Of a stretch of 64,000 nucleotides of DNA, positions 1-64,000 are shown one piece after another. The translations under genes and the position numbers were made by a program. Numbering within the stretch: the first letter of the stretch is position 1; each line of letters starts with the position of its first letter. Source of the DNA: Hyphococcus luteus (GTDB lineage: Bacteria; Pseudomonadota; Alphaproteobacteria; Caulobacterales; Parvularculaceae). Under the pieces are notes generated by a model. The model had not been told where the DNA came from, made no database searches, and saw nothing but the letters and a program-made list of their open reading frames with translations. Location of the stretch: positions 310,001 to 374,000 of the forward strand of contig NZ_PJCH01000005.1 of assembly GCF_002943565.1 (NCBI RefSeq). Reading direction: 5' to 3'.

Positions 1-386
1 AAAATGTCGCGCTGCCCATGAAAGTCGCGGGCGTTAACCAAAACCAATACCGGGAAGACGTAAGCGAACTCTTAAATTGGGTGGGTTTGGGCGACCGCAT
101 GGACGCCAAGCCGGCGACGTTGTCGGGCGGCGAGAAACAGCGCGTGGCGCTCGCCCGCGCGCTTGTTTCAAAGCCGGATCTCATCCTCGCCGACGAGCCT
201 ACGGGCAATGTCGACCCCGCCATGGGCGAGCGGATTATGAAATTGTTCGTGGAGCTCAATAAACTCGGCGCCGCCGTGATCGTCGCGACGCACGATCTCC
301 ATCTCGTTCAGTCGATCGGCAAGCCGGTGTTAAGAATTGCTAACGGAAAGGTAACGCGCAGCGCCGGGGCGGGCGGCGCCGGATAA
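1..386 (+). CDS. ftsE: Cell division ATP-binding protein FtsE (5' end outside window)
   Basis: This is the C-terminal part of the ABC-type ATPase that works with the membrane protein FtsX at the division septum, where the pair controls peptidoglycan hydrolases. The reading frame is open from base 3 and enters the window in mid-protein (ALPMKVAG), so the Walker A region is missing only because the window starts here. Visible motifs are the ABC signature [15 protein letters not shown], Walker [11 protein letters not shown] and the switch histidine in VATHD. The stop is 2 bp before ftsX, consistent with a joint transcript. ABC family and FtsE assignment rest on these motifs and on the ftsX neighbour. 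Confidence 0.93.
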
Positions 387-388
387 TC

Positions 389-1342
389 ATGACGCAGGCG
401 GAAGAAACAAAAAAGCGCGGAAAAAGCGCCGGGGACAAGCCGGCTCGGCGCGGCCTGTTCCGGCGCGGCACGGCGCCGCTCTTGCCGGAAGCGGGCGCTG
501 CGGGCGCGCCGCTCACCGCCGTTATCGCCGTCATGTCGTTTCTGGCCGTGCTCGCCATGGCCACGCTCCTAATCGTCAATCACGCCGCCAGCGAATGGAC
601 GTCGGCCTTGAGATCGGAAATCACCGTCCAGGTGAAAGGCGCAAGCGCCGAGGATATTTCCAACGGCGTCGAGGCCGCCATGCGCGTCCTTAACGACACC
701 GACGGCGTCCTTGAAGCGACAGCGCAGAGCCAGAAAGATTCGGCGGCGCTGCTCGAACCCTGGCTCGGCGAAGGCAATGTGGAGGCCTTCCTCACAATCC
801 CGGCCATTATCGAGGTGAAGGCCTCGCCCGCCCTGCGCGACAATCTCGACCTTTTGCGCAACCGCCTCGCCGCCGCGGCGCCGGGCGCGAGCCTCGACGA
901 TCATGCGCGCTGGCATGACCGGCTCGCCAGCGCCGCGCGCTCCGGACAGGCGCTCGCCTTCGGGGTCTTTCTCCTCGTCATGGGCGCGGCCTGCGCGATT
1001 TCGATCTTCGCCGCCCGCGCCGGGCTCGCCGCCAATCACGAGATCGTCTCCGTCCTGCATCTGGTGGGCGCGACCGACGCCTTCATCGCCGCCGAAGTCC
1101 AGAGACGGTTTTTCATTCTGGGCCTCAGGGGCGCGCTCATCGGACTCGCCGCCGCCCTCGCCGCGCTTGTGCTGGCCGGTCTCGCCGTGCGCGCCGGCGG
1201 CGGCGCGGACAATTTCCTGCCGGATCTGCGGCTCGGCGGCTGGATGGTGTTGTGGCTTGTCACGGCACCGATCGCCACCTGCCTCGTCACCGCGCTCACC
1301 GCGCGGCTGACGGTGCTCAACACGCTCAGCAAACAATATTGA
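389..1342 (+). CDS. ftsX: Cell division protein FtsX
   Basis: This is the membrane partner of FtsE. It carries a basic, cytoplasmic N-terminus of about 45 residues, a first membrane segment (about residues 43-63), an extracytoplasmic domain of about 120 residues, and three further hydrophobic segments (about 190-210, 240-265, 285-305). This is the usual four-segment FtsX topology. The length of 317 residues suits the family. The FtsEX complex is known to transmit ATP hydrolysis to periplasmic hydrolase activators. The start lies 2 bp after the ftsE stop, so the two are very probably translationally linked. Sequence conservation of FtsX is weak, so the call leans on topology plus position. Confidence 0.92.
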   Translation: MTQAEETKKRGKSAGDKPARRGLFRRGTAPLLPEAGAAGAPLTAVIAVMSFLAVLAMATLLIVNHAASEWTSALRSEITVQVKGASAEDISNGVEAAMRVLNDTDGVLEATAQSQKDSAALLEPWLGEGNVEAFLTIPAIIEVKASPALRDNLDLLRNRLAAAAPGASLDDHARWHDRLASAARSGQALAFGVFLLVMGAACAISIFAARAGLAANHEIVSVLHLVGATDAFIAAEVQRRFFILGLRGALIGLAAALAALVLAGLAVRAGGGADNFLPDLRLGGWMVLWLVTAPIATCLVTALTARLTVLNTLSKQY

Positions 1343-1449
1343 ACCGCCGCGTCCGCCCCTGCATGCCGGCGGGGGCATGGCCGAGTGTCGCGTCAAGGTT
1401 AACTGGCGCGGTCGGAATCAATCGGCTATCGTAACGCCGGGCGGCGGTT

Positions 1450-2049
1450 TTGACGGGTAAAACTTTGAAAAAGCTGGTCTCAGCACTGATTTTCCTGGCG
1501 CTCGCCTGGGCCGGCGGGTTCGCCTTCTTTCTCGCCGCCCTGCCAAAGCCGGACGGGGAAAGACCGATCGCAGCGGACGGCATTGTCGTCTATACCGGCG
1601 GCGGCGGCGTCCGGATTTCCTACGCCATGGGCCTGTTGGCGGACGGCGCCGGTCAACGCCTTCTCATCTCCGGCGTTCACCCCGACACCTCTGCGGCGCG
1701 ACTTTCGGAATTCTGGGTCGGTCCGCGCGAGCGGTTCGATTGCTGCGTCGATCTCGGCCGCGAGGCGCTGACCACGGAAGGCAACGCCGACGAACTGAAA
1801 AGCTGGGCCGAAACCCATCGCTACAAGCGCATCATCCTGGTGACGTCCGACTATCACATGCCTCGCGCCGTCGCCGTCACCCATGCGCGCATGAAAGGCA
1901 TCGCCATTACGCCTTATGCGGTCTCCTCCGGCTATATCAGCGAGAACGGGCTGCCCGCCTCCTCCCAGGCCTTCGGCAAGCTCGCCGGCGAATACACCAA
2001 ATATCTCCTGGCGCGCATCAAGGCGCTGATCCCGGCGAACGGCCGCTAG
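1450..2049 (+). CDS. DUF218 (YdcF/SanA/ElyC-type) membrane-anchored protein
   Basis: This is a 199-residue protein with one N-terminal membrane segment (about residues 8-28) and a DUF218 domain. Supporting motifs are VYTGGGGVRISYAMGLLADG near the start of the domain, TTEGNADELKSW, and IILVTSDYHMPRA. Members of this family (SanA, ElyC, YdcF) are linked to envelope integrity and peptidoglycan or lipid-carrier metabolism, but their chemistry is poorly defined. No ATG is suitably placed, so a TTG at 1450 is taken as start; a second TTG at 1465 would also keep the membrane segment. It sits between ftsX and plsC, which supports an envelope role. Confidence 0.8.
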   Translation: MTGKTLKKLVSALIFLALAWAGGFAFFLAALPKPDGERPIAADGIVVYTGGGGVRISYAMGLLADGAGQRLLISGVHPDTSAARLSEFWVGPRERFDCCVDLGREALTTEGNADELKSWAETHRYKRIILVTSDYHMPRAVAVTHARMKGIAITPYAVSSGYISENGLPASSQAFGKLAGEYTKYLLARIKALIPANGR

Positions 2050-2055
2050 TTCAGC

Positions 2056-2799
2056 ATGCTCAGACAGATCCGGTCCGCAGCCTTTGCAGTCTATCTTCCT
2101 GTCATTGTCGTGTTGATGGGCATAGGCTGCATGCCGGTCATGCTGTTCGGCGAGAACGCAGCGCGCGCTACAGTGAAGACTTGGTCGCGTCTTGCGCTTT
2201 TCGGCCTGAAATGGATCGCCGGCGTCTCCTGCCGCATCGAAGGCGCGGAAAACATTCCGCAAGAGGGGGCGCTGATCGCGGCGAACCACCAATCCATGTG
2301 GGAGACGATCGCGCTTTACGCCCTTGCGCCGAAGCCGGTGATGATCCTGAAAAAGGAGCTGACGCGCATCCCCGTCTATGGCTGGTGGGCGCGCGCGGCG
2401 GGCAATGTCACCATCGACCGCAAGGGCGGGGCGAAAGCGCTGCGCGCCATGGCCCGCGCCGCCAAAGCCCATACGGACGCCGGCTGTCAGGTCGTGATTT
2501 TTCCGGAAGGCACGCGTTCCGCGCCCGGCGCGCGCCAGCGCTATCAGCCGGGCGTCGCCGGCATCTATACGACCGCCGAGGCGCCTTGCGTTCCCGCCGC
2601 CCATGACAGCGGACGCTTCTGGCGCCATCCCGGGGGTGAGAAAATTCCCGGCGTCATCACCTTGCGGTTCCTGCCCGCCATCCCGCCCGGCCTTGACCGC
2701 AAGACATTTCTGCGCGAGCTCCAGAGCCGCATCGAAAGCGCCCGGCCCGACCTCGTTGAGGCCAATCTGACGGCGCCTCAAGGAAACGCAAATGGCTGA
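2056..2799 (+). CDS. plsC: 1-acyl-sn-glycerol-3-phosphate acyltransferase (PlsC)
   Basis: PlsC transfers an acyl chain to position 2 of lysophosphatidic acid, giving phosphatidic acid for phospholipid synthesis at the inner membrane. The protein has 247 residues, a hydrophobic N-terminus (about 8-35), acyltransferase block I as NHQSMWE (about residues 75-81, with Glu in place of the usual Asp of HX4D) and block III as FPEGTRS (about 155-161). The Glu variant occurs in related bacterial acyltransferases, so it is not taken as loss of activity. It starts 6 bp after the DUF218 stop and overlaps the next gene by 8 bp, indicating one operon. Confidence 0.92.
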   Translation: MLRQIRSAAFAVYLPVIVVLMGIGCMPVMLFGENAARATVKTWSRLALFGLKWIAGVSCRIEGAENIPQEGALIAANHQSMWETIALYALAPKPVMILKKELTRIPVYGWWARAAGNVTIDRKGGAKALRAMARAAKAHTDAGCQVVIFPEGTRSAPGARQRYQPGVAGIYTTAEAPCVPAAHDSGRFWRHPGGEKIPGVITLRFLPAIPPGLDRKTFLRELQSRIESARPDLVEANLTAPQGNANG

Positions 2800-3772
2800 C
2801 GCCCCCATCCGACTGAAACGCCGCTGGCTCTACATTCCCTTCGCCGTCGCGGCCGTCATCGTCGCCGGCTACTGGCTGCTCTGGCGCGCCGGCGCGGCGG
2901 AAATGAAGAAAGGCGTCGCCGACTGGGTCGAGGATCAGCGCAACGCCGGGTTCGAGGTCAGCCATGGCGCGCTCAAGGCCGAAGGCTTTCCGTTTTTCCT
3001 GCGCGTCCATGTGGCGACGCCGGAGATCGCCGCGCCAGGCGTCTGGCGCTGGCGCACCGAACGGCTGACGCTCGACGCGCTGCCGTACGATCTCAACCGG
3101 CTGATCTTTTCCGTACGCAGCGAACAGCATGTGGAGACGGCGGACTATGGCGCCTGGCGCGTCAACGCCGACGATTTCCGTTTTTCCATCGCCAATGACA
3201 AAGCGCGCGGTTGGGTCTTCGCCATGAATGTCGGCGACGCCCATGCGGTGCGCGATGAAGATAATGCCAACGCCGCCGTTGAACAGCTTGTCTTCGACCT
3301 AGCGCCCTCCGCCGAGGATCCGGCCATGCTGGTCTTAAGCCTCGCCGCGGCGAACATCAAAGCCGCCGCGCCCGATGGCGCATTTCGTTTGAACGGCGTG
3401 CAAACCGTCATGGCCGCAACACAAACGCAAGCGCTCGGCGATGCGGACCGCTGGCGTCAGGCCGGCGGCGAATTCATCATCAACGGCTTCAATGCCCAGC
3501 TTGACGAGGCGAAACTATCCGTCGCCGGAACATTATCGCTCGACGCGGCGCGCCATCCGAAAGGCGCGCTCAAGACGGAGATCGTCGCGCCCGAATCTTT
3601 CGTGAAAGCCCTGTCGCAGCTTGGGTTGATGAGCGAGGAAGAAGCGGACAGCGCCGGCGCGGCCCTGACGCTCGCCGCCATTGCGGGCGGCGGCAAAATC
3701 TCGGCGCCCATTGAGTTTAACGGCGGCGCGGCGCATCTCGCCGGGGTCAAAATTTTTGAGATGGAGAATTAG
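2792..3772 (+). CDS. DUF2125 domain-containing protein
   Basis: This is a 326-residue protein with an N-terminal membrane anchor (about residues 13-31) and a long extracytoplasmic domain of the DUF2125 family, typical of alphaproteobacteria. The domain is recognised from the opening WVEDQRNAGFEVSHG and GFPFFLRVHV motifs. The function of the family is unknown; the beta-rich repetitive appearance resembles lipid-transfer or AsmA-like envelope proteins, which is only an inference. The start overlaps plsC by 8 bp, so it probably belongs to the same transcript. Its stop overlaps the convergent MarR gene by 4 bp. Confidence 0.8.
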   Translation: MADAPIRLKRRWLYIPFAVAAVIVAGYWLLWRAGAAEMKKGVADWVEDQRNAGFEVSHGALKAEGFPFFLRVHVATPEIAAPGVWRWRTERLTLDALPYDLNRLIFSVRSEQHVETADYGAWRVNADDFRFSIANDKARGWVFAMNVGDAHAVRDEDNANAAVEQLVFDLAPSAEDPAMLVLSLAAANIKAAAPDGAFRLNGVQTVMAATQTQALGDADRWRQAGGEFIINGFNAQLDEAKLSVAGTLSLDAARHPKGALKTEIVAPESFVKALSQLGLMSEEEADSAGAALTLAAIAGGGKISAPIEFNGGAAHLAGVKIFEMEN

Positions 3773-4122
3773 CCGTACATGGCGCCGAGCGCAGGCTCTT
3801 CCGTCTGCGCTTCCACCAGCCGCGCGAAACTGTCGAGATAAATGGCGCCGTCAGCGGTTTTCTGAACGATCACGATGCGCTTGTCGTTCATGTCGCGCAC
3901 GCGCTTGATGAAGCCGAGAATGGAAAGCGCGTCGAGGGCGCGGGAAATCGCCGGCTTTGGCACGTTGAGATCGCGGGCCAGCGCGCGCACCGTATGGGGG
4001 CCGGGCTTTAAATAGACCGTCAGCAGGATCGCCCATTGGCGCATGGATAAATCCGGACTGTCCGCGCGCACGGCGTCGCACATGACTTCCCGCCAGCTTG
4101 TCAAATGATCCGTCGCCGCCAT
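3769..4122 (-). CDS. MarR family transcriptional regulator
   Basis: This is a short (117-residue) winged-helix DNA-binding protein of the MarR type. The motif LSMRQWAILLTVYL is followed by the recognition region VRALARDLNVPKPAISRALDAL (split over helices 3 and 4, about residues 45-66) and the wing with FIKRVRDMNDKRIVIV, whose DKR is characteristic of MarR wings. The family usually forms dimers that release DNA on binding small phenolic ligands or on cysteine oxidation. The divergent neighbour at higher coordinates is on the same strand (aminopeptidase), so no obvious target gene is adjacent. The ligand and target are unknown. Confidence 0.85.
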   Translation of the reverse strand: MAATDHLTSWREVMCDAVRADSPDLSMRQWAILLTVYLKPGPHTVRALARDLNVPKPAISRALDALSILGFIKRVRDMNDKRIVIVQKTADGAIYLDSFARLVEAQTEEPALGAMYG

Positions 4123-4195
4123 CGCCCGGCCTTACGCCCTTCCTGTGGAAACCAAGCTTTATGCTTGCAACCGTTCGGCCGGAAAGGGCAAGGCC

Positions 4196-5566
4196 CTATT
4201 GGGCGGGATAGCGGTCCTTAAGCACGCCGAAGAGGGCGCGAATCGTCTGCGCCTCCCCGCCGGCGGGGCGCCCGGGCGCGGCTTTGGGCCGCCAGGCGTA
4301 AATGTCGAAATGCATCCAGCTTGCGGCTTCGCCGGCGAATTTCTTCAAAAACAGGGCCGCCGTCACAGACCCCGCAAAAGACCCGCCTGAAATGTGATTC
4401 ACATCGGCGATCTGCGAGGACAGCATTGATTCGTAACCGCGCCAGAGCGGCATCCGCCAGACCGGATCGGCGGCGCGGGCGGCGGCGGCCTGAAGATTTT
4501 CGGCCAGCGCCTCATCGTCGCAATAAAAGGGCGCAAGTTCGGGCCCCAGCGCGACCCGGGCGGCGCCGGTGAGCGTCGCCAACGAGATCATCAGTTCCGG
4601 CTCCTCCTCGCCGCCGAGCGTCAGCGCATCGGCGAGAATGAGCCGCCCCTCCGCATCGGTGTTGCCGATTTCGACGGTGAGGCCTTTGCGGCTTTTGAGA
4701 ATGTCGCCAGGGCGGAAGGAATCGCCGGAAATCGCATTCTCCACCGCCGGAACGATCGCGCGCAACCGAACTTTGAGCCCGGCGCTCATGATCATGCCCG
4801 CCAGCGCCAGAACATGCGCCGCGCCGCCCATGTCCTTTTTCATGATCGCCATGCCGCCGGCGCCCTTAATGTTGAGCCCGCCCGAATCGAAGGTCACGCC
4901 CTTGCCCACAAGGGTCAGCTTGGGCGCATGCGCGTCGCCCCAGGTCATGTCGATAAGGCGGGGCGCGGCCTTCGCCGCCCTCCCCACCGCATGGACCATG
5001 GGAAAATTTTCAGCGAGGAGATCGTCACCGACAATAACGTCGATCTGCGCGCCATGGGCTTCAGCGAGATTGCGCGCCGCCTGCTCCAGCGCGGCCGGAC
5101 CCATGTCGCCGGCCGGCGTGTTGACGAGATCGCGTGCGAGAAAGACGGCTTCGCCCGCGCGCCGCGCCGCCTCTGCGTCTGCATTCTCCGGCGCAATCAG
5201 GCGCGCCTCGGCGGACTTTTGCTCCTTATAGCGGTCGAAGCGATAGCCGCCCATGAGCCAGGCGAGAGCCGCCAATGTCGCCGCATCGGGCTCAAGCGGG
5301 TCCGCCAGAACATAATCGCCTTTGGGCAGTTTTTCCGCCGCAGCCGCAAAAATAAACGGATCGCTTTCGTCGCCGAGACCGATGACCGCGGCGGCGCCAT
5401 CGGTGAAAACGCCGCCCGCCTCGCCGGTGAAGCCGTTGGCGCGCGCCAGCTCTTTCAACGAGGCCGGGGCGTCGCTTTCATCAAGCGCGCCGTCGCGCAC
5501 GGCATGGATCTTTTTCGCCGCATCCGCAGCGTTTTTTTCATAGTCGCTTAACAGGTTCCCGCTCAT
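4196..5566 (-). CDS. Leucyl aminopeptidase family protein (peptidase M17)
   Basis: This cytosolic metallo-aminopeptidase removes N-terminal residues from peptides. At 456 residues it has the usual two-domain M17 plan. The C-terminal catalytic domain shows GKGVTFDSGGLNIK (about 221-234), KKDMGGAA (about 243-250) and the signature NTDAEGRL (302-309), which together supply the two-metal ligands and the catalytic lysine and arginine. It is transcribed away from the TadD-like lipoprotein gene, with 132 bp between the two start codons. Substrate preference cannot be read from the sequence, so no pepA/pepB symbol is given. Confidence 0.92.
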   Translation of the reverse strand: MSGNLLSDYEKNAADAAKKIHAVRDGALDESDAPASLKELARANGFTGEAGGVFTDGAAAVIGLGDESDPFIFAAAAEKLPKGDYVLADPLEPDAATLAALAWLMGGYRFDRYKEQKSAEARLIAPENADAEAARRAGEAVFLARDLVNTPAGDMGPAALEQAARNLAEAHGAQIDVIVGDDLLAENFPMVHAVGRAAKAAPRLIDMTWGDAHAPKLTLVGKGVTFDSGGLNIKGAGGMAIMKKDMGGAAHVLALAGMIMSAGLKVRLRAIVPAVENAISGDSFRPGDILKSRKGLTVEIGNTDAEGRLILADALTLGGEEEPELMISLATLTGAARVALGPELAPFYCDDEALAENLQAAAARAADPVWRMPLWRGYESMLSSQIADVNHISGGSFAGSVTAALFLKKFAGEAASWMHFDIYAWRPKAAPGRPAGGEAQTIRALFGVLKDRYPAQ

Positions 5567-5698
5567 GAATATTCCGTTAACTTACCAATTTCGAATCCGG
5601 TTAGATTGGACATTAATCATACGGTTAAGCCTTTATTGAATTCCTTGCGCCACCATGGCGGGCGAAAATCCACATGGAATTCCTTGAGGCGCAAACCC

Positions 5699-6709
5699 AT
5701 GCTTAACGCATCCAAGCTTGCAACGAAACAACTTCTTGTCACCGGCGCGGCGCTTTTGCTGCCTGCCTGCGCGTCTTCTCCGCAAACGGCGTCAAAAGGC
5801 GCGAGCCACGGCGACTATGAAGATGCAATCGGCGTTTATTCCGATCCTACAGTCGCCGAAGGCATGGATCCCATCGCCGCAGCGGCTTTTTGGGGCACGC
5901 GCTACAACACCGATCAGTCGGATCCCAATGTCGCGGTGAACTTTTCGAAATCCCTGCGCAAGATCGGCTCCAATGAAGAGGCCGTCAGCGTGATGCAGAA
6001 AGCCGCAAACCTTCATCAGGACAACGGTGCCGTCAGCCTTGAATACGGCAAGGTGCTGGTTGAAAGCGGCCGCGCCTTTGAAGCGGTGCGCTATCTTGAA
6101 ACCGCCGTCGCCAAGGCGCCGACGGACTGGCGCGCCCTTTCCGCCTATGGCGTCGCTCTCGATCAAATCGGCGAACATGACGCGGCCCGCGCCAAATATG
6201 ACCGCGCGCTCGCCATGGCGCCGGGCGAAGTCATGCTGCTCAACAATAAGGGCCTTTCCTTCGCGCTGGACGGCAATCTTTCCATGGCGCGCGCCACCCT
6301 GCGCCAGGCCACGACGAACGCCGGCGCCAATGCGCGCATCCGCCAGAACCTTGCGCTGGTGCTCGCTCTTTCCGGCGAGATGCGCGAAGCCGAGCGCCTG
6401 GCGCGCTCCGATCTGCCGCCGCTTGTCGCCGACAACAATATCGACGTCTATCGCCAGCTGATGAACCAGCCCGCTTATTGGGATCAATATGCGGCGAGCG
6501 ATGTCGAGACGCCGGATTTCGACGACGCGCCCGCCGCGCCGCTTTCGCCGTCGACGAAGCCCGAGCTTCAGGAAGAAAAAGCGCCGGAAGAAAAAGAAGA
6601 AAAATCCAACAGCGCGCCCGTCGCGCTGATTGAAGTCGCGCCGGTGACCAATGCTTCGATGACCGAAGACGAAACCGGCGTCGAGCTGAAAACCGACGAC
6701 GCCGAATAA
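5699..6709 (+). CDS. TadD-like tetratricopeptide repeat lipoprotein
   Basis: This is a 336-residue protein with a lipoprotein signal (about residues 1-20) ending in the lipobox LLPAC, so it should be lipidated at Cys20 or thereabouts and held at a membrane. Several TPR units follow (about residues 60-240), for example AFEAVRYLETAVAKAPTDW and QNLALVLALSGEMREAERLA. The last unit is typical of TadD, an assembly lipoprotein of Flp/Tad pili, but no other tad gene is nearby, so a TadD role is not established. The C-terminal 90 residues are acidic and low-complexity (EEKAPEEKEEKS). An ATG at 5699 is chosen because it gives the signal peptide; an upstream TTG would not. Confidence 0.8.
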   Translation: MLNASKLATKQLLVTGAALLLPACASSPQTASKGASHGDYEDAIGVYSDPTVAEGMDPIAAAAFWGTRYNTDQSDPNVAVNFSKSLRKIGSNEEAVSVMQKAANLHQDNGAVSLEYGKVLVESGRAFEAVRYLETAVAKAPTDWRALSAYGVALDQIGEHDAARAKYDRALAMAPGEVMLLNNKGLSFALDGNLSMARATLRQATTNAGANARIRQNLALVLALSGEMREAERLARSDLPPLVADNNIDVYRQLMNQPAYWDQYAASDVETPDFDDAPAAPLSPSTKPELQEEKAPEEKEEKSNSAPVALIEVAPVTNASMTEDETGVELKTDDAE

Positions 6710-6766
6710 TCGACCGGCCCAGGGGGTCGATCGCTCGCGCTCGCGTATCAGCGCACATTGCGTGAG

Positions 6767-6796
6767 ACCGCTCCGGACAGGGTTCGGAGCGGTTTT
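6767..6796 (+). terminator. Rho-independent terminator after the TPR lipoprotein gene
   Basis: The 9-bp arms ACCGCTCCG and CGGAGCGGT are separated by 9 bases and followed by TTTTC. This lies 58 bp after the stop codon and before the Nramp start, separating the two transcripts. Confidence 0.75.
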
Positions 6797-6858
6797 CGCA
6801 TTTAAGAACCGCCGCGCGGCGTTCGCTTTTCGCGAAGCTTGAGGCTAGTCTCTCGCCC

Positions 6859-8076
6859 ATGTTGAAACGCTTTCGTGCAATCGGTCCCGGCGCGCTCACC
6901 GCCGCGGCCTTCATCGGCCCGGGGACGGTGACGACCGCGACCGTCGCCGGCGCGGCTTATGGCTATGCGCTCGCCTGGGCGCTGGTTTTCGCCACCATCG
7001 CCGCCGTCATTTTACAGGAAACGGCCGCGCGACTCGGCGTCGTCGCGCGGCTCGGCCTCGGCGAAGCGATTATGCAGCGCTTCTCCGAAACGCCGATTCT
7101 GAAATGGATTTCAGGCGCGCTCATTATCGCCGCTCTCTTCATCGGCAACGCCGCCTATGAGGGCGGCAATATCGCCGGCGCCGTTCTCGGGCTGCAGGCG
7201 GCCGCGCCCGGCTTCGCCTCGCGCGGCGTTCTCGCCGCTGTCATCGCGCTCGCCGCCGGCGCCATTCTTCTTTTCGGCGGCTATCGCATGATCGAAAAAG
7301 TGCTGATCTTCGCCGTCCTCCTCATGACATTGGCCTTTGCGACGGCGCTTTTCATCATCGGTCCCGACTGGGGCGCCCTCATCAAAGGCGCGTTCATTCC
7401 CTATATTCCTTTCGGCGCGTTCCCGCTGGTGCTCGGTCTCATCGGCACGACCATCGTGCCTTACAATCTCTTTCTCCACGCCGCGGCCGCGCGTAAAAGA
7501 TGGCAAGGCCCGGAAGGCTTGAGCGAGGCGCGATTCGACGCGCGGCTTTCCATCGGCGTCGGCGGCGTGGTTTCGATCCTCGTTCTGTCCACGGCGGCGG
7601 CGAGTCTATTCGGGACCGGAACCGTGATCGCCAACGTCGGGGACATGGCCCGCCAGCTCGAGCCCGCCTTCGGCGCCGCCGCGACCTGGCTCATCGCCCT
7701 CGGCCTGTTCGCGGCTGGCCTTTCCTCGGCGATCACGGCGCCGCTGGCCACCGGTTTCGCCGCGGCGGAGCTTTTCGGGTTTGAAAGCGATCCGAAAGCA
7801 GCGAAATTCCGCCTTGTCGCCGGCGTCGTCCTTCTTGCCGGCGCAATCGTCGCCGTCACCGGCGCCAAGCCCGTCGAAGTCATTCTCTTTGCGCAAATCG
7901 CCAACGGATTGCTCTTGCCGATTATCGCCACATTCCTACTTTATGCAGCAAACAACAAGAAGCTTCTTGGCGCGAACGCCAACGGGCTTCTCGCGAACGC
8001 CGCCGGCATTCTGGTGACGCTGATCGCCGCCATGCTGGGCCTTCGCGGAATCTTGCGCGCGCTCGGAGTGATGTAA
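6859..8076 (+). CDS. Nramp (SLC11)-like transporter of the 5-oxoprolinase operon
   Basis: This is a 405-residue integral membrane protein with about 11 hydrophobic segments and an Nramp fold signature. The canonical metal site is altered: the TM1 motif DPGN reads IGPGTVTT (about residues 19-26) and the TM6 motif MPH reads VPYNLFLHA (about 198-206), so the Asp, Asn and Met ligands of the metal-transporting members are gone. The stop codon overlaps the pxpA start (TAATG), tying it to 5-oxoproline hydrolysis. A carrier of this type (YcsG) accompanies the same enzymes in Bacillus subtilis. The likely cargo is therefore 5-oxoproline or a related small organic acid rather than Mn2+; this is inference. 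Confidence 0.82.
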   Translation: MLKRFRAIGPGALTAAAFIGPGTVTTATVAGAAYGYALAWALVFATIAAVILQETAARLGVVARLGLGEAIMQRFSETPILKWISGALIIAALFIGNAAYEGGNIAGAVLGLQAAAPGFASRGVLAAVIALAAGAILLFGGYRMIEKVLIFAVLLMTLAFATALFIIGPDWGALIKGAFIPYIPFGAFPLVLGLIGTTIVPYNLFLHAAAARKRWQGPEGLSEARFDARLSIGVGGVVSILVLSTAAASLFGTGTVIANVGDMARQLEPAFGAAATWLIALGLFAAGLSSAITAPLATGFAAAELFGFESDPKAAKFRLVAGVVLLAGAIVAVTGAKPVEVILFAQIANGLLLPIIATFLLYAANNKKLLGANANGLLANAAGILVTLIAAMLGLRGILRALGVM

Positions 8077-8834
8077 TGCGCATCATCGATCTTAACGCCG
8101 ATATGGGCGAATATGCGAATGAAGCGGAAGAAGAAAACGAAGCTGCGATTATGCCGCTCGTCTCTTCCTGCTCTATCGCCTGCGGCGGGCACGCCGGCGA
8201 CGAGGACACCATGCGCGCAACGGCAAAGCGCGCCAAAGTCCATGACGTCGGCATCGGCGCTCATCCTTCCTATCCCGACCGGGAAGGTTTCGGGCGACGC
8301 AGCCTCCTCTTTGACGACGACCACCTTCTCTCGGCTTTGAAAGGCCAGATCGCCGCACTTAAAATAATTCTGGATGAAGAAGATGCGCCGCTCGCCCATG
8401 TAAAACCCCATGGCGCGCTTTATAACGACGCCGCCAGGGAGCTTTCCCTGGCGCGTCTTGTCGCCGAGGCAGCGCATGACATTCTGGAGGGCGGCGCCAT
8501 TCTTGTGGGCCCGCCGGGCTCCGCGCTCGAAGCGGCAGCAAAAGAAAAAGAGCTTCGCTTTGCCGCGGAAGGTTTTGTGGACCGTCTTTATCGCGCCTCC
8601 GGCGCGCTGACGCCTCGGAGCGAACCAGGCGCCGTGCTGGCCGATATGGCGGCGCGCGCGGAACAGGCGCTCGCCATCGCCCAAGGCGGCGAACTGTCCG
8701 CCTCGGACGGGTCGCTTATCATCGCCGCGCATACGCTGTGCATTCACAGCGATTCGCCGGGCGCCGCAGAGACCGCAAAGGCGGTGCGCAGCGCGCTTGA
8801 ACGCGCGGGCTTTTCCATACGGTCTTTCGCATGA
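8076..8834 (+). CDS. pxpA: 5-oxoprolinase subunit PxpA (LamB/YcsF family)
   Basis: PxpA is one subunit of the bacterial ATP-dependent 5-oxoprolinase PxpABC, which opens 5-oxo-L-proline (pyroglutamate, a spontaneous glutamine/glutathione by-product) to L-glutamate. The 252-residue protein shows all family motifs in order: DLNADMGE at the start, SIACGGHAGD (about 33-42), GAHPSYPD (about 61-68), HVKPHGALYN (about 108-117) and CIHSDSPG near the C-terminus. The length matches the family. The first base of its ATG is the last base of the Nramp stop codon, and its end overlaps pxpB by 4 bp, so all four genes are translationally coupled. Confidence 0.95.
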   Translation: MRIIDLNADMGEYANEAEEENEAAIMPLVSSCSIACGGHAGDEDTMRATAKRAKVHDVGIGAHPSYPDREGFGRRSLLFDDDHLLSALKGQIAALKIILDEEDAPLAHVKPHGALYNDAARELSLARLVAEAAHDILEGGAILVGPPGSALEAAAKEKELRFAAEGFVDRLYRASGALTPRSEPGAVLADMAARAEQALAIAQGGELSASDGSLIIAAHTLCIHSDSPGAAETAKAVRSALERAGFSIRSFA

Positions 8835-9520
8835 GCGCGCTTTCTTTTGAAATCAACGCCTTCGGCGAAGCGACGTGGCTGGCGCGTCTTCATGGCCGCG
8901 ACATGATTGCGACAGCGCTCGCCGCCAACCTGATCGCCGACCGCCTGCGTCCGTCTTACGGCGTGACGGATTGCGTCGCCGGCGTCGACAGCGTGGTTTT
9001 GCGCTTTGACCCGTCAGGGCTTGCACCGCAAACCGCCCGCGCAATGCTCGAAGACGCCGTAAAAGAAACGCCTTTAACAGCAGCGACGCCTGAAACCAAA
9101 ATTGAAATTCCGGTCTGTTACGGCGGCGAATACGGTCCCGACCTCGCCGCACTGGCGCAAAAGCTGTCGCTCAGCGAAGCGGGCCTCATCGAACGACACG
9201 CAGCACAGAAATATCGTGTGCTGACCATTGGTTTCGCGCCGGGCTTTGCTTATCTCGGCCCTTTGCCCGAAAGCCTGCAAACCTCGCGTCTCGCAAGCCC
9301 GCGAACGCATGTGCCGGCTGGATCGGTGGGCGTCGCCGGCGCCATGACCGGCGTTTATCCCCTCGCCTCACCGGGCGGCTGGCCCCTGATCGGGCGCACG
9401 CCGAAAAAACTCTTCAATGCAAAAGCCGATGCGCCTTTCATTTTCACGCCGGGCGCGGAAGTCTCTTTCACGCCAGTGAGCGAAGACGCTTTTGCACGCA
9501 TGCAAGACGAAGCCGCATGA
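8831..9520 (+). CDS. pxpB: 5-oxoprolinase subunit PxpB (KipI family)
   Basis: PxpB is the second subunit of 5-oxoprolinase; the family is also known as KipI, the allophanate-hydrolase subunit 1 domain. The 229-residue sequence carries the characteristic central block IPVCYGGEYGPDL (about residues 94-106) and the stretch IGFAPGFAYLG followed by PRTHVPAGSVGVAG (about 136-174). In Bacillus subtilis KipI was first described as an inhibitor of sporulation kinase A, but the conserved role of the PxpABC trio is 5-oxoproline hydrolysis. It overlaps both neighbours by 4 bp (ATGA). Confidence 0.94.
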   Translation: MSALSFEINAFGEATWLARLHGRDMIATALAANLIADRLRPSYGVTDCVAGVDSVVLRFDPSGLAPQTARAMLEDAVKETPLTAATPETKIEIPVCYGGEYGPDLAALAQKLSLSEAGLIERHAAQKYRVLTIGFAPGFAYLGPLPESLQTSRLASPRTHVPAGSVGVAGAMTGVYPLASPGGWPLIGRTPKKLFNAKADAPFIFTPGAEVSFTPVSEDAFARMQDEAA

Positions 9521-10476
9521 ACGTCCTCGCCGAAATCACCAAAGCCGGGCTTTTGACGACGGTTCAGGATTTAGGCCGCAAAGGAAGCCGCCATCTCGGC
9601 GTTCCCTTGGCGGGCGGCGCCGATCCATTTTCCCTCGCCCTCGCCAACGCCGCGCTTGGCAATGCGCCCGGCGCCGCGGCGCTGGAATGCACGCTGCAGG
9701 GCCCGTCCTTGCGCTTTCTGGCTCCGACGACGATTGCGCTTGCCGGCGCGAACATGGATGCGGCGCTCAATGGCGCGGCGATCCCGCTTTATGAAGCCGC
9801 AAGCGTAAAGGAAGGCGATGAGCTTGTGCTCGGCGCGGCGAAAACCGGCGCGCGCTGTTACATAGCCGTTGCGGGCGGATTAGCGGGCGAAGATTTCCTC
9901 GGCAGCGTTTCCACCTATGCGCCGGCGGCGCTGGGCGGCCTCGAAGGCCGCGCGCTCAAACCCGGCGACCGGCTGCGGAGCGGCGGCGGGAAAACCAGCG
10001 CGGCGCGCGAGATTCCAGCCGCCCTGCGGCCGCGCTTCACCTCTGAATTCTTCCTGCGCGCGACAAAGGGACCGGAGACCCATGAGCTTTCGCCCGACAG
10101 CCTCAAACAGTTTTTTTCCGCGCGCTGGACCGTAAGCCGCCGGGCCGGCCGTATGGGCCTGCAGCTTGAAGGACCGTCCCTCTCGCTGATTGAGACGCCT
10201 AGCCAAACCACAACGATGGCGTCGAGCCCGGTCTTTCCCGGCACAGTGCAATGCCCGCCCGACGGCGCGCCGTTCCTGCTCTCCTGCGACGCGCAGACTG
10301 TGGGCGGCTATCCGCGCATCGCGCAACTGATCGCCGCCGATCTGCCGCTTGCCGGACAGATGCGCGCCGGCGATCATCTATGGCTGCGGCGAACCGGTGA
10401 AGAAGAGGCCTGCGACATCGCGCAAAAAAAGGCCGCGCTACTCGCCGACATTTTCCCTTGCGGATTCTTCCGCTGA
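9517..10476 (+). CDS. pxpC: 5-oxoprolinase subunit PxpC (KipA family)
   Basis: PxpC is the third, biotin-independent carboxyltransferase-like subunit of 5-oxoprolinase (KipA / allophanate-hydrolase subunit 2 domain). The 319-residue protein opens with the typical LLTTVQDLGRKGSRHLGVP motif and then PFSLALANAALGN, and later has SRRAGRMGLQLEG and PGTVQCPPDGAPFLL, all standard for the family. It overlaps pxpB by 4 bp. Its last 39 bases overlap the end of the convergent BCCT transporter gene, so no dedicated terminator separates the two transcripts. Confidence 0.94.
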   Translation: MNVLAEITKAGLLTTVQDLGRKGSRHLGVPLAGGADPFSLALANAALGNAPGAAALECTLQGPSLRFLAPTTIALAGANMDAALNGAAIPLYEAASVKEGDELVLGAAKTGARCYIAVAGGLAGEDFLGSVSTYAPAALGGLEGRALKPGDRLRSGGGKTSAAREIPAALRPRFTSEFFLRATKGPETHELSPDSLKQFFSARWTVSRRAGRMGLQLEGPSLSLIETPSQTTTMASSPVFPGTVQCPPDGAPFLLSCDAQTVGGYPRIAQLIAADLPLAGQMRAGDHLWLRRTGEEEACDIAQKKAALLADIFPCGFFR

Positions 10477-12039
10477 CGCCGGCTGCGCCGCCGCGCGGAT
10501 CTCATCGAGCCAGGCGAGGCGCAGGGATATAATCACCGCGCCCATCGCGATCAGGATGAACAGCCCCGGCAGGCCGCCGAGATTGGACAACATCCGCACC
10601 CCGTCGATCCCCGTCGTCGCCGTCATGATGAAGGCGACGGCGCCGATCAGCACGCCCCAGAAGATTTTCACCCAGCGCTCGGCGCGCGGGCGCGCTTCGC
10701 CGGGGCCGATCTTTTTAAGACACACATTGGTGATCGAAACTGTGTTCGAATCCATCGCCGTCACAAACGAGACGAAAGTGAGCACGATGAAAAGCAGGAT
10801 GACGATCTGGCTGAACGGCAACGCGTCAAAGAGCGCATAGATCACCGCTTCCGGCCCGCGGGCGTCAAGCGCGGCGACAAAGGCGTGGCTCGACGCCGCA
10901 TCGAGATTGATCGCCGCCCCGCCGAACACCGTCATCCAAAGCCCGCCGAACAAGGCCGGCGCGACAAGATTGAAGAGGATGAACTCCCGCACCGTATAGC
11001 CGACCGAGATGCGGCCCAGGAACAGCGCCGTGACGGGCGCCCAGGCGAGCCAGTTGGCGAAGTAAAATACGGTCCAGTCGCGGGTCCAGTCGGACCCGGC
11101 GCGCTCGCCCAGCGCCAGGCTGCGCGGAATAAAATTCATCACATATTGCCCGACGCTTTCCGCGCCGAGCGCCAGGATCTGCAAGGTCGGACCGGCGAGA
11201 AGAACGAACACGACCAGCACGAAAAAGAAGCGCGTATTGAAGTCCGAGAGATATTTGATGCCGCGCTGCAATCCGCTGATCGAGGAGACGACAAACATGA
11301 CGACAATGGCGGCTGTCACGAAAAGGCGCAGCATTGTCGTGTCGTAAACGCCCGCCGCCGCTTCAAGTCCGCCGGCGAGCGTCATTACTCCTGCGCCGAG
11401 GGACGCGGCGACGCCCGCCACCAGCGCGTAAAGCCCGACCGCATCGATGAGCGCGCCGATGCGCCCTGTCGCCGCCTTGCCGATAATGACCGACAAGGGC
11501 CCGCTTAGGGAATAAGGCCGGCCGAGATTGTAATGGGCGAGCGCAAAGGCGAGCGCCGGCACGGTGTAAAGCGCATAAGGCGTCACCGTCCAGTGCATGA
11601 ACATGGAGGAAAGCGCGAACTGCGCCGCTTCGTTCGTATAGGGATCGGCGTGCGCGAAAGGCGGCGGCGCCTTGATGTGAAACATCGGCTCCGCCGCGCC
11701 CCAGAACAAAATGCCGATGGCGATGGTCGTGCAGAGCGTAATGGAAAACCAGTTCCAGCGGCTGAGGATAGGCTTTGCATCGGGCCCGCCGATCCGCACC
11801 GATCCAAGCGGCGAGAACCCGACCCAGGCGATGAGCGCCACCGCCGCGAAGGAGGCGTAGCTGAAAAGCCAGCCGAAATATTTCAGGATCCAGTCCTTGG
11901 CGGCGGTCACGCCCGCATAGAACCCATCGAAATCCACGAGGCTGAAAGCAAGCGCCGATAAAAGGAGGATGACCGGCGGCCAGAAGACAAGCGGGCGGGT
12001 GGATTTGAGGGTTTCTCTTAAGATGGCGGGCGTCTCCAT
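10438..12039 (-). CDS. BCCT family (betaine/carnitine/choline) transporter
   Basis: This is a 533-residue, 12-segment inner-membrane symporter of the BCCT family, which imports quaternary-ammonium compounds with Na+ or H+. Diagnostic motifs are FWGAAEPMFH near TM3, the glycine-rich ASLGAGVMTLAGGL, and the family signature region FANWLAWAPVTALFLGRIS followed by VREF. The aromatic-box tryptophans that bind the trimethylammonium head are in this region. An ATG at 12039 is preferred to upstream alternatives because it begins directly before the hydrophilic N-terminus. No cytoplasmic osmosensing tail is evident, so substrate and osmotic control cannot be assigned. Confidence 0.9.
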   Translation of the reverse strand: METPAILRETLKSTRPLVFWPPVILLLSALAFSLVDFDGFYAGVTAAKDWILKYFGWLFSYASFAAVALIAWVGFSPLGSVRIGGPDAKPILSRWNWFSITLCTTIAIGILFWGAAEPMFHIKAPPPFAHADPYTNEAAQFALSSMFMHWTVTPYALYTVPALAFALAHYNLGRPYSLSGPLSVIIGKAATGRIGALIDAVGLYALVAGVAASLGAGVMTLAGGLEAAAGVYDTTMLRLFVTAAIVVMFVVSSISGLQRGIKYLSDFNTRFFFVLVVFVLLAGPTLQILALGAESVGQYVMNFIPRSLALGERAGSDWTRDWTVFYFANWLAWAPVTALFLGRISVGYTVREFILFNLVAPALFGGLWMTVFGGAAINLDAASSHAFVAALDARGPEAVIYALFDALPFSQIVILLFIVLTFVSFVTAMDSNTVSITNVCLKKIGPGEARPRAERWVKIFWGVLIGAVAFIMTATTGIDGVRMLSNLGGLPGLFILIAMGAVIISLRLAWLDEIRAAAQPASAEESARENVGE

Positions 12040-12130
12040 GGCGCGGGCCGCACAGTCATAGCCCAGCCGCGCGCCAGCCCCAAATTTTCCAGGGGAGCAA
12101 AAGCGCAATTTCAGTTTTCAGGGAAGGATA

Positions 12131-12206
12131 TGGTGCCGCTTGTCAGACTTGAACTGACGACCCCATCATTACGAATGATGTGCTCTACCAACTGAGCTAA
12201 AGCGGC
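12131..12206 (-). tRNA. tRNA-Thr (anticodon CGT)
   Basis: The minus strand folds into a full 76-nt cloverleaf. The acceptor arm GCCGCTT pairs with AAGCGGC; the D arm has AGCTCAGTTGGTAGAGC; the anticodon arm CATCA-TTCGTAA-TGATG presents CGT and reads the threonine codon ACG; the T arm contains GTTCAAGTC. The CCA end is encoded (TGG at 12131-12133 on the plus strand). It stands alone between the BCCT gene and pheT. Confidence 0.96.
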
Positions 12207-12297
12207 CCACTCCGTCTTTCGGAGGCGAGGGTCTTAGCTTGGCCGGGCGCGATCCGCAAGCCGGTCAGACGTCCGAAATCGCCCCCGCGGCGGGAAA

Positions 12298-12312
12298 GGC
12301 GCAAGACGCGCC
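12298..12312 (-). terminator. Possible weak terminator after pheT
   Basis: On the minus strand GGCGC and GCGCC pair around a 5-base loop and are followed by TTTCCC, 4 bp after the pheT stop codon. The stem is short, so this may not be efficient. Confidence 0.35.
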
Positions 12313-12315
12313 CCA

Positions 12316-14724
12316 TTAGCCGCGCAACGTCCCGCCGGTAGCCTTTTCAACCTGGGCGACGATGCGCGCCGACACCGCCTCGATCTCCTCGTCCGTTAAG
12401 GTTTTCTCCCGCGGCTGCAGGGTGACTTCGACCGCGAGGGACTTCATGCCCTCGGGCACGCCCTTGCCCTGGTAGACGTCGAAGAGGGAGACGTCCGCGA
12501 TAAGCTTTTTCTCCGCGCCCCGCACGGCTTTCAGAAGCGTTTCTGCCGTAACGCCTTCCTCCACCACAAAGGCGAAATCGCGGGTCAGCGGCAGAAACTC
12601 CGAGGCGTCGAGCGCGGCTCGTGTCTTGGTCGGCTTTTTCTTCGAGGCCGGGATCTGGTCAAGGAAGACCTCGAAGCCATGGACCGGCCCGTCCACATCC
12701 ATGGCTTTCAAGACGCGCGGATGAATCTCGCCGAAATGGGCGAGCGCTTTCGGCCCGAGGCGCAAAACGCCAGAGCGGCCGGGGTGAAAATAGTCAGGCG
12801 CGTCGGCGCTGGTCTGCAGGCTCGCGACCGGCGCGCCGGCGGCTTCGAGCGCAGCGATGGCGTCGGCCTTTACGGTGAAAACATCCGCCGTCGCGCGCGC
12901 GCCTTGCCAGTGGCGGGTAGGGTGAGAAAGACGCGCGCCGCCGGCGGCGTTCTGGTGATCCGCAGGCTGATCGCCGGCGTAAATCGGCGCAACCTCAAAA
13001 AGCGCGAGATCGTCGCGGCCGCGGTCGGCATTGCGCTGAAGCGCGGAAATGAGGTTCGGCAATAGAGAGGACCGCATGACGCCGAGGTCCGATGCAATCG
13101 GATTGGCGAGAACAAGCCCCTTGGCCTTGATCTCCTCTGCGCTCATGAAGAGTTCGGCGTGTTTTTCGTCAAGGAAGGACCAGGTCACAGCCTCGAGCAT
13201 GCCGCGGGCGGCCAACACGCGGCGCGCCATCCGCCGCCGGTCCTGGCCCGGCGTCAGCTTCGGCGTCTCGACAGGCTTCAAAGCCGGGAGGGTTTCCGTC
13301 GGCAGATGATCAAAGCCGACAATGCGCGCGACCTCTTCGACGAGGTCGGCCTTTCCTTCAATGTCCGGGCGCCAGGACGGAACGTCCACCTGCCAAGGGT
13401 CGCTCTTTCTCACCGTGAAGCCGAGCGCTTCGAGGATTTCCTCGGCTTTTTCGGGCGCGACATCCATGCCGGTCAGGCGTTTCACCTCCGCCGGCGGAAA
13501 GAGAACCGTATTATCCGTTTGCGGAACAGCCCCAGCGAGCTCGACTTCGGACGGCTCGCCGCCGCACATATCCATGACAAGCTGTGTCGCCATTTCCATG
13601 CCCGGCAGGATGAAATCGGGATCGACGCCGCGCTCGAAGCGGTAGCGCGCATCGGAATTAATGCCCGTCTTGCGGCCGGTTTTCGCCGTGCGAAGGGGAT
13701 CGAAATAGGCGCATTCGATGAAGACATTCGTCGTCTCTTCCGTGCAGCCCGTATCCTCGCCGCCCATGACGCCGCCGAGACCGAGCACGCCGGAATCATC
13801 GGCGATGACCGTCATGGTCTCGTCGATTTCATATTCCTTGCCGTCGAGCGCAAGCAGTTTCTCTCCTTTTTTCCCGAGCCGCGCGCGGATAACGCCCTGC
13901 AGCTTGTCGGCGTCGAAAACGTGGAGCGGGCGGGCGCGGTCGTAAGACATGTAATTGGTGATATCGACCAGCGCGCTGATGGGACGAAGACCGATGGCGC
14001 GCAGGCGGTCCTGCAGCCATTTCGGCGACGGCCCGTTCTTGACGCCGCGCACATAACGCCCGGCGAAAACCGGACAGGCGTTTTCCGAGCCTTCGGGGAA
14101 ATCGAGCTCAACCTTTTGCGGCGAGGGATAATCGCCCTTGATGGGCTTCGGGTCGGGCGAGATGAAATCGCCGATCTTCGCCGCCGCAAGGTCGCGCGCC
14201 ACGCCGTTGACGCCATTGGTGTCGGGCCGGTTGGGGGTCACTTCGAAATCGATGACCGGATCGTTGACGCCCATCACCGACGCCACCGGATCGCCGACTT
14301 GCGCCGATGCCGGCGCCTCGATAATGCCGTCATGATCGTCGCCCATTTCAAGCTCGCGGACCGAGCACATCATGCCGTGGCTCTCGACGCCGCGGATTTT
14401 CGCTTTCGACAGCGTCACGTCGATGCCGGGCACATAAGCGCCCACCGGCGCATAAGCGACCTTGATCCCCGCGCGCGCGTTGGGCGCGCCGCAGACGATC
14501 TGCATCTCGCCGTCCTTCGTGGCGACGCGGCAGACCTTGAGCTTATCGGCGTCTGGATGCTGCTCGGCCTCTATGACTTCGCCGATGGTAAAGGCGGAAA
14601 GACGTTCCTCCGGGTTTTCGACGTCTTCGACCTCGAGGCCGACGGCGACCATGATCTCGACGATGTCGTCGAGACTGGCGTCCGTTGCAAGATGGTCTTT
14701 TAACCAGGATAAGGTGAACTTCAT
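12316..14724 (-). CDS. pheT: Phenylalanyl-tRNA synthetase beta subunit
   Basis: PheT is the large subunit of the (alpha-beta)2 enzyme that charges tRNA-Phe; it contributes tRNA binding and editing of mischarged Tyr. The 802-residue protein starts with MKFTLSWLKDHL, then an EMAP/OB tRNA-binding domain (about residues 40-150, with GAPNARAGIKVAYAPVGA), the B3/B4 editing domain (about 210-390), a B5 domain (about 400-475), the catalytic-like core and a C-terminal ferredoxin-fold anticodon-binding domain (about 708-802). The start overlaps the upstream small gene by 4 bp. Unusually, three ORFs lie between it and pheS, all in the same orientation. Confidence 0.97.
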   Translation of the reverse strand: MKFTLSWLKDHLATDASLDDIVEIMVAVGLEVEDVENPEERLSAFTIGEVIEAEQHPDADKLKVCRVATKDGEMQIVCGAPNARAGIKVAYAPVGAYVPGIDVTLSKAKIRGVESHGMMCSVRELEMGDDHDGIIEAPASAQVGDPVASVMGVNDPVIDFEVTPNRPDTNGVNGVARDLAAAKIGDFISPDPKPIKGDYPSPQKVELDFPEGSENACPVFAGRYVRGVKNGPSPKWLQDRLRAIGLRPISALVDITNYMSYDRARPLHVFDADKLQGVIRARLGKKGEKLLALDGKEYEIDETMTVIADDSGVLGLGGVMGGEDTGCTEETTNVFIECAYFDPLRTAKTGRKTGINSDARYRFERGVDPDFILPGMEMATQLVMDMCGGEPSEVELAGAVPQTDNTVLFPPAEVKRLTGMDVAPEKAEEILEALGFTVRKSDPWQVDVPSWRPDIEGKADLVEEVARIVGFDHLPTETLPALKPVETPKLTPGQDRRRMARRVLAARGMLEAVTWSFLDEKHAELFMSAEEIKAKGLVLANPIASDLGVMRSSLLPNLISALQRNADRGRDDLALFEVAPIYAGDQPADHQNAAGGARLSHPTRHWQGARATADVFTVKADAIAALEAAGAPVASLQTSADAPDYFHPGRSGVLRLGPKALAHFGEIHPRVLKAMDVDGPVHGFEVFLDQIPASKKKPTKTRAALDASEFLPLTRDFAFVVEEGVTAETLLKAVRGAEKKLIADVSLFDVYQGKGVPEGMKSLAVEVTLQPREKTLTDEEIEAVSARIVAQVEKATGGTLRG

Positions 14725-15353
14725 GACGCTTCATCTTCCGAGATGGTTTGCAGCAAACGCGCGACGACATCGCTGCCGGCGCGCTCGCATGATTTTACAG
14801 GTTCGGGAACGGCTCTGTTATCCGGCGTATTTTTCCAGCAACGGTCAAAGACCGAGCAATAACAAACGCCGAAAAAGGCGTCGTCCGGATCGCCGGAAAA
14901 GACACGCTGTCTCAACATCTCAAACCCGGCGTCCGTCTCCTCATTGCTCGGCCAGGAAAAGACAATGGCCTGCGCCTCGTGCCCCGCAGCAAGTATGCCG
15001 ACCGCCGTATCGAGATTCGACTGAAAGTCCTTGCGCAACGCTTCAGGCATGAACCGGTCGCGCAGATCCGGCCAGTCCTTGACCGGCGCGCCGCCGACAA
15101 AAAGGTCGGCGCTTTCAATCACCGCCGGGCCGATGCCGTCATTGCGAACGGAAACGGTCAAGACATGCCGATCGCCTTCCGACGAAAGCCCGCCGGACAC
15201 ATTGAGCACCGGCAGGACGCTGGCATGCTGTTGTTTGCGCATGATCTGCGCCTGATCCCAGGCGACGAAAAGCGCGCAGGCGCCGATGACGATGGCGGCG
15301 ATGGAGCCGATCGTTTCGAAGCTGAGGGAAAGGCGTTTTTCAGACTTCGCCAT
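14721..15353 (-). CDS. Membrane-anchored hypothetical protein in the pheS-pheT interval
   Basis: I do not recognise a characterised family. The 210-residue product has one N-terminal membrane segment (about residues 14-34) preceded by a basic stretch, then a soluble domain likely outside the cytoplasm that opens with VLPVLNVSGGLSSEGDRHVL and VRNDGIGPAVIESADLFVGG, resembling the beta-rich extracellular domains of small bacterial sensors. Four cysteines cluster near the end (VCYCSVFDRCW and SCERAG), which could form disulfides. The ATG at 15353 shares its A with the DUF302 stop (TGATG), and the gene overlaps pheT by 4 bp, so it is locked into the pheST transcript. Confidence 0.7.
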   Translation of the reverse strand: MAKSEKRLSLSFETIGSIAAIVIGACALFVAWDQAQIMRKQQHASVLPVLNVSGGLSSEGDRHVLTVSVRNDGIGPAVIESADLFVGGAPVKDWPDLRDRFMPEALRKDFQSNLDTAVGILAAGHEAQAIVFSWPSNEETDAGFEMLRQRVFSGDPDDAFFGVCYCSVFDRCWKNTPDNRAVPEPVKSCERAGSDVVARLLQTISEDEAS

Positions 15354-15736
15354 CAAAGCGCCTCGATCACCCTCGCAAGCGCGTCTTTCACCGGCCCTGC
15401 GATGTCGGCGAGGCCGGGATTGTCGACCGCCTTCATCGAGGCGACCGGGTCGACCGCCGCGACTTCGACGCCTTCATCCGTTTGCTGAACGATGACGTTG
15501 CAGGGCAGCATGACGCCGATCTTGTCTTCGGCGGAGAGCGCCTTATACGCCATTTTCGGATTACAGGCGCCGAGAATGCGGTAGGGGCGGAAATCGACAT
15601 CGATCTTTTTCTTTAATGTCGCCTTGACGTCGATGTCGGTGAGAACGCCGAAGCCTTCGGCCTTCAGCGCCTCTGTGACGCGTTCGATCACGTCGTCAAA
15701 ATCGCCGGAAACGGTTTTCGCGATGTAGTAGGTCAT
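15353..15736 (-). CDS. DUF302 domain-containing protein
   Basis: This is a compact 127-residue protein made almost entirely of a DUF302 domain. Recognition points are DFDDVIERVTEALKAEGFGV at the N-terminal helix, then YRILGACNPKMAYKAL, MLPCNVIVQQ and VAAVDPVASM. The family is widespread, often near metal- or sulfur-related genes, and its biochemical role is not known; the conserved Cys in GACNP and LPCN could bind a ligand or metal. ATG at 15736 is preferred over upstream starts because the family begins at this point and because it overlaps the preceding gene by 4 bp (ATGA). Confidence 0.85.
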   Translation of the reverse strand: MTYYIAKTVSGDFDDVIERVTEALKAEGFGVLTDIDVKATLKKKIDVDFRPYRILGACNPKMAYKALSAEDKIGVMLPCNVIVQQTDEGVEVAAVDPVASMKAVDNPGLADIAGPVKDALARVIEAL

Positions 15737-15963
15737 TGGTTTTGATCGCTCCTGTTTCGCCGTTGAGTCCAGAAATAATAGGCCACAAAAAACAACACCC
15801 AAATAAAGAGAATAACGGTTAAGGCTACGAATGAGCCTCTCGTACCGAAAAACCGAGTCGACACTTCCGCCGCGCCCCAGCTAAAGGCCATGATCACAAG
15901 GAACGCCAAGATTGGGCGTTTGGGCTTCTTATCAATGTCCGCGCGGGGTGATTGCTCGGTCAT
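15733..15963 (-). CDS. Small two-segment membrane protein of the pheS-pheT interval
   Basis: The 76-residue product has a charged N-terminus (about residues 1-16), a hydrophobic stretch (about 18-35), a second one (about 45-65) ending in YYFW, and a basic tail TQRRNRSDQNQ. No family is recognised. It starts 7 bp after the pheS stop and overlaps the DUF302 start by 4 bp, so it is co-transcribed. It is real on position and composition; function unknown. Confidence 0.65.
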   Translation of the reverse strand: MTEQSPRADIDKKPKRPILAFLVIMAFSWGAAEVSTRFFGTRGSFVALTVILFIWVLFFVAYYFWTQRRNRSDQNQ

Positions 15964-15970
15964 TTTGTCA

Positions 15971-17047
15971 CTACTTGCTCAATCCCGCCCACAGGCTCGG
16001 CTGGTCGGCGGCGTCGAAACCGTAATGCTCGAGCCAGCGCGCGTCGGCGGTGAAGAAATCCCTGAGATCGGGAATGCCGTATTTCAGCATGGCGAGGCGG
16101 TCGACGCCCACGCCGAAAGCAAAGCCCTGATATTCGTCGGGATCGAGACCGCAATTTTTGAGGACATTCGGGTGCACCATGCCGCAGCCGAGAATCTCCA
16201 TCCATTTCTCGCCCTGGCCGAAGCGCACCTCGTTGCCGACCCGCTCATATTGCACATCCATTTCCGCGGACGGCTCCGTGAACGGAAAGAAATGCGGGCG
16301 GAAGCGCGTCTTTACGTCGTCGAGCTCGAAGAAGGTTTTGACGAAGGCCTCGAGCACGCCTTTGAGGTGCCCCATATGGGTCTCCTTGTCGATCACAAGC
16401 CCTTCGACCTGATGGAACATCGGGGTGTGGGTCTGATCGCTGTCGCAGCGGAAGGTGCGGCCCGGAATGATGATCCGGATCGGCGGCTTCTGGGTCATCA
16501 TGGTGCGGATCTGCACCGGCGAAGTGTGCGTTCTTAGCAGCATGCGCTGCCCGTCTTCCTTCGGTTCGAAGAAAAACGTGTCGTGCATCTCGCGCGCCGG
16601 GTGGTCCGGCGGAAAGTTCAGCGCGGTGAAGTTATGGAAATCGTCTTCGATGTCCGGGCCTTCGGCGACGTCGAAGCCCATGGCGGAAAAGATCGCGATG
16701 ATTTCTTCCGTCACCTGGCTGACGGGATGAATCTTGCCTTTGGGCTCGGGACGCACCGGCAGGGTAACGTCGACTTTTTCAGAGGCGAGGCGCGCATCGA
16801 GCGCAGCCGCTTCAAGCTCGGCCTTCTTCGTCTCAATGGCCTCGGCGATACGGGTTTTAAGGCCGTTCAGCGCCGGACCCATTTCCTTGCGCTCTTCCGG
16901 GCTCATCTTGCCGAGCGTTTTCATCTTCTCGGAAACCGCGCCCTTCTTGCCGAGCGCGGAGACGCGCACCTCTTCCAGCGCCGCGCCCGTATCGGCGGCG
17001 CCTATCCTGGCGAGAAGGTCTGATTCGAGCTGTTCAATGTCGGACAT
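15971..17047 (-). CDS. pheS: Phenylalanyl-tRNA synthetase alpha subunit
   Basis: PheS holds the aminoacylation active site of the heterotetrameric PheRS. The 358-residue protein has an N-terminal coiled-coil that binds tRNA (about 1-90) and the class II catalytic core. Motif 2 is seen in [18 protein letters not shown], and motif 3 in the [14 protein letters not shown] stretch near the end. The start codon is 29 bp after a transcription attenuator, and a Phe-rich leader peptide lies upstream, so expression is probably controlled by Phe-tRNA charging. The downstream gene is not pheT but a small membrane protein. Confidence 0.97.
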
Positions 17048-17075
17048 CGCGTCCGGTCTCCATGCTTTTAAGACG

Positions 17076-17106
17076 TAAAAAAAGCGCCACCCTTCGGATG
17101 ACGCTT
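17076..17106 (-). terminator. Attenuator terminator of the pheS operon leader
   Basis: On the minus strand, AAGCGTCATCC and GGGTGGCGCTT form an 11-bp stem (two G-U pairs) around the loop GAA, directly followed by a run of seven T. It lies between the leader peptide and pheS. The 5' arm includes GTCATCC (17096-17102), which can instead pair with GGGTGAC (17126-17132) just after the leader stop codon, giving a competing antiterminator. This is the layout of a ribosome-controlled attenuator. Confidence 0.85.
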
Positions 17107-17134
17107 ACCGGCAGATACCGCTTCGGTCACCCGT

Positions 17135-17173
17135 TCAATCAACGCTCCTAAAAAAGAACTCGAAAAAGGTCAC
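17135..17173 (-). CDS. Phe-rich leader peptide of the pheST operon
   Basis: A 12-codon ORF (GTG start, TGA stop) encodes VTFFEFFFRSVD, with five Phe codons out of twelve (TTT TTC, then TTC TTT TTT). A GGAG lies 11 nt before the GTG, a rather long spacing; the frame is also open upstream and includes two more Phe codons, so the true start may lie further 5'. The peptide ends 2 nt before the segment that can form the antiterminator. By analogy with the E. coli pheM leader, stalling at Phe codons when charged tRNA-Phe is scarce would favour pheST transcription. Too short for ordinary gene finding. Confidence 0.75.
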   Translation of the reverse strand: MTFFEFFFRSVD

Positions 17174-17218
17174 GGGGCGTGCGGCTCCAATGAAAAAATC
17201 CTGCCCCTTGAATATAAA

Positions 17219-17247
17219 GAGCGGGCCCTCTTGTCGAGGGCCCGCTC
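17219..17247 (-). terminator. Strong hairpin upstream of the Phe leader peptide
   Basis: A perfect 12-bp inverted repeat, GAGCGGGCCCTC and its complement, encloses a 5-base loop; on the minus strand it is followed by TTTATATT. It may end transcripts coming from the ribosomal protein genes, or be a structured part of the pheST leader. Direction is uncertain because the tail is only moderately T-rich. Confidence 0.6.
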
Positions 17248-17277
17248 CCCATATCGCCTGTCCGGTGAGAGAAGGCG

Positions 17278-17421
17278 TTAAGCCCCCAAGGGCTTTTTTT
17301 GGACCGAGGCCAGCTGCTCCGGCATGGCCTCGTTGTCAGCATAGGCCGTGAGCATCGGTGAGGCGATCTTTTTAACCGTCCCGGCGACGGTGGAGTCGAT
17401 GCAGGTTCTCAGCGCGCTCAA
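17278..17421 (-). CDS. Possible small ORF between rplT and the Phe leader
   Basis: A 47-codon frame starts at a TTG and includes an internal ATG at 17355; the product reads like coding sequence, for example TVKKIASPMLTAYADNEAMP, with GC-rich third positions as in neighbouring genes. No family is recognised. Its start sits just after the rplT terminator hairpin and it ends before the 17219-17247 hairpin, which is a tidy position for a small independent gene or for the decayed 3' end of a lost gene. No good ribosome binding site was found, so this is tentative. Together with the leader elements it accounts for the 433-bp interval between pheS and rplT. Confidence 0.3.
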   Translation of the reverse strand: MSALRTCIDSTVAGTVKKIASPMLTAYADNEAMPEQLASVQKKPLGA

Positions 17422-17424
17422 ATA

Positions 17425-17453
17425 GAAAGGCGCTTGATTTTCAAGCGCCTTTC
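17425..17453 (-). terminator. Terminator of the rpmI-rplT operon
   Basis: A perfect 13-bp inverted repeat (GAAAGGCGCTTGA and complement) with a 3-base loop lies 27 bp after the rplT stop. The following sequence on the minus strand is TATTTGA, so the T-tract is weak, but the stem is strong. Confidence 0.65.
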
Positions 17454-17480
17454 AGGATCGTTAAACACCCGTAACAGTTA

Positions 17481-17837
17481 TTAGGCGAGGGCCGCTTTCG
17501 CTTTTTCCGCCAACGCCTTAAAGGCCTCCGGCTCTTTTACCGCAATGTCGGCCAGCACCTTGCGGTCGACCTCGACGCCGGCCTTGGTGAGGCCGTCAAT
17601 GAAGCGGGCATAGGTGAAATCAAGCTCGCGGCAGGCGGCGTTGATGCGCTGGATCCAGAGCGAGCGGAAATTGCGCTTGCGCGCCCGGCGGTCGCGATAG
17701 GCGTACTGGCCGGCCTTCTCCACCGCCTGATTGGCGACGCGGAAGGTGTTTTTGCGGCGGCCGTAATAGCCTTTGGCTTTGCCGATGATTTTCTTATGGC
17801 GGGCGTGAGCGGTGACGCCTCTTTTCACACGTGACAT
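17481..17837 (-). CDS. rplT: 50S ribosomal protein L20
   Basis: L20 binds 23S rRNA early in assembly of the large subunit. The 118-residue, strongly basic protein begins [19 protein letters not shown] and contains [19 protein letters not shown] and [20 protein letters not shown], both hallmark stretches. Length is typical. It lies 12 bp downstream of rpmI in the standard rpmI-rplT pairing; infC, often the first gene of this operon, is not adjacent here. In E. coli and Bacillus L20 represses its own operon through an mRNA fold; no such fold was checked here. Confidence 0.98.
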
Positions 17838-17849
17838 GGGGCGGTCTCC

Positions 17850-18050
17850 TTAGCGGTTATAGGGCATGTATTTCTTGACGATTTTCGCGTCGGGATCGGA
17901 CAGCACGTCCATGCCGCGGTTCTGGCGGATTTGCTTGGGCGTGCGCTTGATCATGCCGTGACGTTTGCCGGAGACGCCGGCTTTGACCTTGCCGGTGGCG
18001 GTCATTTTGAAGCGCTTTTTCGCGCCTGATTTGGTCTTCAGTTTGGGCAT
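17850..18050 (-). CDS. rpmI: 50S ribosomal protein L35
   Basis: This is the small (66-residue) basic ribosomal protein L35. It starts [20 protein letters not shown], the family signature, and ends with the typical [13 protein letters not shown]. The frame is open further upstream, but the conserved start is the ATG at 18050, giving the normal length. It is followed 12 bp later by rplT. The 193 bp between this start and the next small gene holds no other gene and should contain the promoter. Confidence 0.97.
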
Positions 18051-18243
18051 TTTGCTTTTCCTTAAAGGGTCCTTTCGGACGCGCAACAAGACCGCCAAGG
18101 CATGCCAAAAGGCCCGGCGACCGGTGAGAAGGCGCGGGTTATAGCCGAAGAGCCCCATCTTTCAAGGGCGAAACGCCGAAAATCGGGGATTTTTCCCCGC
18201 GCCGTCGGCCCCCGGGCCGCTCCTTTTTGACCGGCCCCCTTCG

Positions 18244-18345
18244 CTAGCGCAGCAAAAGCAGGACGCCCGCGGCAAGGCCCAGGACGGAAACAGCGAAAAG
18301 CGCTTTCCGGGCAGGCGGCGGCAGACGCCGGACAATGTGAATCAT
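18244..18345 (-). CDS. 33-residue single-pass membrane protein
   Basis: A small ORF encodes MIHIVRRLPPPARKALFAV followed by a hydrophobic stretch of about 14 residues ending LLLLR. The ATG at 18345 is preceded by a good ribosome binding site (GGAGG, 5 nt spacing), which is the main evidence; longer starts exist but lack such a site. A positively charged N-terminus and C-terminal hydrophobic tail suggest a one-segment membrane microprotein. A short hairpin (18184-18199, CGGGGA and TCCCCG arms) with a following ATTTT may serve as its terminator. No family recognised. Confidence 0.5.
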   Translation of the reverse strand: MIHIVRRLPPPARKALFAVSVLGLAAGVLLLLR

Positions 18346-18475
18346 GCAACCCTCCATCACAAAGTCGAGAATACGCAGGATCGGCCACCCCGCAATGCTT
18401 GAGGCCCTAGTGACTTGGCCTCTCATCGCCATATGATGCGCATGGGCGCGCGATTTTCCTGTCTAGGGAGGGCGG

Positions 18476-19438
18476 ATGAAATCGTTGCTTTTTCGGCTGG
18501 CCGGCGCGGCCGGCGCATGGGGTCTTCTTTCATGCTTGTCGATCGCGATGGCGGCTTTGCCGCCGCGCGGCGTCGAGCCTGTGGCGGAAATTCCCTACCG
18601 CATCGCCTATCAGGGCTGGTTCACCGTAGAAGCGAGCGTCAACGGAACCGGCCCGCACGACTTCATCGTCGATTCCGGCGCCACCATCACCTCCGTCTTC
18701 GCCAATCTCGCCGCGCAGCAGGAGATGCCGCCCGTCGCCGGAAAGAGCATTCAGATTCTCGGACTCACGGGCGCGCAGGAGCTGCCGGCCTATATGCTCG
18801 GCGACATAGATTTCAACGGCGTCGCGATGACCGACCATTTAGGCGTGGTCCTGCCGGACTGGGCGCCGCCGAACACGCCGCCGCAAGGGGTCATGGGGCT
18901 TGACCTTCTGACGCGCTACACGGTGCATGTGGACACCAAAGACAAGGTCATCCGGTTTTACGATCCGTCCGTCCGGCTCGAAAAGCGCCGCCGCTGGGTC
19001 AGAACGAGGATGAAGTTGTTCAAGGCCCAAGGCTCGCCTTCGAAACTTTACACCGTTGAAGTCAAGGTCAACGCGGCGCGCATTCCTTGCATTCTCGATC
19101 TCGGCGCCTCCGGCACGATCTTCAACATGGAGGCCTTGCGCAACATGATGACGGGCGTCAGGCGCAGCCCCGCCTCGGGGCCGGGTTTTACGACCGGCTC
19201 GCGCGTCAAAGATGTTTTCGATGTGAGCGACCGCGCGCAGCCCGTTCGAATTCAGCGTTTGAAAATCGGCGGCGCGACCTGGCACAACAGGATCTTCGCC
19301 GTATATGACGCGCCCATCTTCGCCGATCTCGGCTATGAGCGAAAACCGTTTTGCCTCATCGGCGCCGATATGTTCTCCAGGCGCAGCATCCTGTTCGATT
19401 TCAAGAGAGAAAAGCTCTATATAGGCCCCGAACGCTAA
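18476..19438 (+). CDS. Exported retropepsin-like aspartyl protease family protein
   Basis: The 320-residue protein has a signal peptide (about residues 1-26, cleavage after AMA) and then two domains of retropepsin type in one chain. The first carries the catalytic-type motif FIVDSGAT with Asp66; the second has CILDLGASG with Asp208. Single-domain viral and bacterial retropepsins dimerise to build the active site, so a tandem copy could form an internal pseudo-dimer, although the second motif is DLGAS rather than D-S/T-G. A good Shine-Dalgarno (AGGGAGG) precedes the ATG. It is followed 37 bp later by the amidohydrolase in the same direction. Confidence 0.78.
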   Translation: MKSLLFRLAGAAGAWGLLSCLSIAMAALPPRGVEPVAEIPYRIAYQGWFTVEASVNGTGPHDFIVDSGATITSVFANLAAQQEMPPVAGKSIQILGLTGAQELPAYMLGDIDFNGVAMTDHLGVVLPDWAPPNTPPQGVMGLDLLTRYTVHVDTKDKVIRFYDPSVRLEKRRRWVRTRMKLFKAQGSPSKLYTVEVKVNAARIPCILDLGASGTIFNMEALRNMMTGVRRSPASGPGFTTGSRVKDVFDVSDRAQPVRIQRLKIGGATWHNRIFAVYDAPIFADLGYERKPFCLIGADMFSRRSILFDFKREKLYIGPER

Positions 19439-19475
19439 GACGCCGCCAATGCCGCGGCTGAAATAAGGGGCAATC

Positions 19476-20786
19476 ATGAAACTGAAACTCGCCGCCGCTT
19501 TGTTGTTTCTGACAGGCGCAGGAGCCAACGCAGCCGATTACGCCGTCGTCCACGCAGGGCGGTTGCTCGCCGAACCAGGCGGCGCCGTGAGCGAAAACCA
19601 GACGGTGATCATCAAGGACGGCCGCGTGGCGCGCGTCGCTTCCGGGTTTCTCGGCGCTGACGACATCAACGCAAACGCAGACGACGCCGTCTCGGTCCAT
19701 GACCTCAAATCCATGTTCGTCATGCCCGGCCTGATTGACGGTCATGTCCACATCACCAGTGAAAACAATCCGAAAGGCCGCCTGCAGCGGGTGGAGATGT
19801 CGGAAGCCGACCGCGCCATCGCCGGCGCCGGTTTCGCGAAGAAAACCCTCATGGCGGGCTTCACCACCGTGCGCGACGTGGGCGCCGGTTCATCCGATGC
19901 GATTTTCGCCCTGCGCGACGGGATTGCGCGCGGCGATGTCGCGGGGCCGCGCATCTTCGCCGCCGGCGCCGTCATTTCCGTCACCGGCGGCCATGGCGAC
20001 GGCACGCAAGGCTATCGCGACGATATCGCCGAGCTCCTGCATTCCTCTGGTGTTTGCGACGGCGTCGGCGAATGCCGCAAGGCGGTGCGCGAACAGGTGC
20101 GCCGCGGCGCCGACCAGATCAAATTGACGGCGACGGCGGGCGTTCTCTCCAACACCGCCGCCGGGCTTGAACAACAGTTTTTCGAAGACGAATTGAAGGC
20201 GATCATCGACACCGCCCATTCCATGGGCCGCAAAACGACGGCGCACGCCCATGGCGTCAACGGCATCAATGCGGCGCTGCGCGCCGGCGTCGACACGATC
20301 GAACACGGCACTTATCTCGACAATGAATCGATCCGCCTGTTCCGGCGCAACGACGCCTATCTCGTGCCGACCATCCTCGCCGGCGTCACCGTCGCCGAAT
20401 GGGCCGAGGATCCCGACACGTTTTTGCTGCCGCCGCAGCGCGCGAAAGCCGCCGAAGTCGGCCCGAAAATGCTCGACATGGCCCGGCGCGCCCATAAAGG
20501 CGGCGTCAAAATCGCCTTCGGCACCGATTCCGGCGTGTCGAAACATGGAGACAACGCGCGCGAATTCGCGCTTCTGGTCGAGGCCGGCTTGACCCCGATG
20601 GAGGCGATCCGCACCGCCACGCTCGCCGGCGCCGACAATCTCGGCAAGTCCGACGTGCTCGGATCAATCGCGCCCGGCAAATATGGCGACCTCGTCGCCG
20701 TCGACGGCGATCCCTTAACCGACATCACCGAGCTTGAAGACATCGACTTCGTGATGAAGGAAGGCGTCGTCTACAAAGACAAATAA
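19476..20786 (+). CDS. Exported metal-dependent amidohydrolase (imidazolonepropionase/prolidase-like)
   Basis: This is a 436-residue member of the amidohydrolase superfamily with a signal peptide (about 1-20). The binuclear metal site is complete: HVH at residues 90-92, a probable carboxylated lysine in QIKLTATAG (Lys216), histidines in AHAHG (257/259) and EHGT (277), and Asp351 in FGTDSGV. This set matches the group of Xaa-Pro and other N-acyl or C-terminal dipeptide hydrolases. The substrate cannot be told from sequence. Periplasmic location follows from the signal peptide. It ends 4 bp before the convergent Lrp gene. Confidence 0.87.
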   Translation: MKLKLAAALLFLTGAGANAADYAVVHAGRLLAEPGGAVSENQTVIIKDGRVARVASGFLGADDINANADDAVSVHDLKSMFVMPGLIDGHVHITSENNPKGRLQRVEMSEADRAIAGAGFAKKTLMAGFTTVRDVGAGSSDAIFALRDGIARGDVAGPRIFAAGAVISVTGGHGDGTQGYRDDIAELLHSSGVCDGVGECRKAVREQVRRGADQIKLTATAGVLSNTAAGLEQQFFEDELKAIIDTAHSMGRKTTAHAHGVNGINAALRAGVDTIEHGTYLDNESIRLFRRNDAYLVPTILAGVTVAEWAEDPDTFLLPPQRAKAAEVGPKMLDMARRAHKGGVKIAFGTDSGVSKHGDNAREFALLVEAGLTPMEAIRTATLAGADNLGKSDVLGSIAPGKYGDLVAVDGDPLTDITELEDIDFVMKEGVVYKDK

Positions 20787-20790
20787 CGCC

Positions 20791-21249
20791 TCACGCATAA
20801 TCGGTCGGCAGCTCCGTCGTCTCTTTCAGCACTTCCATGGAGAAGGTGGAGGTGACGTCGGAGAATTCGGCGGCCGCGATGAGCTTTTTGTAGACGCGGT
20901 CATAAGACGCCATGTCCGGCGCGACGACTTTCAAAAGATAGTCGATATCGCCGCTCATCCGGTGCACTTCGAGAATCTCCGGAATGCGCCGGATCGCGTC
21001 CGCGAATTTTTTGAGCCAGGCCTCGTTATGCTGCGGGGTCTTCACCGAAATGAAGGCGGTGAGGCTGAGGCCCAGCGCCGCCATGTCGGCGAGCGCCACG
21101 CGGGCGCGAATGACGCCGTCCTCCTCGAGCTTCTTGATCCGCCGCCAGCAGGGGGTGGCGGAAAGGCCGACCTCATGGGCGATATCACTAACAGGCGTCG
21201 ATGAATCGCGTTGCAAAATGCGCAATATAGCTTTATCAGTAGAATCCAT
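20791..21249 (-). CDS. Lrp/AsnC family transcriptional regulator
   Basis: The 152-residue protein has the two Lrp domains: an N-terminal helix-turn-helix (about residues 5-55, DKAILRILQRDSSTPVSDI, then LSATPCWRRIKKLEEDGVI) and a C-terminal RAM ligand-binding domain (about 70-140), with HRMSGDIDYLLKVV as the dimerisation and effector region. The family senses amino acids. ATG at 21249 gives the conserved beginning MDSTDKAI. A large dyad (21259-21314) lies only 10 bp before the start, so autoregulation is likely. The divergent gene at 21376 is a candidate target. Confidence 0.92.
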   Translation of the reverse strand: MDSTDKAILRILQRDSSTPVSDIAHEVGLSATPCWRRIKKLEEDGVIRARVALADMAALGLSLTAFISVKTPQHNEAWLKKFADAIRRIPEILEVHRMSGDIDYLLKVVAPDMASYDRVYKKLIAAAEFSDVTSTFSMEVLKETTELPTDYA

Positions 21250-21258
21250 TCCAATATT

Positions 21259-21314
21259 CCTACAGAAATTAGAAAAAACTCGCAATAATTAGTTTTTCTA
21301 TTGAATTCTGTAGG
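21259..21314 (+). promoter_or_regulatory. Dyad between the Lrp gene and DUF6356 gene
   Basis: An imperfect inverted repeat pairs CCTACAGAAATTAGAAAAAAC with its near-complement ending in GAATTCTGTAGG. The dyad is AT-rich and ends 10 bp before the Lrp start codon and 61 bp before the divergent gene, a normal place for an Lrp-type operator. Confidence 0.5.
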
Positions 21315-21375
21315 ATTAATTTTCTCCCCTTCCCGCTTATGCTCGGCGCATCAAATGACGGAGCTCAGGGGATTT

Positions 21376-21651
21376 ATGATTAAGCGCGCCTTCACAGACC
21401 ATCCGGCCAGCGTCGGCGAGAGCTACGCCGAGCATATGGGCATGGCGTTCGGCTTCGGCGCGAAGATGATCGGCGCGGGCCTCGCCTGTCTCATCCATGG
21501 CTTTCTCCCCTTCCTGTTCAAACGCACCGGCCGCGACTGCATCGAGGCGTTGCACCACAGCATGGTGACCCATCGCGACCGGCGCATTCCCGCCGAAGAC
21601 CCAACGCCGGTCATGACGCAGCGGGAAGACAGGCTCCGCGCGGCGGAGTAA
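21376..21651 (+). CDS. DUF6356 family small membrane protein
   Basis: A 91-residue protein beginning MIKRAFTDHPASVGESYAEH, which is the signature opening of the DUF6356 family in alphaproteobacteria. It has one or two hydrophobic stretches (about residues 24-46) that include GAGLACLIHGFLPFLF, and a basic C-terminus. The family function is not known. ATG at 21376 is chosen to match the family start. Its promoter region is shared with the divergent Lrp gene; a sulfate-exporter-like gene follows 36 bp later. Confidence 0.75.
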   Translation: MIKRAFTDHPASVGESYAEHMGMAFGFGAKMIGAGLACLIHGFLPFLFKRTGRDCIEALHHSMVTHRDRRIPAEDPTPVMTQREDRLRAAE

Positions 21652-21687
21652 GACGCGCCCCGCGCTTTCGAAAGGCCGCCCCGTTCC

Positions 21688-22701
21688 GTGACCGCTCTTT
21701 CCCGCTTGTCCGATAAAGCGCGCGCGCTCGCCCCCGGGCTTTTGCTCGCCGTTACGGTCGCCTTCGCCTCGCTGTTTATCGCCTCGCGTTATGGCGGGCC
21801 GGTGATGCTTTACGCGATCCTGTTCGGCATCGCCTTCAACTTCTTGAATGAAGACCCGAAGACGAGCGCCGGCATCCAGTTCGCTTCGAAACGCGTCTTG
21901 CAGCTTGGCGTCGTTCTCCTCGGCGCGTCGGTGACGTTTTCCGAAATCGCCGAGCTCGGCTGGGCGACGGCGCTGCTGGTCGTCGCCGCAGTTGCGACAA
22001 CCATTGCGGCCGGCGTTCTCATCGGGCGCGGCGCGGGGCTTTCGGGCCCTCATGCAACGCTCTCCGCCGGCGCCGTCGCCATCTGCGGCGCATCGGCGGC
22101 GATGGCCATCGCCTCGGTCCTGCCGCAGACCAAAGACAGCGAGCGCAATCTCATTCTCACCGTTGTCGGCGTCACCACCCTCTCCACCGTCGCCATGGTG
22201 ACCTATCCGTCGCTCGCGCATCTTTTCGGCTTTTCCGACATGCAGGCCGGGGTCTTTCTCGGCGCCACTATTCACGACGTGGCGCAGGTGATCGGCGCCG
22301 GCTACATCGTCTCCGACGAAGCGGGCGCGGTCGCGGCCATCGTCAAGCTGATGCGCGTCACCCTGCTTGCGCCCGCCGTTTTCGTCATCGCGCTTGCGTT
22401 CTCGCGCCACGCCGGAACGGATGCGACGGGCCGCGCTTTTCCGATGTTTCTTTTCGGTTTCGCAGCGCTCATGGCGGCGAACAGTTTCGGCCTCGTGCCC
22501 GACGCCTTTCGCGACGGGATCGCCGGCGCTTCGCGCTTTTGCCTTGTCGTCGCGGTCTCCGCGCTCGGCGTCAAAACCGCGCTCAAGGAGCTTTTCGAGG
22601 TGGGCCACAGGCCGGTCGCCACGCTCGCCCTGCAGACCGCGTGGCTTGCGGTTTTCGTCGGCCTCGCCGTCGCCTTCGGCAAAGGCGTGCTGCCGCACTA
22701 G
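21688..22701 (+). CDS. YeiH family putative sulfate exporter
   Basis: This is a 337-residue integral membrane protein with about ten hydrophobic segments, of the UPF0324/YeiH family. Typical motifs include QFASKRVLQLGVVLLGASVTF, AICGASAAMAIASVLP and LGATIHDVAQVIGAGY, which are highly conserved in the family. Substrate is usually annotated as sulfate or sulfite from weak evidence. A GTG at 21688 is used as start; no ATG is better placed. A palindromic element follows the stop codon and may act as terminator. Confidence 0.85.
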   Translation: MTALSRLSDKARALAPGLLLAVTVAFASLFIASRYGGPVMLYAILFGIAFNFLNEDPKTSAGIQFASKRVLQLGVVLLGASVTFSEIAELGWATALLVVAAVATTIAAGVLIGRGAGLSGPHATLSAGAVAICGASAAMAIASVLPQTKDSERNLILTVVGVTTLSTVAMVTYPSLAHLFGFSDMQAGVFLGATIHDVAQVIGAGYIVSDEAGAVAAIVKLMRVTLLAPAVFVIALAFSRHAGTDATGRAFPMFLFGFAALMAANSFGLVPDAFRDGIAGASRFCLVVAVSALGVKTALKELFEVGHRPVATLALQTAWLAVFVGLAVAFGKGVLPH

Positions 22702-22703
22702 GA

Positions 22704-22748
22704 GCGTGATCGGAAAAAATGGAGACCGGTTTTTCGGTTCGATCACGC
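22704..22748 (+). repeat. GCGTGATC-type palindromic intergenic element
   Basis: Arms GCGTGATCG and CGATCACGC (22704-22712 and 22740-22748) enclose a second pairing GAAAAA / TTTTTC. It begins 3 bp after the YeiH stop codon. Short palindromes opening with GCGTGATC are common between genes of alphaproteobacteria; a terminator role is possible. Confidence 0.55.
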
Positions 22749-22871
22749 GACCGCTAAAAAAGCCGGTTAACACAACCTTAAACCGCCAATCCCCATCGAA
22801 TTCCTTTCCCAGTTTTTAACCCCGATGAGCGATGCTTTCCGCGTCTTGTTTATCCGGGGAGCCCTTCGCCC

Positions 22872-23834
22872 ATGTCCGATCCGTCCCTTTCCGCCCGCCT
22901 CGCCGCCATCGGCGCGGACGGTTTCGTCTCCGCCGATGAGGTTCTTTTCCTGAGGAAAGCCGTCTTCGCCAACGGCGTCGTCGACGCGCACGAGCTCGAC
23001 GCGCTGTTCGATCTCGGCGACCGCGCCCAGAAGGGCGATCCCGAATGGTTCCAGTTTTTCGCCGAAGCGGCGGCGGATTTTTATCTCCGCGAGGAAGAGC
23101 CGCAAGGCTATCTGACCCCGGAAGAATTCCAGTCCCTGAAGGCGCGCGTCTTGCGCAACGGCCACGCCAACGCGCTTGAGATTGCGCTGATGGTGAAGCT
23201 GATGGAGACGGCGACGCAAACGCCGCCGGAGATGGCGGCGTTCGCCGGCGAGCAGTTCAAGGAAATGATCCTTGCGAAGCCCGACGGCCCGGTCGTCGAC
23301 AAGCAGGATGCGGTTCTCCTGCGCCGTTATCTTTTCGCCGCCGGCGGCGACGGCCATGTCGCGGTGACGCGCCGCGAGGCCGAACTTCTCTTCGACATCA
23401 ACGACGCCGTCGAACACGCCCACAACAATCCGGCGTGGACAGAGCTTTTCGTGCAAGGCGTCGTCAACCACCTGATGGCGCATCTTGGCTACACCGCGCC
23501 GAGCCGGGAAGAGGCCTTCCGCCGCAACGCCTGGGCGAAAGACCATTCGACCAATGTCGGCGGCTTTTTCAAGCGCATGGTTTCCGGCGGCTTCGGCGCC
23601 GTGATCGACGCCTATAAAGACGACAAATCCGTCCATGCCGAACATAACGAACAGCGCGACGCCGGCGTCGCCCACGCCGAAAAGCTCACCAGGACGGAAG
23701 CCGACTGGCTCGCCGCCCGCATCGGCCGCGACGGCGCCTTCGACGCCAATGAGCGCCGCCTCATCGAACGCCTGCGCGAATTGAAAGACGATCTGCCGGA
23801 AGGCCTGAAAGCGCTGATCGACCGCGCGGCGTGA
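22872..23834 (+). CDS. Hypothetical all-helical repeat protein
   Basis: No characterised family recognised. The 320-residue acidic protein is probably cytoplasmic (no signal peptide) and contains about four helical repeats. Each repeat has an NG-x-V or DG-x-x turn followed by a helix, as in VFANGVVDAHELDALFDLGD (about 33-52), LRNGHANALEIALMVKL, AGGDGHVAVTRREAELLFDI and IGRDGAFDANERRLIERLRE (final repeat, about 280-299). The pattern resembles TerB-like or degenerate EF-hand folds, which would fit metal or partner binding, but acidic loop residues are not those of a classical EF-hand. It stands alone. Confidence 0.6.
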   Translation: MSDPSLSARLAAIGADGFVSADEVLFLRKAVFANGVVDAHELDALFDLGDRAQKGDPEWFQFFAEAAADFYLREEEPQGYLTPEEFQSLKARVLRNGHANALEIALMVKLMETATQTPPEMAAFAGEQFKEMILAKPDGPVVDKQDAVLLRRYLFAAGGDGHVAVTRREAELLFDINDAVEHAHNNPAWTELFVQGVVNHLMAHLGYTAPSREEAFRRNAWAKDHSTNVGGFFKRMVSGGFGAVIDAYKDDKSVHAEHNEQRDAGVAHAEKLTRTEADWLAARIGRDGAFDANERRLIERLRELKDDLPEGLKALIDRAA

Positions 23835-23844
23835 ACGCCCTTCG

Positions 23845-23948
23845 CCGTGAAACAATTTTACGTAAAACAAAATCCCCGTTTCGTTTAAACGGCTTATTTG
23901 CTGGCTTTCAGAAGAGTTTGGCGCCTTTTGCGTAAATTGTTCCACGGG
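23845..23948 (+). repeat. Near-perfect inverted repeat flanking about 70 bp
   Basis: CCGTGAAACAATTTTACG (23845-23862) and CGTAAATTGTTTCCACGG (23931-23948) are complementary except for one base inserted in each. A smaller hairpin, CCGTTT and AAACGG, lies inside. It opens the 966-bp gene-free interval that runs to 24800, and looks like a foldable intergenic element. Confidence 0.5.
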
Positions 23949-23964
23949 GCTTCTTTCTCCAATT

Positions 23965-24089
23965 GTCATCCCGGAGCGACGGCGCCGGCAGGCGAACCCG
24001 GGGCCCATCACGCCCTGAAACACAGACCCGGCGCAGTTCCCGCATCTCATGCAGCAATGCTTACGCGCTGCAGCGCGTGCGGGATGACA
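23965..24089 (+). repeat. Intergenic element with TGTCATCCCG ends
   Basis: The 10-bp ends TGTCATCCCG and CGGGATGACA are perfect inverted repeats bounding about 125 bp of GC-rich sequence. This kind of end is common in dispersed, non-coding repeats of proteobacteria. No ORF of interest lies inside. The copy number in the genome cannot be judged from one window. Confidence 0.5.
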
Positions 24090-24278
24090 GCATAAGGCAT
24101 GATAACGCCGCAGCGGCGCCCGTGGATAACTACGCACCGAATGCGGGATTCCGGGAAGAATTTATCACAAATGATGAAGGCCGGAGGCATGGATCAACTT
24201 ATTGGGGCGCGGCATTTGAACACTATGACCGGGCTTGATGTAAATTAATCTGTATACATCCTAACCCCCGCCCGCCAA

Positions 24279-24380
24279 CTCGCCTTCCCGGAATTTCGAG
24301 ACGAAGGACGAGACGGCTTCGGCCCAGCGCGAGATGTTCCGGGAGAGACGCCTTTCGGTGAGTCGCCGTTGAGTTCGCCC
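24279..24380 (-). pseudogene. Decayed copy of the 3' end of the ybjN-like gene
   Basis: About 100 bp on the minus strand closely match the last part of the YbjN gene at 25715-26236. In the right frame it still reads NISRWAEAVSSFVSKFREGE against NISRWADVISAFVSKFQEGE in the intact gene, but a one-base deletion upstream shifts the frame. Only the last third of the gene is represented. It lies on the far side of the VPLPA-CTERM gene from the intact copy. The remaining sequence to 24800 is AT-rich and holds only a small 5'-UTR hairpin (ACCGGC / GCCGGT at 24763-24779). Confidence 0.75.
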
Positions 24381-24800
24381 ATGCCGCCGCGCCGACAGCG
24401 CTCGACACGCATCATATTAATTTCAAAACTTTGCAGATATGAAAGTTTGCATCTGCGCAATCATGTCCGCGACCCTACAATTACAATCCTGGCGTCATGA
24501 ATGCGCCTTGCAAGCGCGGCAAAAGGGGCCGGCGCGCGCCCTACTCCGCGCGAAGACGATCTGCTATTTAAACACACAATTTCGTATGCGGTTTTTGCAA
24601 ACGCTTCTCAATGTTGAAGGTTATATAACATTTCGTCTCGGGACGAACTATTCCATTGACGATGATTAACATTCTGTTAGGCTCTTCATATTGGCGCAGC
24701 TTTGCTGATCCGGAGCAACCGGCCTGGAGAGGGTTATGGGGCGTGGTGAGTTCTGCGTTTTCACCGGCACAACGCCGGTATGTATGGGTGGAGAGAAATC

Positions 24801-25640
24801 ATGAATCTGAAATACGCGCTTGCCGCGGCGGCAAGCTTATGCGGCGTTTGTGGCGTCGCCACTACCGCGTCAGCCGCGGAGATCACATTGGAGCTGATCG
24901 ACAGTTACGATCGGGCGGATCCATTCGGCCTCGCCTATGACGGCACGCATATCTGGTGGGCCGACAATGGCGGCGTCATTCGCCAGATGACGACGGACGG
25001 CGTCGACACCGGCGTATCGTTCAGCGGCCCGGTCTGGTCCGAGCTTGCCTGGGATGGCTCGCAACTGATCATGACCCAGAACAACACCGTCTACTTCTTC
25101 GACCGCGACGGCTCGAATATGACGACGCAAACGATCACGGCGGCGCCTTATACGGGCATTCTCGGCCTCAATGACGGCCTTGATTGGGACAATGGCGAAC
25201 TCTGGATCTCACCGGACATCGGCAACGTCTATCGCATGGAGGGCGATCTCTCGGCATTCGTCGGCGCGTCGCCGTTTCTTGGCGGCGGCGGCGGCTATTC
25301 CGGCGTCGAGCGCATTCAGGCGACCAACGGCACGGATTATGTCATCGTCGTCAACGATGCGAGCAGCCCGCGGGAGCTTTGCGTGCACACGCTCGGCGGC
25401 GTGGAAATCGGCTGTCAGGCGTTCTCGAACTCCCGCTATGAGGGCCTTGCCTTTGACGGCCGCTATCTCTGGGCCGCCGATTATTTCGGCGACCGCATCG
25501 ACAAATACGACATTCTCAGCGATGGCGGCTCAATTATCGATCCGGGCGTCGGCGAGGTGCCGCTGCCGGCTGCGCTGCCGCTGATGCTGCTTGGCTTGGG
25601 CGGTCTCGGCGCCGCCGCTCGCCGCAAGAAAAAAGCCTGA
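24801..25640 (+). CDS. VPLPA-CTERM sorting domain-containing surface protein
   Basis: A 279-residue secreted protein. It has an N-terminal signal peptide (about residues 1-25, cleavage after ASA) and a C-terminal sorting signal with the motif VPLPAALPLMLLGLGG, a hydrophobic helix and the basic tail AARRKKKA, recognised as the VPLPA variant of PEP-CTERM signals processed by exosortase-type enzymes. Between them are repeated units such as GLAYDGTHIWWADN, GLDWDNGELWISPD and GLAFDGRYLWAADY, suggesting a beta-propeller of NHL or YVTN type. ATG at 24801 follows a GGAG. The exosortase must be encoded outside the window. Confidence 0.82.
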   Translation: MNLKYALAAAASLCGVCGVATTASAAEITLELIDSYDRADPFGLAYDGTHIWWADNGGVIRQMTTDGVDTGVSFSGPVWSELAWDGSQLIMTQNNTVYFFDRDGSNMTTQTITAAPYTGILGLNDGLDWDNGELWISPDIGNVYRMEGDLSAFVGASPFLGGGGGYSGVERIQATNGTDYVIVVNDASSPRELCVHTLGGVEIGCQAFSNSRYEGLAFDGRYLWAADYFGDRIDKYDILSDGGSIIDPGVGEVPLPAALPLMLLGLGGLGAAARRKKKA

Positions 25641-25665
25641 CGGAAAAACGATCCCCCGCAAACTG

Positions 25666-25696
25666 AAAAAGCGGCGCTTGCTGGCGCCGCTTTTTT
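25666..25696 (+). terminator. Bidirectional terminator
   Basis: AAAAAGCGGCGC pairs with GCGCCGCTTTTT around a 6-base loop, with T-runs on both strands. It lies between the stop codons of the VPLPA-CTERM gene and the convergent ybjN-like gene. Confidence 0.85.
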
Positions 25697-25714
25697 CATG
25701 AGGCTTATTCCGGC

Positions 25715-26236
25715 TTACGAAGTCGGCTCGCCTTCCTGGAATTTCGAGACGAAAGCCGAGATGACGTCGGCCCAACGCGAGATGTTCTGGGACAGGTGCT
25801 CTTCGGTGACGCCGCCGTCGAGTTCGATCACATAATCGACGCCGACCTCGCTTGTGCCTTCGAGAACGTAAGCGCGCCCGAAGACCTGGCTGTCGTTGAA
25901 GCCGTTGACAATGCGGTAGTCGCTCGGGGCCACATCGCGGCCCAGCTCGAAATTGGCGAAAAAGACAAGCGTCTCGCAGGCCTGGGGCGCGCCGGAACAG
26001 GAAAGCGCGCGGACGTAAAAGCCGAACTGGCCCGCCTTGCCCGCCGCCACCGGCGCGCCGGTGGCCTCGTCCGCCATCATGTCGGGGGAGAGCCCGGCGT
26101 CCTCAAGCGCGTCCTCAAGCTGGTCCGCCGTGACGGCGTCGAGCGTCTGCGCGACCGCGCCGGCCGGCGCCAGCGCCAGCACGCCCGCCGCGCCAAAGCT
26201 GGCCGCGCCCGTCAGAAATTTGCGAATGCGCCCCAT
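25715..26236 (-). CDS. Exported YbjN domain-containing protein
   Basis: A 173-residue protein with a signal peptide (about residues 1-29, cleavage after AVA) followed by a YbjN domain. The domain is visible in the helix ADQLEDALEDAGLSPDM and the beta-rich stretch CETLVFFANFELG, ending with the helix SRWADVISAFVSKFQEG. YbjN proteins are chaperone-like (type III chaperone fold) and are tied to stress and motility regulation in enterobacteria, but their exact role is unclear. The start at 26236 is the one giving a signal peptide. A frameshifted copy of the 3' end exists at 24279-24380. Confidence 0.75.
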   Translation of the reverse strand: MGRIRKFLTGAASFGAAGVLALAPAGAVAQTLDAVTADQLEDALEDAGLSPDMMADEATGAPVAAGKAGQFGFYVRALSCSGAPQACETLVFFANFELGRDVAPSDYRIVNGFNDSQVFGRAYVLEGTSEVGVDYVIELDGGVTEEHLSQNISRWADVISAFVSKFQEGEPTS

Positions 26237-26435
26237 CGTCCTTACCCCGCGCTCTTGTCGCCGGCCCCGCCGCCGGCAGAAATCCAGCATGACCCCAGAA
26301 TGAACGATGGAGCGCCCGCTTGGCAATGGTTTCGCCCGGATCGCAGTCAGTTTGGCGCAGCGCCCCCGCGTTGACTTGGAAAAGGGGCGGACTATGTTCG
26401 CCCCACCTTTCAACCGCTGACGTTTCGGGGGTTTC

Positions 26436-26837
26436 ATGGCCGATTCCGCGCAAACCGCGCGTCCTTTATCGCCGCACCTGCAAATCTGGCGCTTCACCGT
26501 CACCATGGCGGCGTCAATCACCCATCGCGCGACCGGCGCCGTGCTTTACGGCGGCTCGCTGCTCCTCGCTGTCTGGACCTACGCGCTGGCCTTCAGCCCG
26601 TCGCTGTTTTCCGCGGTCTCCGGCTTTGTGACCTCGCCGGTCGGCTTCATCATCGTCGCCGGCTATGTCTGGTCGCTGTCTTTCCACCTGATGAACGGGC
26701 TGCGTCACCTTTACTGGGATTCAGGGCGCGGCCTCGCCGTTCCGACCGCAACCAAGACCGCCTGGGCCGTCTATATCGGCTCCGTCATCCTCGCGGCGAT
26801 CATTCTGTGGGCCGGCTACGCCGGCATGGGGGCTTAA
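26436..26837 (+). CDS. sdhC: Succinate dehydrogenase cytochrome b556 subunit
   Basis: SdhC is a membrane anchor of complex II and helps bind heme b and ubiquinone. The 133-residue protein has three membrane segments and the signature RPLSPHLQIW near the N-terminus, SITHRATGAVL at the start of the first helix and the heme-ligand region HLMNGLRHLYWD (about 88-99). It begins the sdhCDA cluster, 3 bp before sdhD. The 200-bp gap to the divergent ybjN gene must hold the promoter. Confidence 0.95.
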   Translation: MADSAQTARPLSPHLQIWRFTVTMAASITHRATGAVLYGGSLLLAVWTYALAFSPSLFSAVSGFVTSPVGFIIVAGYVWSLSFHLMNGLRHLYWDSGRGLAVPTATKTAWAVYIGSVILAAIILWAGYAGMGA

Positions 26838-26840
26838 GCG

Positions 26841-27179
26841 ATGGCGCATCATAAAGGCACCTCTTCCTTCATCATGCAGCGCTTCACCGCGGCGTTGATG
26901 ATCCCCTTGGGGCTCTGGTTCCTGATCGGCGTCGTCTCCCATCTCGGCGCGGATTACGAAGCGGCGCGGGCCTGGCTCGAAAAGCCCCTGAACGGCGTCC
27001 TGACAGCGCTCTTCATCGCCATCGGCGCCTGGCACATGCGCATCGGCATGGGCGAGATCATCGCCGACTATATCGCTTCCGGGCTTAAGACCGTTCTCAA
27101 TCTTGTGAACTGGCTCGTCTGCCTCGCGCTGATCGCGGGCGCGGCCTGGGCCGTATACAATGTTTCCTTCGCAGGCTGA
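26841..27179 (+). CDS. sdhD: Succinate dehydrogenase membrane anchor subunit
   Basis: SdhD is the second anchor of complex II. The 112-residue protein has three membrane segments. The FIMQRFTAALMIPL opening and the block IGAWHMRIGMGEIIADYI (about residues 60-77), which contains the heme-associated histidine, are standard in alphaproteobacterial SdhD. It starts 3 bp after sdhC and is followed 30 bp later by sdhA. Confidence 0.94.
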   Translation: MAHHKGTSSFIMQRFTAALMIPLGLWFLIGVVSHLGADYEAARAWLEKPLNGVLTALFIAIGAWHMRIGMGEIIADYIASGLKTVLNLVNWLVCLALIAGAAWAVYNVSFAG

Positions 27180-27209
27180 CGCCCAACCTTAATCCCTCAG
27201 GATTTCCCA

Positions 27210-28997
27210 ATGTCTTCATCTTACGAAATTGTCGATCACGAATATGACGTTGTCGTCGTCGGCGCCGGCGGCGCGGGACTGCGCGCAACGCTCGGCGCGG
27301 CGCAGGCGGGGCTGAAGACGGCCTGCGTCACCAAGGTCTTCCCGACCCGCTCGCACACCGTGGCGGCGCAGGGCGGCATCTCCGCCTCCCTCGGCAATAT
27401 GGGCGAGGACGACTGGCGCTGGCACATGTACGATACGGTCAAGGGCTCGGACTGGCTCGGCGACCAGGACGCCATCGAATATCTCTGCCGCCACGCGCCC
27501 GCCGCCGTTTACGAGCTCGAGCACTGGGGCGTTCCCTTCTCGCGCACCGAAGAAGGCAAGATCTATCAGCGCGCCTTTGGCGGCATGACCAAGAATTATG
27601 GCGAAGGCCAGGTCCAGCGCACCTGCGCCGCCGCCGACCGCACCGGGCACGCCATCCTGCACACGCTTTACGGCCAGTCGGTGAAGCAGAACGCGAAATT
27701 CTTCATCGAGCATTTCGCCCTCGACCTCATCATGTCCGAAGACGGCGAATGCCGCGGCGTGATTTCGTGGGAGCTCGACACCGGGATCATCCACCGCTTC
27801 GCCGCAAAGATGGTGATCCTCGCCACGGGCGGGTACGGCCGGACCTATTTCTCCTGCACCTCGGCCCACACCTGCACCGGCGACGGCAACGCCATGGTGC
27901 TGCGCGCGGGTCTCCCTCTGCAGGACATGGAGTTCGTGCAGTTCCACCCGACCGGGATTTACGGCGCCGGCGTCCTCATCACCGAGGGCGCGCGCGGCGA
28001 AGGCGGGTATCTGACGAATTCCGAAGGCGAGCGCTTCATGGAGCGTTATGCGCCGTCGGCCAAGGACCTCGCCTCGCGCGACGTCGTTTCGCGCTCCATG
28101 ACCATCGAGATCCGCGAGGGCCGCGGCGTCGGCCCCAACAAGGACCACATCCACCTCAACCTCAATCACCTCGACCCGAAAGTGCTGGCGAGCCGCCTGC
28201 CCGGCATTTCCGAAAGCGCGAAGATTTTCGCCGGCGTCGACGTCACCAAAGAACCGATCCCGGTGATCCCCACCGTCCACTATAATATGGGCGGCATCCC
28301 GACCAATTATCACGGCGAAGTCGTCACCAAGCGCGGCGAGGATTCCGACGCGTCCGTGCCGGGCCTCATGGCCATCGGCGAGGCGGCCTGCGTTTCCGTG
28401 CACGGCGCCAACCGCCTCGGCTCCAATTCGCTGATCGACCTCGTGGTGTTCGGCCGCGCGGCGGGCCTTCGCTGCGGCGAGCTCGTCAAAGCGGACGGCG
28501 CGGTTCCCGACCTGCCGAAAGCCGCGACCGACGAAGCCCTCGCCCGACTCGACAAGTTCCGCCACGCCAAGGGCTCGACGCCCACCGCCGCCTTGCGCGG
28601 ACAGATGCAGCGCGTGATGCAGGAAGACTGCGCCGTCTTCCGCACCGAAGAGACGCTGCAACAGGGCTGCAAGCGCATCCGCGAAGTCTACGACGCCATG
28701 CCCGATATCGGCGTTTCCGACCGCTCGCTGATCTGGAACACCGACCTCGTCGAGACCCTTGAGTTCGACAATCTCATCGCCCAGGCCATCGTCACCATGG
28801 AAGGCGCGGCGAACCGCAAGGAAAGCCGCGGCGCGCACGCGCGCGAGGATTATCCCGACCGCGACGACGCCAACTGGATGAAGCACACCGCCGCCTGGTT
28901 CGCCAACGGCAAGGCGACCATCGATTACCGCCCGGTCCACTCCTATACGATGTCGGACGAGATCAAATATATCGAACCGAAAAAGCGGGTTTATTGA
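27210..28997 (+). CDS. sdhA: Succinate dehydrogenase flavoprotein subunit
   Basis: SdhA oxidises succinate to fumarate with covalently bound FAD. The 595-residue protein has the dinucleotide-binding motif [20 protein letters not shown] (about 11-30), the flavinylation site [11 protein letters not shown] (about 44-54), the active-site region [20 protein letters not shown] and the C-terminal catalytic block [13 protein letters not shown]. Length is typical. A terminator follows the stop codon, and the next sdh gene (sdhB) is 12 kb away, which is unusual for an sdh operon. Confidence 0.97.
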
Positions 28998-29002
28998 TGT
29001 TG

Positions 29003-29041
29003 GGCTGGAAGCGAATTTTATATTCGTACAGCCTATTTTTT
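29003..29041 (+). terminator. Terminator of sdhCDA
   Basis: GGCTG / CAGCC and GCGAAT / ATTCG pair (with a small internal mismatch) around a short loop, followed by a six-T run. It lies 5 bp after the sdhA stop codon and before the convergent Abi gene, so sdhB at 40964 must use another promoter. Confidence 0.7.
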
Positions 29042-29057
29042 GAATTGGATTAAACTT

Positions 29058-29990
29058 TTACGCCTTCCAAATTTCGCGCTCAGACCAGTCGGCAGGCATT
29101 CCCATCTGTTTAAGTGGCACATTGGGGTGTTCGCTCATCAATTTCTTCAGTCGCTCCGCCCAATGATTATCTGGTGACACTTGCTTCAGAATTATTTGGA
29201 TCACAGCGAGTTGCGCATACACTTTATTATTAACCTCCAAATCATCTCTATACTTCTTATCGATTAGCGGCTTGATTGTGCAGACTCGATTCCAAAGGCG
29301 GGAATGGTGCGCACAAACGTTCCTTATGTAAGAAATGCAGTGTATCCAAGAGCTAAGGAATTGGTGCTTTAGGCCAAACTTATCGCAAATGTCATTACAC
29401 TCACGCTTATCCATATTCTTGAATGCGATAGAGATTGAGCCAAATGACACCGCCTCAAAAACCATCCAGCACGGCGGCATGTCTGGAGTATCGTAATTCA
29501 GATAGTAATGATTGATGAATACGTCGCGTTTTTTCGCATCCTTTGAATCGTGGCTTATTTGTTCCTTTATATGTTGAATGAATTTCGCGTGATTAAAGTG
29601 ACGACTCAGATTGAAAAGCTTCGAGTCCTGATACCAATTCGGTCCGTGCTTAATCGCAATAGAATTTGAGAGTGATGCCCGGAATGCGACTTCAATTCGT
29701 TCTGTAGCATCCAATACTAAGAGGCGCAGCTTCCTATCGAACACATATCGATCAAGGGCGTCCTTAAAATCGGTACCTTTGAGAAATTCATGTCGGTCTG
29801 GCCCGCGCCCACCTTTCTGAAAGGGGAGGAAATAACCAGAAAGGCGATAGTAACCGATGTGATGAAGGCAATGCTTGGCTTCTTCACGATCCGAAATCTG
29901 CAGCCCCCTACCCTCCAGTAGCTCTAGCTGGTCGTCCACGCTCAACGCGGGTTTGGTGAAGCCTCTAGGCGCTGGGGGAATAACAGTCAT
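29058..29990 (-). CDS. Abi family (AbiD/AbiF-like, HEPN RNase) protein
   Basis: This 310-residue protein belongs to the Abi_2 family of phage abortive-infection proteins, a branch of HEPN RNases. Family motifs are HIGYYRLSGYFLPF (about 44-57) and the HEPN catalytic signature RNVCAHHSRLWNR (RX4H type, about 224-236). These proteins are thought to cleave RNA when triggered, stopping phage growth. ATG at 29990 is preferred over the one 15 bp upstream. Its base composition is visibly lower in GC and its codons differ from neighbours, suggesting lateral transfer. The convergent sdhA lies 60 bp away; a long palindrome lies 108 bp upstream of its start. Confidence 0.85.
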   Translation of the reverse strand: MTVIPPAPRGFTKPALSVDDQLELLEGRGLQISDREEAKHCLHHIGYYRLSGYFLPFQKGGRGPDRHEFLKGTDFKDALDRYVFDRKLRLLVLDATERIEVAFRASLSNSIAIKHGPNWYQDSKLFNLSRHFNHAKFIQHIKEQISHDSKDAKKRDVFINHYYLNYDTPDMPPCWMVFEAVSFGSISIAFKNMDKRECNDICDKFGLKHQFLSSWIHCISYIRNVCAHHSRLWNRVCTIKPLIDKKYRDDLEVNNKVYAQLAVIQIILKQVSPDNHWAERLKKLMSEHPNVPLKQMGMPADWSEREIWKA

Positions 29991-30097
29991 AGAAAACCCG
30001 CCCATGTACGCCGATCTTACGAGAGGCGGGGCGGGTGTTATTGACGCCTAAGTAGGGCGGAACAATTAACACTGCAACAACGCCTTCACTAAAATTA

Positions 30098-30150
30098 CAA
30101 CAGCATGCTAGCAACAAGTTGCAAAGCAACTTGTTGCTAGCATGCTGTTG
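30098..30150 (-). repeat. Perfect 25-bp-arm palindrome upstream of the Abi gene
   Basis: The arms (30098-30122 and 30126-30150) are exactly complementary over 25 bases and separated by AAA. The arm sequence includes CAGCATGCTAGCAACAAG. It sits between the Abi gene (minus) and the winged-helix gene (plus). On the minus strand a TTGACA hexamer lies 8 bases before it, so it could be an operator, an attenuating hairpin in the Abi leader, or the core of a small RNA. Part of a lower-GC tract. Confidence 0.8.
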
Positions 30151-30241
30151 AGCATTTGTCAAGTCTTTCATATTATTGTTTTTCCTATATATTTGTATCT
30201 TCGGTTTTGCAATTTTGTGGCAAAAAAGCTTTGTGCAACAT

Positions 30242-30637
30242 ATGAAAGAAAAGCCTGAAAATCAAGTGGAGCAAAGGCTTCTGTCGGAACTTGAGGAAAT
30301 AAGAAAACAAATATCAGCCTTGGAAGCAGAGCATGCATCCATAGAACGATTGCTGGTGAAACTTCGGCGCGAAAATGTCGCGAAACGTGAAGTGACTAGA
30401 ACCAACAGCATTGACCGCTTGCTGGTCGAGACACAAGTGGTTGAATTTTTAAAGGAATCTGGCCGACCCGTACCAACATCCAAGCTTTATAACTATGCTC
30501 GAGTCACGGTGCGAGAATTGAAAGAAAACACTTTTAGGTCGCAACTTCATCGGATGAAGAAGCGAGGGCTTATTTATTCGCCTAAGGGGCGGCGAGGCGA
30601 ATGGAAGCTAGCGGAAAACATCGAAGAAAATACATAA
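30242..30637 (+). CDS. Coiled-coil winged-helix protein paired with the Abi gene
   Basis: No named family recognised. The 131-residue protein has an N-terminal coiled coil (about residues 8-55, EQRLLSELEEIRKQISALEA and onward) and a C-terminal winged-helix domain (about 70-125) of the kind VVEFLKESGRPVPTSKLYNY, ending in RMKKRGLIYSPKGRRGEW as a recognition wing. This is the plan of a small DNA-binding dimer. ATG at 30242 is used; a TTG at 30176 would add a hydrophobic N-terminus and is less likely. Lower GC content like the Abi gene, with the palindrome between them, suggests they arrived together. Confidence 0.6.
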   Translation: MKEKPENQVEQRLLSELEEIRKQISALEAEHASIERLLVKLRRENVAKREVTRTNSIDRLLVETQVVEFLKESGRPVPTSKLYNYARVTVRELKENTFRSQLHRMKKRGLIYSPKGRRGEWKLAENIEENT

Positions 30638-30670
30638 CTTGACTTGATGCTTAATGCTGCTGCCCGGCCA

Positions 30671-31471
30671 TTACCCAATAAACGGCTCGCCATTCAGCGC
30701 CTGCATGAACGTCGCAAGCGCCAGCGCAACGCCGAGCGCCGCAGCGATCCAGACGGCGCGTTTGGCGGTCGTTGCATCCAACTTGAAGATTTTTTCCGCC
30801 GCATAGCCGAGGAGCGGCAGGGCCTGCATCAGATGCGTCGCGAAGAAATGCGGGACGCGCAGATCGCCGCCCTCGCGCGACCAACCGACAATTGGCAGCC
30901 CGCCGAGATCCGTGCGGGGACCGCCGACCCAGTGGCCGCCGGGCTGCGCCGACATATAGCCGGCGATCACCAGGGTCAGGAGAAAACCGAGCGTCAGGCC
31001 GAGCCCGGCGCTGAGTTTCAAACCGGGCGTCAGCTTTTCCGTGACGGGCGCGCGCAAGAACCAAACGCCAATCACCAGCGCCGGGATCGTCACCACCAGG
31101 ACGCCGGCGCCCATGAAGGTGTAGATGAGCGCGTCGAAGGAGGTTGTGAAATTGAAATGGGAGGCGACGCCCCGTCCCGCCTGGGCGGCGATGACGGCGA
31201 TTTCGACGATCGCCGCGAAGGCCGAAACGCCCGCCATGACGCTCAGCCATCTCGCAGCGCGCGCCTTGTCCGATAAAAACGTGACCAGCAGCGCCAGCGT
31301 CGCCAGATGCAGCGCCGTCGACGCAAAGAATTTCAGCGGCTTGATCCAGACATTGATGTCGTTGACGGTGCGGACATCGAGCTCACGCGCGACCAGCGTC
31401 GCCGGAATGGCGGCGAGCAGCAACAACGCCGCCTGAAGCCACACACGCTCTGAATAAGTAAACCGCTTCAT
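30671..31471 (-). CDS. Seven-segment membrane protein of unknown function
   Basis: The 266-residue product has about seven hydrophobic segments and a conserved-looking luminal loop with GGHWVGGPRTDLGGLPIVGW followed by GGDLRVPHFFATHLMQALPL. Such conserved loops between helices suggest a ligand or metal site, for example the two histidines in the VPHFFATH stretch. No family was recognised. It overlaps the ABA4-like gene by 4 bp, so both are transcribed together, divergent from the LytTR regulator. Confidence 0.6.
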   Translation of the reverse strand: MKRFTYSERVWLQAALLLLAAIPATLVARELDVRTVNDINVWIKPLKFFASTALHLATLALLVTFLSDKARAARWLSVMAGVSAFAAIVEIAVIAAQAGRGVASHFNFTTSFDALIYTFMGAGVLVVTIPALVIGVWFLRAPVTEKLTPGLKLSAGLGLTLGFLLTLVIAGYMSAQPGGHWVGGPRTDLGGLPIVGWSREGGDLRVPHFFATHLMQALPLLGYAAEKIFKLDATTAKRAVWIAAALGVALALATFMQALNGEPFIG

Positions 31472-31932
31472 GCCGTTGCTCCTTTTTGCGCTGCGCCCCG
31501 GACGCCGCCGACGGCGCGCCAGCCGCCATCCGTCAGAACGAACAGGAGGAAGCCGAGCGGGCCGAACATGAAGGTGAAAAAGAGGATCGGGATCTGGATG
31601 AGCCGCGTCAGGCCGGAGGCGTCCGCCCGCGCCGCGATCACCGCGCCGATGGCGAGGTCGAAGGCGAGATAATGGATCCAGCCGGCGAGAAGCGCCTCAT
31701 CGCTGGCGAAAAGCGCCCGGACCGCCGCGAAAGAGCCATACCCGCCCCCGTCGACCCCGGCGAAATAGGCCATCATCAGCCCGCCATAAAGCGCGCTGAG
31801 AAGACCGGGGATCACGATCCCGGCCGCGAACAGCACCCATTCCCACCGCTTCGGCGAGAACAGAAGCAACAGCCACCCGATCATGGCCAGATTGCCGCTC
31901 CAGGAGAACAGCGTTTCGACGTTTAAAGGCAT
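31468..31932 (-). CDS. ABA4-like (DUF4281) membrane protein
   Basis: A 154-residue, four-segment membrane protein of the ABA4-like family (formerly DUF4281). Recognition points are FSWSGNLAMIGWLLLLFSP at the N-terminus, GWIHYLAFDLAIGAVIAARA around residues 90-110 and FMFGPLGFLLFVLT near the end. In plants ABA4 is involved in neoxanthin synthesis; in bacteria the role is unknown. ATG at 31932 is the start of the conserved domain. It shares a 4-bp overlap with the seven-segment protein and is divergent from LytTR (187 bp between starts). Confidence 0.75.
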   Translation of the reverse strand: MPLNVETLFSWSGNLAMIGWLLLLFSPKRWEWVLFAAGIVIPGLLSALYGGLMMAYFAGVDGGGYGSFAAVRALFASDEALLAGWIHYLAFDLAIGAVIAARADASGLTRLIQIPILFFTFMFGPLGFLLFVLTDGGWRAVGGVRGAAQKGATA

Positions 31933-32118
31933 CCCGAAAGTCCCTCGCAAGATTTGTCCGCTTGCGCCGCAGGGATCTCCCCCGGCGCGTCCGGCCCAAT
32001 GGGCGCCGGGGCCTTGCGCCGACGCAATCGGCCTTACGCGAAACGGCTGGAATCCTTCGCCAATTGCAGTAAAAACCACTCGCGAAGCGTGAGATGCAGG
32101 CGAGGATCCGGGGGAGGA

Positions 32119-32871
32119 ATGGCGCTGATCCGCAAATATTTCTGGCTCGGCGCCGCGACCGTGCTGGGGCTCGGCGCGCTCTTCGCCTTTCTCGGCGTTT
32201 ACGACACGGATAATCTGCCGCTTCACCAGCGTTTCATTTTCTGGACGGCGACCATGCTCGCCGGGACGGCGGCAACCGCGCTCGCCGGGCCATGGGTCTT
32301 CAACCGGCTGCTCCCGGGCCGCAGCACAATCCTTCAACTGGCCGTCGTCGCCGCCATCATTTCTTTCCCGGTCTGGCTGGCGATCGGGGCCTTTGAAACC
32401 GGCTTCACCGGCTCCTGGCCTTTGAACGATCTGCCGATGCAGTATCTGCGGATCTTCGCGATTTCCATGATCGTTCTCGGCGGCGGCTATATCGCCGCGC
32501 GGGCGCTCGGCATGATCGGCGGGCCGGCGGGCGGGGAGCCGGCGGAGATATCCCCGGTCCCGGGCTTCCTCGAGCGGCTGCCGGCGAAATATCGCGGCGC
32601 GGCGCTTTATGCGGTGTCGTCGGAAGACCATTATCTGCGCGTTCACACTGATCGCGGAGAAGAGCTGATCCTGATGCGCCTTGCCGACGCCATGCGCGAG
32701 CTTGACGGCGCGGACGGATTGCAGACTCACCGCTCCTGGTGGGTCGCCCGCGACGGCGTCGCCGAGGCCAGCCGGGATAATGGAAAGCAAATGCTGGTCC
32801 TGAAATCCGGCGTTGCGGCGCCGGTCTCGCGCTCTTTCGCGAAAGCCGTCCGGGACGCCAGCCTTACATAG
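32119..32871 (+). CDS. LytTR domain membrane-bound transcriptional regulator
   Basis: The 250-residue protein has four membrane segments (about residues 8-25, 38-56, 70-88, 105-122) and then a C-terminal LytTR DNA-binding domain (about 150-245), identifiable by YAVSSEDHYLRVHTDRGEEL and the closing pattern LQTHRSWWVARDGV and VSRSFAKAVR. It fits the class of membrane-embedded one-component regulators in which the membrane part senses a signal. ATG at 32119 follows a GGGGGAGGA stretch. It is divergent from the two-gene membrane operon 30671-31932, a likely target. Confidence 0.85.
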   Translation: MALIRKYFWLGAATVLGLGALFAFLGVYDTDNLPLHQRFIFWTATMLAGTAATALAGPWVFNRLLPGRSTILQLAVVAAIISFPVWLAIGAFETGFTGSWPLNDLPMQYLRIFAISMIVLGGGYIAARALGMIGGPAGGEPAEISPVPGFLERLPAKYRGAALYAVSSEDHYLRVHTDRGEELILMRLADAMRELDGADGLQTHRSWWVARDGVAEASRDNGKQMLVLKSGVAAPVSRSFAKAVRDASLT

Positions 32872-32883
32872 ATCGGCGCCGGC

Positions 32884-34119
32884 CTATTTCCTGAAATTCA
32901 AAGTCGCGCTTTTGCCGGTCTCGAGACTCGCCGCGCCGTCGACCGTGCGCGGGGAAAAGCGCCAGCGGTCAAGCGCGCGCAGGGCTTCTTCGTTGAAGCA
33001 GGAATCGGTCGACGTCACGATCCGCGGATGGACCGCCCGACCGGCGGCGCTGACATCGAACATCACCGTCACCGATTCAACAGTATCGGCGCCGCGGGCG
33101 CAGCGTTCGGGATACTCGGGCGCGACGGAATGGGTGAGCGAGGCCTCTTCGACCACCGGCGGCGCGGGACGCGGACGGCGCGGCAGAACGCGCGGCGCGG
33201 CGCTCGTCTCGCTGGACCGGATATCCCGAGACGGCGTTTCGCCCGCCTGTATCTCATTTACCTGCGGCTCAGTTGCCCGTGTCTCGCTTGCCTGAGTTTC
33301 ACTTGCCTGAGTTTCACTTGCAGAGGCCTGGCTTGCGGGCGCGGACGGCGCCGGCGCGGCGGAGACGTCGGCCGTTTCCGCTCCCCCGTCTTCAACCGCG
33401 TCTTCAACCGCTTCGTCTGCGGCGCCCGCCTGCGGTTCGGCGGCGCTCTGATCTTCGGGAAGGGACGCAGGCGCCGCATCTTCCATCGCTTCATCCGCAG
33501 GCTGAGCGGTTTCGCCGGGGCTTTCCGCCTCCGGCCGGACCGCAGGCGCCATCAGCGACGGGCGCGGCGCGGACGGATTGCTGACGACGATGTTCGGCCG
33601 CTCCGCCGGTTCGTTTCCGGCGCCCGAGAGCACCTGATAGCCGACCCACATGACGAAAAGCAGCACCGCCAGCAACGCAAAGACGGTGGCGAGCCGCGCG
33701 CCCTCGCTCGCCGCGCCCCCCGAAGACGCGGCGTAAGCCGGCTCTTGCGGCGCGGCTTCCGGTTCGCCGCCTTGCGCGACAATCGCGGCGACTTCGGCGC
33801 GGAAACGCGCGGCGACGGCGTCGGCGTCAAGGCCGAGATAGCGCGCATAGCTTTTAACGAAACCCGACGCATAAGGCAGCGCCGGCAGGAGATCGGCGCG
33901 TAAGACCTCAATCGCGGCGAGATGGGCCGCCTTGACCTTGATCGCCTCGCTCACCTCGTCGACGGAAAGCCCTGCGGCCTCGCGCGCGGCGGCGAGCAGC
34001 GCGCCGGCATGCTCGGCTTCGGCCAGCGCCGGGGCATTCTCATTGGGCGCAGGGCCTCCCGCGGGCGCGCCCGCGCCGCCCTTGAAATCGATGATTTCCG
34101 CTACCTTGTCCTGAGCCAT
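32884..34119 (-). CDS. RodZ-like helix-turn-helix protein fused to a TonB C-terminal domain
   Basis: The 411-residue chain combines two families. The N-terminal half (about residues 35-115) is a RodZ-type helix-turn-helix with the signature LPALPYASGFVKSYARYLGL. A membrane helix follows (about 143-163). The middle (about 170-320) is a low-complexity Ala/Glu/Ser/Pro region with short ASETQ repeats, long enough to span the periplasm. The C-terminal domain (about 325-411) is TonB-like, with SVAPEYPERCARGAD, EALRALDRWRFSPRTVDG and KSATLNFRK. RodZ links MreB to cell-wall synthesis, while TonB energises outer-membrane receptors. Joining them is unusual; either half could be dominant. Confidence 0.78.
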   Translation of the reverse strand: MAQDKVAEIIDFKGGAGAPAGGPAPNENAPALAEAEHAGALLAAAREAAGLSVDEVSEAIKVKAAHLAAIEVLRADLLPALPYASGFVKSYARYLGLDADAVAARFRAEVAAIVAQGGEPEAAPQEPAYAASSGGAASEGARLATVFALLAVLLFVMWVGYQVLSGAGNEPAERPNIVVSNPSAPRPSLMAPAVRPEAESPGETAQPADEAMEDAAPASLPEDQSAAEPQAGAADEAVEDAVEDGGAETADVSAAPAPSAPASQASASETQASETQASETRATEPQVNEIQAGETPSRDIRSSETSAAPRVLPRRPRPAPPVVEEASLTHSVAPEYPERCARGADTVESVTVMFDVSAAGRAVHPRIVTSTDSCFNEEALRALDRWRFSPRTVDGAASLETGKSATLNFRK

Positions 34120-34345
34120 GCTCGCCCGGCGTCCAACTCAACTTTCACCATTTCGGGGCGGATCGCCTGATCCCATGGGCCCCACGCTCATGGGGAAAAC
34201 CGCCCGAAACCCGCCCCAAAAGGGCGCTTGCCGAACGGCGAAGCATAATCGGCGCCAGTCTTTCGCGGCTTTGGCGCTGCTGTCGCCGCTTGGCGTTAAC
34301 CACTTTATCATGGAAAAGCGGAAATGCGAAAATTCCGGCGAAGAA

Positions 34346-34477
34346 GGTAGCGTCTCAGTTTGCCTTCGCCCTTCGAGACAGCCCCGTCCCTTCATCCTGA
34401 GGAGCAAGCCGCAGGCTTGCGTCTCGAAGGACGAAGGGGCGGGGCCCCTCAGAATGAAGGCAAACTGAGACGCTACC
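34346..34477 (+). repeat. Nested palindromic repeat element (CTCGAAGGACGA family)
   Basis: Perfect 21-bp ends (GGTAGCGTCTCAGTTTGCCTT and complement, 34346-34366 and 34457-34477) enclose nested pairs: CTTCGAGAC / GTCTCGAAG, CCCCGTCCCTTC / GAAGGGGCGGGG and GCAAGCC / GGCTTGC. The whole can fold into one long hairpin. It lies 19 bp before the start of the dienoyl-CoA isomerase and fills most of the 376-bp gap after the RodZ-TonB gene. A shorter relative is at 51453-51514. Confidence 0.7.
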
Positions 34478-34495
34478 GCAAAGAAAGGCTTTTTC

Positions 34496-35332
34496 ATGAG
34501 CTATAGCTGCTTCACGCTCGACATTGCGGAAGGCGTCGCGCATCTGCGCTTTTCGCGGCCCGACAAGTTCAACTCCTTCATTCCGGAATTCTGGCGCGAA
34601 CTCCCCGAAGCCGTGAACGACATTTCCGACAACGCCAAAGCGCGCGTCATCGTCCTGTCCGCGGAAGGAAAACATTTCACCGCAGGGATGGACATTTCCG
34701 TCTTCATGTCGGGCGGTCTGGACGCGCCGCCGGACAACCGGGAAGCCGCCGCCGAAGCCCTGCGCTATCAAGTGAAAGAATTACAGGCGACGTTCTCGGC
34801 GCTCGAAAACGCCCGCCAGCCGGTGCTCGCCGCGATCCAGGGCGGCGCGGTCGGCGCCGGGGTCGATCTCGCCAGCGCCTGCGACTGCCGCTACGCCAGC
34901 GCCGACGCGTTTTTCTGCGTGCAGGAAACGGCGATCGGCATGACCGCCGATGTGGGAACCTTTCCGCGACTCGTCAAAATCATTCCTGAAGGCTGGGCGC
35001 GGCAGATGGCCTACACCGCCGAGCGCGTTCCGGCGGCGAAGGCCAAGGAAATCGGCCTTGTGAACGAGGTCTATGACACCCATGAGGCGCTGCTTGAGGG
35101 CGTGATGGAAATCGCGGGGCAGATCGCCGCCCATTCGCCACTCGCCGTGTCGGGCTGCAAACAGATGATCAATTATTCCCGCGATCATTCGACCGAGGAC
35201 GCGCTCGATTACATCGCCTTGTGGAACGCCGGCATGCTGCGCCCCGACGACATCAAGGAAAGCTATATGGCGAAGTCGGAAAAACGCGCGCCCAAATTCG
35301 ACGACTTAAAACCGGTGAAGAAGTCGCTATAA
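34496..35332 (+). CDS. Delta3,5-delta2,4-dienoyl-CoA isomerase (crotonase superfamily)
   Basis: This is a 278-residue crotonase-fold enzyme. The oxyanion-hole motif is KHFTAGMDIS and IQGGAVGAGVDLA. Beyond general crotonase features it retains the three acidic residues that mark dienoyl-CoA isomerases (ECH1): Asp in GAGVDLA, Glu in CVQETAIGM and Asp in TADVGTFPRL. Such enzymes shift double bonds in odd-numbered unsaturated acyl-CoAs during beta-oxidation. ATG at 34496 is preceded by AAAGG. The 3' end overlaps the convergent flavoprotein gene by 6 bp. Other beta-oxidation genes are not adjacent. Confidence 0.88.
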   Translation: MSYSCFTLDIAEGVAHLRFSRPDKFNSFIPEFWRELPEAVNDISDNAKARVIVLSAEGKHFTAGMDISVFMSGGLDAPPDNREAAAEALRYQVKELQATFSALENARQPVLAAIQGGAVGAGVDLASACDCRYASADAFFCVQETAIGMTADVGTFPRLVKIIPEGWARQMAYTAERVPAAKAKEIGLVNEVYDTHEALLEGVMEIAGQIAAHSPLAVSGCKQMINYSRDHSTEDALDYIALWNAGMLRPDDIKESYMAKSEKRAPKFDDLKPVKKSL

Positions 35333-37189
35333 AGCTAGCAACTCATTCACCGCGCGGTCGGCGGCGTCGACGGCGCCTTGCACATAGGCGAGCGCGCTTG
35401 AGTCCGAATTGGCGACGGCCATGCGGCCCATGCGCTGGCGCGCCGTGACATGGGGGCCGTATTCCGGGCTCCAGGTCCACGGATCGTAAAGCTCGTTATA
35501 TTCGTAGGCGTATCCATGGGGCCAACGATTGACGGTGATCCCGGCGATGTCGCGCGCCGCGTCGAACCCATAAGGCCCGAGCATGCCGGTCATCTGCTCG
35601 ACGATGGCGGTTTCGAAATCCTCGAAACTCAGCTGATAGAGTTTCGCGCGGCCCGCATGATGCTGCTCGCGTTCGGTCAATCCCGGCTCGGTCGGCACAT
35701 ATTGAAGATGGGCGACGATGGGCTTGTCCGGCGAAGGCGAAAATTCGACGCCGCCCATGCTCACCGGGAAATCGAGCGAAATCGATTCAAAGAACCCTTG
35801 CGGCGAATAAAGGCGGCTGTAGCCGGCCTTTTCGAAAGCCTTCCAGTTGCGCAAGGCCACATTGGTGTAAACGAGCGGGATTTTGACCAGCGCATGCGCC
35901 GCCTCGCGCTGCGCCGCATCCATCTCCGGGCAGATATAGGGCAGCATGTGCATATAGCAGGCGAGAACGACATTCTTGCCGCGCACGCGAAACGCCTCGC
36001 CGTCTTTGACATAGGTGACATCGGCGCCGTCCCCGGCGTTCTCCGCCTTCACCACCGTCGATTTCAAACTCACGCGCACATCCGCATCCGCCGCATCGAG
36101 ACGGTCATAATGAGCGCGCGCGGCGACCTCGTCCTCCATGTTGTGGCCGGGCATGACGTCGGGCCGCAAGGCCCGCATGATCAGCCGCGCGACGCCGGCG
36201 TTGCCGTCGGGAAAATGGAAGATGTAAGGATCGTCATCGAGATAAGGGAGCGGGATGGCGCCGTCGAGGCCAAGCCCCGCCGTTCCCGGCATGCCGATGC
36301 GCGCGCCTTCCAGCGCCGAGAGCGCATCCCAGCCGACGCCCCAGAGCCCGGTGATCGAACGGCGCAAGAGAACGGCGATCTCCTCGCCGGCGCCCGCATG
36401 ATCGAGAAGAAAGCGCTCATAGCTGATGCGCCTTAAAAGGTCGATTTTTTCGGAGACGCTTTTGCCTTCGAGATAATCTTTCCGCTCGAGCGCCAGCTCC
36501 GCAAATTTCTCGCGCTGATTTTCCGGCCAGGGAATGGACGCAATGGCGGCTTTGGCGCGCGCCTTTTCCGGCGCGTCGGCCCAGAGCCCGTATGGCTCGT
36601 CGATCAGAATATCATCGCCATAATGGGCTTTGTCGAGATAAACGCCGCGGCCCATCTTGCGGCGGGCGTAAAAATCCCGGTCGAAATAATCGTAGAATTT
36701 GTCGAGATCGACGCCGATGTCGCGAATGAAACTTTTGGCGGTCTCGGACCACTGGCTCGGCCCGTCGAGCGACTGGCTGCCGCCATAGCCGATGAGCTTT
36801 TCGCCATCGACCTCAAACTCGTTGCGCTTGGCGTGGCCGCCGAAATCGTCGTGATTGTCGAGAATGAGAATGCGCGCGTCTTGTCCCGCGCGCTTTTTCC
36901 AGAAATAGGCGGCCGCCAGTCCCGAAATCCCGCCGCCGACGACGATGAGATCATAGTCGCTGTCGGTCTGGGTTTGCGGACGCGGCCAGGTCTCGCCGTC
37001 CCAGGCGAGGGCGTGGGCGGTTTCGAAAGACCCCGCATGGGAGCCGCGCATCCCGGTCAGCCCCGGCGGATAAAATCCGGCCTCCGCCTTGCCGCAGCCC
37101 ATAAGGGCCGAGGGCGCAAGCCCCGCGACAATGGGCAGGCTGACGCCGCCGAGAAAATCACGGCGGGTGATCGAGGACAGGCGTTTCAT
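35327..37189 (-). CDS. Tat-exported FAD-dependent amine oxidase-like protein
   Basis: The 620-residue protein begins with a twin-arginine signal (ITRRDFLGGVSLPIVAG, about residues 7-23), so it is exported folded with its cofactor. The FAD-binding motif is DLIVVGGGISGLAAAYF (about 79-95), continuing ILILDNHDDFGGHAKRNEF. Overall it looks like the spermidine dehydrogenase/amine oxidase group of flavoenzymes. ATG at 37189 is chosen because GGAG lies 7 nt upstream and it gives the Tat signal. It is the last gene of a three-gene operon with PuuD-like amidase and ATP-grasp ligase. Substrate not determined. Confidence 0.8.
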   Translation of the reverse strand: MKRLSSITRRDFLGGVSLPIVAGLAPSALMGCGKAEAGFYPPGLTGMRGSHAGSFETAHALAWDGETWPRPQTQTDSDYDLIVVGGGISGLAAAYFWKKRAGQDARILILDNHDDFGGHAKRNEFEVDGEKLIGYGGSQSLDGPSQWSETAKSFIRDIGVDLDKFYDYFDRDFYARRKMGRGVYLDKAHYGDDILIDEPYGLWADAPEKARAKAAIASIPWPENQREKFAELALERKDYLEGKSVSEKIDLLRRISYERFLLDHAGAGEEIAVLLRRSITGLWGVGWDALSALEGARIGMPGTAGLGLDGAIPLPYLDDDPYIFHFPDGNAGVARLIMRALRPDVMPGHNMEDEVAARAHYDRLDAADADVRVSLKSTVVKAENAGDGADVTYVKDGEAFRVRGKNVVLACYMHMLPYICPEMDAAQREAAHALVKIPLVYTNVALRNWKAFEKAGYSRLYSPQGFFESISLDFPVSMGGVEFSPSPDKPIVAHLQYVPTEPGLTEREQHHAGRAKLYQLSFEDFETAIVEQMTGMLGPYGFDAARDIAGITVNRWPHGYAYEYNELYDPWTWSPEYGPHVTARQRMGRMAVANSDSSALAYVQGAVDAADRAVNELLAL

Positions 37190-37212
37190 GAGTCTGCTCC
37201 GGACAGGTTTCG

Positions 37213-37989
37213 TCAATCGGAGCTTAATTCACGCGCCTCGTCAATAAAGTGCGGCGGACTATAATGCGGCGGCGGCGCGTCGCCGATGGCGTCTTTGCGT
37301 TTCCTGTCGCGTTCGCGCGCAGCTTCAACCAGCGCTTCGAAAATCCGCATGTCGCCTTTGCGGTAGGTCAGGAACTCCGGGTGGAACTGCACGCCCAGAT
37401 AAAAATCCTGCTCGGGATCCTCGATCGCCTGGATCAGCCCGTTTTCTTCGCGCGCGGTGACGACGAGCCCCTCGCCGACTTTCTCCACCGCCTGTTTGTG
37501 GATCGAATTCACTTCGCGCGTCGCCGATCCGATGATCCGGCGCAGGAGCGAACCCTCCTCGATATGGATGGTCTTGCGATAGAAGACATGGCCCGGCAGC
37601 GAGCTCGGATAATCCATATTCGGAAACGCGCGGGCGATGTCGCCATGCAGCGCGCCGCCATTGACGACGTTTAAAAGCTGCGCGCCGCGGCAAATCCCCA
37701 AGACCGGCAGGCGCTCGTCGCGGGCGCGATGCGCCCAGAACCGCTCCATGCGGTCGCGCTCGCGGTCATACTTGCCTTGCGGATGCGGCTGGCCGTCATA
37801 GAGCTCGGGATAAACATCGGCGCCGCCGCCGAGGACGAGGCCGGAAATCCATTTATCCGTATGCGGATGCTGCGCCGTCAGCCGCAAAGGCTCGCCGCCC
37901 GCAAGACGCACCGCAAGCCAGATCGCCCCGTAAGCGAAAAAATCGCCATGGGTGGGCTTGGTGATTCCGATGACTGGTTTGTCCGTCAT
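37213..37989 (-). CDS. Class I glutamine amidotransferase-like hydrolase (PuuD-like, gamma-glutamyl-GABA hydrolase family)
   Basis: A 258-residue enzyme of the peptidase C26/PuuD group, which removes gamma-glutamyl groups from amines such as gamma-glutamyl-GABA. The catalytic triad is complete: nucleophile Cys100 in GICRGAQLLN, and His203 with Glu205 in VQFHPEF. It also has VLGGGADVYPELY (about 52-64), typical of the family. It lies 23 bp before the flavoenzyme start and 24 bp after the ATP-grasp gene, so the three form an operon. In E. coli PuuD cooperates with PuuABC in putrescine catabolism. Confidence 0.86.
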   Translation of the reverse strand: MTDKPVIGITKPTHGDFFAYGAIWLAVRLAGGEPLRLTAQHPHTDKWISGLVLGGGADVYPELYDGQPHPQGKYDRERDRMERFWAHRARDERLPVLGICRGAQLLNVVNGGALHGDIARAFPNMDYPSSLPGHVFYRKTIHIEEGSLLRRIIGSATREVNSIHKQAVEKVGEGLVVTAREENGLIQAIEDPEQDFYLGVQFHPEFLTYRKGDMRIFEALVEAARERDRKRKDAIGDAPPPHYSPPHFIDEARELSSD

Positions 37990-38013
37990 GCCGCGCCGCC
38001 CGCGCCTATATTA

Positions 38014-39336
38014 TCAGTGCTTCATTTCCGGCGGCAGCTCGCCATGACGGACGAGAGAGCTCACCACATAAAGAAAGCCGAGATTGGCCATCCTGTCTTC
38101 CTTGAAAGAAAGTTCGCCCCGGGCGCCGCGCACCTCATGCACGGCCTGGAAAAGCTCAAAGGCGATGTCGTCGCGGTCTATCACGCCGCCGACGCTGCGC
38201 GCAAAGCGCTTTACGGCCTCGCCCACATGACCTTCCTTGAGACTCGCCCCGGCGTCGCGCCAGGCCTCGCGCAGGCGCGTGAAGTCGGTCTCGGAATGGG
38301 CGATGTCGTTGACGGCGGAGAGCATGGCGACGCCCGGAATGCGCGTTTTCTCGCCGACGCGCTGCTCATAATTGGAAAGCACGCCGCCGGTCACCGTGAG
38401 TTCGTAGAGCATCCAGGGAAAATCGACGCCCGACGCAATGGAATGATAAAGCCCCGCCCAGAAACGCGGATTGACTTCGATGAGACGCGCTTCGTCGCCC
38501 TCTTTCTCGGTCCAGCGGTAATCGATTTCCGCAACGCCGTTCCAGCCGAGCGGGCCCAGAAGCTTTTTCGAGGTTTCGAGGAACGGCGCGTCGTCCACGG
38601 TTTCGCGCACCACGCCGGCGCCGGAGGTGCGCGGCCACTGGCGCAGATTCTTGTAAGCCATGGAGCCTTTCAAGACGCCGTTTTCGAAAATCACTGTGTG
38701 GCAATAGTCGACGCCTTCGAGGAATTCCTGCACCAGCGCCCGGTCGCCGGTCAGCTTCTTGTATTGCGCCATGAGCTCGCCGGCGTTCGCCGCCTTGGTG
38801 ACGCCGCGCCCGCCGACCTTGTCCGGCGCTTTCAGCATCACCGGAAAGCGGACTTTCTCCGCCGCTTCGCGCACTTCCCTCTCCGACGTCACTTTGACGG
38901 TTTGCGGCGCGGGCAAGTCCTGCTCGCCCGCCCAGCCCATGAGATGGTCTTTCGGGTCGACGCGGTCGATGGCGGCGAAGTCCGGCGCCGCGATGTCGAT
39001 AATCCCGTCGAACCGGTCGCGGTGCTCGGAAAAAAACCGCATGCCTTCGAAAGTCGGCATCAAGACATAGGGCCGATCGTCCCCGGGCTGATATTTTTTC
39101 GCCTGCTCCACCATCTTGTCGAGAAAGGCGTCCGGATTTTCGGCGCGCACAGGATGGGTGAAATAGCCGCTGATGTTCTTGGAGAAGGACAGCGCCGTCA
39201 TCCCCACATCGTCGCAGCCGATGACCTCGACGCCGCGCTCATGCAAAGAGCGGGCGATGGCCAGAGACATCAGCGAGCGGCCATAGGTGACAATCACCCG
39301 CCCGCGCGCCAGCCGGGAATTCAAATCATCGTTCAT
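38014..39336 (-). CDS. ATP-grasp ligase
   Basis: A 440-residue cytoplasmic enzyme with an ATP-grasp fold. The nucleotide-binding half is seen in FPVMLKAPDKVGGRGVTKA (about residues 175-195) and QEFLEGVDYCHTV, and the metal-binding acidic cluster in GVAEIDYRW and LIEVNPRFWAGLY (about 300-325). ATP-grasp enzymes join a carboxylate to an amine via an acylphosphate. It resembles the carboxylate-amine ligase group, though the substrates are unknown. Two starts (39336 and 39342) are equally plausible, with no strong ribosome binding site. Two genes of PuuD and flavoenzyme type follow directly. Confidence 0.82.
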   Translation of the reverse strand: MNDDLNSRLARGRVIVTYGRSLMSLAIARSLHERGVEVIGCDDVGMTALSFSKNISGYFTHPVRAENPDAFLDKMVEQAKKYQPGDDRPYVLMPTFEGMRFFSEHRDRFDGIIDIAAPDFAAIDRVDPKDHLMGWAGEQDLPAPQTVKVTSEREVREAAEKVRFPVMLKAPDKVGGRGVTKAANAGELMAQYKKLTGDRALVQEFLEGVDYCHTVIFENGVLKGSMAYKNLRQWPRTSGAGVVRETVDDAPFLETSKKLLGPLGWNGVAEIDYRWTEKEGDEARLIEVNPRFWAGLYHSIASGVDFPWMLYELTVTGGVLSNYEQRVGEKTRIPGVAMLSAVNDIAHSETDFTRLREAWRDAGASLKEGHVGEAVKRFARSVGGVIDRDDIAFELFQAVHEVRGARGELSFKEDRMANLGFLYVVSSLVRHGELPPEMKH

Positions 39337-39561
39337 AAGCATAATATAGGCGCCCGCCCCGTCCGGGCATACTCCCCTTGTCTGAGGCGCAAACACGCCG
39401 GACGCCGCCGCCGTTCCGGCCCTCCCGCTGGGACCCCGCCCCCGCGCCCCATAATCGCGCCAATCAATCCCCCCAAATTCCCTTTTTGCGCCATGGCGGC
39501 GCCACGCTCGGCGCTATCTTCCCAGCCGCGGGCCGGCGGCGAGTTTCGACAGGGGATTTTC

Positions 39562-40929
39562 GTGGAAATCAAAATGGAGCCGCACCAGCGCTCGCTCGGC
39601 CTTAAACTCATCCTGGTGGGCGCGCTCGCCTTCATGCTGTGGATACCCGCCATGCTCGTTCATGGCCTCGTCTTTGAACGCTCAACCCGGGCCGACAGCG
39701 TGCGCGAGGAAATCTACGGCCTCACCGGCGGCGAACAGACGATCAGCGGGCCGGTGATCATCGCGCCGGCGCTGGTGGATGGGGGCAAGCGCAAAGACGA
39801 TGGCGAGCCGGTTCTCGAAAGCATGTTCTTCGTTTTCACGCCGCGCGCGCTGGAGATCGACGCCGCCGTCGACGCCTCGCAGCGCCGCCGCTCCATCTAT
39901 GAAGCGACGGTTTACGACGCCGACATCGTCGTCGAAGGATCCTTCGGGCCGCTCCTTCCGCCGCAATTGCCGAGCGAAATAAAGGCGATTCACTGGGACC
40001 GCGCGGTGATGGCGGTGAAATTCGGCGCCAACGCCGCGCTCAAGGGGATGCGGGACAAGCCCCGTCTTTTCGTCGACGGCGAGGCTCTCGACGCCGCCTT
40101 CGAGCCGGGCATCAATCTCGCCGCGCTTGGGCGCTTCGGAACCGAACATGCGCTCGGCGCGCCCGGGATCAGCACGCCCTTTCCGGTGGCCGACCCGCAA
40201 CAGGCATTCGCCTTCCGCCTCGCCCTGCCCATGTCGGGCGGCGGCGCCCTTTTCTTCGCGCCGGCTGGGGAGGAGACGACGGTTTCCATGGAAGCGAACT
40301 GGCCCGACCCCAGCTTTCAGGGCGCCTATCTCCCCGACGCCCGGGAGATCGGCGCTGAGGGCTTTACGGCCGAATGGCGCGTTCCCTATCTCGCGCGCAG
40401 CCTGCCGCGCAGCTTTCCCGCCGATTCCGGGCTCTCCCGGCTCGACGCCGGCAAGACCTTCGGGGTCCGCTTCATCGACGCGGCGAGCCCCTATCAGAGC
40501 GTCAACCGGGCCCTCAAATACGCCCTGATGTTCCTCGGGATCGTGTTTCTCACCTTCTTCCTGTTCGAGGCGACGACCGGGGCGCGGGCCCATCCGGCGC
40601 AATATATTCTGCTCGGCCTCGCCCAGGTGATCTTCTACCTTCTGGTCCTCGCCTTTTCCGAGCATGTGGGCTTCGAGGCGGCGTTTACCGGGGCCGCCGT
40701 GGCGACGGTTGGGCTTTCCGGGATCTATGCTGCGACCGTGTTTCACAGCCTGTGGCGCGGCGTAATTGCGTTCGCAGCCTTTTCAGCCGCCTACGGGCTG
40801 ATATATCTCCTTATGAAATCAGAGGATTACGCCCTCATGATTGGCTCGGTGACCGCATTTGGCGCAATCGCGCTGACCATGTATGTCACACGCAAGCTTG
40901 ACTGGTATGGCGGGCGCGACAAAGCGTAA
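39562..40929 (+). CDS. creD: CreD family inner membrane protein
   Basis: CreD proteins are inner membrane proteins with a large periplasmic loop, tied to envelope integrity and beta-lactam/colicin responses. The 455-residue product has one helix near the N-terminus (about 16-36), a long extracytoplasmic domain (about 50-340), and several helices in the C-terminal part, with NRALKYALMFLGIVFLTFFLFE being typical. GTG at 39562 is preferred because AGGGG precedes it with good spacing; an ATG at 39574 is the alternative. The creABC regulators are absent here. It ends 34 bp before sdhB. Confidence 0.84.
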   Translation: MEIKMEPHQRSLGLKLILVGALAFMLWIPAMLVHGLVFERSTRADSVREEIYGLTGGEQTISGPVIIAPALVDGGKRKDDGEPVLESMFFVFTPRALEIDAAVDASQRRRSIYEATVYDADIVVEGSFGPLLPPQLPSEIKAIHWDRAVMAVKFGANAALKGMRDKPRLFVDGEALDAAFEPGINLAALGRFGTEHALGAPGISTPFPVADPQQAFAFRLALPMSGGGALFFAPAGEETTVSMEANWPDPSFQGAYLPDAREIGAEGFTAEWRVPYLARSLPRSFPADSGLSRLDAGKTFGVRFIDAASPYQSVNRALKYALMFLGIVFLTFFLFEATTGARAHPAQYILLGLAQVIFYLLVLAFSEHVGFEAAFTGAAVATVGLSGIYAATVFHSLWRGVIAFAAFSAAYGLIYLLMKSEDYALMIGSVTAFGAIALTMYVTRKLDWYGGRDKA

Positions 40930-40963
40930 GACCCGTCGCGCGGAAACGAAGGCCTGAAACTCG

Positions 40964-41788
40964 ATGGTTCAACTGACGCTGCCGAAGAACTCGAAAGTCA
41001 ACAAGAACGGCAAGACCTTCAAGGCGAAGGACGGCGCGGGAGAAACCCGCATCTTCCATGTCTACCGCTACGATCCGGACGCGCCGGAAAACCCCCGCGT
41101 CGACAGCTATGAAGTCGACGTCTCCAATGTCTCCATGGTGCTCGACGCGCTCATCAAGATCAAAAACGAGACCGACGCGACGCTGGCCTTCCGCCGCTCC
41201 TGCCGCGAGGGGGTGTGCGGGTCCTGCGCCATGAACATCAACGGCTCGAACACGCTCGCCTGCACCAAGGCGATGGACGAGTGCGGGTCGGGCGACGTTC
41301 ACATCTATCCGCTGCCGCACCAGCCGGTGGTGAAAGATCTCGTCACCGATCTCAGCAAATTCTACGAACAGCACGCCTATATCGAGCCCTATCTGCAGGC
41401 GAAATCCGACGAGCCCGAAACCGAATGGCGCCAGTCTCAGGAAGACCGGGCGAAACTCGACGGGCTTTACGAATGCATTCTCTGCGCCTGCTGTTCGACC
41501 TCCTGCCCGTCTTACTGGTGGAATGGCGACAAGGGCGGCAAGGAGGAATATCTGGGCCCCGCGGCGCTATTGCAGGCTTATCGCTGGCTCGCCGACAGCC
41601 GCGACCAGCTCGACAATGAGCGCCTCGACAAGCTCGAGGACGAGTTCAAACTTTACCGCTGCCACACCATCATGAACTGCGCCCAGGTCTGTCCGAAGCA
41701 TTTGAACCCGGCGAAAGCCATCGCCGAGATCAAGAAGCTGATGGTCAATCGGCCAGAAGGCGAGTCCGCCGCACAGAAGGCGGACTAG
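40964..41788 (+). CDS. sdhB: Succinate dehydrogenase iron-sulfur subunit
   Basis: SdhB carries the three Fe-S clusters that pass electrons from SdhA to the quinone site. All cluster motifs are present: the [2Fe-2S] set [12 protein letters not shown] (about 84-95) and later cysteine, the [4Fe-4S] motif [16 protein letters not shown] (about 171-186), and the [3Fe-4S] stretch [17 protein letters not shown]. The length of 274 residues is normal. It is separated from sdhCDA (ending at 28997) by 12 kb of unrelated genes and lies downstream of creD, so stoichiometry with the other subunits needs separate regulation. Confidence 0.97.
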
Positions 41789-41793
41789 GCGCA

Positions 41794-42753
41794 ATGGAAG
41801 CCGACCTTTCCGAACATCTCGGAAGGTCGGGCGAATTTCTTATCGGTCTTTTCGGCCTTCTTGTTCTGGCGCTGATGCACAAGGACGTGCGGCGCAAGAC
41901 AGCTGCGGCCGCCCAACGCGGTTTCGGCTTATTCGCATGGCTCCACAGGCAAACAAGCCGCCGCAGTTCTTTCTATGCGAACTGGGCGCGCGCCTTCCGC
42001 TATCTGTTTCAGGATCGGCGCGATCTTTTTTCCATTGTCATCGCCCTGACGGCGCTCGATTACCTCTCGGGCTGGCACGCGAATTTCTTCTTCCGCCAAT
42101 TTGACCTCGCTACGGCTTACGAAAGCTATCAACCCGCCGACATCCTCCTTGCCTATTACTCGTCAGCGGAGTTTGCACTCAGCGTCTTGCGGATTTTCGG
42201 CTACGCGCTTTTTGGCTGGCTTGCGTTTCGCGTCGCCGCCGGCGCGAGCTATCGAGAGGCGGTGCAATTCCGGCCCCTCCGGCAACTGGCGGGCCTCTTC
42301 TTCTGCATTTACGGTGCTCAGGTTTTCACCGACACGCTCATGCCCCTTAACTTGAGCGCATTCAATCTGCTTACGGAATATATGCTTTTCTTTGCCTTCA
42401 CGGGCGCCCAGATGCTGATCGGCGCGGCTTGCATGGGTCTCGGGGCGGCGCTGTTGAACAAGCGGAACGATGGCGTGCGGCTCAAAAGCGCCGGGGCGGC
42501 GCTGCTCGGATATTTACTGGTCACGCATCTGCTGCAATGGCTTTACTTCGCCATGGACTGGCTGGCCGTGCCGACCAGGACTGTATGGCTGCGCGTCGCC
42601 GAATATTACGCGAGCAATTTCACCTATACCCTGTTGACCAACGTCCTGCTGACGGCGTTCGCCATAAGACTCGCCTGCCCGAAAGGCTTGAGCGAACCTG
42701 GCTCAACCGCGCCGGACAGCGTGGCGTCAGATCACGCCGCGGACGCGGTTTGA
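41794..42753 (+). CDS. Multi-pass membrane protein of unknown function
   Basis: I recognise no family. The 319-residue product has about seven hydrophobic segments, with an amphipathic basic region at residues 25-70 (KDVRRKTAAAAQRGF and RQTSRRSSFYANWARAF). Its start is 5 bp after the sdhB stop codon, so it is probably on the sdhB transcript. The 3' end overlaps the convergent small membrane gene by 27 bp. Nothing ties it to respiration beyond position. Confidence 0.55.
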   Translation: MEADLSEHLGRSGEFLIGLFGLLVLALMHKDVRRKTAAAAQRGFGLFAWLHRQTSRRSSFYANWARAFRYLFQDRRDLFSIVIALTALDYLSGWHANFFFRQFDLATAYESYQPADILLAYYSSAEFALSVLRIFGYALFGWLAFRVAAGASYREAVQFRPLRQLAGLFFCIYGAQVFTDTLMPLNLSAFNLLTEYMLFFAFTGAQMLIGAACMGLGAALLNKRNDGVRLKSAGAALLGYLLVTHLLQWLYFAMDWLAVPTRTVWLRVAEYYASNFTYTLLTNVLLTAFAIRLACPKGLSEPGSTAPDSVASDHAADAV

Positions 42754-43014
42754 CTTGATTTTCTTCTTGGCGCTTGCCGCCCGGATCGCCGCGGCGCGCG
42801 CCGCGCGGGCCTCATCCTTGCTTGCCGGGGAAACGCCGGCGCCCGCCTGCCAGAAAAGCATGCGCGCTTCGCTGAGGACGTTATAGGCGCGCAAGGCGAG
42901 CACCAGGCCAATCAGGGCGAGCATGAAAGACGCCGCCAGGACGCCGATTTGCAGATAGGTCATGTTCGCTTCGATGTCCTGCATCAGAAGCGCCGCTGCT
43001 TCCTGATTGTTCAT
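42727..43014 (-). CDS. Small single-segment membrane protein
   Basis: The 95-residue product has an acidic N-terminus (MNNQEAAALLMQDIEANMTY), one hydrophobic segment (about 20-42, IGVLAASFMLALIGLVLALR) and a basic C-terminus ending AKKKIKSNRVRGVI. ATG at 43014 is preceded by AGAGGGG. No family recognised. The 366 bp upstream to the ammonium transporter is AT-rich and holds no gene; it must contain the promoter of both genes. Confidence 0.5.
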   Translation of the reverse strand: MNNQEAAALLMQDIEANMTYLQIGVLAASFMLALIGLVLALRAYNVLSEARMLFWQAGAGVSPASKDEARAARAAAIRAASAKKKIKSNRVRGVI

Positions 43015-43380
43015 ACGCCCCTCTTCACGACAAACCCCTCGGCGACCCGCTGCATGAGATCTGGCCCTTGAAGCCAACGCATGCGAACAAGCAGCATCGA
43101 AAATTCTATACGCCGCGAACCGCGCTCCGCAACCGCTTTGTTGCAACGCGGGACACGCCTCAAGCCAAAAAGGGGTTGATGCTAAATTATTAGCATTATA
43201 TGGCTTAATGTTCGCAGTATTTTGCTATTTTAACGTTCATATAGCTTATTCATCCCATCTTATGTTGCGCCGCGAAATTATTTTCCGCATCATCCCGGCA
43301 CGGATGACTTGCGGGGTCGTGGGGTAAAGTCTCTGTACGGACGATCCCTCGCGCCCGAAAATCCAAAGTGAGGGGCTAAT
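43015..43380. other. Gene-free AT-rich interval before the ammonium transporter
   Basis: No ORF, RNA or terminator seen. The central part (43190-43260) is distinctly AT-rich and should carry the amt promoter. A glnK gene, often next to amtB, is absent. A nearby sequence resembling a sigma-54 site fails on spacing. Confidence 0.5.
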
Positions 43381-44727
43381 ATGTCAAAAATAAAATCAGC
43401 AATTAGCGCGAGTTTGGCGGCGGCGGTCATGCTTGCGGGCGCAGCATTTGCGCAGGATCCAGCCGCGGCGGAGGCGTCAACCGCGCCGGCGCCGGATACG
43501 GCGTTCATCTTCAACACGCTGTCTTTCATGATCATGGGCATGGTGGTCATGTTCATGGCCGCCGGTTTCTGCATGCTGGAAGCAGGCCTGGTGCGGTCGA
43601 AAAACGCCGCGACCATCTGCCTGAAGAACATCACGCTTTACGCCATCGCCACCGTCATGGTCTGGCTCGTCGGCTATAACGTCATCTACGGCGTCGACAC
43701 CGGCGGCTATATCGGCACGCTCGCCATCTGGTCGGCGGACGATTCAAAAGCGCTCGAGACCGGCTATTCGGCGTCTTCCGACTGGTTCTTCCAGATGGTC
43801 TTCGTCGCCACCGCGGCGTCCATCGTGTCCGGCACCATCGCCGAACGCGTGCGCCTGTGGCCGTTCTTCATTTTCACCGCGCTCCTGACGGGCCTCATCT
43901 ATCCGATCCAGGCGTCCTGGGAGTGGGGCGGCGGCTGGCTCGACGCCCGCTACGGCTTCTCCGATTTCGCCGGTTCGACCCTGGTGCACGCCACCGGCGG
44001 CTGGGCGGCGCTGGCGGCGGCCATCGCGCTGGGGCCGCGGCGCGGCAAATACGGACCGAATGGCGAGATCGTCACCATTCGCGGGTCTTCCCTGCCGCTG
44101 GCGACGCTCGGCACCTTCATTCTCTGGCTCGGCTGGTTCGGCTTTAACGGCGGCTCGCAGCTTGCGCTGGGATCGCTCGACGACTCGATCGCGATCTCGA
44201 ACATCTTCGTCAACACCAATATGGCGGCGGCCACCGGCGTCATCACCGTGGTGATCTTGTGCACCTTCTTGAAGCGCAAGATCGATCTTTCCATGGCCTT
44301 GAACGGCGCCATCGGCGGCCTCGTCTCGATCACGGCCGAACCCTTGATGCCGGCGGTCTGGCAGGCGGCGATGATCGGCGCCGTCGGCGGCGGCATCATC
44401 TTCGTCGTCACGCCGATGCTCGAATACGCCCGCATCGACGATGTGGTCGGCGCCATTCCGGCGCACCTGTTCTGCGGCATGTGGGGCACGATCGCGGTCC
44501 CCTTGAGCAACAGCGACGCGACCTTTGTCGGTCAGGCGGTCGGCATCGCCGCCAACGGCGTCTTCGTCTTCTTCACCAGTCTCGTGATCTGGTTCCTGAT
44601 GAAAATCATCATCGGCATCCGGGCGAGCGCGGAGGAAGAAGAAAAAGGCCTCGACGATTCGGAAGTCGGCGCGCCGGCATGGCCGGACTTCCACGCCGGC
44701 GAAAAACCCTTGCAGCCTGCGGAATAG
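43381..44727 (+). CDS. amt: Ammonium transporter (Amt family)
   Basis: An ammonia/ammonium channel of 448 residues with a cleaved signal peptide (about 1-22, AFA) and eleven membrane segments. The pore histidines are seen in STLVHATGGWAAL (about 199-211) and in AHLFCGMWGT (about 361-370), and the conserved GGSQLALGS stretch is present. The N-terminal signal and the MEAGLVRSKNA motif are normal for bacterial Amt. A strong terminator follows. The absence of an adjacent glnK suggests that its PII partner is encoded elsewhere. Confidence 0.94.
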   Translation: MSKIKSAISASLAAAVMLAGAAFAQDPAAAEASTAPAPDTAFIFNTLSFMIMGMVVMFMAAGFCMLEAGLVRSKNAATICLKNITLYAIATVMVWLVGYNVIYGVDTGGYIGTLAIWSADDSKALETGYSASSDWFFQMVFVATAASIVSGTIAERVRLWPFFIFTALLTGLIYPIQASWEWGGGWLDARYGFSDFAGSTLVHATGGWAALAAAIALGPRRGKYGPNGEIVTIRGSSLPLATLGTFILWLGWFGFNGGSQLALGSLDDSIAISNIFVNTNMAAATGVITVVILCTFLKRKIDLSMALNGAIGGLVSITAEPLMPAVWQAAMIGAVGGGIIFVVTPMLEYARIDDVVGAIPAHLFCGMWGTIAVPLSNSDATFVGQAVGIAANGVFVFFTSLVIWFLMKIIIGIRASAEEEEKGLDDSEVGAPAWPDFHAGEKPLQPAE

Positions 44728-44761
44728 CATTCGCTAAACTCAAGGCTTGCAAGCCCCACGG

Positions 44762-44791
44762 AACCCGGCGGCCTCGGCCGCCGGGTTTTTT
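44762..44791 (+). terminator. Terminator of the ammonium transporter gene
   Basis: AACCCGGCGGC pairs with GCCGCCGGGTT around a 4-base loop and is followed by TTTTTCTTTT, 35 bp after the stop codon. Very strong rho-independent terminator. Confidence 0.92.
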
Positions 44792-44892
44792 CTTTTCAGG
44801 AAAGCTCAACACGCCCCCGCCCGCCGCGCGACGCCTGCCCATCTTTGCGCGACGACGCAGGCCGCGCGGCCTGACGCCCCGGCCCATTCGGC

Positions 44893-44946
44893 CGCATCCG
44901 CCCTTCCGCATCCGCCCTTCCGCATCCGCCCTTCCGCATCCGCCTT
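44893..44946 (+). repeat. Tandem 14-bp repeat
   Basis: The unit CGCATCCGCCCTTC occurs in about 3.7 head-to-tail copies between the amt terminator and the ars promoter. Non-coding; possibly a slippage-generated array. Confidence 0.85.
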
Positions 44947-44971
44947 GTCGAGCATGCCCGGGAAAATTCGC

Positions 44972-45005
44972 TTGCCTTTAATTTGATTATTCTATAATTA
45001 TAGAA
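44972..45005 (+). promoter_or_regulatory. Promoter and ArsR operator of the ars operon
   Basis: A perfect TATAAT at 44993-44998 and TTGCCT about 15 bp upstream make a promoter. The -10 lies inside a perfect 16-bp palindrome TTCTATAATTATAGAA (44990-45005), a fitting ArsR operator. The arsR ATG is at 45008, only 9 bases after the -10, so the mRNA should start at or just before the initiation codon and be leaderless. Confidence 0.78.
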
Positions 45006-45007
45006 GT

Positions 45008-45337
45008 ATGGAAATTGAAACAGCAACCCAGGCATTTTCGGCGCTTTCGCAGGGCGCGCGCCTCGCCACGCTGAAAATGCTGATCAAGGCCGGGCCCCGC
45101 GGGGCCTCCGCCGGCGAAATCGCCGAGGCCATGAAGACGCCGCCGCCGACCATGTCCTTTCATTTGAAAGAACTCGAAAGGTCCGGCCTCGTCCACGCCC
45201 GCAAGGAGGGCCGCCGGGTCATCTATTCCGCCGATTATGGCGGGGTGCGCGAGCTGATCGATTTCCTCCTGGCCGATTGCTGCGGCGGCGACCGCCGGCT
45301 CTGCGGCCCTTACGTGGTAATCAAGGAGAGCGCCTGA
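45008..45337 (+). CDS. arsR: ArsR family metalloregulator
   Basis: A 109-residue ArsR/SmtB repressor. The winged-helix domain spans most of it, with GASAGEIAEAMKTPPPTMSF as the recognition region and LVHARKEGRRVIYS as the wing. Cysteines near the end (LLADCCGGDRRLC) form a likely As(III) site, as in C-terminal-site ArsR proteins. It is the first gene of arsR-arsI-arsC-acr3; the last base of its TGA stop overlaps arsI (TGATG). The overlapping palindrome suggests autorepression relieved by arsenite. Confidence 0.92.
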   Translation: MEIETATQAFSALSQGARLATLKMLIKAGPRGASAGEIAEAMKTPPPTMSFHLKELERSGLVHARKEGRRVIYSADYGGVRELIDFLLADCCGGDRRLCGPYVVIKESA

Positions 45338-45765
45338 TGAAACGCCTGCACATCCATATCCGCACCGACGACCTTGAAGGGTCGATCCGCTATTACGCCG
45401 CCCTGTTCGGCGCCGAGCCGGAAAAGCGCAAACACGATTATGCGCGCTGGCTTCTCGACGACCCGGCGGTGAACCTCGCCGTTTCCAGCCGCGGCGGATC
45501 CGGCGGCGTCGATCATCTCGGGATCAGCCTCGACGACAATGACGGGCTTGAAGCCATCGCCGCCCGCCTGCGCGACAAGGCCGCGCCCGTCGCCGCCGAA
45601 GACGAGGCGACCTGCTGTTACGCCAGAAGCGACAAATACTGGAGCCACGATCCCCAAGGCGCGGTCTGGGAGCTGTTTCACACCTATGGCGACAGCGAAA
45701 CATTCGGCGAGGATTTTCGCCCGGCTCCGCAATCGGACGCCTCCGGCGCCTGCTGCGGCGCTTAA
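45337..45765 (+). CDS. arsI: ArsI/CadI family C-As lyase
   Basis: ArsI is a vicinal-oxygen-chelate (glyoxalase-fold) dioxygenase that cleaves carbon-arsenic bonds, for example demethylating trivalent methylarsenite to As(III). The 142-residue sequence has the metal-binding residues His5, His60 and Glu112 and the substrate-binding vicinal cysteines Cys93-Cys94 in EATCCYARSDKYW, plus a second pair near the end (ACCGA). Length and motif match characterised ArsI. ATG at 45337 overlaps the arsR stop by 1 base. Confidence 0.9.
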   Translation: MKRLHIHIRTDDLEGSIRYYAALFGAEPEKRKHDYARWLLDDPAVNLAVSSRGGSGGVDHLGISLDDNDGLEAIAARLRDKAAPVAAEDEATCCYARSDKYWSHDPQGAVWELFHTYGDSETFGEDFRPAPQSDASGACCGA

Positions 45766-45771
45766 AGCCCC

Positions 45772-46221
45772 ATGCGCAACATCCTCTTCCTGTGCACCGG
45801 CAATTCGGCGCGCTCGATCATGGCTGAAGGCTATATGAACCATGCCGGGACAAAGGCGTGGCGCGCCTTTTCCGCCGGCTCGACGCCGACCGGCGAGGTC
45901 AATCCGTTCGCCCTTGAAACCTTGCGCGCCCATGGCGTCGCCATCGCGGAAGAGGACGCCCGCTCGAAAAGCTGGGACGAATTCGCGGGCGCCGGCGCGC
46001 CGCTGATGGATGCGGTCGTCACCGTCTGCGACAACGCCGCGGGCGAGACCTGCCCCGTCTGGCCGGCGAAGAACGGCGCCGCGCCGCACAAGCTGCACTG
46101 GTCGTTTCCGGACCCGGCCGCAGCCGGGGGAAGCGATAACGCCAAGCGCGAGGCATTCGAAAAAGTCTTTGCCGACATCCGCGCTCATATCGACGCATTT
46201 CTGGCGCAGTCCAACGATTAG
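45772..46221 (+). CDS. arsC: Arsenate reductase (low-molecular-weight phosphatase type)
   Basis: ArsC reduces arsenate to arsenite. This 149-residue protein is of the LMW-PTP class linked to thioredoxin: the P-loop CTGNSAR (Cys8 to Arg14) is at the N-terminus and the catalytic Asp lies in the downstream DPAAAG. The segment [14 protein letters not shown] carries further cysteines characteristic of this ArsC group. It is 6 bp after arsI and 16 bp before acr3. It converts the substrate for the export pump encoded next. Confidence 0.92.
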
Positions 46222-46237
46222 CCAGGGAGAGGCTGCT

Positions 46238-47266
46238 TTGTCCGTATTCGAACGATATTTGTCGCTCTGGGTCGCGCTGTGCATTGTCGCAGGCATCGCG
46301 CTCGGCGAGCTCATGCCCGGCCTCTTTCAGATGCTGGCCTCATGGCAGGCCGCCAATGTCAATTTCGCCGTGGCCGTTCTGATCTGGGCCATGGTCTATC
46401 CGATGATGATCGGCGTCGATTTCGCCAGCCTCAGGCGCATCGGCGACCGGCCCAAGGGACTCGCCGTCACCCTTGCGGTGAACTGGCTGATCAAGCCTTT
46501 CACCATGGCGGCGCTCGGCGTCCTCTTTTTTAAGCATGTTTTCGCCGGGCTGATCCCGCCAGAAGACGCCGAAGGCTATATCGCCGGGCTCATTCTGCTC
46601 GGCGCGGCGCCCTGCACCGCCATGGTCTTCGTCTGGTCGCAGCTGACCAAGGGCGATCCAACCTACACCCTCGCGCAGGTCAGCGTGAACGACGCCATCA
46701 TGGTCTTCGCTTTCGCGCCCATCGTCGCCTTCCTGCTCGGCGTCGTCGACATCGCCGTGCCCTGGGAGACGCTCCTTCTTTCCGTGACGCTTTATGTGGT
46801 GATCCCGCTGATCGCCGGGGCGGCGACGCGCGCAGCGCTCGCTCGCCAGGGCGGCGAGGCGGCCATCGCCGGCTTCACCGCGCGCTTGAAACCCTATTCC
46901 GTCATCGGCCTCCTCGCGACGGTCGTGCTGCTCTTCGGTTTTCAGGGCGGGGTCATTCTGGACCGCCCGCTCGTCATCGCACTGATCGCCGCTCCCCTGC
47001 TGATCCAGTCCTACGGGGTCTTCACGCTCGCCTACGCCGCCGCCTGGGCCTGGCGCATTCCGTTCAACATCGCCGCGCCTTGCGCGCTGATCGGCACGTC
47101 GAATTTCTTCGAACTGGCGGTCGCGGTCGCCATCAGCCTGTTCGGCCTCGACTCCGGCGCGGCGCTCGCCACTGTGGTGGGCGTCCTTGTCGAGGTGCCG
47201 GTCATGCTGTCTCTCGTCGCCTTCGCCAATGCGACGCAAAGACATTTCCCCTTGTCCGGCAAGTGA
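46238..47266 (+). CDS. acr3: ACR3 family arsenite efflux transporter
   Basis: ACR3 exports As(III). The 342-residue protein has ten membrane segments and the family motifs [19 protein letters not shown] (with the functionally important cysteine, about residue 127), [13 protein letters not shown] and [22 protein letters not shown] start at 46238 is supported by AGGGAGAGG 5 nt upstream; no ATG gives a comparable N-terminus. It ends the arsenic operon. It is convergent with a small membrane gene 12 bp downstream. Confidence 0.93.
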
Positions 47267-47277
47267 CGCGGCAGGCC

Positions 47278-47697
47278 TTACAGGATCGCAATGCCGCGGC
47301 GTTTCAGCATGATGAAATAGAGAATAAACAACGCCACGAAGACGATGTCGCCGGCGATCACCACAATGGCGAACGAGGACGTCCAGCCCTTCACATACAT
47401 GAAGCAGAGATTGAGCGCGAAAAGCGCCTTGCCCAGCCCGCCCATCAGCACAATGCCGGTATGGCGCGCCGGATGGACGGCGGCCATGAGAAACCCGAAC
47501 CCGTAGAGAAAAGCCGTGCCCCAGGCGCCGCGATAGACTGCTGTCATCACCGGATCGGCGAGCGCGCGTCCGAACTCTCGTTCGAACATCCCGCCCGCGT
47601 CAACGAGGCCCGGGATCGCGCCAGCGAAATTCCAAATCGCCGAGATGACAAAAAGGATGCGGAAAAATTTCAGCGCGCCGCCGCTCAACTCATTCAT
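47278..47697 (-). CDS. Four-segment membrane protein of unknown function
   Basis: The 139-residue product has four hydrophobic segments (about 9-28, 60-75, 82-100, 110-130). The pattern FRILFVISAIWNFAGAIPGL and YRGAWGTAFLYGFGF is seen in several uncharacterised bacterial membrane proteins. It overlaps the DUF2147 gene by 8 bp and is co-transcribed, with a TetR-type regulator divergent from the pair. Function unknown. Confidence 0.6.
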   Translation of the reverse strand: MNELSGGALKFFRILFVISAIWNFAGAIPGLVDAGGMFEREFGRALADPVMTAVYRGAWGTAFLYGFGFLMAAVHPARHTGIVLMGGLGKALFALNLCFMYVKGWTSSFAIVVIAGDIVFVALFILYFIMLKRRGIAIL

Positions 47698-48157
47698 TCG
47701 TTTCTTCCTTGTTTGGCGCCGCCTCGGAATCGGCGATGCGCGTCCAGACCTGCGTGCGGCAGAACGGCCCGAGGCAGCCTTTCACCCGAAGCCGGTCACG
47801 GGCGACGAGATCCATGGCCGAGCGGAAGGTCTGACCGGTCTCGGGATTGTAAAGCCGCCCGTCCCGCCAGCCGTCTTCGTTACGCGAATAACCCCACAGG
47901 ATAGGGAGCCCATCGAGCGGCCGGCCCCGAAGCGCAGGGTCGCGGTTGTTCTCGTCGCGGCTGCGCCCGCCGCTGATTTCGTCATCGACCGAGACGAGAA
48001 ACCCGCAGGGAGAACCGTCCCCGCAATCGGTGATCCTCACCTCGGCGCCGTGACGCACCGTGCGCCAGTCGCCGGCGATCGCGGCAAGGCCGTTAGCGCC
48101 GGCCGGACCGGCCGGAACCATCGAAACGGCGATCGACAAAGCAGCAAACCGGCGCAT
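47690..48157 (-). CDS. DUF2147 domain-containing exported protein
   Basis: A 155-residue protein with a signal peptide (about 1-21) and one DUF2147 domain. Recognition points are IAGDWRTVRHGAEVRITDCG, RPLDGLPILWGY, DGRLYNPETGQTF and DRLRVKGCLGPFCRTQVWTR. DUF2147 proteins are small periplasmic lipocalin-like domains of unknown function. It is the first gene of a two-gene operon, divergent from a TetR regulator, with a palindrome between them. Confidence 0.85.
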   Translation of the reverse strand: MRRFAALSIAVSMVPAGPAGANGLAAIAGDWRTVRHGAEVRITDCGDGSPCGFLVSVDDEISGGRSRDENNRDPALRGRPLDGLPILWGYSRNEDGWRDGRLYNPETGQTFRSAMDLVARDRLRVKGCLGPFCRTQVWTRIADSEAAPNKEETNE

Positions 48158-48181
48158 TTGCGGCGTTCCCCCCTATTTATT

Positions 48182-48195
48182 TATAACGCGTTATA
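48182..48195 (+). promoter_or_regulatory. Candidate TetR operator
   Basis: A perfect 14-bp palindrome, TATAACGCGTTATA, lies in the 87-bp space between the DUF2147 start (48157) and the TetR start (48245), in an AT-rich tract. A likely operator for both directions. Confidence 0.6.
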
Positions 48196-48244
48196 TTTTA
48201 ATATCTCCGCTTGGTCAAGCCCGCCGATCTGCTAAGGATTGCTC

Positions 48245-48874
48245 ATGCCCCCACCCCAATCTCCTGCATCGCCGACACGCGGCCGGCCGGTCCTGTCCGA
48301 AGGAGAAAAAGCCGATATGCGGCGGCGCATCGCCGAGGGCGCGATGCGGCTGTTTCAGGAAGACGGGTACGACGCGGTCTCCATGCGCCGCCTGGCCAAT
48401 GAGGCCGGGTGCACCGTGATGACGCTCTACCGATATTTCGACCGCAAGATCGATATTCTGCGCGCGCTCTGGGCGGAGGTGTTCGCCGAGCTGTTCGACA
48501 GACTCGACAGGATCGCCGCTGAAGAGCGCGACCCGGTCCGGCGGCTCAATGCGGTTGCGCTTGGATATGTGGAATTCTGGCTCGAGCGCCGCGAGCACTA
48601 TTTCCTGGTCTTCATGTCGAGCGGCGTGTCGCAATCGGATGTCAGCGTCTTTGTCGGCGATGACAATGTGGTCCGCCGCTTCGGCGTCATCCGCGACAGC
48701 CTCGCCGCCGCGCTCGGCGCCGGCGCGGACGAAAAAGATATAAACCTGAAAGCGGAGCTGCTCCTTTGCACGCTGAACGGCGTCGCGCACAATCTGATCA
48801 CCATCAGCGCCTATCCATGGTCCGACCCGAAGGCGCTTGTCCGGGAAGGTGTGTCGGCGATCCTGAAGCCATAG
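48245..48874 (+). CDS. TetR family transcriptional regulator
   Basis: A 209-residue regulator. The N-terminal helix-turn-helix (about residues 25-70) reads RIAEGAMRLFQEDGYDAVSM then LANEAGCTVMTLYRYFDRKI, the standard TetR pattern. The C-terminal ligand-binding domain is unclassified. ATG at 48245 is taken; a TTG two codons earlier is an alternative. It is divergent from the DUF2147 operon with a palindrome between the starts, making autoregulation plus control of that operon likely. Confidence 0.9.
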   Translation: MPPPQSPASPTRGRPVLSEGEKADMRRRIAEGAMRLFQEDGYDAVSMRRLANEAGCTVMTLYRYFDRKIDILRALWAEVFAELFDRLDRIAAEERDPVRRLNAVALGYVEFWLERREHYFLVFMSSGVSQSDVSVFVGDDNVVRRFGVIRDSLAAALGAGADEKDINLKAELLLCTLNGVAHNLITISAYPWSDPKALVREGVSAILKP

Positions 48875-48950
48875 GCGGACATTGTTAAAGAACGCACGCC
48901 CGCGAGATCAAACGTGACGGCGGCCTCCAAGCAGATTATAGCCGCAAGGG

Positions 48951-50093
48951 ATGAGGGGACCGCGCCCGCGATATGACGCGCTCGTAGAGGCGGGCGAACT
49001 GGCGAACGATCCGGCGCAGGAAGCGGCGGCCGATCGCCTGCAGACGCTGCATGACGCCCTCAAGGGCTATAAAGGCCCCCGCAATGGCTGGTTCGGCGGC
49101 AGGAAAGACCCGCCGGAAGGGGTTTATCTCTGGGGCGGGGTCGGGCGCGGCAAGACGCTGCTCATGGACCTCTTCTTCAACAACACCCCCTTCCACCGCA
49201 AACGCCGGGCGCATTTCCACGAATTCATGGCCGACGCCCATGAGCGCATCGCCGCCTGGCGCGCGCTCCCGGCGGCGGAAAAGAAAAAGCATAAAGCGTA
49301 TGACCGCGCCTCCCCCGACGATCCCATGCCGCCGGTCGCCCATGATCTCGCCCGCGAAGCGCTTCTCCTTTGCTTTGACGAGTTTCACGTCACCGACATC
49401 GCCGACGCCATGATCCTCGGCCGGCTCTTCACGGCCCTCCTCGAACACGGCGTCGTCGTCGTCGCGACGTCGAACCGAACGCCTGACGATCTCTACAAGG
49501 ACGGCCTCAACCGCCAGCTCTTCCTGCCTTTCATCGAACTTTTGAAATCCTCGCTCGATATTCTCGAATTGCAGTCGGCGCAGGATTACCGGCTCGCCAA
49601 ACTCACCGCCGCGCCGGTTTATTATGCGCCGCTTGGCCCTGAAGCCGACATGGCCATGGACGCCGCCTGGACGCGCATGCTGAGCGGCGGCCATGAACGG
49701 CGCGAAGACATCGCCTTGAAAGGGCGTAAACTGATCGTTCCGCGCGCGGGACGCGGCGCGGCGCGGTTCGATTTCGCCGAACTCTGCGAAAGGCCGCTGG
49801 GCGCGTCCGATTATCTGGCGCTTGCGCGACGCTACGGCGCGCTTTTCATCGACCATATTCCGATCATGGGACCGGATGAACGCAACGAGGCGAAACGCTT
49901 TTCAACGCTGATCGATACGCTCTACGACGCCCGGGTGAAGCTTGTCTGTTCCGCCGACGGCGAACCGGACGATCTCTACCGGGACGGCCACGGCGCCTTT
50001 GAATTCGAACGCACCGCCTCGCGGCTCATGGAGATGCGCACCGGCGATTACCTTTCCGCGGCCACGGCGGCCCCGGCGGAGCGTTCCGAATAA
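48951..50093 (+). CDS. zapE: Cell division protein ZapE (AFG1-like ATPase)
   Basis: ZapE is an AAA-type ATPase associated with the division ring during stress. The 380-residue protein has Walker A GGVGRGKTLLMDLFF (about residues 61-75) and Walker B LLCFDEFHVTDIADAMIL (about 139-156), followed by the sensor region VVATSNRTPDDLYKDGLNRQ typical of the AFG1/ZapE family. The start RYDALVEAGELANDPAQ is normal. It stands alone between the TetR gene and a repeat protein. Confidence 0.92.
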   Translation: MRGPRPRYDALVEAGELANDPAQEAAADRLQTLHDALKGYKGPRNGWFGGRKDPPEGVYLWGGVGRGKTLLMDLFFNNTPFHRKRRAHFHEFMADAHERIAAWRALPAAEKKKHKAYDRASPDDPMPPVAHDLAREALLLCFDEFHVTDIADAMILGRLFTALLEHGVVVVATSNRTPDDLYKDGLNRQLFLPFIELLKSSLDILELQSAQDYRLAKLTAAPVYYAPLGPEADMAMDAAWTRMLSGGHERREDIALKGRKLIVPRAGRGAARFDFAELCERPLGASDYLALARRYGALFIDHIPIMGPDERNEAKRFSTLIDTLYDARVKLVCSADGEPDDLYRDGHGAFEFERTASRLMEMRTGDYLSAATAAPAERSE

Positions 50094-50164
50094 GCGGCGA
50101 AGCGATGGATTTTAGCGCCCGGGCGGACTAGCATGAACAACGGTTTTCAGCGAAGGATCGGCGC

Positions 50165-51433
50165 ATGAACAGCCTCAAGACTCTTGGCGCCCTTGTCGCC
50201 GGCGTCATTCTTCTGGCGGCCTTTTACGGCGCCGCCTTCAAGAACGATTCCTTTTCGGCCAATATCGAAACCGATGACGGCGAAGGCGTTCGGCAGGTCG
50301 TGCATGGCGACCGCGGCGAGTTCTCCCTCAACCGCGACGGCCTCAAGATCAAAGCCTCCTGGCGCGGCGATTACGAGTTGAGCGAAGACGGCGAAGATAT
50401 TGCGAGCCTCGATAAGAAGCTTGAAATCAGCCGCGAGGAAGGCGGCCATTCCGAGCGCGCCGTCTTCGAGCGCGACGGCGACGGCGTCGACCGCAGCTAT
50501 TATCTCGACGGCGACAAGCAGGGCGACACCGCCGAGACGCAAGAAGCGATCCGCGGCCTTCTCGCCGCCTTTCTCGGCGCCAGCGGCGTCAAGGCCGAAG
50601 AGCGCACAGCGATCCTGTTGCGCCGGGGCGGGCCCGATGCGGTGATCAGCGAGATCGGCGCCGTTTACGGCGATCATGCGCGCCAGCGCTATACCGCCGA
50701 GCTTACTGAACAGGCCGACCTTTCGGGCGATCAGCTGCGCGCGCTGCTGGAGGCCCTGAAAGCCATCGACTCCGATCACGACATGCGCATGGCGCTGGGC
50801 GCCATTCTCGAAAACGAAACCATCACGCCCGACGCGACGCCGGTGATTCTCGAAACGGCGGGCCGCATCGAAAGCGACTACGATCTGCGCCGGCTGATCG
50901 AAACCATCGCCGAAAAACCCATGAGCCCGGAAGCGGTGAAGCTCGCAATCAAAATGATCGGCCGCATCGACAACGATCATAATCTGCGGCGCGCGGCGGA
51001 GGCGCTTCTGGAGCAGGACAGCCTGACGCCCGCCATGGCGGCGGAGATTATCGATCTCGCCGCCGACCGCCTCGACTCCGATCACGACATGCGGCTGCTG
51101 CTCGGCGAAACGGCGCCCTATCTGGCGGCCGACGGCGACGCGGCGACCGCCTGGGTCGCGGCGCTCGGCGCCGTCGACTCCGATCACGACAAGCGTCTCG
51201 CCCTCTCCGACGCGGCGAATGAGGAGGGCCTGTCCGACGACGTCATGCGCAAGCTGATCGAGGCGACGGAAAAAATAGAGTCCGACAGCGACCGGCGGCT
51301 CGCCCTCGAAACTTTCGCCAGCCGCGCGAAGACAACGCCTGCGCTGCTTGAGGCCTATGAAACGGCGGCGCGCGGCATCTCCTCGGATTCCGAGCGCGAC
51401 CGCGCGCTCGACGCCGCCGGGCTTGAAGACTAA
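50165..51433 (+). CDS. Membrane-anchored protein with seven 34-residue SD-x-D-x-R repeats
   Basis: The 422-residue product has an N-terminal membrane anchor (about residues 6-25), a soluble beta-like domain (about 28-125) and then seven tandem repeats starting at about residues 201, 235, 268, 303, 337, 371 and 405. Each begins with a motif like IDSDHDMR, IESDYDLR or VDSDHDKR and continues as two helices, HEAT-like. Similar SD-x-D-x-R repeats occur in the C-terminal part of some M56 (BlaR1-type) peptidases, but no peptidase motif is present here. Probably extracytoplasmic binding scaffold; function unknown. Confidence 0.65.
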   Translation: MNSLKTLGALVAGVILLAAFYGAAFKNDSFSANIETDDGEGVRQVVHGDRGEFSLNRDGLKIKASWRGDYELSEDGEDIASLDKKLEISREEGGHSERAVFERDGDGVDRSYYLDGDKQGDTAETQEAIRGLLAAFLGASGVKAEERTAILLRRGGPDAVISEIGAVYGDHARQRYTAELTEQADLSGDQLRALLEALKAIDSDHDMRMALGAILENETITPDATPVILETAGRIESDYDLRRLIETIAEKPMSPEAVKLAIKMIGRIDNDHNLRRAAEALLEQDSLTPAMAAEIIDLAADRLDSDHDMRLLLGETAPYLAADGDAATAWVAALGAVDSDHDKRLALSDAANEEGLSDDVMRKLIEATEKIESDSDRRLALETFASRAKTTPALLEAYETAARGISSDSERDRALDAAGLED

Positions 51434-51452
51434 ACGGCCCATCCTTTGCGAC

Positions 51453-51514
51453 GCAAACATTCCCTCATTTTGAGGGCGGCGAAGCAGCGTCGCGAAGGAC
51501 GAGGGAATGTTTGC
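51453..51514 (+). repeat. Palindromic repeat related to the element at 34346
   Basis: GCAAACATTCCCTC (51453-51466) and its exact complement (51501-51514) bracket an inner hairpin CCCTCA / TGAGGG and the stretch GCGTCGCGAAGGACGAGGG, close to GCGTCTCGAAGGACGAAGGG in the other element. It sits between two convergent genes and could act as terminator. Confidence 0.65.
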
Positions 51515-51545
51515 GCCTCAGGATGAGGGTCAAACATGCGTTTAT

Positions 51546-53315
51546 CTATAACCCCGGCTCTTTTACCGAAGAGGGCATCCTGATGTCGTCCACCATCGCC
51601 CGCACTGCAACCGGCGTCGGCGCCGTATAGCGCGAGACGGCGACTGCAAGGATGAAGTTAAGCGCCATGCCGATAACGCCGATCCCCTCGGGCGAAATCC
51701 CGAACAGCCAGTGATCCGCATCGTTTACGGCGCCGAACCAGGGCGATTTGAAATAAACGATATAGGCGAGGGTGAAGACGAGCCCGGCCACCATGCCGGC
51801 GACTGCGCCCTCGCGATTGATGCGCTTGAAAAAGATGCCCATGAGAATGGCCGGAAACAGCGAGGCGGCGGCCAGCCCGAAAGCGAGCGCCACGACCTGC
51901 GCCACAAAGCCCGGCGGATTGATCCCGAGATAGCCCGCGACCAGGATCGCCGCGGCCGCCGCGCCGCGCGCCGCCCTCAGCTCGGTCTTTTCCGTGATCT
52001 GTGGACGGAAGGTTTTCTTTAAAAGATCGTGGCTGATGGCTGTCGAGATGACGAGCAAGAGCCCCGCCGCCGTCGACAGCGCCGCCGCGACCCCGCCCGC
52101 GGCGACGAGCGCAATCACCCAGCCGGGCAGCTTCGCAATCTCCGGATTGGCGAGCACCATGATGTCCCGGTCCACATGAATTTCGTTGCCGTTCGCCGTT
52201 GGCGCGTTGTTGAGACGCCGCTCGCCATGGGCGCCCGTCCCGTCCGCATAATCCGGGCGGCCTTCGAAGGGCGCGCCGGGACCGTACTGGATGACGCCGT
52301 CGCCGTTCTTGTCGAGCCACGCGATGAGGCCGATGCCTTCCCACCCTTTCACCCACCCCGGCGCCTCGGCGTAGGATTTTTCATGAACGCTTTCGATGAA
52401 ATTGAGGCGCGCGAACGCCCCCACCGCAGGCGCGGTCGTGTAGAGTATCGCGATGAAGGCGAGCGCATAGCCGGCGGACTTCCTTGCATCGGAAACTTTC
52501 GGCACGGTGAAAAAGCGCACGATGACATGGGGAAGACCCGCCGTCCCCACCATCAAGGCGAGCGTGATCGCAAAGATGTCGATCTTCGATTTCGTTCCTT
52601 CGGTGAAAGCGGCGAAGCCTAGGTCCACGAGCGCCGCGTCGAGCTTTTCCAACACCGGAACGCCGGCCTCCGCCGCATCGGCGCCAAGACCCAGCTGCGG
52701 GATGGGATTGCCGGTGACCAGCATGGAGATGAAAACCGCCGGCACCAGATAAGCGAAAATCAAGACGCAATATTGCGCGACCTGCGTGTAGGTGATGCCC
52801 TTCATGCCGCCGAGCACGGCGTAGAAGAAGACAACACCCATGCCGGTGACGACGCCCCACTGGATCGGCATGTCGAGAAAGCGCGAAAAGACGACGCCGA
52901 CGCCGCGCATCTGCCCGGCGATGTAAGTGAACGAGACGACGATCAGGCAAATGACGGCGACGACCCGCGCGGCTTTTGAATAATAGCGCTCGCCGATGAA
53001 GTCCGGCACGGTGAACTGGCCGAATTTGCGCAAATAGGGCGCAAGCAACAGCGCCAGGAGGACATAGCCGCCGGTCCAGCCCATGAGATAGACGCTGGCG
53101 TCATAACCGGCGAAAGCGATGATCCCCGCCATGGAGATGAACGAGGCCGCGCTCATCCAGTCGGCGGCCGTCGCCATGCCGTTGGCGATGGGGTGCACAT
53201 GCCCGCCGGCCACGTAAAATTCCGACGTCGACCCGGCCCGCGACCAGATCGCAATGCCGATATAAAGCGCGAAGGAAAGCCCGACGAAAATAAAGGTCAG
53301 CGTCTGCGCGTCCAT
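51546..53315 (-). CDS. Sodium:solute symporter family protein (ActP/VC_2705-like)
   Basis: A 589-residue carrier of the SSS family with about 13 membrane segments, seen from [37 protein letters not shown] and [18 protein letters not shown]. This subfamily, close to acetate permease, has an inserted extracytoplasmic loop (about residues 315-395) and is typically paired with a DUF4212 small subunit, which is the case here. The substrate is likely a short monocarboxylate, but this is inference. It starts 12 bp after the DUF4212 gene. Confidence 0.9.
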
Positions 53316-53327
53316 GATGAGCCCCGC

Positions 53328-53606
53328 CTAATCGTCGCTGACGCCGAGGCGCCTTTCGATGGCGCGCATGCGCGCCGCATAGACAAAGATCAAAATCACA
53401 AAGGTGATGATCGATCCCTGCTGCGCGAACCAGAAGCCGAGCTTGAACCCGCCGATGCGGATATGATTGAGCGCGTCTGCGAAAAGGATGCCCGCCCCGA
53501 AGGAAACCGCGAACCAGATCGCGAGCAGCGCGCATAAGAGCTTCACATTCTCGCGCCAATAGGCGGCGGCGCGGTCCTCCGCCCTGGCCGGATTATCGTT
53601 GTTCAT
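53328..53606 (-). CDS. DUF4212 small subunit of the sodium:solute symporter
   Basis: A 92-residue, two-segment membrane protein of the DUF4212 family, annotated as the small subunit of certain sodium:solute symporters. Recognition: AAYWRENVKLLCALLAIWF, FGAGILFADALN and GFKLGFWFAQQGSIITFVIL. It directly precedes the large subunit, with the same transcript. The gene order small-large is standard. Confidence 0.9.
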   Translation of the reverse strand: MNNDNPARAEDRAAAYWRENVKLLCALLAIWFAVSFGAGILFADALNHIRIGGFKLGFWFAQQGSIITFVILIFVYAARMRAIERRLGVSDD

Positions 53607-53707
53607 GCCGTTTCCCTCCCGGTTGCGGGGAGCCTAATGGCGTTTCACGCGAAGTCCTAGCCTTTGCATTATTGCCAAACGCGCCGCGCCCGCGTACCCC
53701 CGGGCCC

Positions 53708-54949
53708 ATGACCGAGCCCCTCCGTCCCGCCCCAAAGCTTCCTTTCTGGGAGCTTGTCGCCATCGTCGCCGCGGCGATGGCGTTGAACGCGCTCGCCGTC
53801 GACATGATGTTGCCGGCGTTGGGAATCATCGGCGACGAACTCGGCGCGGCCCATCCCAATGACCGCCAGCTCATCATCATCGTCTATGTCATCGCCAACG
53901 GCGTCGCGCAGCTTTTCTTCGGACCGATTGTCGACCGCTTCGGGCGCAAACGCGTTCTTCTGTGGTCGCTGGCCGCCTATACGGCAGGCTCGCTTTTGAG
54001 CGTCATCGCCTCGTCTTTCACACTGCTGCTCGCAGCACGCGCTTTTCAGGGGGTCGCCACCGCCGCCACGCGCGTCGCCGCAGTCGCTGTCGTGCGCGAC
54101 CAGTGTTCAGGCCGGCGCATGGCGGAAGTGATGTCGCTCGCCATCACCATTTTCATGGCGGCGCCGATCCTGGCGCCCGGCATTGGCCAGCTCATTTTGT
54201 TCGCCGCGCCCTGGCGCTGGATTTTCATCGCGCTTCTCGTCTATGGCGCGCTCTTCGCCATCTGGGCGGCGCTGCGCCTGCCGGAAACCATGGCCCCGGA
54301 AGACAGAAAGCCGCTCCGGGCGGGCCCCATTGCAGCGTCTTACCTTCTCTTTGCACGCAACAAGATCTCCGTCGGCTATACATTGGCGGCGGCCTGCGTC
54401 TTCGGCGCCGTGTTCAGCTATATCAGCTCGGCCGAACAGGTATTCGTAGAAGTTTTCGGGCTTGGCGACGCCTTTGTGCTGGTCTTCGCCTTCATCGCCA
54501 GCTCTTTTGGGTTTTCGACGCTGATGAACTCGCGCATCGTGTCGCGTTTCGGCATGCGGCGCCTCTCCCACACCGCCTTGTTTGTCTTAATCGCCGCCAA
54601 CGGCCTGCACCTTCTTCTCATTGCGACGGTCGGCGAATCCCTGCCCGTCTTCATCGCCTGCATGATGATCTCGTTCTTTTGCATAGGGCTTATCGGTCCC
54701 AACGCCACGGCGCTCGCCATGGAGCCCATGGGCCATAACGCGGGGGCCGCGGCGGCGCTTAACGGTTTCGCCGGCACCACTATCGCCGGCCTTCTCGGCG
54801 GGCTGATCGGCGGGCAATATAACGGCACGACGACGCCCATGATCATCGGCTTCGCCACGCTTGGCGTGGTCTCCCTGTCCATTGTGCTGTGGGTCGAGAA
54901 CGGCAAACTCTTCGGCGTCGGCGAACCGGAACCGGAGCCGGCGGAATGA
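53708..54949 (+). CDS. Bcr/CflA family multidrug efflux MFS transporter
   Basis: A 413-residue, 12-segment major facilitator. The Bcr/CflA group is indicated by NALAVDMMLPALGIIGDELG at the first helix, QLFFGPIVDRFGRKRVL (MFS signature loop) and ATAATRVAAVAVVRDQCSG. Such pumps export drugs such as bicyclomycin or sulfonamides. ATG at 53708 is chosen over an upstream TTG because it begins the conserved N-terminus. Its stop overlaps the rimM start (ATGA), an uncommon coupling of an efflux pump to a ribosome-maturation gene. Confidence 0.88.
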   Translation: MTEPLRPAPKLPFWELVAIVAAAMALNALAVDMMLPALGIIGDELGAAHPNDRQLIIIVYVIANGVAQLFFGPIVDRFGRKRVLLWSLAAYTAGSLLSVIASSFTLLLAARAFQGVATAATRVAAVAVVRDQCSGRRMAEVMSLAITIFMAAPILAPGIGQLILFAAPWRWIFIALLVYGALFAIWAALRLPETMAPEDRKPLRAGPIAASYLLFARNKISVGYTLAAACVFGAVFSYISSAEQVFVEVFGLGDAFVLVFAFIASSFGFSTLMNSRIVSRFGMRRLSHTALFVLIAANGLHLLLIATVGESLPVFIACMMISFFCIGLIGPNATALAMEPMGHNAGAAAALNGFAGTTIAGLLGGLIGGQYNGTTTPMIIGFATLGVVSLSIVLWVENGKLFGVGEPEPEPAE

Positions 54950-55563
54950 ACGCGCCCAAAAGCGATAAAACGCACATCTGTCTCGGCGCGTTCGCAGGCG
55001 CGCACGGCGTCAAGGGCGACGCGAAGATCAAGACTTTCACCGAAACGCCGAAAGGGATCGCCGACTACGGTCCAGTGACAACCGAAGACGGCGCGCGGAC
55101 CTTTACGCTGAGCATCGTGAAAGTGCTGAGCGACGGCTTCGTCATTGCGCGCGCGCCCGAGCTTAAAAGCCGCGAAGACGCGCAAGCGCTCAAGGCCGCG
55201 CGGCTTTACGTGGATCGCGCCGCCTTGCCGGCGCCCGACGAAGACGAGTTTTATCTCGACGATCTCGTCGGCCTTAAAGCCTTCGATGAAAACGGCGCGC
55301 CGCTGGGCGAGGTGCGCGCCGTCTATAATTTCGGCGCCGGCGATTTGCTGGAGCTTGGAGACATTCCCGACGTCAAAGGCGTGCGGCTCGTCCCCTTCAC
55401 GAAAGAAGCGGTTCCGGCGGTCGACATTAACGCGGGCCGCGTCACCGTCTCCCGCGCGTTTCTCGACCTCGAGGACGAGCCGGTCCTCAAAAACGAGGAC
55501 GGCCAACTCGTCTCAAACGATGTCGACGTGGACCTCGACGCCATGCGCCAGGAAGACAGCTAG
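54946..55563 (+). CDS. rimM: 16S rRNA maturation factor RimM
   Basis: RimM assists 30S assembly by binding S19. The 205-residue protein has an N-terminal RimM domain beginning ICLGAFAGAHGVKGDAKIKT (about 12-31) and a C-terminal PRC-barrel (about 105-175) with EFYLDDLVGLKAFDENG and VRLVPFTKEAVPAVDI. Its first 4 bases overlap the MFS gene. The expected next gene, trmD, is displaced by 1.9 kb through a LysR/azoreductase pair. A second, incomplete copy of the PRC-barrel end lies just downstream. Confidence 0.95.
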   Translation: MNAPKSDKTHICLGAFAGAHGVKGDAKIKTFTETPKGIADYGPVTTEDGARTFTLSIVKVLSDGFVIARAPELKSREDAQALKAARLYVDRAALPAPDEDEFYLDDLVGLKAFDENGAPLGEVRAVYNFGAGDLLELGDIPDVKGVRLVPFTKEAVPAVDINAGRVTVSRAFLDLEDEPVLKNEDGQLVSNDVDVDLDAMRQEDS

Positions 55564-55606
55564 GCGCGCGTGGCCGCCTGCGGCCGCCATTCCCCGCGTC
55601 CCAAGC

Positions 55607-55684
55607 GTGCGCCTCGTCGCTTTCACGCGCGACAACATTCCGGCCGTCGACCTCGAGGACGGCTCCATCACCGTCCGGCGCGCC
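55607..55684 (+). pseudogene. Remnant of a second rimM 3' end
   Basis: Starting 44 bp after rimM, 26 codons align without gaps to rimM codons from 55381: VRLVAFTRDNIPAVDLEDG against VRLVPFTKEAVPAVDINAG, with 15 of 26 identical residues. It is out of frame with rimM, has no start codon of its own and runs into the convergent LysR gene, so it is not functional. It may be the tail of an ancestral or foreign rimM left after a rearrangement. Confidence 0.72.
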
Positions 55685-55727
55685 GGCGCGTCGACCTTTC
55701 CGGAAATGACAATAACCCGCCGGCGCC

Positions 55728-56624
55728 CTAATCGGCCTTATTCAAATGCGCTTCCAGCCAGCGCATAAAGTCGCGAACGCGCTTCGCCTCAAGACGCTCC
55801 GGCAGGCATAGAGCGACATATTCCGCGCCGTCCAGCCGGACCTCCGGGCGAAAGGGCGCAAGCAGCCTTCGCGCCACCATGTCGCCGGCCAGCGCGGAAC
55901 TCGCCAGCACCAGCCCCTGTCCGGCGATGGCGGCCTGAAGCGCGTAATATTCCTCGTCAAACGTCACGACGCGCAAGTCCGGCGCCGGCGCCGCCTCGCC
56001 CGCGGCGGCGAGCCAGCGCTCCCAGGAGACATGTTTCAAGACCGGCCGGCGCCAGCGCGTCGCCAGCAGCGGCGCGTCCTTGCAAGAACCAAACGTCTCA
56101 ACCAGTCCGGGCGCGCCGTAAACGCCAAACGTTTCGCCCAGCAACGCAGCCGCATGAAGCTCCGGATACGGACCGTGTCCGTAGCGGATCGCAATGTCGA
56201 CTTGCCGCTCCCGGCGCAAATCCACCGGCTCGGCGCCGGTGAGCAATTGCACGCTGATCTCCGGATGGCGCGCATAAAACGCCGGCAGATGCGGCGCGAG
56301 CCGCAGCGCGGCGAAGGCCGGCGTCGTCGTCACCGTGAGCGTGGCCTGCGCCGCCGCGATGCGCTCCAGCGCCTGCCTGATCTGCAACAGGCCGCTGCCG
56401 ACGGCGGCCGCCAGCACCTCGCCGGATCGGGTCAGCGCGACCGCGCGCGGGCGGCGCGCAAACAACGCAATCCCCAGCGCCTCTTCGAGCCCGCGCACCT
56501 GATGCGACACCGCCGTCGGCGTCACCCCCAACTCCTCGGCGGCGGCCTTGAAGCTGCCGAGGCGCGCCGCCGCTTCAAACGTGCGCAGCGCCGACGGCGA
56601 TGGCATTTTCCCGAACATAGTCAT
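55728..56624 (-). CDS. LysR family transcriptional regulator (GcvA-like)
   Basis: A 298-residue LysR-type regulator. The N-terminal helix-turn-helix reads LRTFEAAARLGSFKAAAEEL then TPTAVSHQVRGLEEALG (about 11-50); the rest is the effector-binding domain. The first helix pattern is typical of the GcvA subgroup. A dyad (56628-56650) begins 4 bp before its start codon, and an azoreductase gene is divergent, so this regulator most likely controls both itself and that gene. Confidence 0.93.
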   Translation of the reverse strand: MTMFGKMPSPSALRTFEAAARLGSFKAAAEELGVTPTAVSHQVRGLEEALGIALFARRPRAVALTRSGEVLAAAVGSGLLQIRQALERIAAAQATLTVTTTPAFAALRLAPHLPAFYARHPEISVQLLTGAEPVDLRRERQVDIAIRYGHGPYPELHAAALLGETFGVYGAPGLVETFGSCKDAPLLATRWRRPVLKHVSWERWLAAAGEAAPAPDLRVVTFDEEYYALQAAIAGQGLVLASSALAGDMVARRLLAPFRPEVRLDGAEYVALCLPERLEAKRVRDFMRWLEAHLNKAD

Positions 56625-56627
56625 TTT

Positions 56628-56650
56628 ATAGATGAATTTTACTCATCTAT
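56628..56650 (+). promoter_or_regulatory. LysR-type operator dyad
   Basis: Perfect 8-bp arms ATAGATGA and TCATCTAT are spaced by 7 bases, fitting the T-N11-A layout of LysR binding sites. It lies immediately upstream of the LysR start and 129 bp from the azoreductase start. Confidence 0.6.
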
Positions 56651-56677
56651 CGATGATTATTTATCCTTTGTAATTCC

Positions 56678-56691
56678 TTGATTTAAATCAC
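56678..56691 (+). promoter_or_regulatory. FNR/Anr-like site upstream of azoR
   Basis: TTGATTTAAATCAC matches nine of ten defined positions of the FNR consensus TTGAT-N4-ATCAA. It is 88 bp before the azoreductase start. Such sites occur by chance, so the call is tentative. Confidence 0.35.
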
Positions 56692-56779
56692 ATTTCTCAG
56701 TCATCGCCAGATGAAAGGCGACTTTTCGCAACATCGCACAGAGCCGGGCGCCGCCCCGGCCGATGAAAGGAGCCGCGAC

Positions 56780-57460
56780 ATGCCCACGCTTTTGAGACTG
56801 GACGCCAGCGCCAACACATCATCGTCCCTGACCCGCGCCCTCGCCGACCGCTTTGTCGACGAATGGCGCGCCTTGCGGCCTGACGACCGACTCATCCGCC
56901 GGGACGTCGGCGCAACGCCCCCGCCGGCGCTTTCGGAAGCGTTCCTCGCCGCGGCGTTCGAAAAGGGCGAGCGCAGCGCGGATCAACACGCCGTGCTGAA
57001 ACTGTCGGACGAATTGATCGGCGAGCTCGAAGCCGCCGACGTCATCGTCATCGCGACGCCGATGTATAATTACGGCATGCCCGCCGCCCTGAAGGCCTGG
57101 TTCGATCAGGTGATCCGCATCAACAAGACGTTTTCGTTCGACCTCGCCCGCGGCGACCGGCCGCTCGAACCCATCTTGAACGGCAAAACGCTGGCGGTAT
57201 TGACGTCGAGCGGCGAATTCGGCTTCGCGCCGGGCGGGCTCAACGAAAGCGCCGGCCATCTGGTGCCGCATATCCGGACCTGCGCCAAATATCTCGGCGC
57301 GGATCACATCCGCCATGTCGGCATCGAATATCAGGAGTTCGGCGACGCGCGCCACCGCGCATCCAAGGAAGCCGCTTTCGCGGCGATCCCGGACCTCGTT
57401 GCAGAACTCTCCTCGCGCGCACCCGATGACGACCGCGCAGAACCGGCGTTCGCCTCCTAG
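56780..57460 (+). CDS. azoR: FMN-dependent NADH-azoreductase (AzoR family)
   Basis: A 226-residue flavodoxin-like quinone/azo reductase. Recognition: MPTLLRLDASANTSSSLTRA at the start for FMN phosphate binding, APMYNYG-type motif as TPMYNYGMPAALKAWFDQVI (about 96-115) and the Gly-rich loop SSGEFGF. AzoR reduces quinones and azo compounds and protects against electrophiles. ATG at 56780 is preceded by AAGGAG with 7 nt spacing, the best start in the region. It is divergent from a LysR regulator, a common pairing, and interrupts the rimM-trmD order. Confidence 0.88.
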   Translation: MPTLLRLDASANTSSSLTRALADRFVDEWRALRPDDRLIRRDVGATPPPALSEAFLAAAFEKGERSADQHAVLKLSDELIGELEAADVIVIATPMYNYGMPAALKAWFDQVIRINKTFSFDLARGDRPLEPILNGKTLAVLTSSGEFGFAPGGLNESAGHLVPHIRTCAKYLGADHIRHVGIEYQEFGDARHRASKEAAFAAIPDLVAELSSRAPDDDRAEPAFAS

Positions 57461-57500
57461 CTTGCGCAGCCCCGCCCCCCGTGCCATCTGACCGGCCATC

Positions 57501-58226
57501 ATGTGGCAGGCCACCGTCCTCACTCTCTATCCGGAGCTGTTTCCGGGGCCTTTGGGCGCCTCCATCCTCGGACGGAGCGCGGGCGAGGGCCTGTGGGGGC
57601 TCGATACGGTCAATATCCGGGATTTTTCCGACAATAAGTACGGCTCGGTGGACGCGCCGCCCGCCGGCGGCGGCGCCGGGCTCGTCATGCGGGCCGACAT
57701 CCTCGCCGCCGCCATCGATTCCGTTCCCCGAAACGACCGGCCGATCCTGTGCCTTTCGCCCCGGGGGAAACCCTTCACCCAGGCCCGCGCGAGGGAGCTT
57801 TCCCACGGACCCGGCCTCATAGCGCTATGCGGCCGGTTCGAGGGGGTCGACGAACGGATTTTCGAGGCCCGGGACGTCGAGGAAGTCTCGATCGGGGATT
57901 TCGTCCTCGCCGGCGGAGAAATCGCCGCCATGGCCCTGATCGAGGCTTGCGTCCGGCTCATTCCGGGGGTATTGGGCTCGGCTTCCTCCCTCGGGGAGGA
58001 AAGCTTTGAGGGCGGGCTGTTGGAATATCCCCAATATGCGCGCCCGCGCGAATTCGAGGGCCGGGCCATCCCGGACGTGCTGCTCTCAGGCGATCACCAG
58101 AAAATCGCCGAGTGGCGGCGCAAAAAAGCGGAAGAAATAACGCGGACGCGACGACCGGACCTCGCCGAGAGGTTTTCATCCGACGGTCCTATCCGGCGCG
58201 GCAAGAACAAGGAACCGAAGCGATGA
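57501..58226 (+). CDS. trmD: tRNA (guanine-N1)-methyltransferase
   Basis: TrmD methylates G37 of tRNAs next to the anticodon, preventing frameshifts. The 241-residue protein begins [20 protein letters not shown], has the knot-forming stretch [14 protein letters not shown] (about 108-121), and [19 protein letters not shown], the binding site for S-adenosylmethionine. Start and length are standard. It overlaps rplS by 4 bp. Normally it follows rimM; here azoR and lysR lie between, although its 40-bp distance from azoR would allow readthrough from that promoter. Confidence 0.96.
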
Positions 58227-58594
58227 ACATCATCGAAGAACTCGAAAAAGAACACATGGCCGAGCTCGGCAAGGACGTGCCGGAATTCGCCGCGGGCGAC
58301 ACCGTGCGCGTCAACGTCAAAGTGCGCGAAGGCGAGCGCGAACGCATCCAGGCCTTTGAAGGCGTGTGCATCGCCAAGAACGGCGGCGGCCTTCAGGAAA
58401 GCTTCACCGTGCGCAAAATCTCCTTCGGCGAAGGCGTCGAGCGGGTCTTCCCGGTCTATTCGCCGTTGGTCGACTCCATCGACGTCGTGCGCCGCGGCAA
58501 GGTGCGCCGCGCCAAGCTTTATTACCTGCGCGAGCGCCGCGGCAAGTCGGCCCGGATCACCGAAAAGGTCGATCGCCGCGCCAAGAACGCGTAA
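58223..58594 (+). CDS. rplS: 50S ribosomal protein L19
   Basis: L19 sits at the subunit interface. The 123-residue protein begins [12 protein letters not shown] and has [37 protein letters not shown] and [20 protein letters not shown], all conserved. It overlaps the trmD stop by 4 bp (ATGA) and is followed by a strong terminator, closing the trmD-rplS transcript. Confidence 0.98.
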
Positions 58595-58620
58595 GCCTCA
58601 ACAGACAAGACCGATAAACC

Positions 58621-58657
58621 AGCGCGGGCGGGACCTAAATCCCGCCCGCGCTTTCGT
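58621..58657 (+). terminator. Terminator after rplS
   Basis: Perfect 13-bp arms AGCGCGGGCGGGA and complement around a 6-base loop, followed by TTTCGTTT. It also overlaps the end of the convergent acetyltransferase gene region. Confidence 0.88.
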
Positions 58658-59143
58658 TTATTCGGTGTCCAGACGGTATTTCAGGAAAACGGCCCCGTCA
58701 TACTCCGTCTCGCCTACAAATGCGGCGCCGAGCCGGTTAAGCCCGCCGAGCTGCTTGCGCGACGGCGGCAGCAGGAACGTCACATAGGGAATGCGTTTAT
58801 CGGCGATGGCAAAGCCGATCGCCTTTCTGACAATGCGCGCGCCAAGCCCGAAACACTCAGGCTTCAACACCAAGCCGAAATCCCATTCATCGCCTTCCTT
58901 CTGAAATCCGCCCCATCCGGCATAGGCGCCGTCGCTGAGAAACGCCCAGTGGCCGAGGCCGTCGCGGCGCCAGCGCTCTTCCTTGGCGGCGACGAATTCA
59001 TCACAGACGCGCCGGTCCCAGCCGCCCGTCAGGAGCGGCATGTGCCGGGCGACGCGGGGGTCGGACATATGCGCGATAATCTCGCCGGGCGCGATGTCAG
59101 TCAGACGCGCAAAGGCGATCTCGGGGTCGGTATGGGGCGTCAC
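58658..59143 (-). CDS. GNAT family N-acetyltransferase
   Basis: A 161-residue GNAT-fold protein. The acetyl-CoA binding region is FGLVLKPECFGLGARIVRKA (about 89-108), a weak match to the R/Q-x-x-G-x-G/A motif, and the N-terminal part has HMSDPRVARHMPLL, as in Rim-type acetyltransferases. Substrate unknown. The 260 bp after its start (59144-59403) contain no gene. Confidence 0.75.
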   Translation of the reverse strand: MTPHTDPEIAFARLTDIAPGEIIAHMSDPRVARHMPLLTGGWDRRVCDEFVAAKEERWRRDGLGHWAFLSDGAYAGWGGFQKEGDEWDFGLVLKPECFGLGARIVRKAIGFAIADKRIPYVTFLLPPSRKQLGGLNRLGAAFVGETEYDGAVFLKYRLDTE

Positions 59144-59403
59144 CAGCGCATCCTCCGGGATTTGAGCGGCAAGGCTTTACCACCCGGGGCGCGGGCGCCG
59201 TAAGCCCCGGCCCGCGTCTCCGCCATCACATGATAACGGATCGCTTTCACATTTTATCGAGCGGACAGGCGGGCGCCTGCGCTCTTAAGGAGCAAGCCCT
59301 TCATCTTTTTCGGAAATTCCCGGCGCCCCGCGCCCCGCGCGGAAAACGGTGACTCTTGCGCATGCCGCTGTTACCCTTTTCTCACGCGCATCAGGGGGAA
59401 ACG

Positions 59404-59940
59404 ATGGCGGGGAGCTTTTTCAAAAACGTCGCATCGTTGCTGATCGCGCTGTTTGCGCTCGGCTATGTCCTGCCCGACCGCGCCCATGTGGAGCGCGACG
59501 TCGTCATCGATGCGCCGCCGGAAAAAATCTTCGCGCTCATCAGCGATCTTAAAAGCTGGAAGGAGTGGGCGCCCCTCTCCAGCATCGCTCCGCAGGCGGA
59601 TGATCATCTGAACGGCGCCGGCCAGGCATTCGAAATTCAAAGCGCGCACCTCCTGCCGGCGCGCTTCACCCAGGAAATCGTCGCCGCCGCCGAACCGGCG
59701 CGGCTCGTCACCCGCACCCGTCTCGCCGGCCTCGGCGAAACGGACAGCGCCTTCACCCTGCTCCCCGATGAGGACGGCGCGGTGCGCGTCGTCTGGTCGC
59801 TCGATTCCAACTTGCGCGACCATGCGCCGTTTTTGCTGAAACCGTTCTGGACCTATGCGAGCTATTTCGCCGAGCCGGCGCTGGGGCCCGCCTCGGAGCG
59901 AAGCCTCGCCAAGCTGAAGCGCGTCGCCGAGGCGGGATAA
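59404..59940 (+). CDS. Membrane-anchored SRPBCC family protein
   Basis: A 178-residue protein with an N-terminal hydrophobic segment (about 6-24, FFKNVASLLIALFALGYVLP) and a START/polyketide-cyclase-like SRPBCC domain (VERDVVIDAPPEKIFALISD at about 30-49), a fold with a hydrophobic pocket for lipids or other small molecules. ATG at 59404 is preceded by AGGGGGAAACG. Function unknown; convergent with the M28 peptidase 14 bp downstream. Confidence 0.78.
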   Translation: MAGSFFKNVASLLIALFALGYVLPDRAHVERDVVIDAPPEKIFALISDLKSWKEWAPLSSIAPQADDHLNGAGQAFEIQSAHLLPARFTQEIVAAAEPARLVTRTRLAGLGETDSAFTLLPDEDGAVRVVWSLDSNLRDHAPFLLKPFWTYASYFAEPALGPASERSLAKLKRVAEAG

Positions 59941-59953
59941 AAGCGCGAGACCG

Positions 59954-61375
59954 CTATTCCTCTTGCGCAACCGGCAGACGGCCGAAATCGCCGTCCATCT
60001 CCGAGGCCAGATAGATGAACGCCGCCCAGGCCGCCACATTCTGGCGCAGCGCCGCCGGGTCGACCTTGTCGAGCGTGTCATCGGGCGTGTGATGGAGATC
60101 GAAATAATCGGTTCCGTCCTGCACGAGCCCCGCCACCGGCACGCCGAGCCCGCGAATGGCGCCGATATCGGCGCCGCCATGCGCATGATTGTCGCCCGGA
60201 ATGATCGCAAGACGGCGCAGCGCCTTTTCAATCACTTCCGCCTTGGGCAGCGCCGCTTCGGCGACGCCGGTGTCGAAACGCCAGACGGGCCCGGCGCCGA
60301 AATCGGATTCCGCCGCGATAATGTGCTTGTCGATTTCATCCTTGTGGGCTTCGGCGTAAGCCGCGCCGCCGTAAACGCCGACTTCTTCGGCGCCCCACAT
60401 GACGACGCGGATGGTGCGCGTCGGCTTGCCCCGGAGATCGCCGACAAGTTTCGCCGCCGCCGTCGTGATGGCGATGCCGGCGCCGTCGTCGATGGCCCCG
60501 GTGCCGAGATCCCAACTGTCGAGATGCCCGCCGACGACGATGAGCTCGTCGGTCTTGCCGGGAATTTCGCCGATGACATTGCCCGATGTAACGCTTTCCG
60601 CCGTTTTCACCTGGAGATCGAGACGCACCGTGACCGGCCCTTCCGCGCGATTGACGGCGCGGGCGAGCTGGTCGGCGTCAGGATTGGAAAGCGCCGCGGT
60701 TGGAACCGCCGTCGGCGCGCCGCCGCGCGTCGCGCCGCCCGTATGGGGATTGCGATGCGAGTCGGTGCCGGCGGAGCGGATCAGCGCCGCGACGGCGCCG
60801 CGCTTGCCGGCTTCGACCGCCGCCTGGCTGCGCTTTTGAACGGCGGTTCCGTAGCCAGAGCCGTTCTGGGTGCGCGCCATGGGCTCGTCGACGAAAACGA
60901 TCTTGCCTTCAAGGCCGGTTTCCGGCGCGGCCTGCAGCTCGGGCAGCGTGCGGAAGCGCACGACCTCGCCCGTCAGTCCGCCTTCCGGCGTAGCGATGGA
61001 ATTGCCGAGCGCCGTCACGATAAGCGGTTGGGGAAAAGGCGAGACGATTTCCGCTTCTTCTTTCACCCGCTCCCAGTAAGGCATCTCGTAAGTCTCGATG
61101 CGCACATTTTTAAAGCCGAGCTGTTTCAACTTCGCCGCGCCCCAGTCGCGGGCGCGCGCCTCGGCCTCGGACCCCGCAAGGCGCGGGCCCACTTCGGTGG
61201 TGACGCTTTCAAGGACTTCCCAGGCGACATCGTCCTCGAGCCCGGCGTCGATCAGCCGGTCGACGGTTTGCGCTTGCCGCTCCGTCAGGGACGGCGCGTC
61301 CTCGGCTATGGCGATGTTCGCGCAACACAAAACAAGTCCGGCTGCCGACAGGACGGCGGCATGGCGTTTCAACAT
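59954..61375 (-). CDS. Exported M28 family metallopeptidase
   Basis: The 473-residue enzyme has a signal peptide (about 1-24) and an M28 catalytic domain with an embedded PA domain (about 125-235). The first zinc-ligand region is VGGHLDSWDLGTGAIDDGAG (about 285-305, His and Asp), then VMWGAEEVGVYGG (about 327-339) with the catalytic Glu, and later AAESDFGAG and FDLHHTPDD supplying the remaining zinc ligands. Such enzymes are aminopeptidases or glutamate carboxypeptidases of the periplasm. The domain arrangement is typical; the substrate is not defined. Confidence 0.88.
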   Translation of the reverse strand: MLKRHAAVLSAAGLVLCCANIAIAEDAPSLTERQAQTVDRLIDAGLEDDVAWEVLESVTTEVGPRLAGSEAEARARDWGAAKLKQLGFKNVRIETYEMPYWERVKEEAEIVSPFPQPLIVTALGNSIATPEGGLTGEVVRFRTLPELQAAPETGLEGKIVFVDEPMARTQNGSGYGTAVQKRSQAAVEAGKRGAVAALIRSAGTDSHRNPHTGGATRGGAPTAVPTAALSNPDADQLARAVNRAEGPVTVRLDLQVKTAESVTSGNVIGEIPGKTDELIVVGGHLDSWDLGTGAIDDGAGIAITTAAAKLVGDLRGKPTRTIRVVMWGAEEVGVYGGAAYAEAHKDEIDKHIIAAESDFGAGPVWRFDTGVAEAALPKAEVIEKALRRLAIIPGDNHAHGGADIGAIRGLGVPVAGLVQDGTDYFDLHHTPDDTLDKVDPAALRQNVAAWAAFIYLASEMDGDFGRLPVAQEE

Positions 61376-61448
61376 GGAAGACCCCTCTTTCGGTTTTGCT
61401 GGGAATGATCAGCGTTGGAGAGAGAAGGTCAACCTCAACCGCCTGCGG

Positions 61449-61880
61449 CTACTGGTCCGCAAATCCGTTCGCCAGCGCCTTCGTCTTCGCAAAAGCTGCA
61501 ACCATGGAGGGCAAAAGCGCAAATTCCGGATCGAATTCGGAATAATTGCACAAAAACTCCTCACCAGCCGCAATATCGCGAATCGCATAGCCTTCGACGA
61601 CTTTCGTAAAATCCGTATTCGGCGAAAGCGTATGGTTCATGAACCGGCCATTGTCGATTTCGATGACCAGCATGTCGGGCCGGTCATGCGCCGGATAGGC
61701 GTATTTCATCAGGAAGTCCTGCATGGTTGCGGATTGTTCGCTGAGCCAGCGAGCCGGGACGAGCCGATCGAAGTCAGGCTCGTAACGCCAGATCAGGGTT
61801 CCCTTTTTAACAGGTTCGCTTGCAAACACGCCAACGCCTTCGACGTCGCTCGGGGCGACGTAAGTCGGAACAAGCATCAT
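61449..61880 (-). CDS. SET domain-containing protein
   Basis: A 143-residue protein consisting of one SET lysine-methyltransferase domain. The core motifs are FASEPVKKGTLIWRYEPDFD, then IDNGRFMNHTLSPNTDF (the N-H-x-x-x-P-N cofactor site), IRDIAAGEEFLCNYSEFD (with the catalytic tyrosine). It lacks pre-SET and post-SET cysteine clusters, as usual in bacteria. ATG at 61880 gives the conserved start LVPTYVAPSDVEGVGVFA. The bacterial target protein is unknown. The 213 bp upstream to the GNAT gene is GC-rich and hairpin-prone, with no gene. Confidence 0.8.
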   Translation of the reverse strand: MMLVPTYVAPSDVEGVGVFASEPVKKGTLIWRYEPDFDRLVPARWLSEQSATMQDFLMKYAYPAHDRPDMLVIEIDNGRFMNHTLSPNTDFTKVVEGYAIRDIAAGEEFLCNYSEFDPEFALLPSMVAAFAKTKALANGFADQ

Positions 61881-62093
61881 TTCCCGGATAGTCTCCAAGC
61901 CGGACAAAGGGGACGGCAGCCCCCGCGCGCCCATGCGCGCAGACTTTAGATTCGGCCGCATTCGCGGCCGGCGCGCCCGCGCACTGACTTTGCCTTTGTC
62001 GCAATCGCGACCGGGGCGAACGGCTCGACGGCGATGAAATCAAATCGTCAATTTCCGGAGGATTTCAAGTGGAATTTTTGGGCGCGCTGAAAA

Positions 62094-62630
62094 TCATCCG
62101 AAGCGGGCGAGCCACGCCGCGCGGTCCGCCGCCCAGATGTCGAGGCTCATGTCCCACAGCTCGAACGTCTCCGCGGTTTTTTGTTCGCCAATCTTCTTCG
62201 CGACAGCCTGGCTGTTGGCGTTGGCCGGGGCGATGCACGAAATGATGCGGGGAAGGTCCGGGAACTGATCAAACGTCCATTTAATCGCCCCGACCGCGGC
62301 TTCCGGCGCATAACCCTGCCCCCAATGGGACCGCGCAATGCTCCAGCCGCATTCCAGCCCGGGCCAGCCTTCGGGCATCCACGGCCCGACGCGCCCGACC
62401 CAGGCGCCGGTCGCTTTTTCCTCGACGGAAAACCAGCCATAGCCGCGAATATCCCAATGGCCGAGATAGGAGGCGAATTGCCGCCACAAATCATGCCGCG
62501 ATTGCGCCCCGCCCGTGGGGCTGAGCGTCGCTGCAACGGCCGGGTCGAGCATCATCTGGATGTGGGCTTCGCAGTCTTCCGGCGCGAGCGGGCGCAGACG
62601 AAGCCGTTCGGTGTCGATGCGGATGGTCAT
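62094..62630 (-). CDS. GNAT family N-acetyltransferase
   Basis: A 178-residue GNAT protein of the ribosomal-protein-acetylating (Rim) type. N-terminal motif ERLRLRPLAPEDCEAHIQMM and the acetyl-CoA region CGWSIARSHWGQGYAPEAAV (about 98-117) contain the R-x-x-G-x-G/A signature as SHWGQGYA. Its start overlaps the glycosyltransferase stop by 4 bp (ATGA), so the two are co-transcribed, but their functions are not obviously linked. Confidence 0.85.
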   Translation of the reverse strand: MTIRIDTERLRLRPLAPEDCEAHIQMMLDPAVAATLSPTGGAQSRHDLWRQFASYLGHWDIRGYGWFSVEEKATGAWVGRVGPWMPEGWPGLECGWSIARSHWGQGYAPEAAVGAIKWTFDQFPDLPRIISCIAPANANSQAVAKKIGEQKTAETFELWDMSLDIWAADRAAWLARFG

Positions 62631-63766
62631 GCCCGCGTTCCTTTCAGTCTTTCGGCGATGGCTTCGACGCGCCTTGCATTGCCGGCCCAGGTGAAGTCGC
62701 GGCGGATAAGCGTCTCGCGCGCCGCAGCCCCAAGCCTTTGCCGCAGGGCGCCGCTTTGCGCAAGCGCGGCGAGCGCGGTTTCAAAGCCGCCTTCGGGAAA
62801 CAGCAAGGCGTCCTCGCCATGGGTTAAGACTTCGCGGATATTGGCCTGATCCGGCGCGAGGACGGCGCGCCCCTGCGCCATATATTCGAAGAGCTTCAAG
62901 GGCGAGGCGTAATCGGTGACGGCGGGCTGTAGCGCAATGTCAAAGGCGGCGAGATGAGCCGGCATTTCCTCGCGCTGGACGACGCCGGCGAAATGAACGC
63001 GCGCGCTGACGCCCAGTTCCGAAGCGAGCCTTTCAAGATCGGGGCGCGCCGGGCCGTCGCCGACAATCAGCAGCGCTACATCCTCGCGTCCCGTTTCAAC
63101 CAGAAAGCGCACGGCGCGATCGAGCCCGTGCCAGTCGCGCACGAAGCCCGCAAAACCGAGCACGGTTTGCTCTTCAAGGCCGTAGCGGGCGCGCACAAGC
63201 GCGCCCGCCGCCGGCTTCAGAAACGCCTCTTCGACGCCGTTGTGGATGACGTCGATGCGGGGCTCGGGAACGCCCGCCGCGGCGAGCCGGGCCGCCAGGA
63301 CGCCGCTGACGGGGAGCGCCATGTCGGCGGCGCGCCAGATCGCGGCCTCGCTTTTGCGGGCGAAATTTTTAAGCGCTAAATGTCCGTGCGCGGCGCGCTC
63401 TTCGGCGAGCGGCGCATTCACTTCGAGAATCATCGGCAGGCCGAGCCGGCGCTTCGCCCAAACGCCGGCGTGAAAGAAAAGATTGTAGCGCTCGTAAAGA
63501 ATATCCGGACGCGACGCTTTCGCTGTTTTCATCAGCCGCAGAAAGGCCGGAAAAGAGTATCCGTACTCGGCGCATTCATAGAGCGGTCCCGGCAGGAGCG
63601 CTTTCAAACCGCGCTCGTCTTTGGCGTCGAGCGGCTTTTCATTCGCGCCGTCCGGGCCCGCCATAACAACATCATGGCCGCTCGCGGCGAGCGCATCCGT
63701 CAGCGCCCGGATGTGAACCTGCTGGCCGTCGGCGGCGCGGGTGCGGTGCGAATAAAGAAACTTCAT
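62627..63766 (-). CDS. Glycosyltransferase family 4 protein
   Basis: The 379-residue enzyme has two Rossmann halves of a GT-B fold. The N-terminal half has YSHRTRAADGQQVHIRALTD, and the C-terminal half contains LGFAGFVRDWHGLDRAVRFL and the nucleotide-sugar site ASPLKLFEYMAQGRAVLAPD (about 279-298), with the E-x7-E region as KLFEYMAQG. GT4 enzymes transfer sugars from NDP- or GDP-donors during glycan or lipid assembly. The acceptor is unknown. It is the first gene of a two-gene operon with the acetyltransferase. Confidence 0.87.
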   Translation of the reverse strand: MKFLYSHRTRAADGQQVHIRALTDALAASGHDVVMAGPDGANEKPLDAKDERGLKALLPGPLYECAEYGYSFPAFLRLMKTAKASRPDILYERYNLFFHAGVWAKRRLGLPMILEVNAPLAEERAAHGHLALKNFARKSEAAIWRAADMALPVSGVLAARLAAAGVPEPRIDVIHNGVEEAFLKPAAGALVRARYGLEEQTVLGFAGFVRDWHGLDRAVRFLVETGREDVALLIVGDGPARPDLERLASELGVSARVHFAGVVQREEMPAHLAAFDIALQPAVTDYASPLKLFEYMAQGRAVLAPDQANIREVLTHGEDALLFPEGGFETALAALAQSGALRQRLGAAARETLIRRDFTWAGNARRVEAIAERLKGTRA

Positions 63767-63945
63767 TTTCGCTTTTTAGACCGATGCGCCGCCGCTGCGC
63801 TACGCCTTTAAAGCGAATAGCCGGCGCAGCGCGCACGCGAAAGGCGTCGCCCGCGCATTAAACCGGCCGCACAGACCGCAAGTCAGCTTGCAGGCAAGGA
63901 AGACGAGTCCCATCATGGAACATGTGGCAGGTATGGAGTTTAGAA

Positions 63946-64000
63946 ATGCGGGCATCAGCTTTTCTTGCAGGCGCGCTTGCGGGCGCCGCGGTTGCCGCCG
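63946..64000 (+). CDS. N-terminus of an exported protein (cut by the window end)
   Basis: The frame from ATG at 63946 begins MRASAFLAGALAGAAVAA, a signal-peptide-like start, and remains open to the end. A GGAG lies 7 nt upstream, supporting the start. Only 18 codons are visible, so the protein cannot be identified. The 179 bp upstream, from the divergent glycosyltransferase, should hold the promoter. Confidence 0.55.
   Translation, partial: MRASAFLAGALAGAAVAA

Follow-up and report, generated by a model that had tools for sequence, protein, structure and literature searches.

The gene pheS, which encodes the phenylalanyl-tRNA synthetase alpha subunit, is preceded in the window, the 64,000-nucleotide stretch of DNA analysed here from a Parvularculaceae genome of 4.92 Mb, by a short ORF rich in Phe codons and a strong hairpin, and the question that this locus raises is whether the two act together as a switch that answers to phenylalanine. 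Passages in PMC5371410 and PMC9291695 describe E. coli pheM as the attenuator of pheST. The preferred reading of the locus, with a probability of about 85%, is that a ribosome-mediated transcription attenuator of the pheM-pheST type precedes pheS.

All features of the locus lie on the minus strand, where rplT (17837-17481) is followed by its own terminator, a decayed small gene, a GC-rich hairpin, the 12-codon ORF, the motif GGGTGAC, a terminator and pheS (15971..17047 in the ORF list, with its ATG at 17047). The small gene is represented in the window by a remnant at 17412-17281, a 44-residue piece of which 20 of 36 residues match the end of the G042 protein; in G042 and G019 the interval from rplT to the leader holds the gene as an open frame of 104-105 codons, and no Pfam match was found for it. 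The GC-rich hairpin (GGAGCGGGCCCTCGACAAGAGGGCCCGCTCT, 17218..17248), read by eye in eight of the nine genomes with a leader and lost in G040, falls within the span of the first-pass annotation and is an element separate from the attenuator; it likely terminates the decayed gene before it, and the leader promoter appears to lie inside it. Between pheS and pheT (15963-14721) are small ORFs, one with a DUF302 domain and one without a Pfam match, together with a short frame read by eye.

The terminator before pheS consists of AAGCGTCATCC-GAA-GGGTGGCGCTT (17106-17082) and the T tract TTTTT (17077..17081, from the sequence and the terminator scan). Its 5' arm, region 3 (17096..17106), includes GTCATCC (17102-17096), which doubles as the antiterminator 3' arm, and its 3' arm is region 4 (17082..17092, from the scan and the alignment). 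Region 2, GGGTGAC (17126..17132), is the antiterminator 5' arm; that it can pair with GTCATCC had been claimed in the first-pass annotation, and all 7 positions do pair, one of them as G-U. Its distances were also recovered, namely 29 nt from the terminator to pheS (T tract to 17077, ATG at 17047) and 2 nt from the leader stop to GGGTGAC at 17132-17126, as was the minus-strand frame of 12 codons, five of them Phe, at 17173-17135. This leader ORF begins with GTG, encodes MTFFEFFFRSVD and ends in TGA, and a possible ribosome-binding site, GGAG (17185..17188), lies 11 nt 5' of the GTG, at a spacing equal to that in G042. Four hairpins, including the one before pheS, were returned by the terminator scan against a shuffle mean of 1.2, and the overall folding energy of the leader was not above chance (z = -0.01).

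According to the proposed mechanism, RNA polymerase would start upstream of the 12-codon ORF. With abundant Phe-tRNA, the ribosome would reach the TGA and cover GGGTGAC, and because region 2 is then covered, GTCATCC would join the terminator and transcription would end before pheS. With little charged Phe-tRNA available, the ribosome would stall in the TTC-TTT-TTT run, the last codon of which begins 20 nt before GGGTGAC, and region 2, left free, would pair with region 3 upon its emergence, so that pheS would be transcribed. A region 1:2 protector in the leader class was not clearly better than shuffled sequence, as 17 to 134 of 200 shuffles were as good, and leader RNA without a ribosome should therefore mostly read through. 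Not every attenuator has a region 1:2 protector pairing, and for this reason the assignment as an attenuator is kept.

A Phe-rich leader ORF before pheS is present in 9 of 62 genomes of the family, so that in nine genomes an ORF rich in Phe codons precedes the gene of the Phe-specific synthetase, a match of cognate codon and gene. The peptides, of 12 to 31 codons, differ in sequence: MTFFEFFFRSVD in the window and MTFFKFFFRSVD, MPKFEFFFGSAH, MSIFLFFFRSAD, MTRQPASKGQDLFDGTARGRAAGFFFFRNAF, MNIAGRHFRECFTRAVGFFGSLP, MRNTAVMPFRAFTRFKGFFTGAP, MKTVFVDPFRAFVVFGGFFTGTP and MKNVAVFPFRAFAQFEGLFTGAL in the others. In all nine leaders the Phe run terminates at the fifth codon before TGA (a single Phe in MKNVAVFPFRAFAQFEGLFTGAL; one further Phe at codon -1 of G036 was set aside by the script that scored the position of the run), the TGA lies exactly 2 nt 5' of GGRTGAC, and the spacing from the fifth-from-stop Phe codon to region 2 is 20 nt. 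Phe accounts for 44 of 171 codons in the nine leaders, against a background of 54 of 1278 in pheS, pheT and rplT of the window. The Phe codons vary synonymously, with TTT-TTC in G040 versus TTC-TTT in G037 and G038; the codon pair at -6/-5 is TTT-TTT, TTC-TTT, TTT-TTC or CTC-TTT across the genomes, and within the two leader families three all-Phe columns differ by TTT/TTC only. Outside the Phe run, 7 of 13 and 11 of 24 codon columns of the two families are nonsynonymous, with Phe gained or lost in 1 and 3 of these, and a three-base insert occurs within the leader frame of G040 (alignment A2).

Folding of the leader RNA in both states, as the first-pass annotation had suggested, was simulated on nascent RNA in which region 4 had not yet been made and the ribosome was assumed to cover 12 nt from the first base of the A-site codon. 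With the ribosome stalled at the last Phe of the run, the predicted probability of the antiterminator is 0.9-1.0 in all nine leaders; with the ribosome at the leader stop, it is 0 in all nine, and with no ribosome it is 0.61-1.0 in eight and 0.05 in G022. When the full-length RNA is folded to equilibrium with the ribosome still stalled, the terminator is favoured in seven of nine leaders, in which the antiterminator reaches at most 0.27, and only in G036 and G040 is the antiterminator at least 0.5, so that the model needs co-transcriptional kinetics. By a nearly identical procedure, the E. coli pheM control gave 0 free, 0.95-0.96 stalled and 0.26 at the stop. The stall-and-stop logic that had been put forward for this locus is supported, as a modelled behaviour, by the geometry of the nine genomes, the fold states and the pheM control.

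Transcription of the leader would require a promoter upstream of the ORF, for which conservation points to a candidate. A putative -35-like CTCGAC (17233..17238) is accompanied by nine bases, CCCTCGACA, that are invariant in the nine leader genomes, and a putative -10-like TATATT (17211..17216) lies 16 nt past it, which gives the consensus CTCGAC-N16-TWTAWN across the nine leaders; TTTWTA (17218-17213), in the form TTTATA or TTTTTA, is found exactly 13 nt past CCCTCGACA in all nine. In G040 the surrounding hairpin is lost, as judged by eye, and both boxes are kept, and it is therefore suggested that the promoter is embedded in the upstream hairpin, so that 17248-17211 would form a promoter folded into a terminator, with CCCTCGACA on the loop side and TTTWTA in the tail. 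A sigma-70 pattern scan reported no promoter, either at the proposed site or between the terminator and pheS. Such a conserved pair upstream of the ORF would fit the attenuator model.

The switch itself is more widespread than the Phe leader. Relatives of pheS are present in 57 of the 62 family genomes, and the stretch before pheS was read in 54 of these 57, the window included, as were the sequence from rplT to pheS in G025 and G060 and the flank of G036 towards rplT. A covariance model built from 24 aligned copies of the switch (R1) matches 34 of the 62 genomes at E <= 0.01 and does so strongly (E < 1e-6) in 31; the weak matches in G059, G011 and G025 (E 5e-5 to 2.5e-3) were not used, and the other 28 genomes have no match at E <= 0.01. 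Among 200 genomes drawn from the order, R1 matches 21 at E <= 1e-5, all of them in three genera of Parvularculaceae. An rplT found by search lies upstream of 30 of the 31 strong matches; for the last, G033, the search gave no rplT, but the 3' end of the gene can be read where the contig begins. Regions 2:3 and 3:4, mutually exclusive pairings with a shared arm, are kept in the 24 aligned genomes, and in the nine leaders their predicted energies are balanced, at -14.4 to -18.0 kcal/mol for the terminator and -15.2 to -16.9 kcal/mol for the antiterminator. The compensatory changes that the first-pass annotation had looked to are found in the terminator, where 98.5% of cells are paired and 2 of 11 pairs (9 cells) show double changes, but covariation is weak in the antiterminator, with a double change in 1 of 11 pairs (1 cell); its core of 8 pairs, with 189 of 192 cells paired, is mostly invariant, the arms being conserved rather than covarying.

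Among the 31 strong-switch genomes, 22 keep the complementarity and have no Phe leader. Conservation of Phe codons in relatives, on which the earlier proposal was to be judged, therefore holds in part: nine genomes retain both the codons, in a fixed geometry, and the complementarity, 22 retain the complementarity only, and many have neither, from which it follows that the Phe sensor is not universal even within the genus. In 21 leaderless genomes no ORF of 5-40 codons with at least two Phe lies between the rplT stop and region 3, a count that starts behind, and so misses, a frame in G020 (locus L010), where by eye an 11-codon frame containing two Phe starts at a TTG that overlaps the stop of rplT and ends 4 nt before GGGTGACG; in G033, read apart, two such frames run through the terminator itself. 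Several leaderless genomes have other sequence, partly coding, between the switch and pheS. Similar palindromic inserts (ATCCTGAGG ... GGATG) occur in the gap between rplT and the switch in G026, G021 and G003, with the switch arms kept, and by eye they look like a dispersed repeat.

These leaderless forms are the ground for the alternative that survives best, in which the switch answers to general translation or to translation of rplT, rather than to Phe, and the Phe ORF is a later addition. An arm complementary to region 2 lies right behind the rplT stop, so that a ribosome there could choose between region 1:2 and region 2:3: in 14 of the 21 leaderless genomes this competing arm begins 11-15 nt after the first base of the stop, in G044, where arms 1 to 4 have changed together, it lies at 41 nt (2 of 1000 shuffles), and in these 15 no more than 31 of 1000 shuffles do as well. 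In the other six the arm fails the 95% shuffle level, with 57 (G021), 81 (G018), 87 (G023), 127 (G009), 267 (G032) and 585 (G003) of 1000 shuffles as good; all these counts are from 1000 shuffles, as counts from 200 looked better. Moreover, a simulated ribosome at the rplT stop caused no consistent change in the predicted fold of the leaderless genomes, tandem duplicated hairpins would yield equal complementarity, and the alternative concerns the leaderless class only, the switch of the window starting 344 nt past an rplT that has its own terminator. Control by rplT or general translation is accordingly considered rather unlikely as an account of this locus. A doubtful but related proposal, of similarly low probability, is that one switch carries two interchangeable sensors in closely related genera, either a Phe leader with its own promoter (nine genomes) or the end of rplT (14 of 21).

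It could also be argued that the hairpin is only a constitutive terminator of the upstream gene and that the Phe-rich ORF arose by chance in a T-rich stretch, given that the hairpin is kept without a Phe leader in 22 family genomes and that 30 of 100 genomes of other families have a terminator-like hairpin within 250 nt upstream of pheS. This reading is improbable, because the geometry of stop and Phe run is fixed in all nine leaders while the Phe codons change synonymously, and because chance seldom reproduces the arrangement: among dinucleotide shuffles of the upstream stretch, a Phe-rich ORF of 8-35 codons (4 or more Phe, making up 17% or more) that ends 0-5 nt before a 7-bp complement of the terminator 5' arm appeared in 29 of 20000 for the window and in 0, 0, 0 and 1 of 5000 for the leaders of G019, G036, G038 and G040. 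The lack of a reported promoter between the terminator and pheS also speaks against it, with the reservation that the same scan misses the proposed upstream promoter. That the leader ORF chiefly aids translation of pheS through ribosome reinitiation, a role proposed for leader genes in the relevant part of PMC4833913, is the least probable explanation, since the leader stop lies 87 nt before pheS with the terminator in between and the same passages associate short distances with reinitiation and longer ones with attenuation.

The attenuator reading, which is preferred over these alternatives, has a close counterpart in E. coli pheM-pheST(-ihfA) (RF01859), with which the window shares the site between rplT and pheS, a leader peptide with a Phe run, a TGA with a copy of the terminator 3' arm close behind it, and the response in the fold-state script. 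The statement of the first-pass annotation that the logic is known from pheM-pheST and appears here with another peptide is borne out by the like response of the pheM control. The differences lie in the peptide, in the distance from stop to region 2 (4 nt there, 2 nt in the window), in the conserved promoter-like pair of its own that the window leader has, and in the lack of a supported region 1:2 protector in the window leader. The Rfam model RF01859 (Phe_leader) gave no match at E <= 1 in 16000-18500 of the window and none at E <= 0.1 in five of the other eight leader genomes, while the E. coli control scored 75 bits. Matches to sX6 and HgcC in 16000-18500 were below their gathering scores and, like a BASRCI414 match in locus L151 (E 0.026), were taken as chance.

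Leader-peptide attenuation has been described in an alphaproteobacterium for Sinorhizobium meliloti trpL (rnTrpL), according to parts of PMC10117765, where the leader is a Trp leader before trpE on a leaderless mRNA, whereas the window ORF has an upstream GGAG; the portions of that paper on S. meliloti small proteins that were consulted make no mention of pheS. Synthetase genes are likewise under leader-peptide attenuation in Actinobacteria (trpS and leuS, in sections of PMC1262725), a different phylum with different amino acids, and the same sections name pheST as a gammaproteobacterial example. The main text of a broad terminator survey (PMC2965389) does not contain pheS, pheT or phenylalan. 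No alphaproteobacterial pheS attenuator was recognisable by title or abstract start in the literature covered, to which Vitreschak 2004, Lopatovskaya 2010 and Panina 2001 do not belong; the attenuator is not claimed as unpublished, and these three may be the likeliest earlier predictors.

As outgroup, 112 other alphaproteobacterial genomes with pheS, each of another family, were used, with about 500 nt upstream read for the 100 of the 112 that were most similar. Six of these 100 have a Phe-rich ORF, none with a terminator within 120 nt behind it, and the same scan recovers all nine leaders and E. coli pheM. By a looser rule, six of 62 named loci outside the family have a Phe-rich short ORF, none preceding a terminator. 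In G295 (L209), an ORF encoding VTNEEFFFFPSGAILV lies 278-227 nt before pheS without a terminator within 120 nt behind it. Since no such leader was found in the 100 genomes of other families, an origin separate from E. coli pheM is likely as judged from sequence, with outgroups drawn from Alphaproteobacteria only. A single origin of the nine leaders was also considered, and one clade is rejected by the pheS and pheT DNA trees (AU p 0.00235 and 1.2e-72), in which many forks are open; the pheS DNA tree does not include G052, G049, G025 and G021, and pheT of G043 is under half-length. On the starred branches two changes are required by the pheS DNA tree, against a single one by each of the other three trees. 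The history of the leaders may accordingly have involved gain, loss or transfer.

In G019 a gene of peptidase family S58 (L137 1124-2293) is located between the Phe attenuator and pheS and would therefore fall under Phe control; by eye, similar gene ends stand before pheS in G029, G023, G001 and G048. Along with the weak antiterminator covariation, the free change of the peptides outside the Phe run and the lack of a leader in 22 of 31 strong-switch genomes, the intervening gene of G019 speaks against the preferred reading.

Taken as a whole, the attenuator before pheS is well supported, ordinary in kind and unexpected in place, with a curious leaderless sister form. If the two-sensor proposal is true, the conserved switch would have acquired, lost or exchanged its Phe sensor as a module, and in the leaderless version the supply of synthetase would be coupled to translation of a ribosomal protein. 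That an alphaproteobacterial genus has a Phe leader peptide ahead of pheS, at the E. coli position, is likely a case of convergent evolution, and the relatives with and without the leader on one switch would offer a natural test of how a sensor is gained and disappears.
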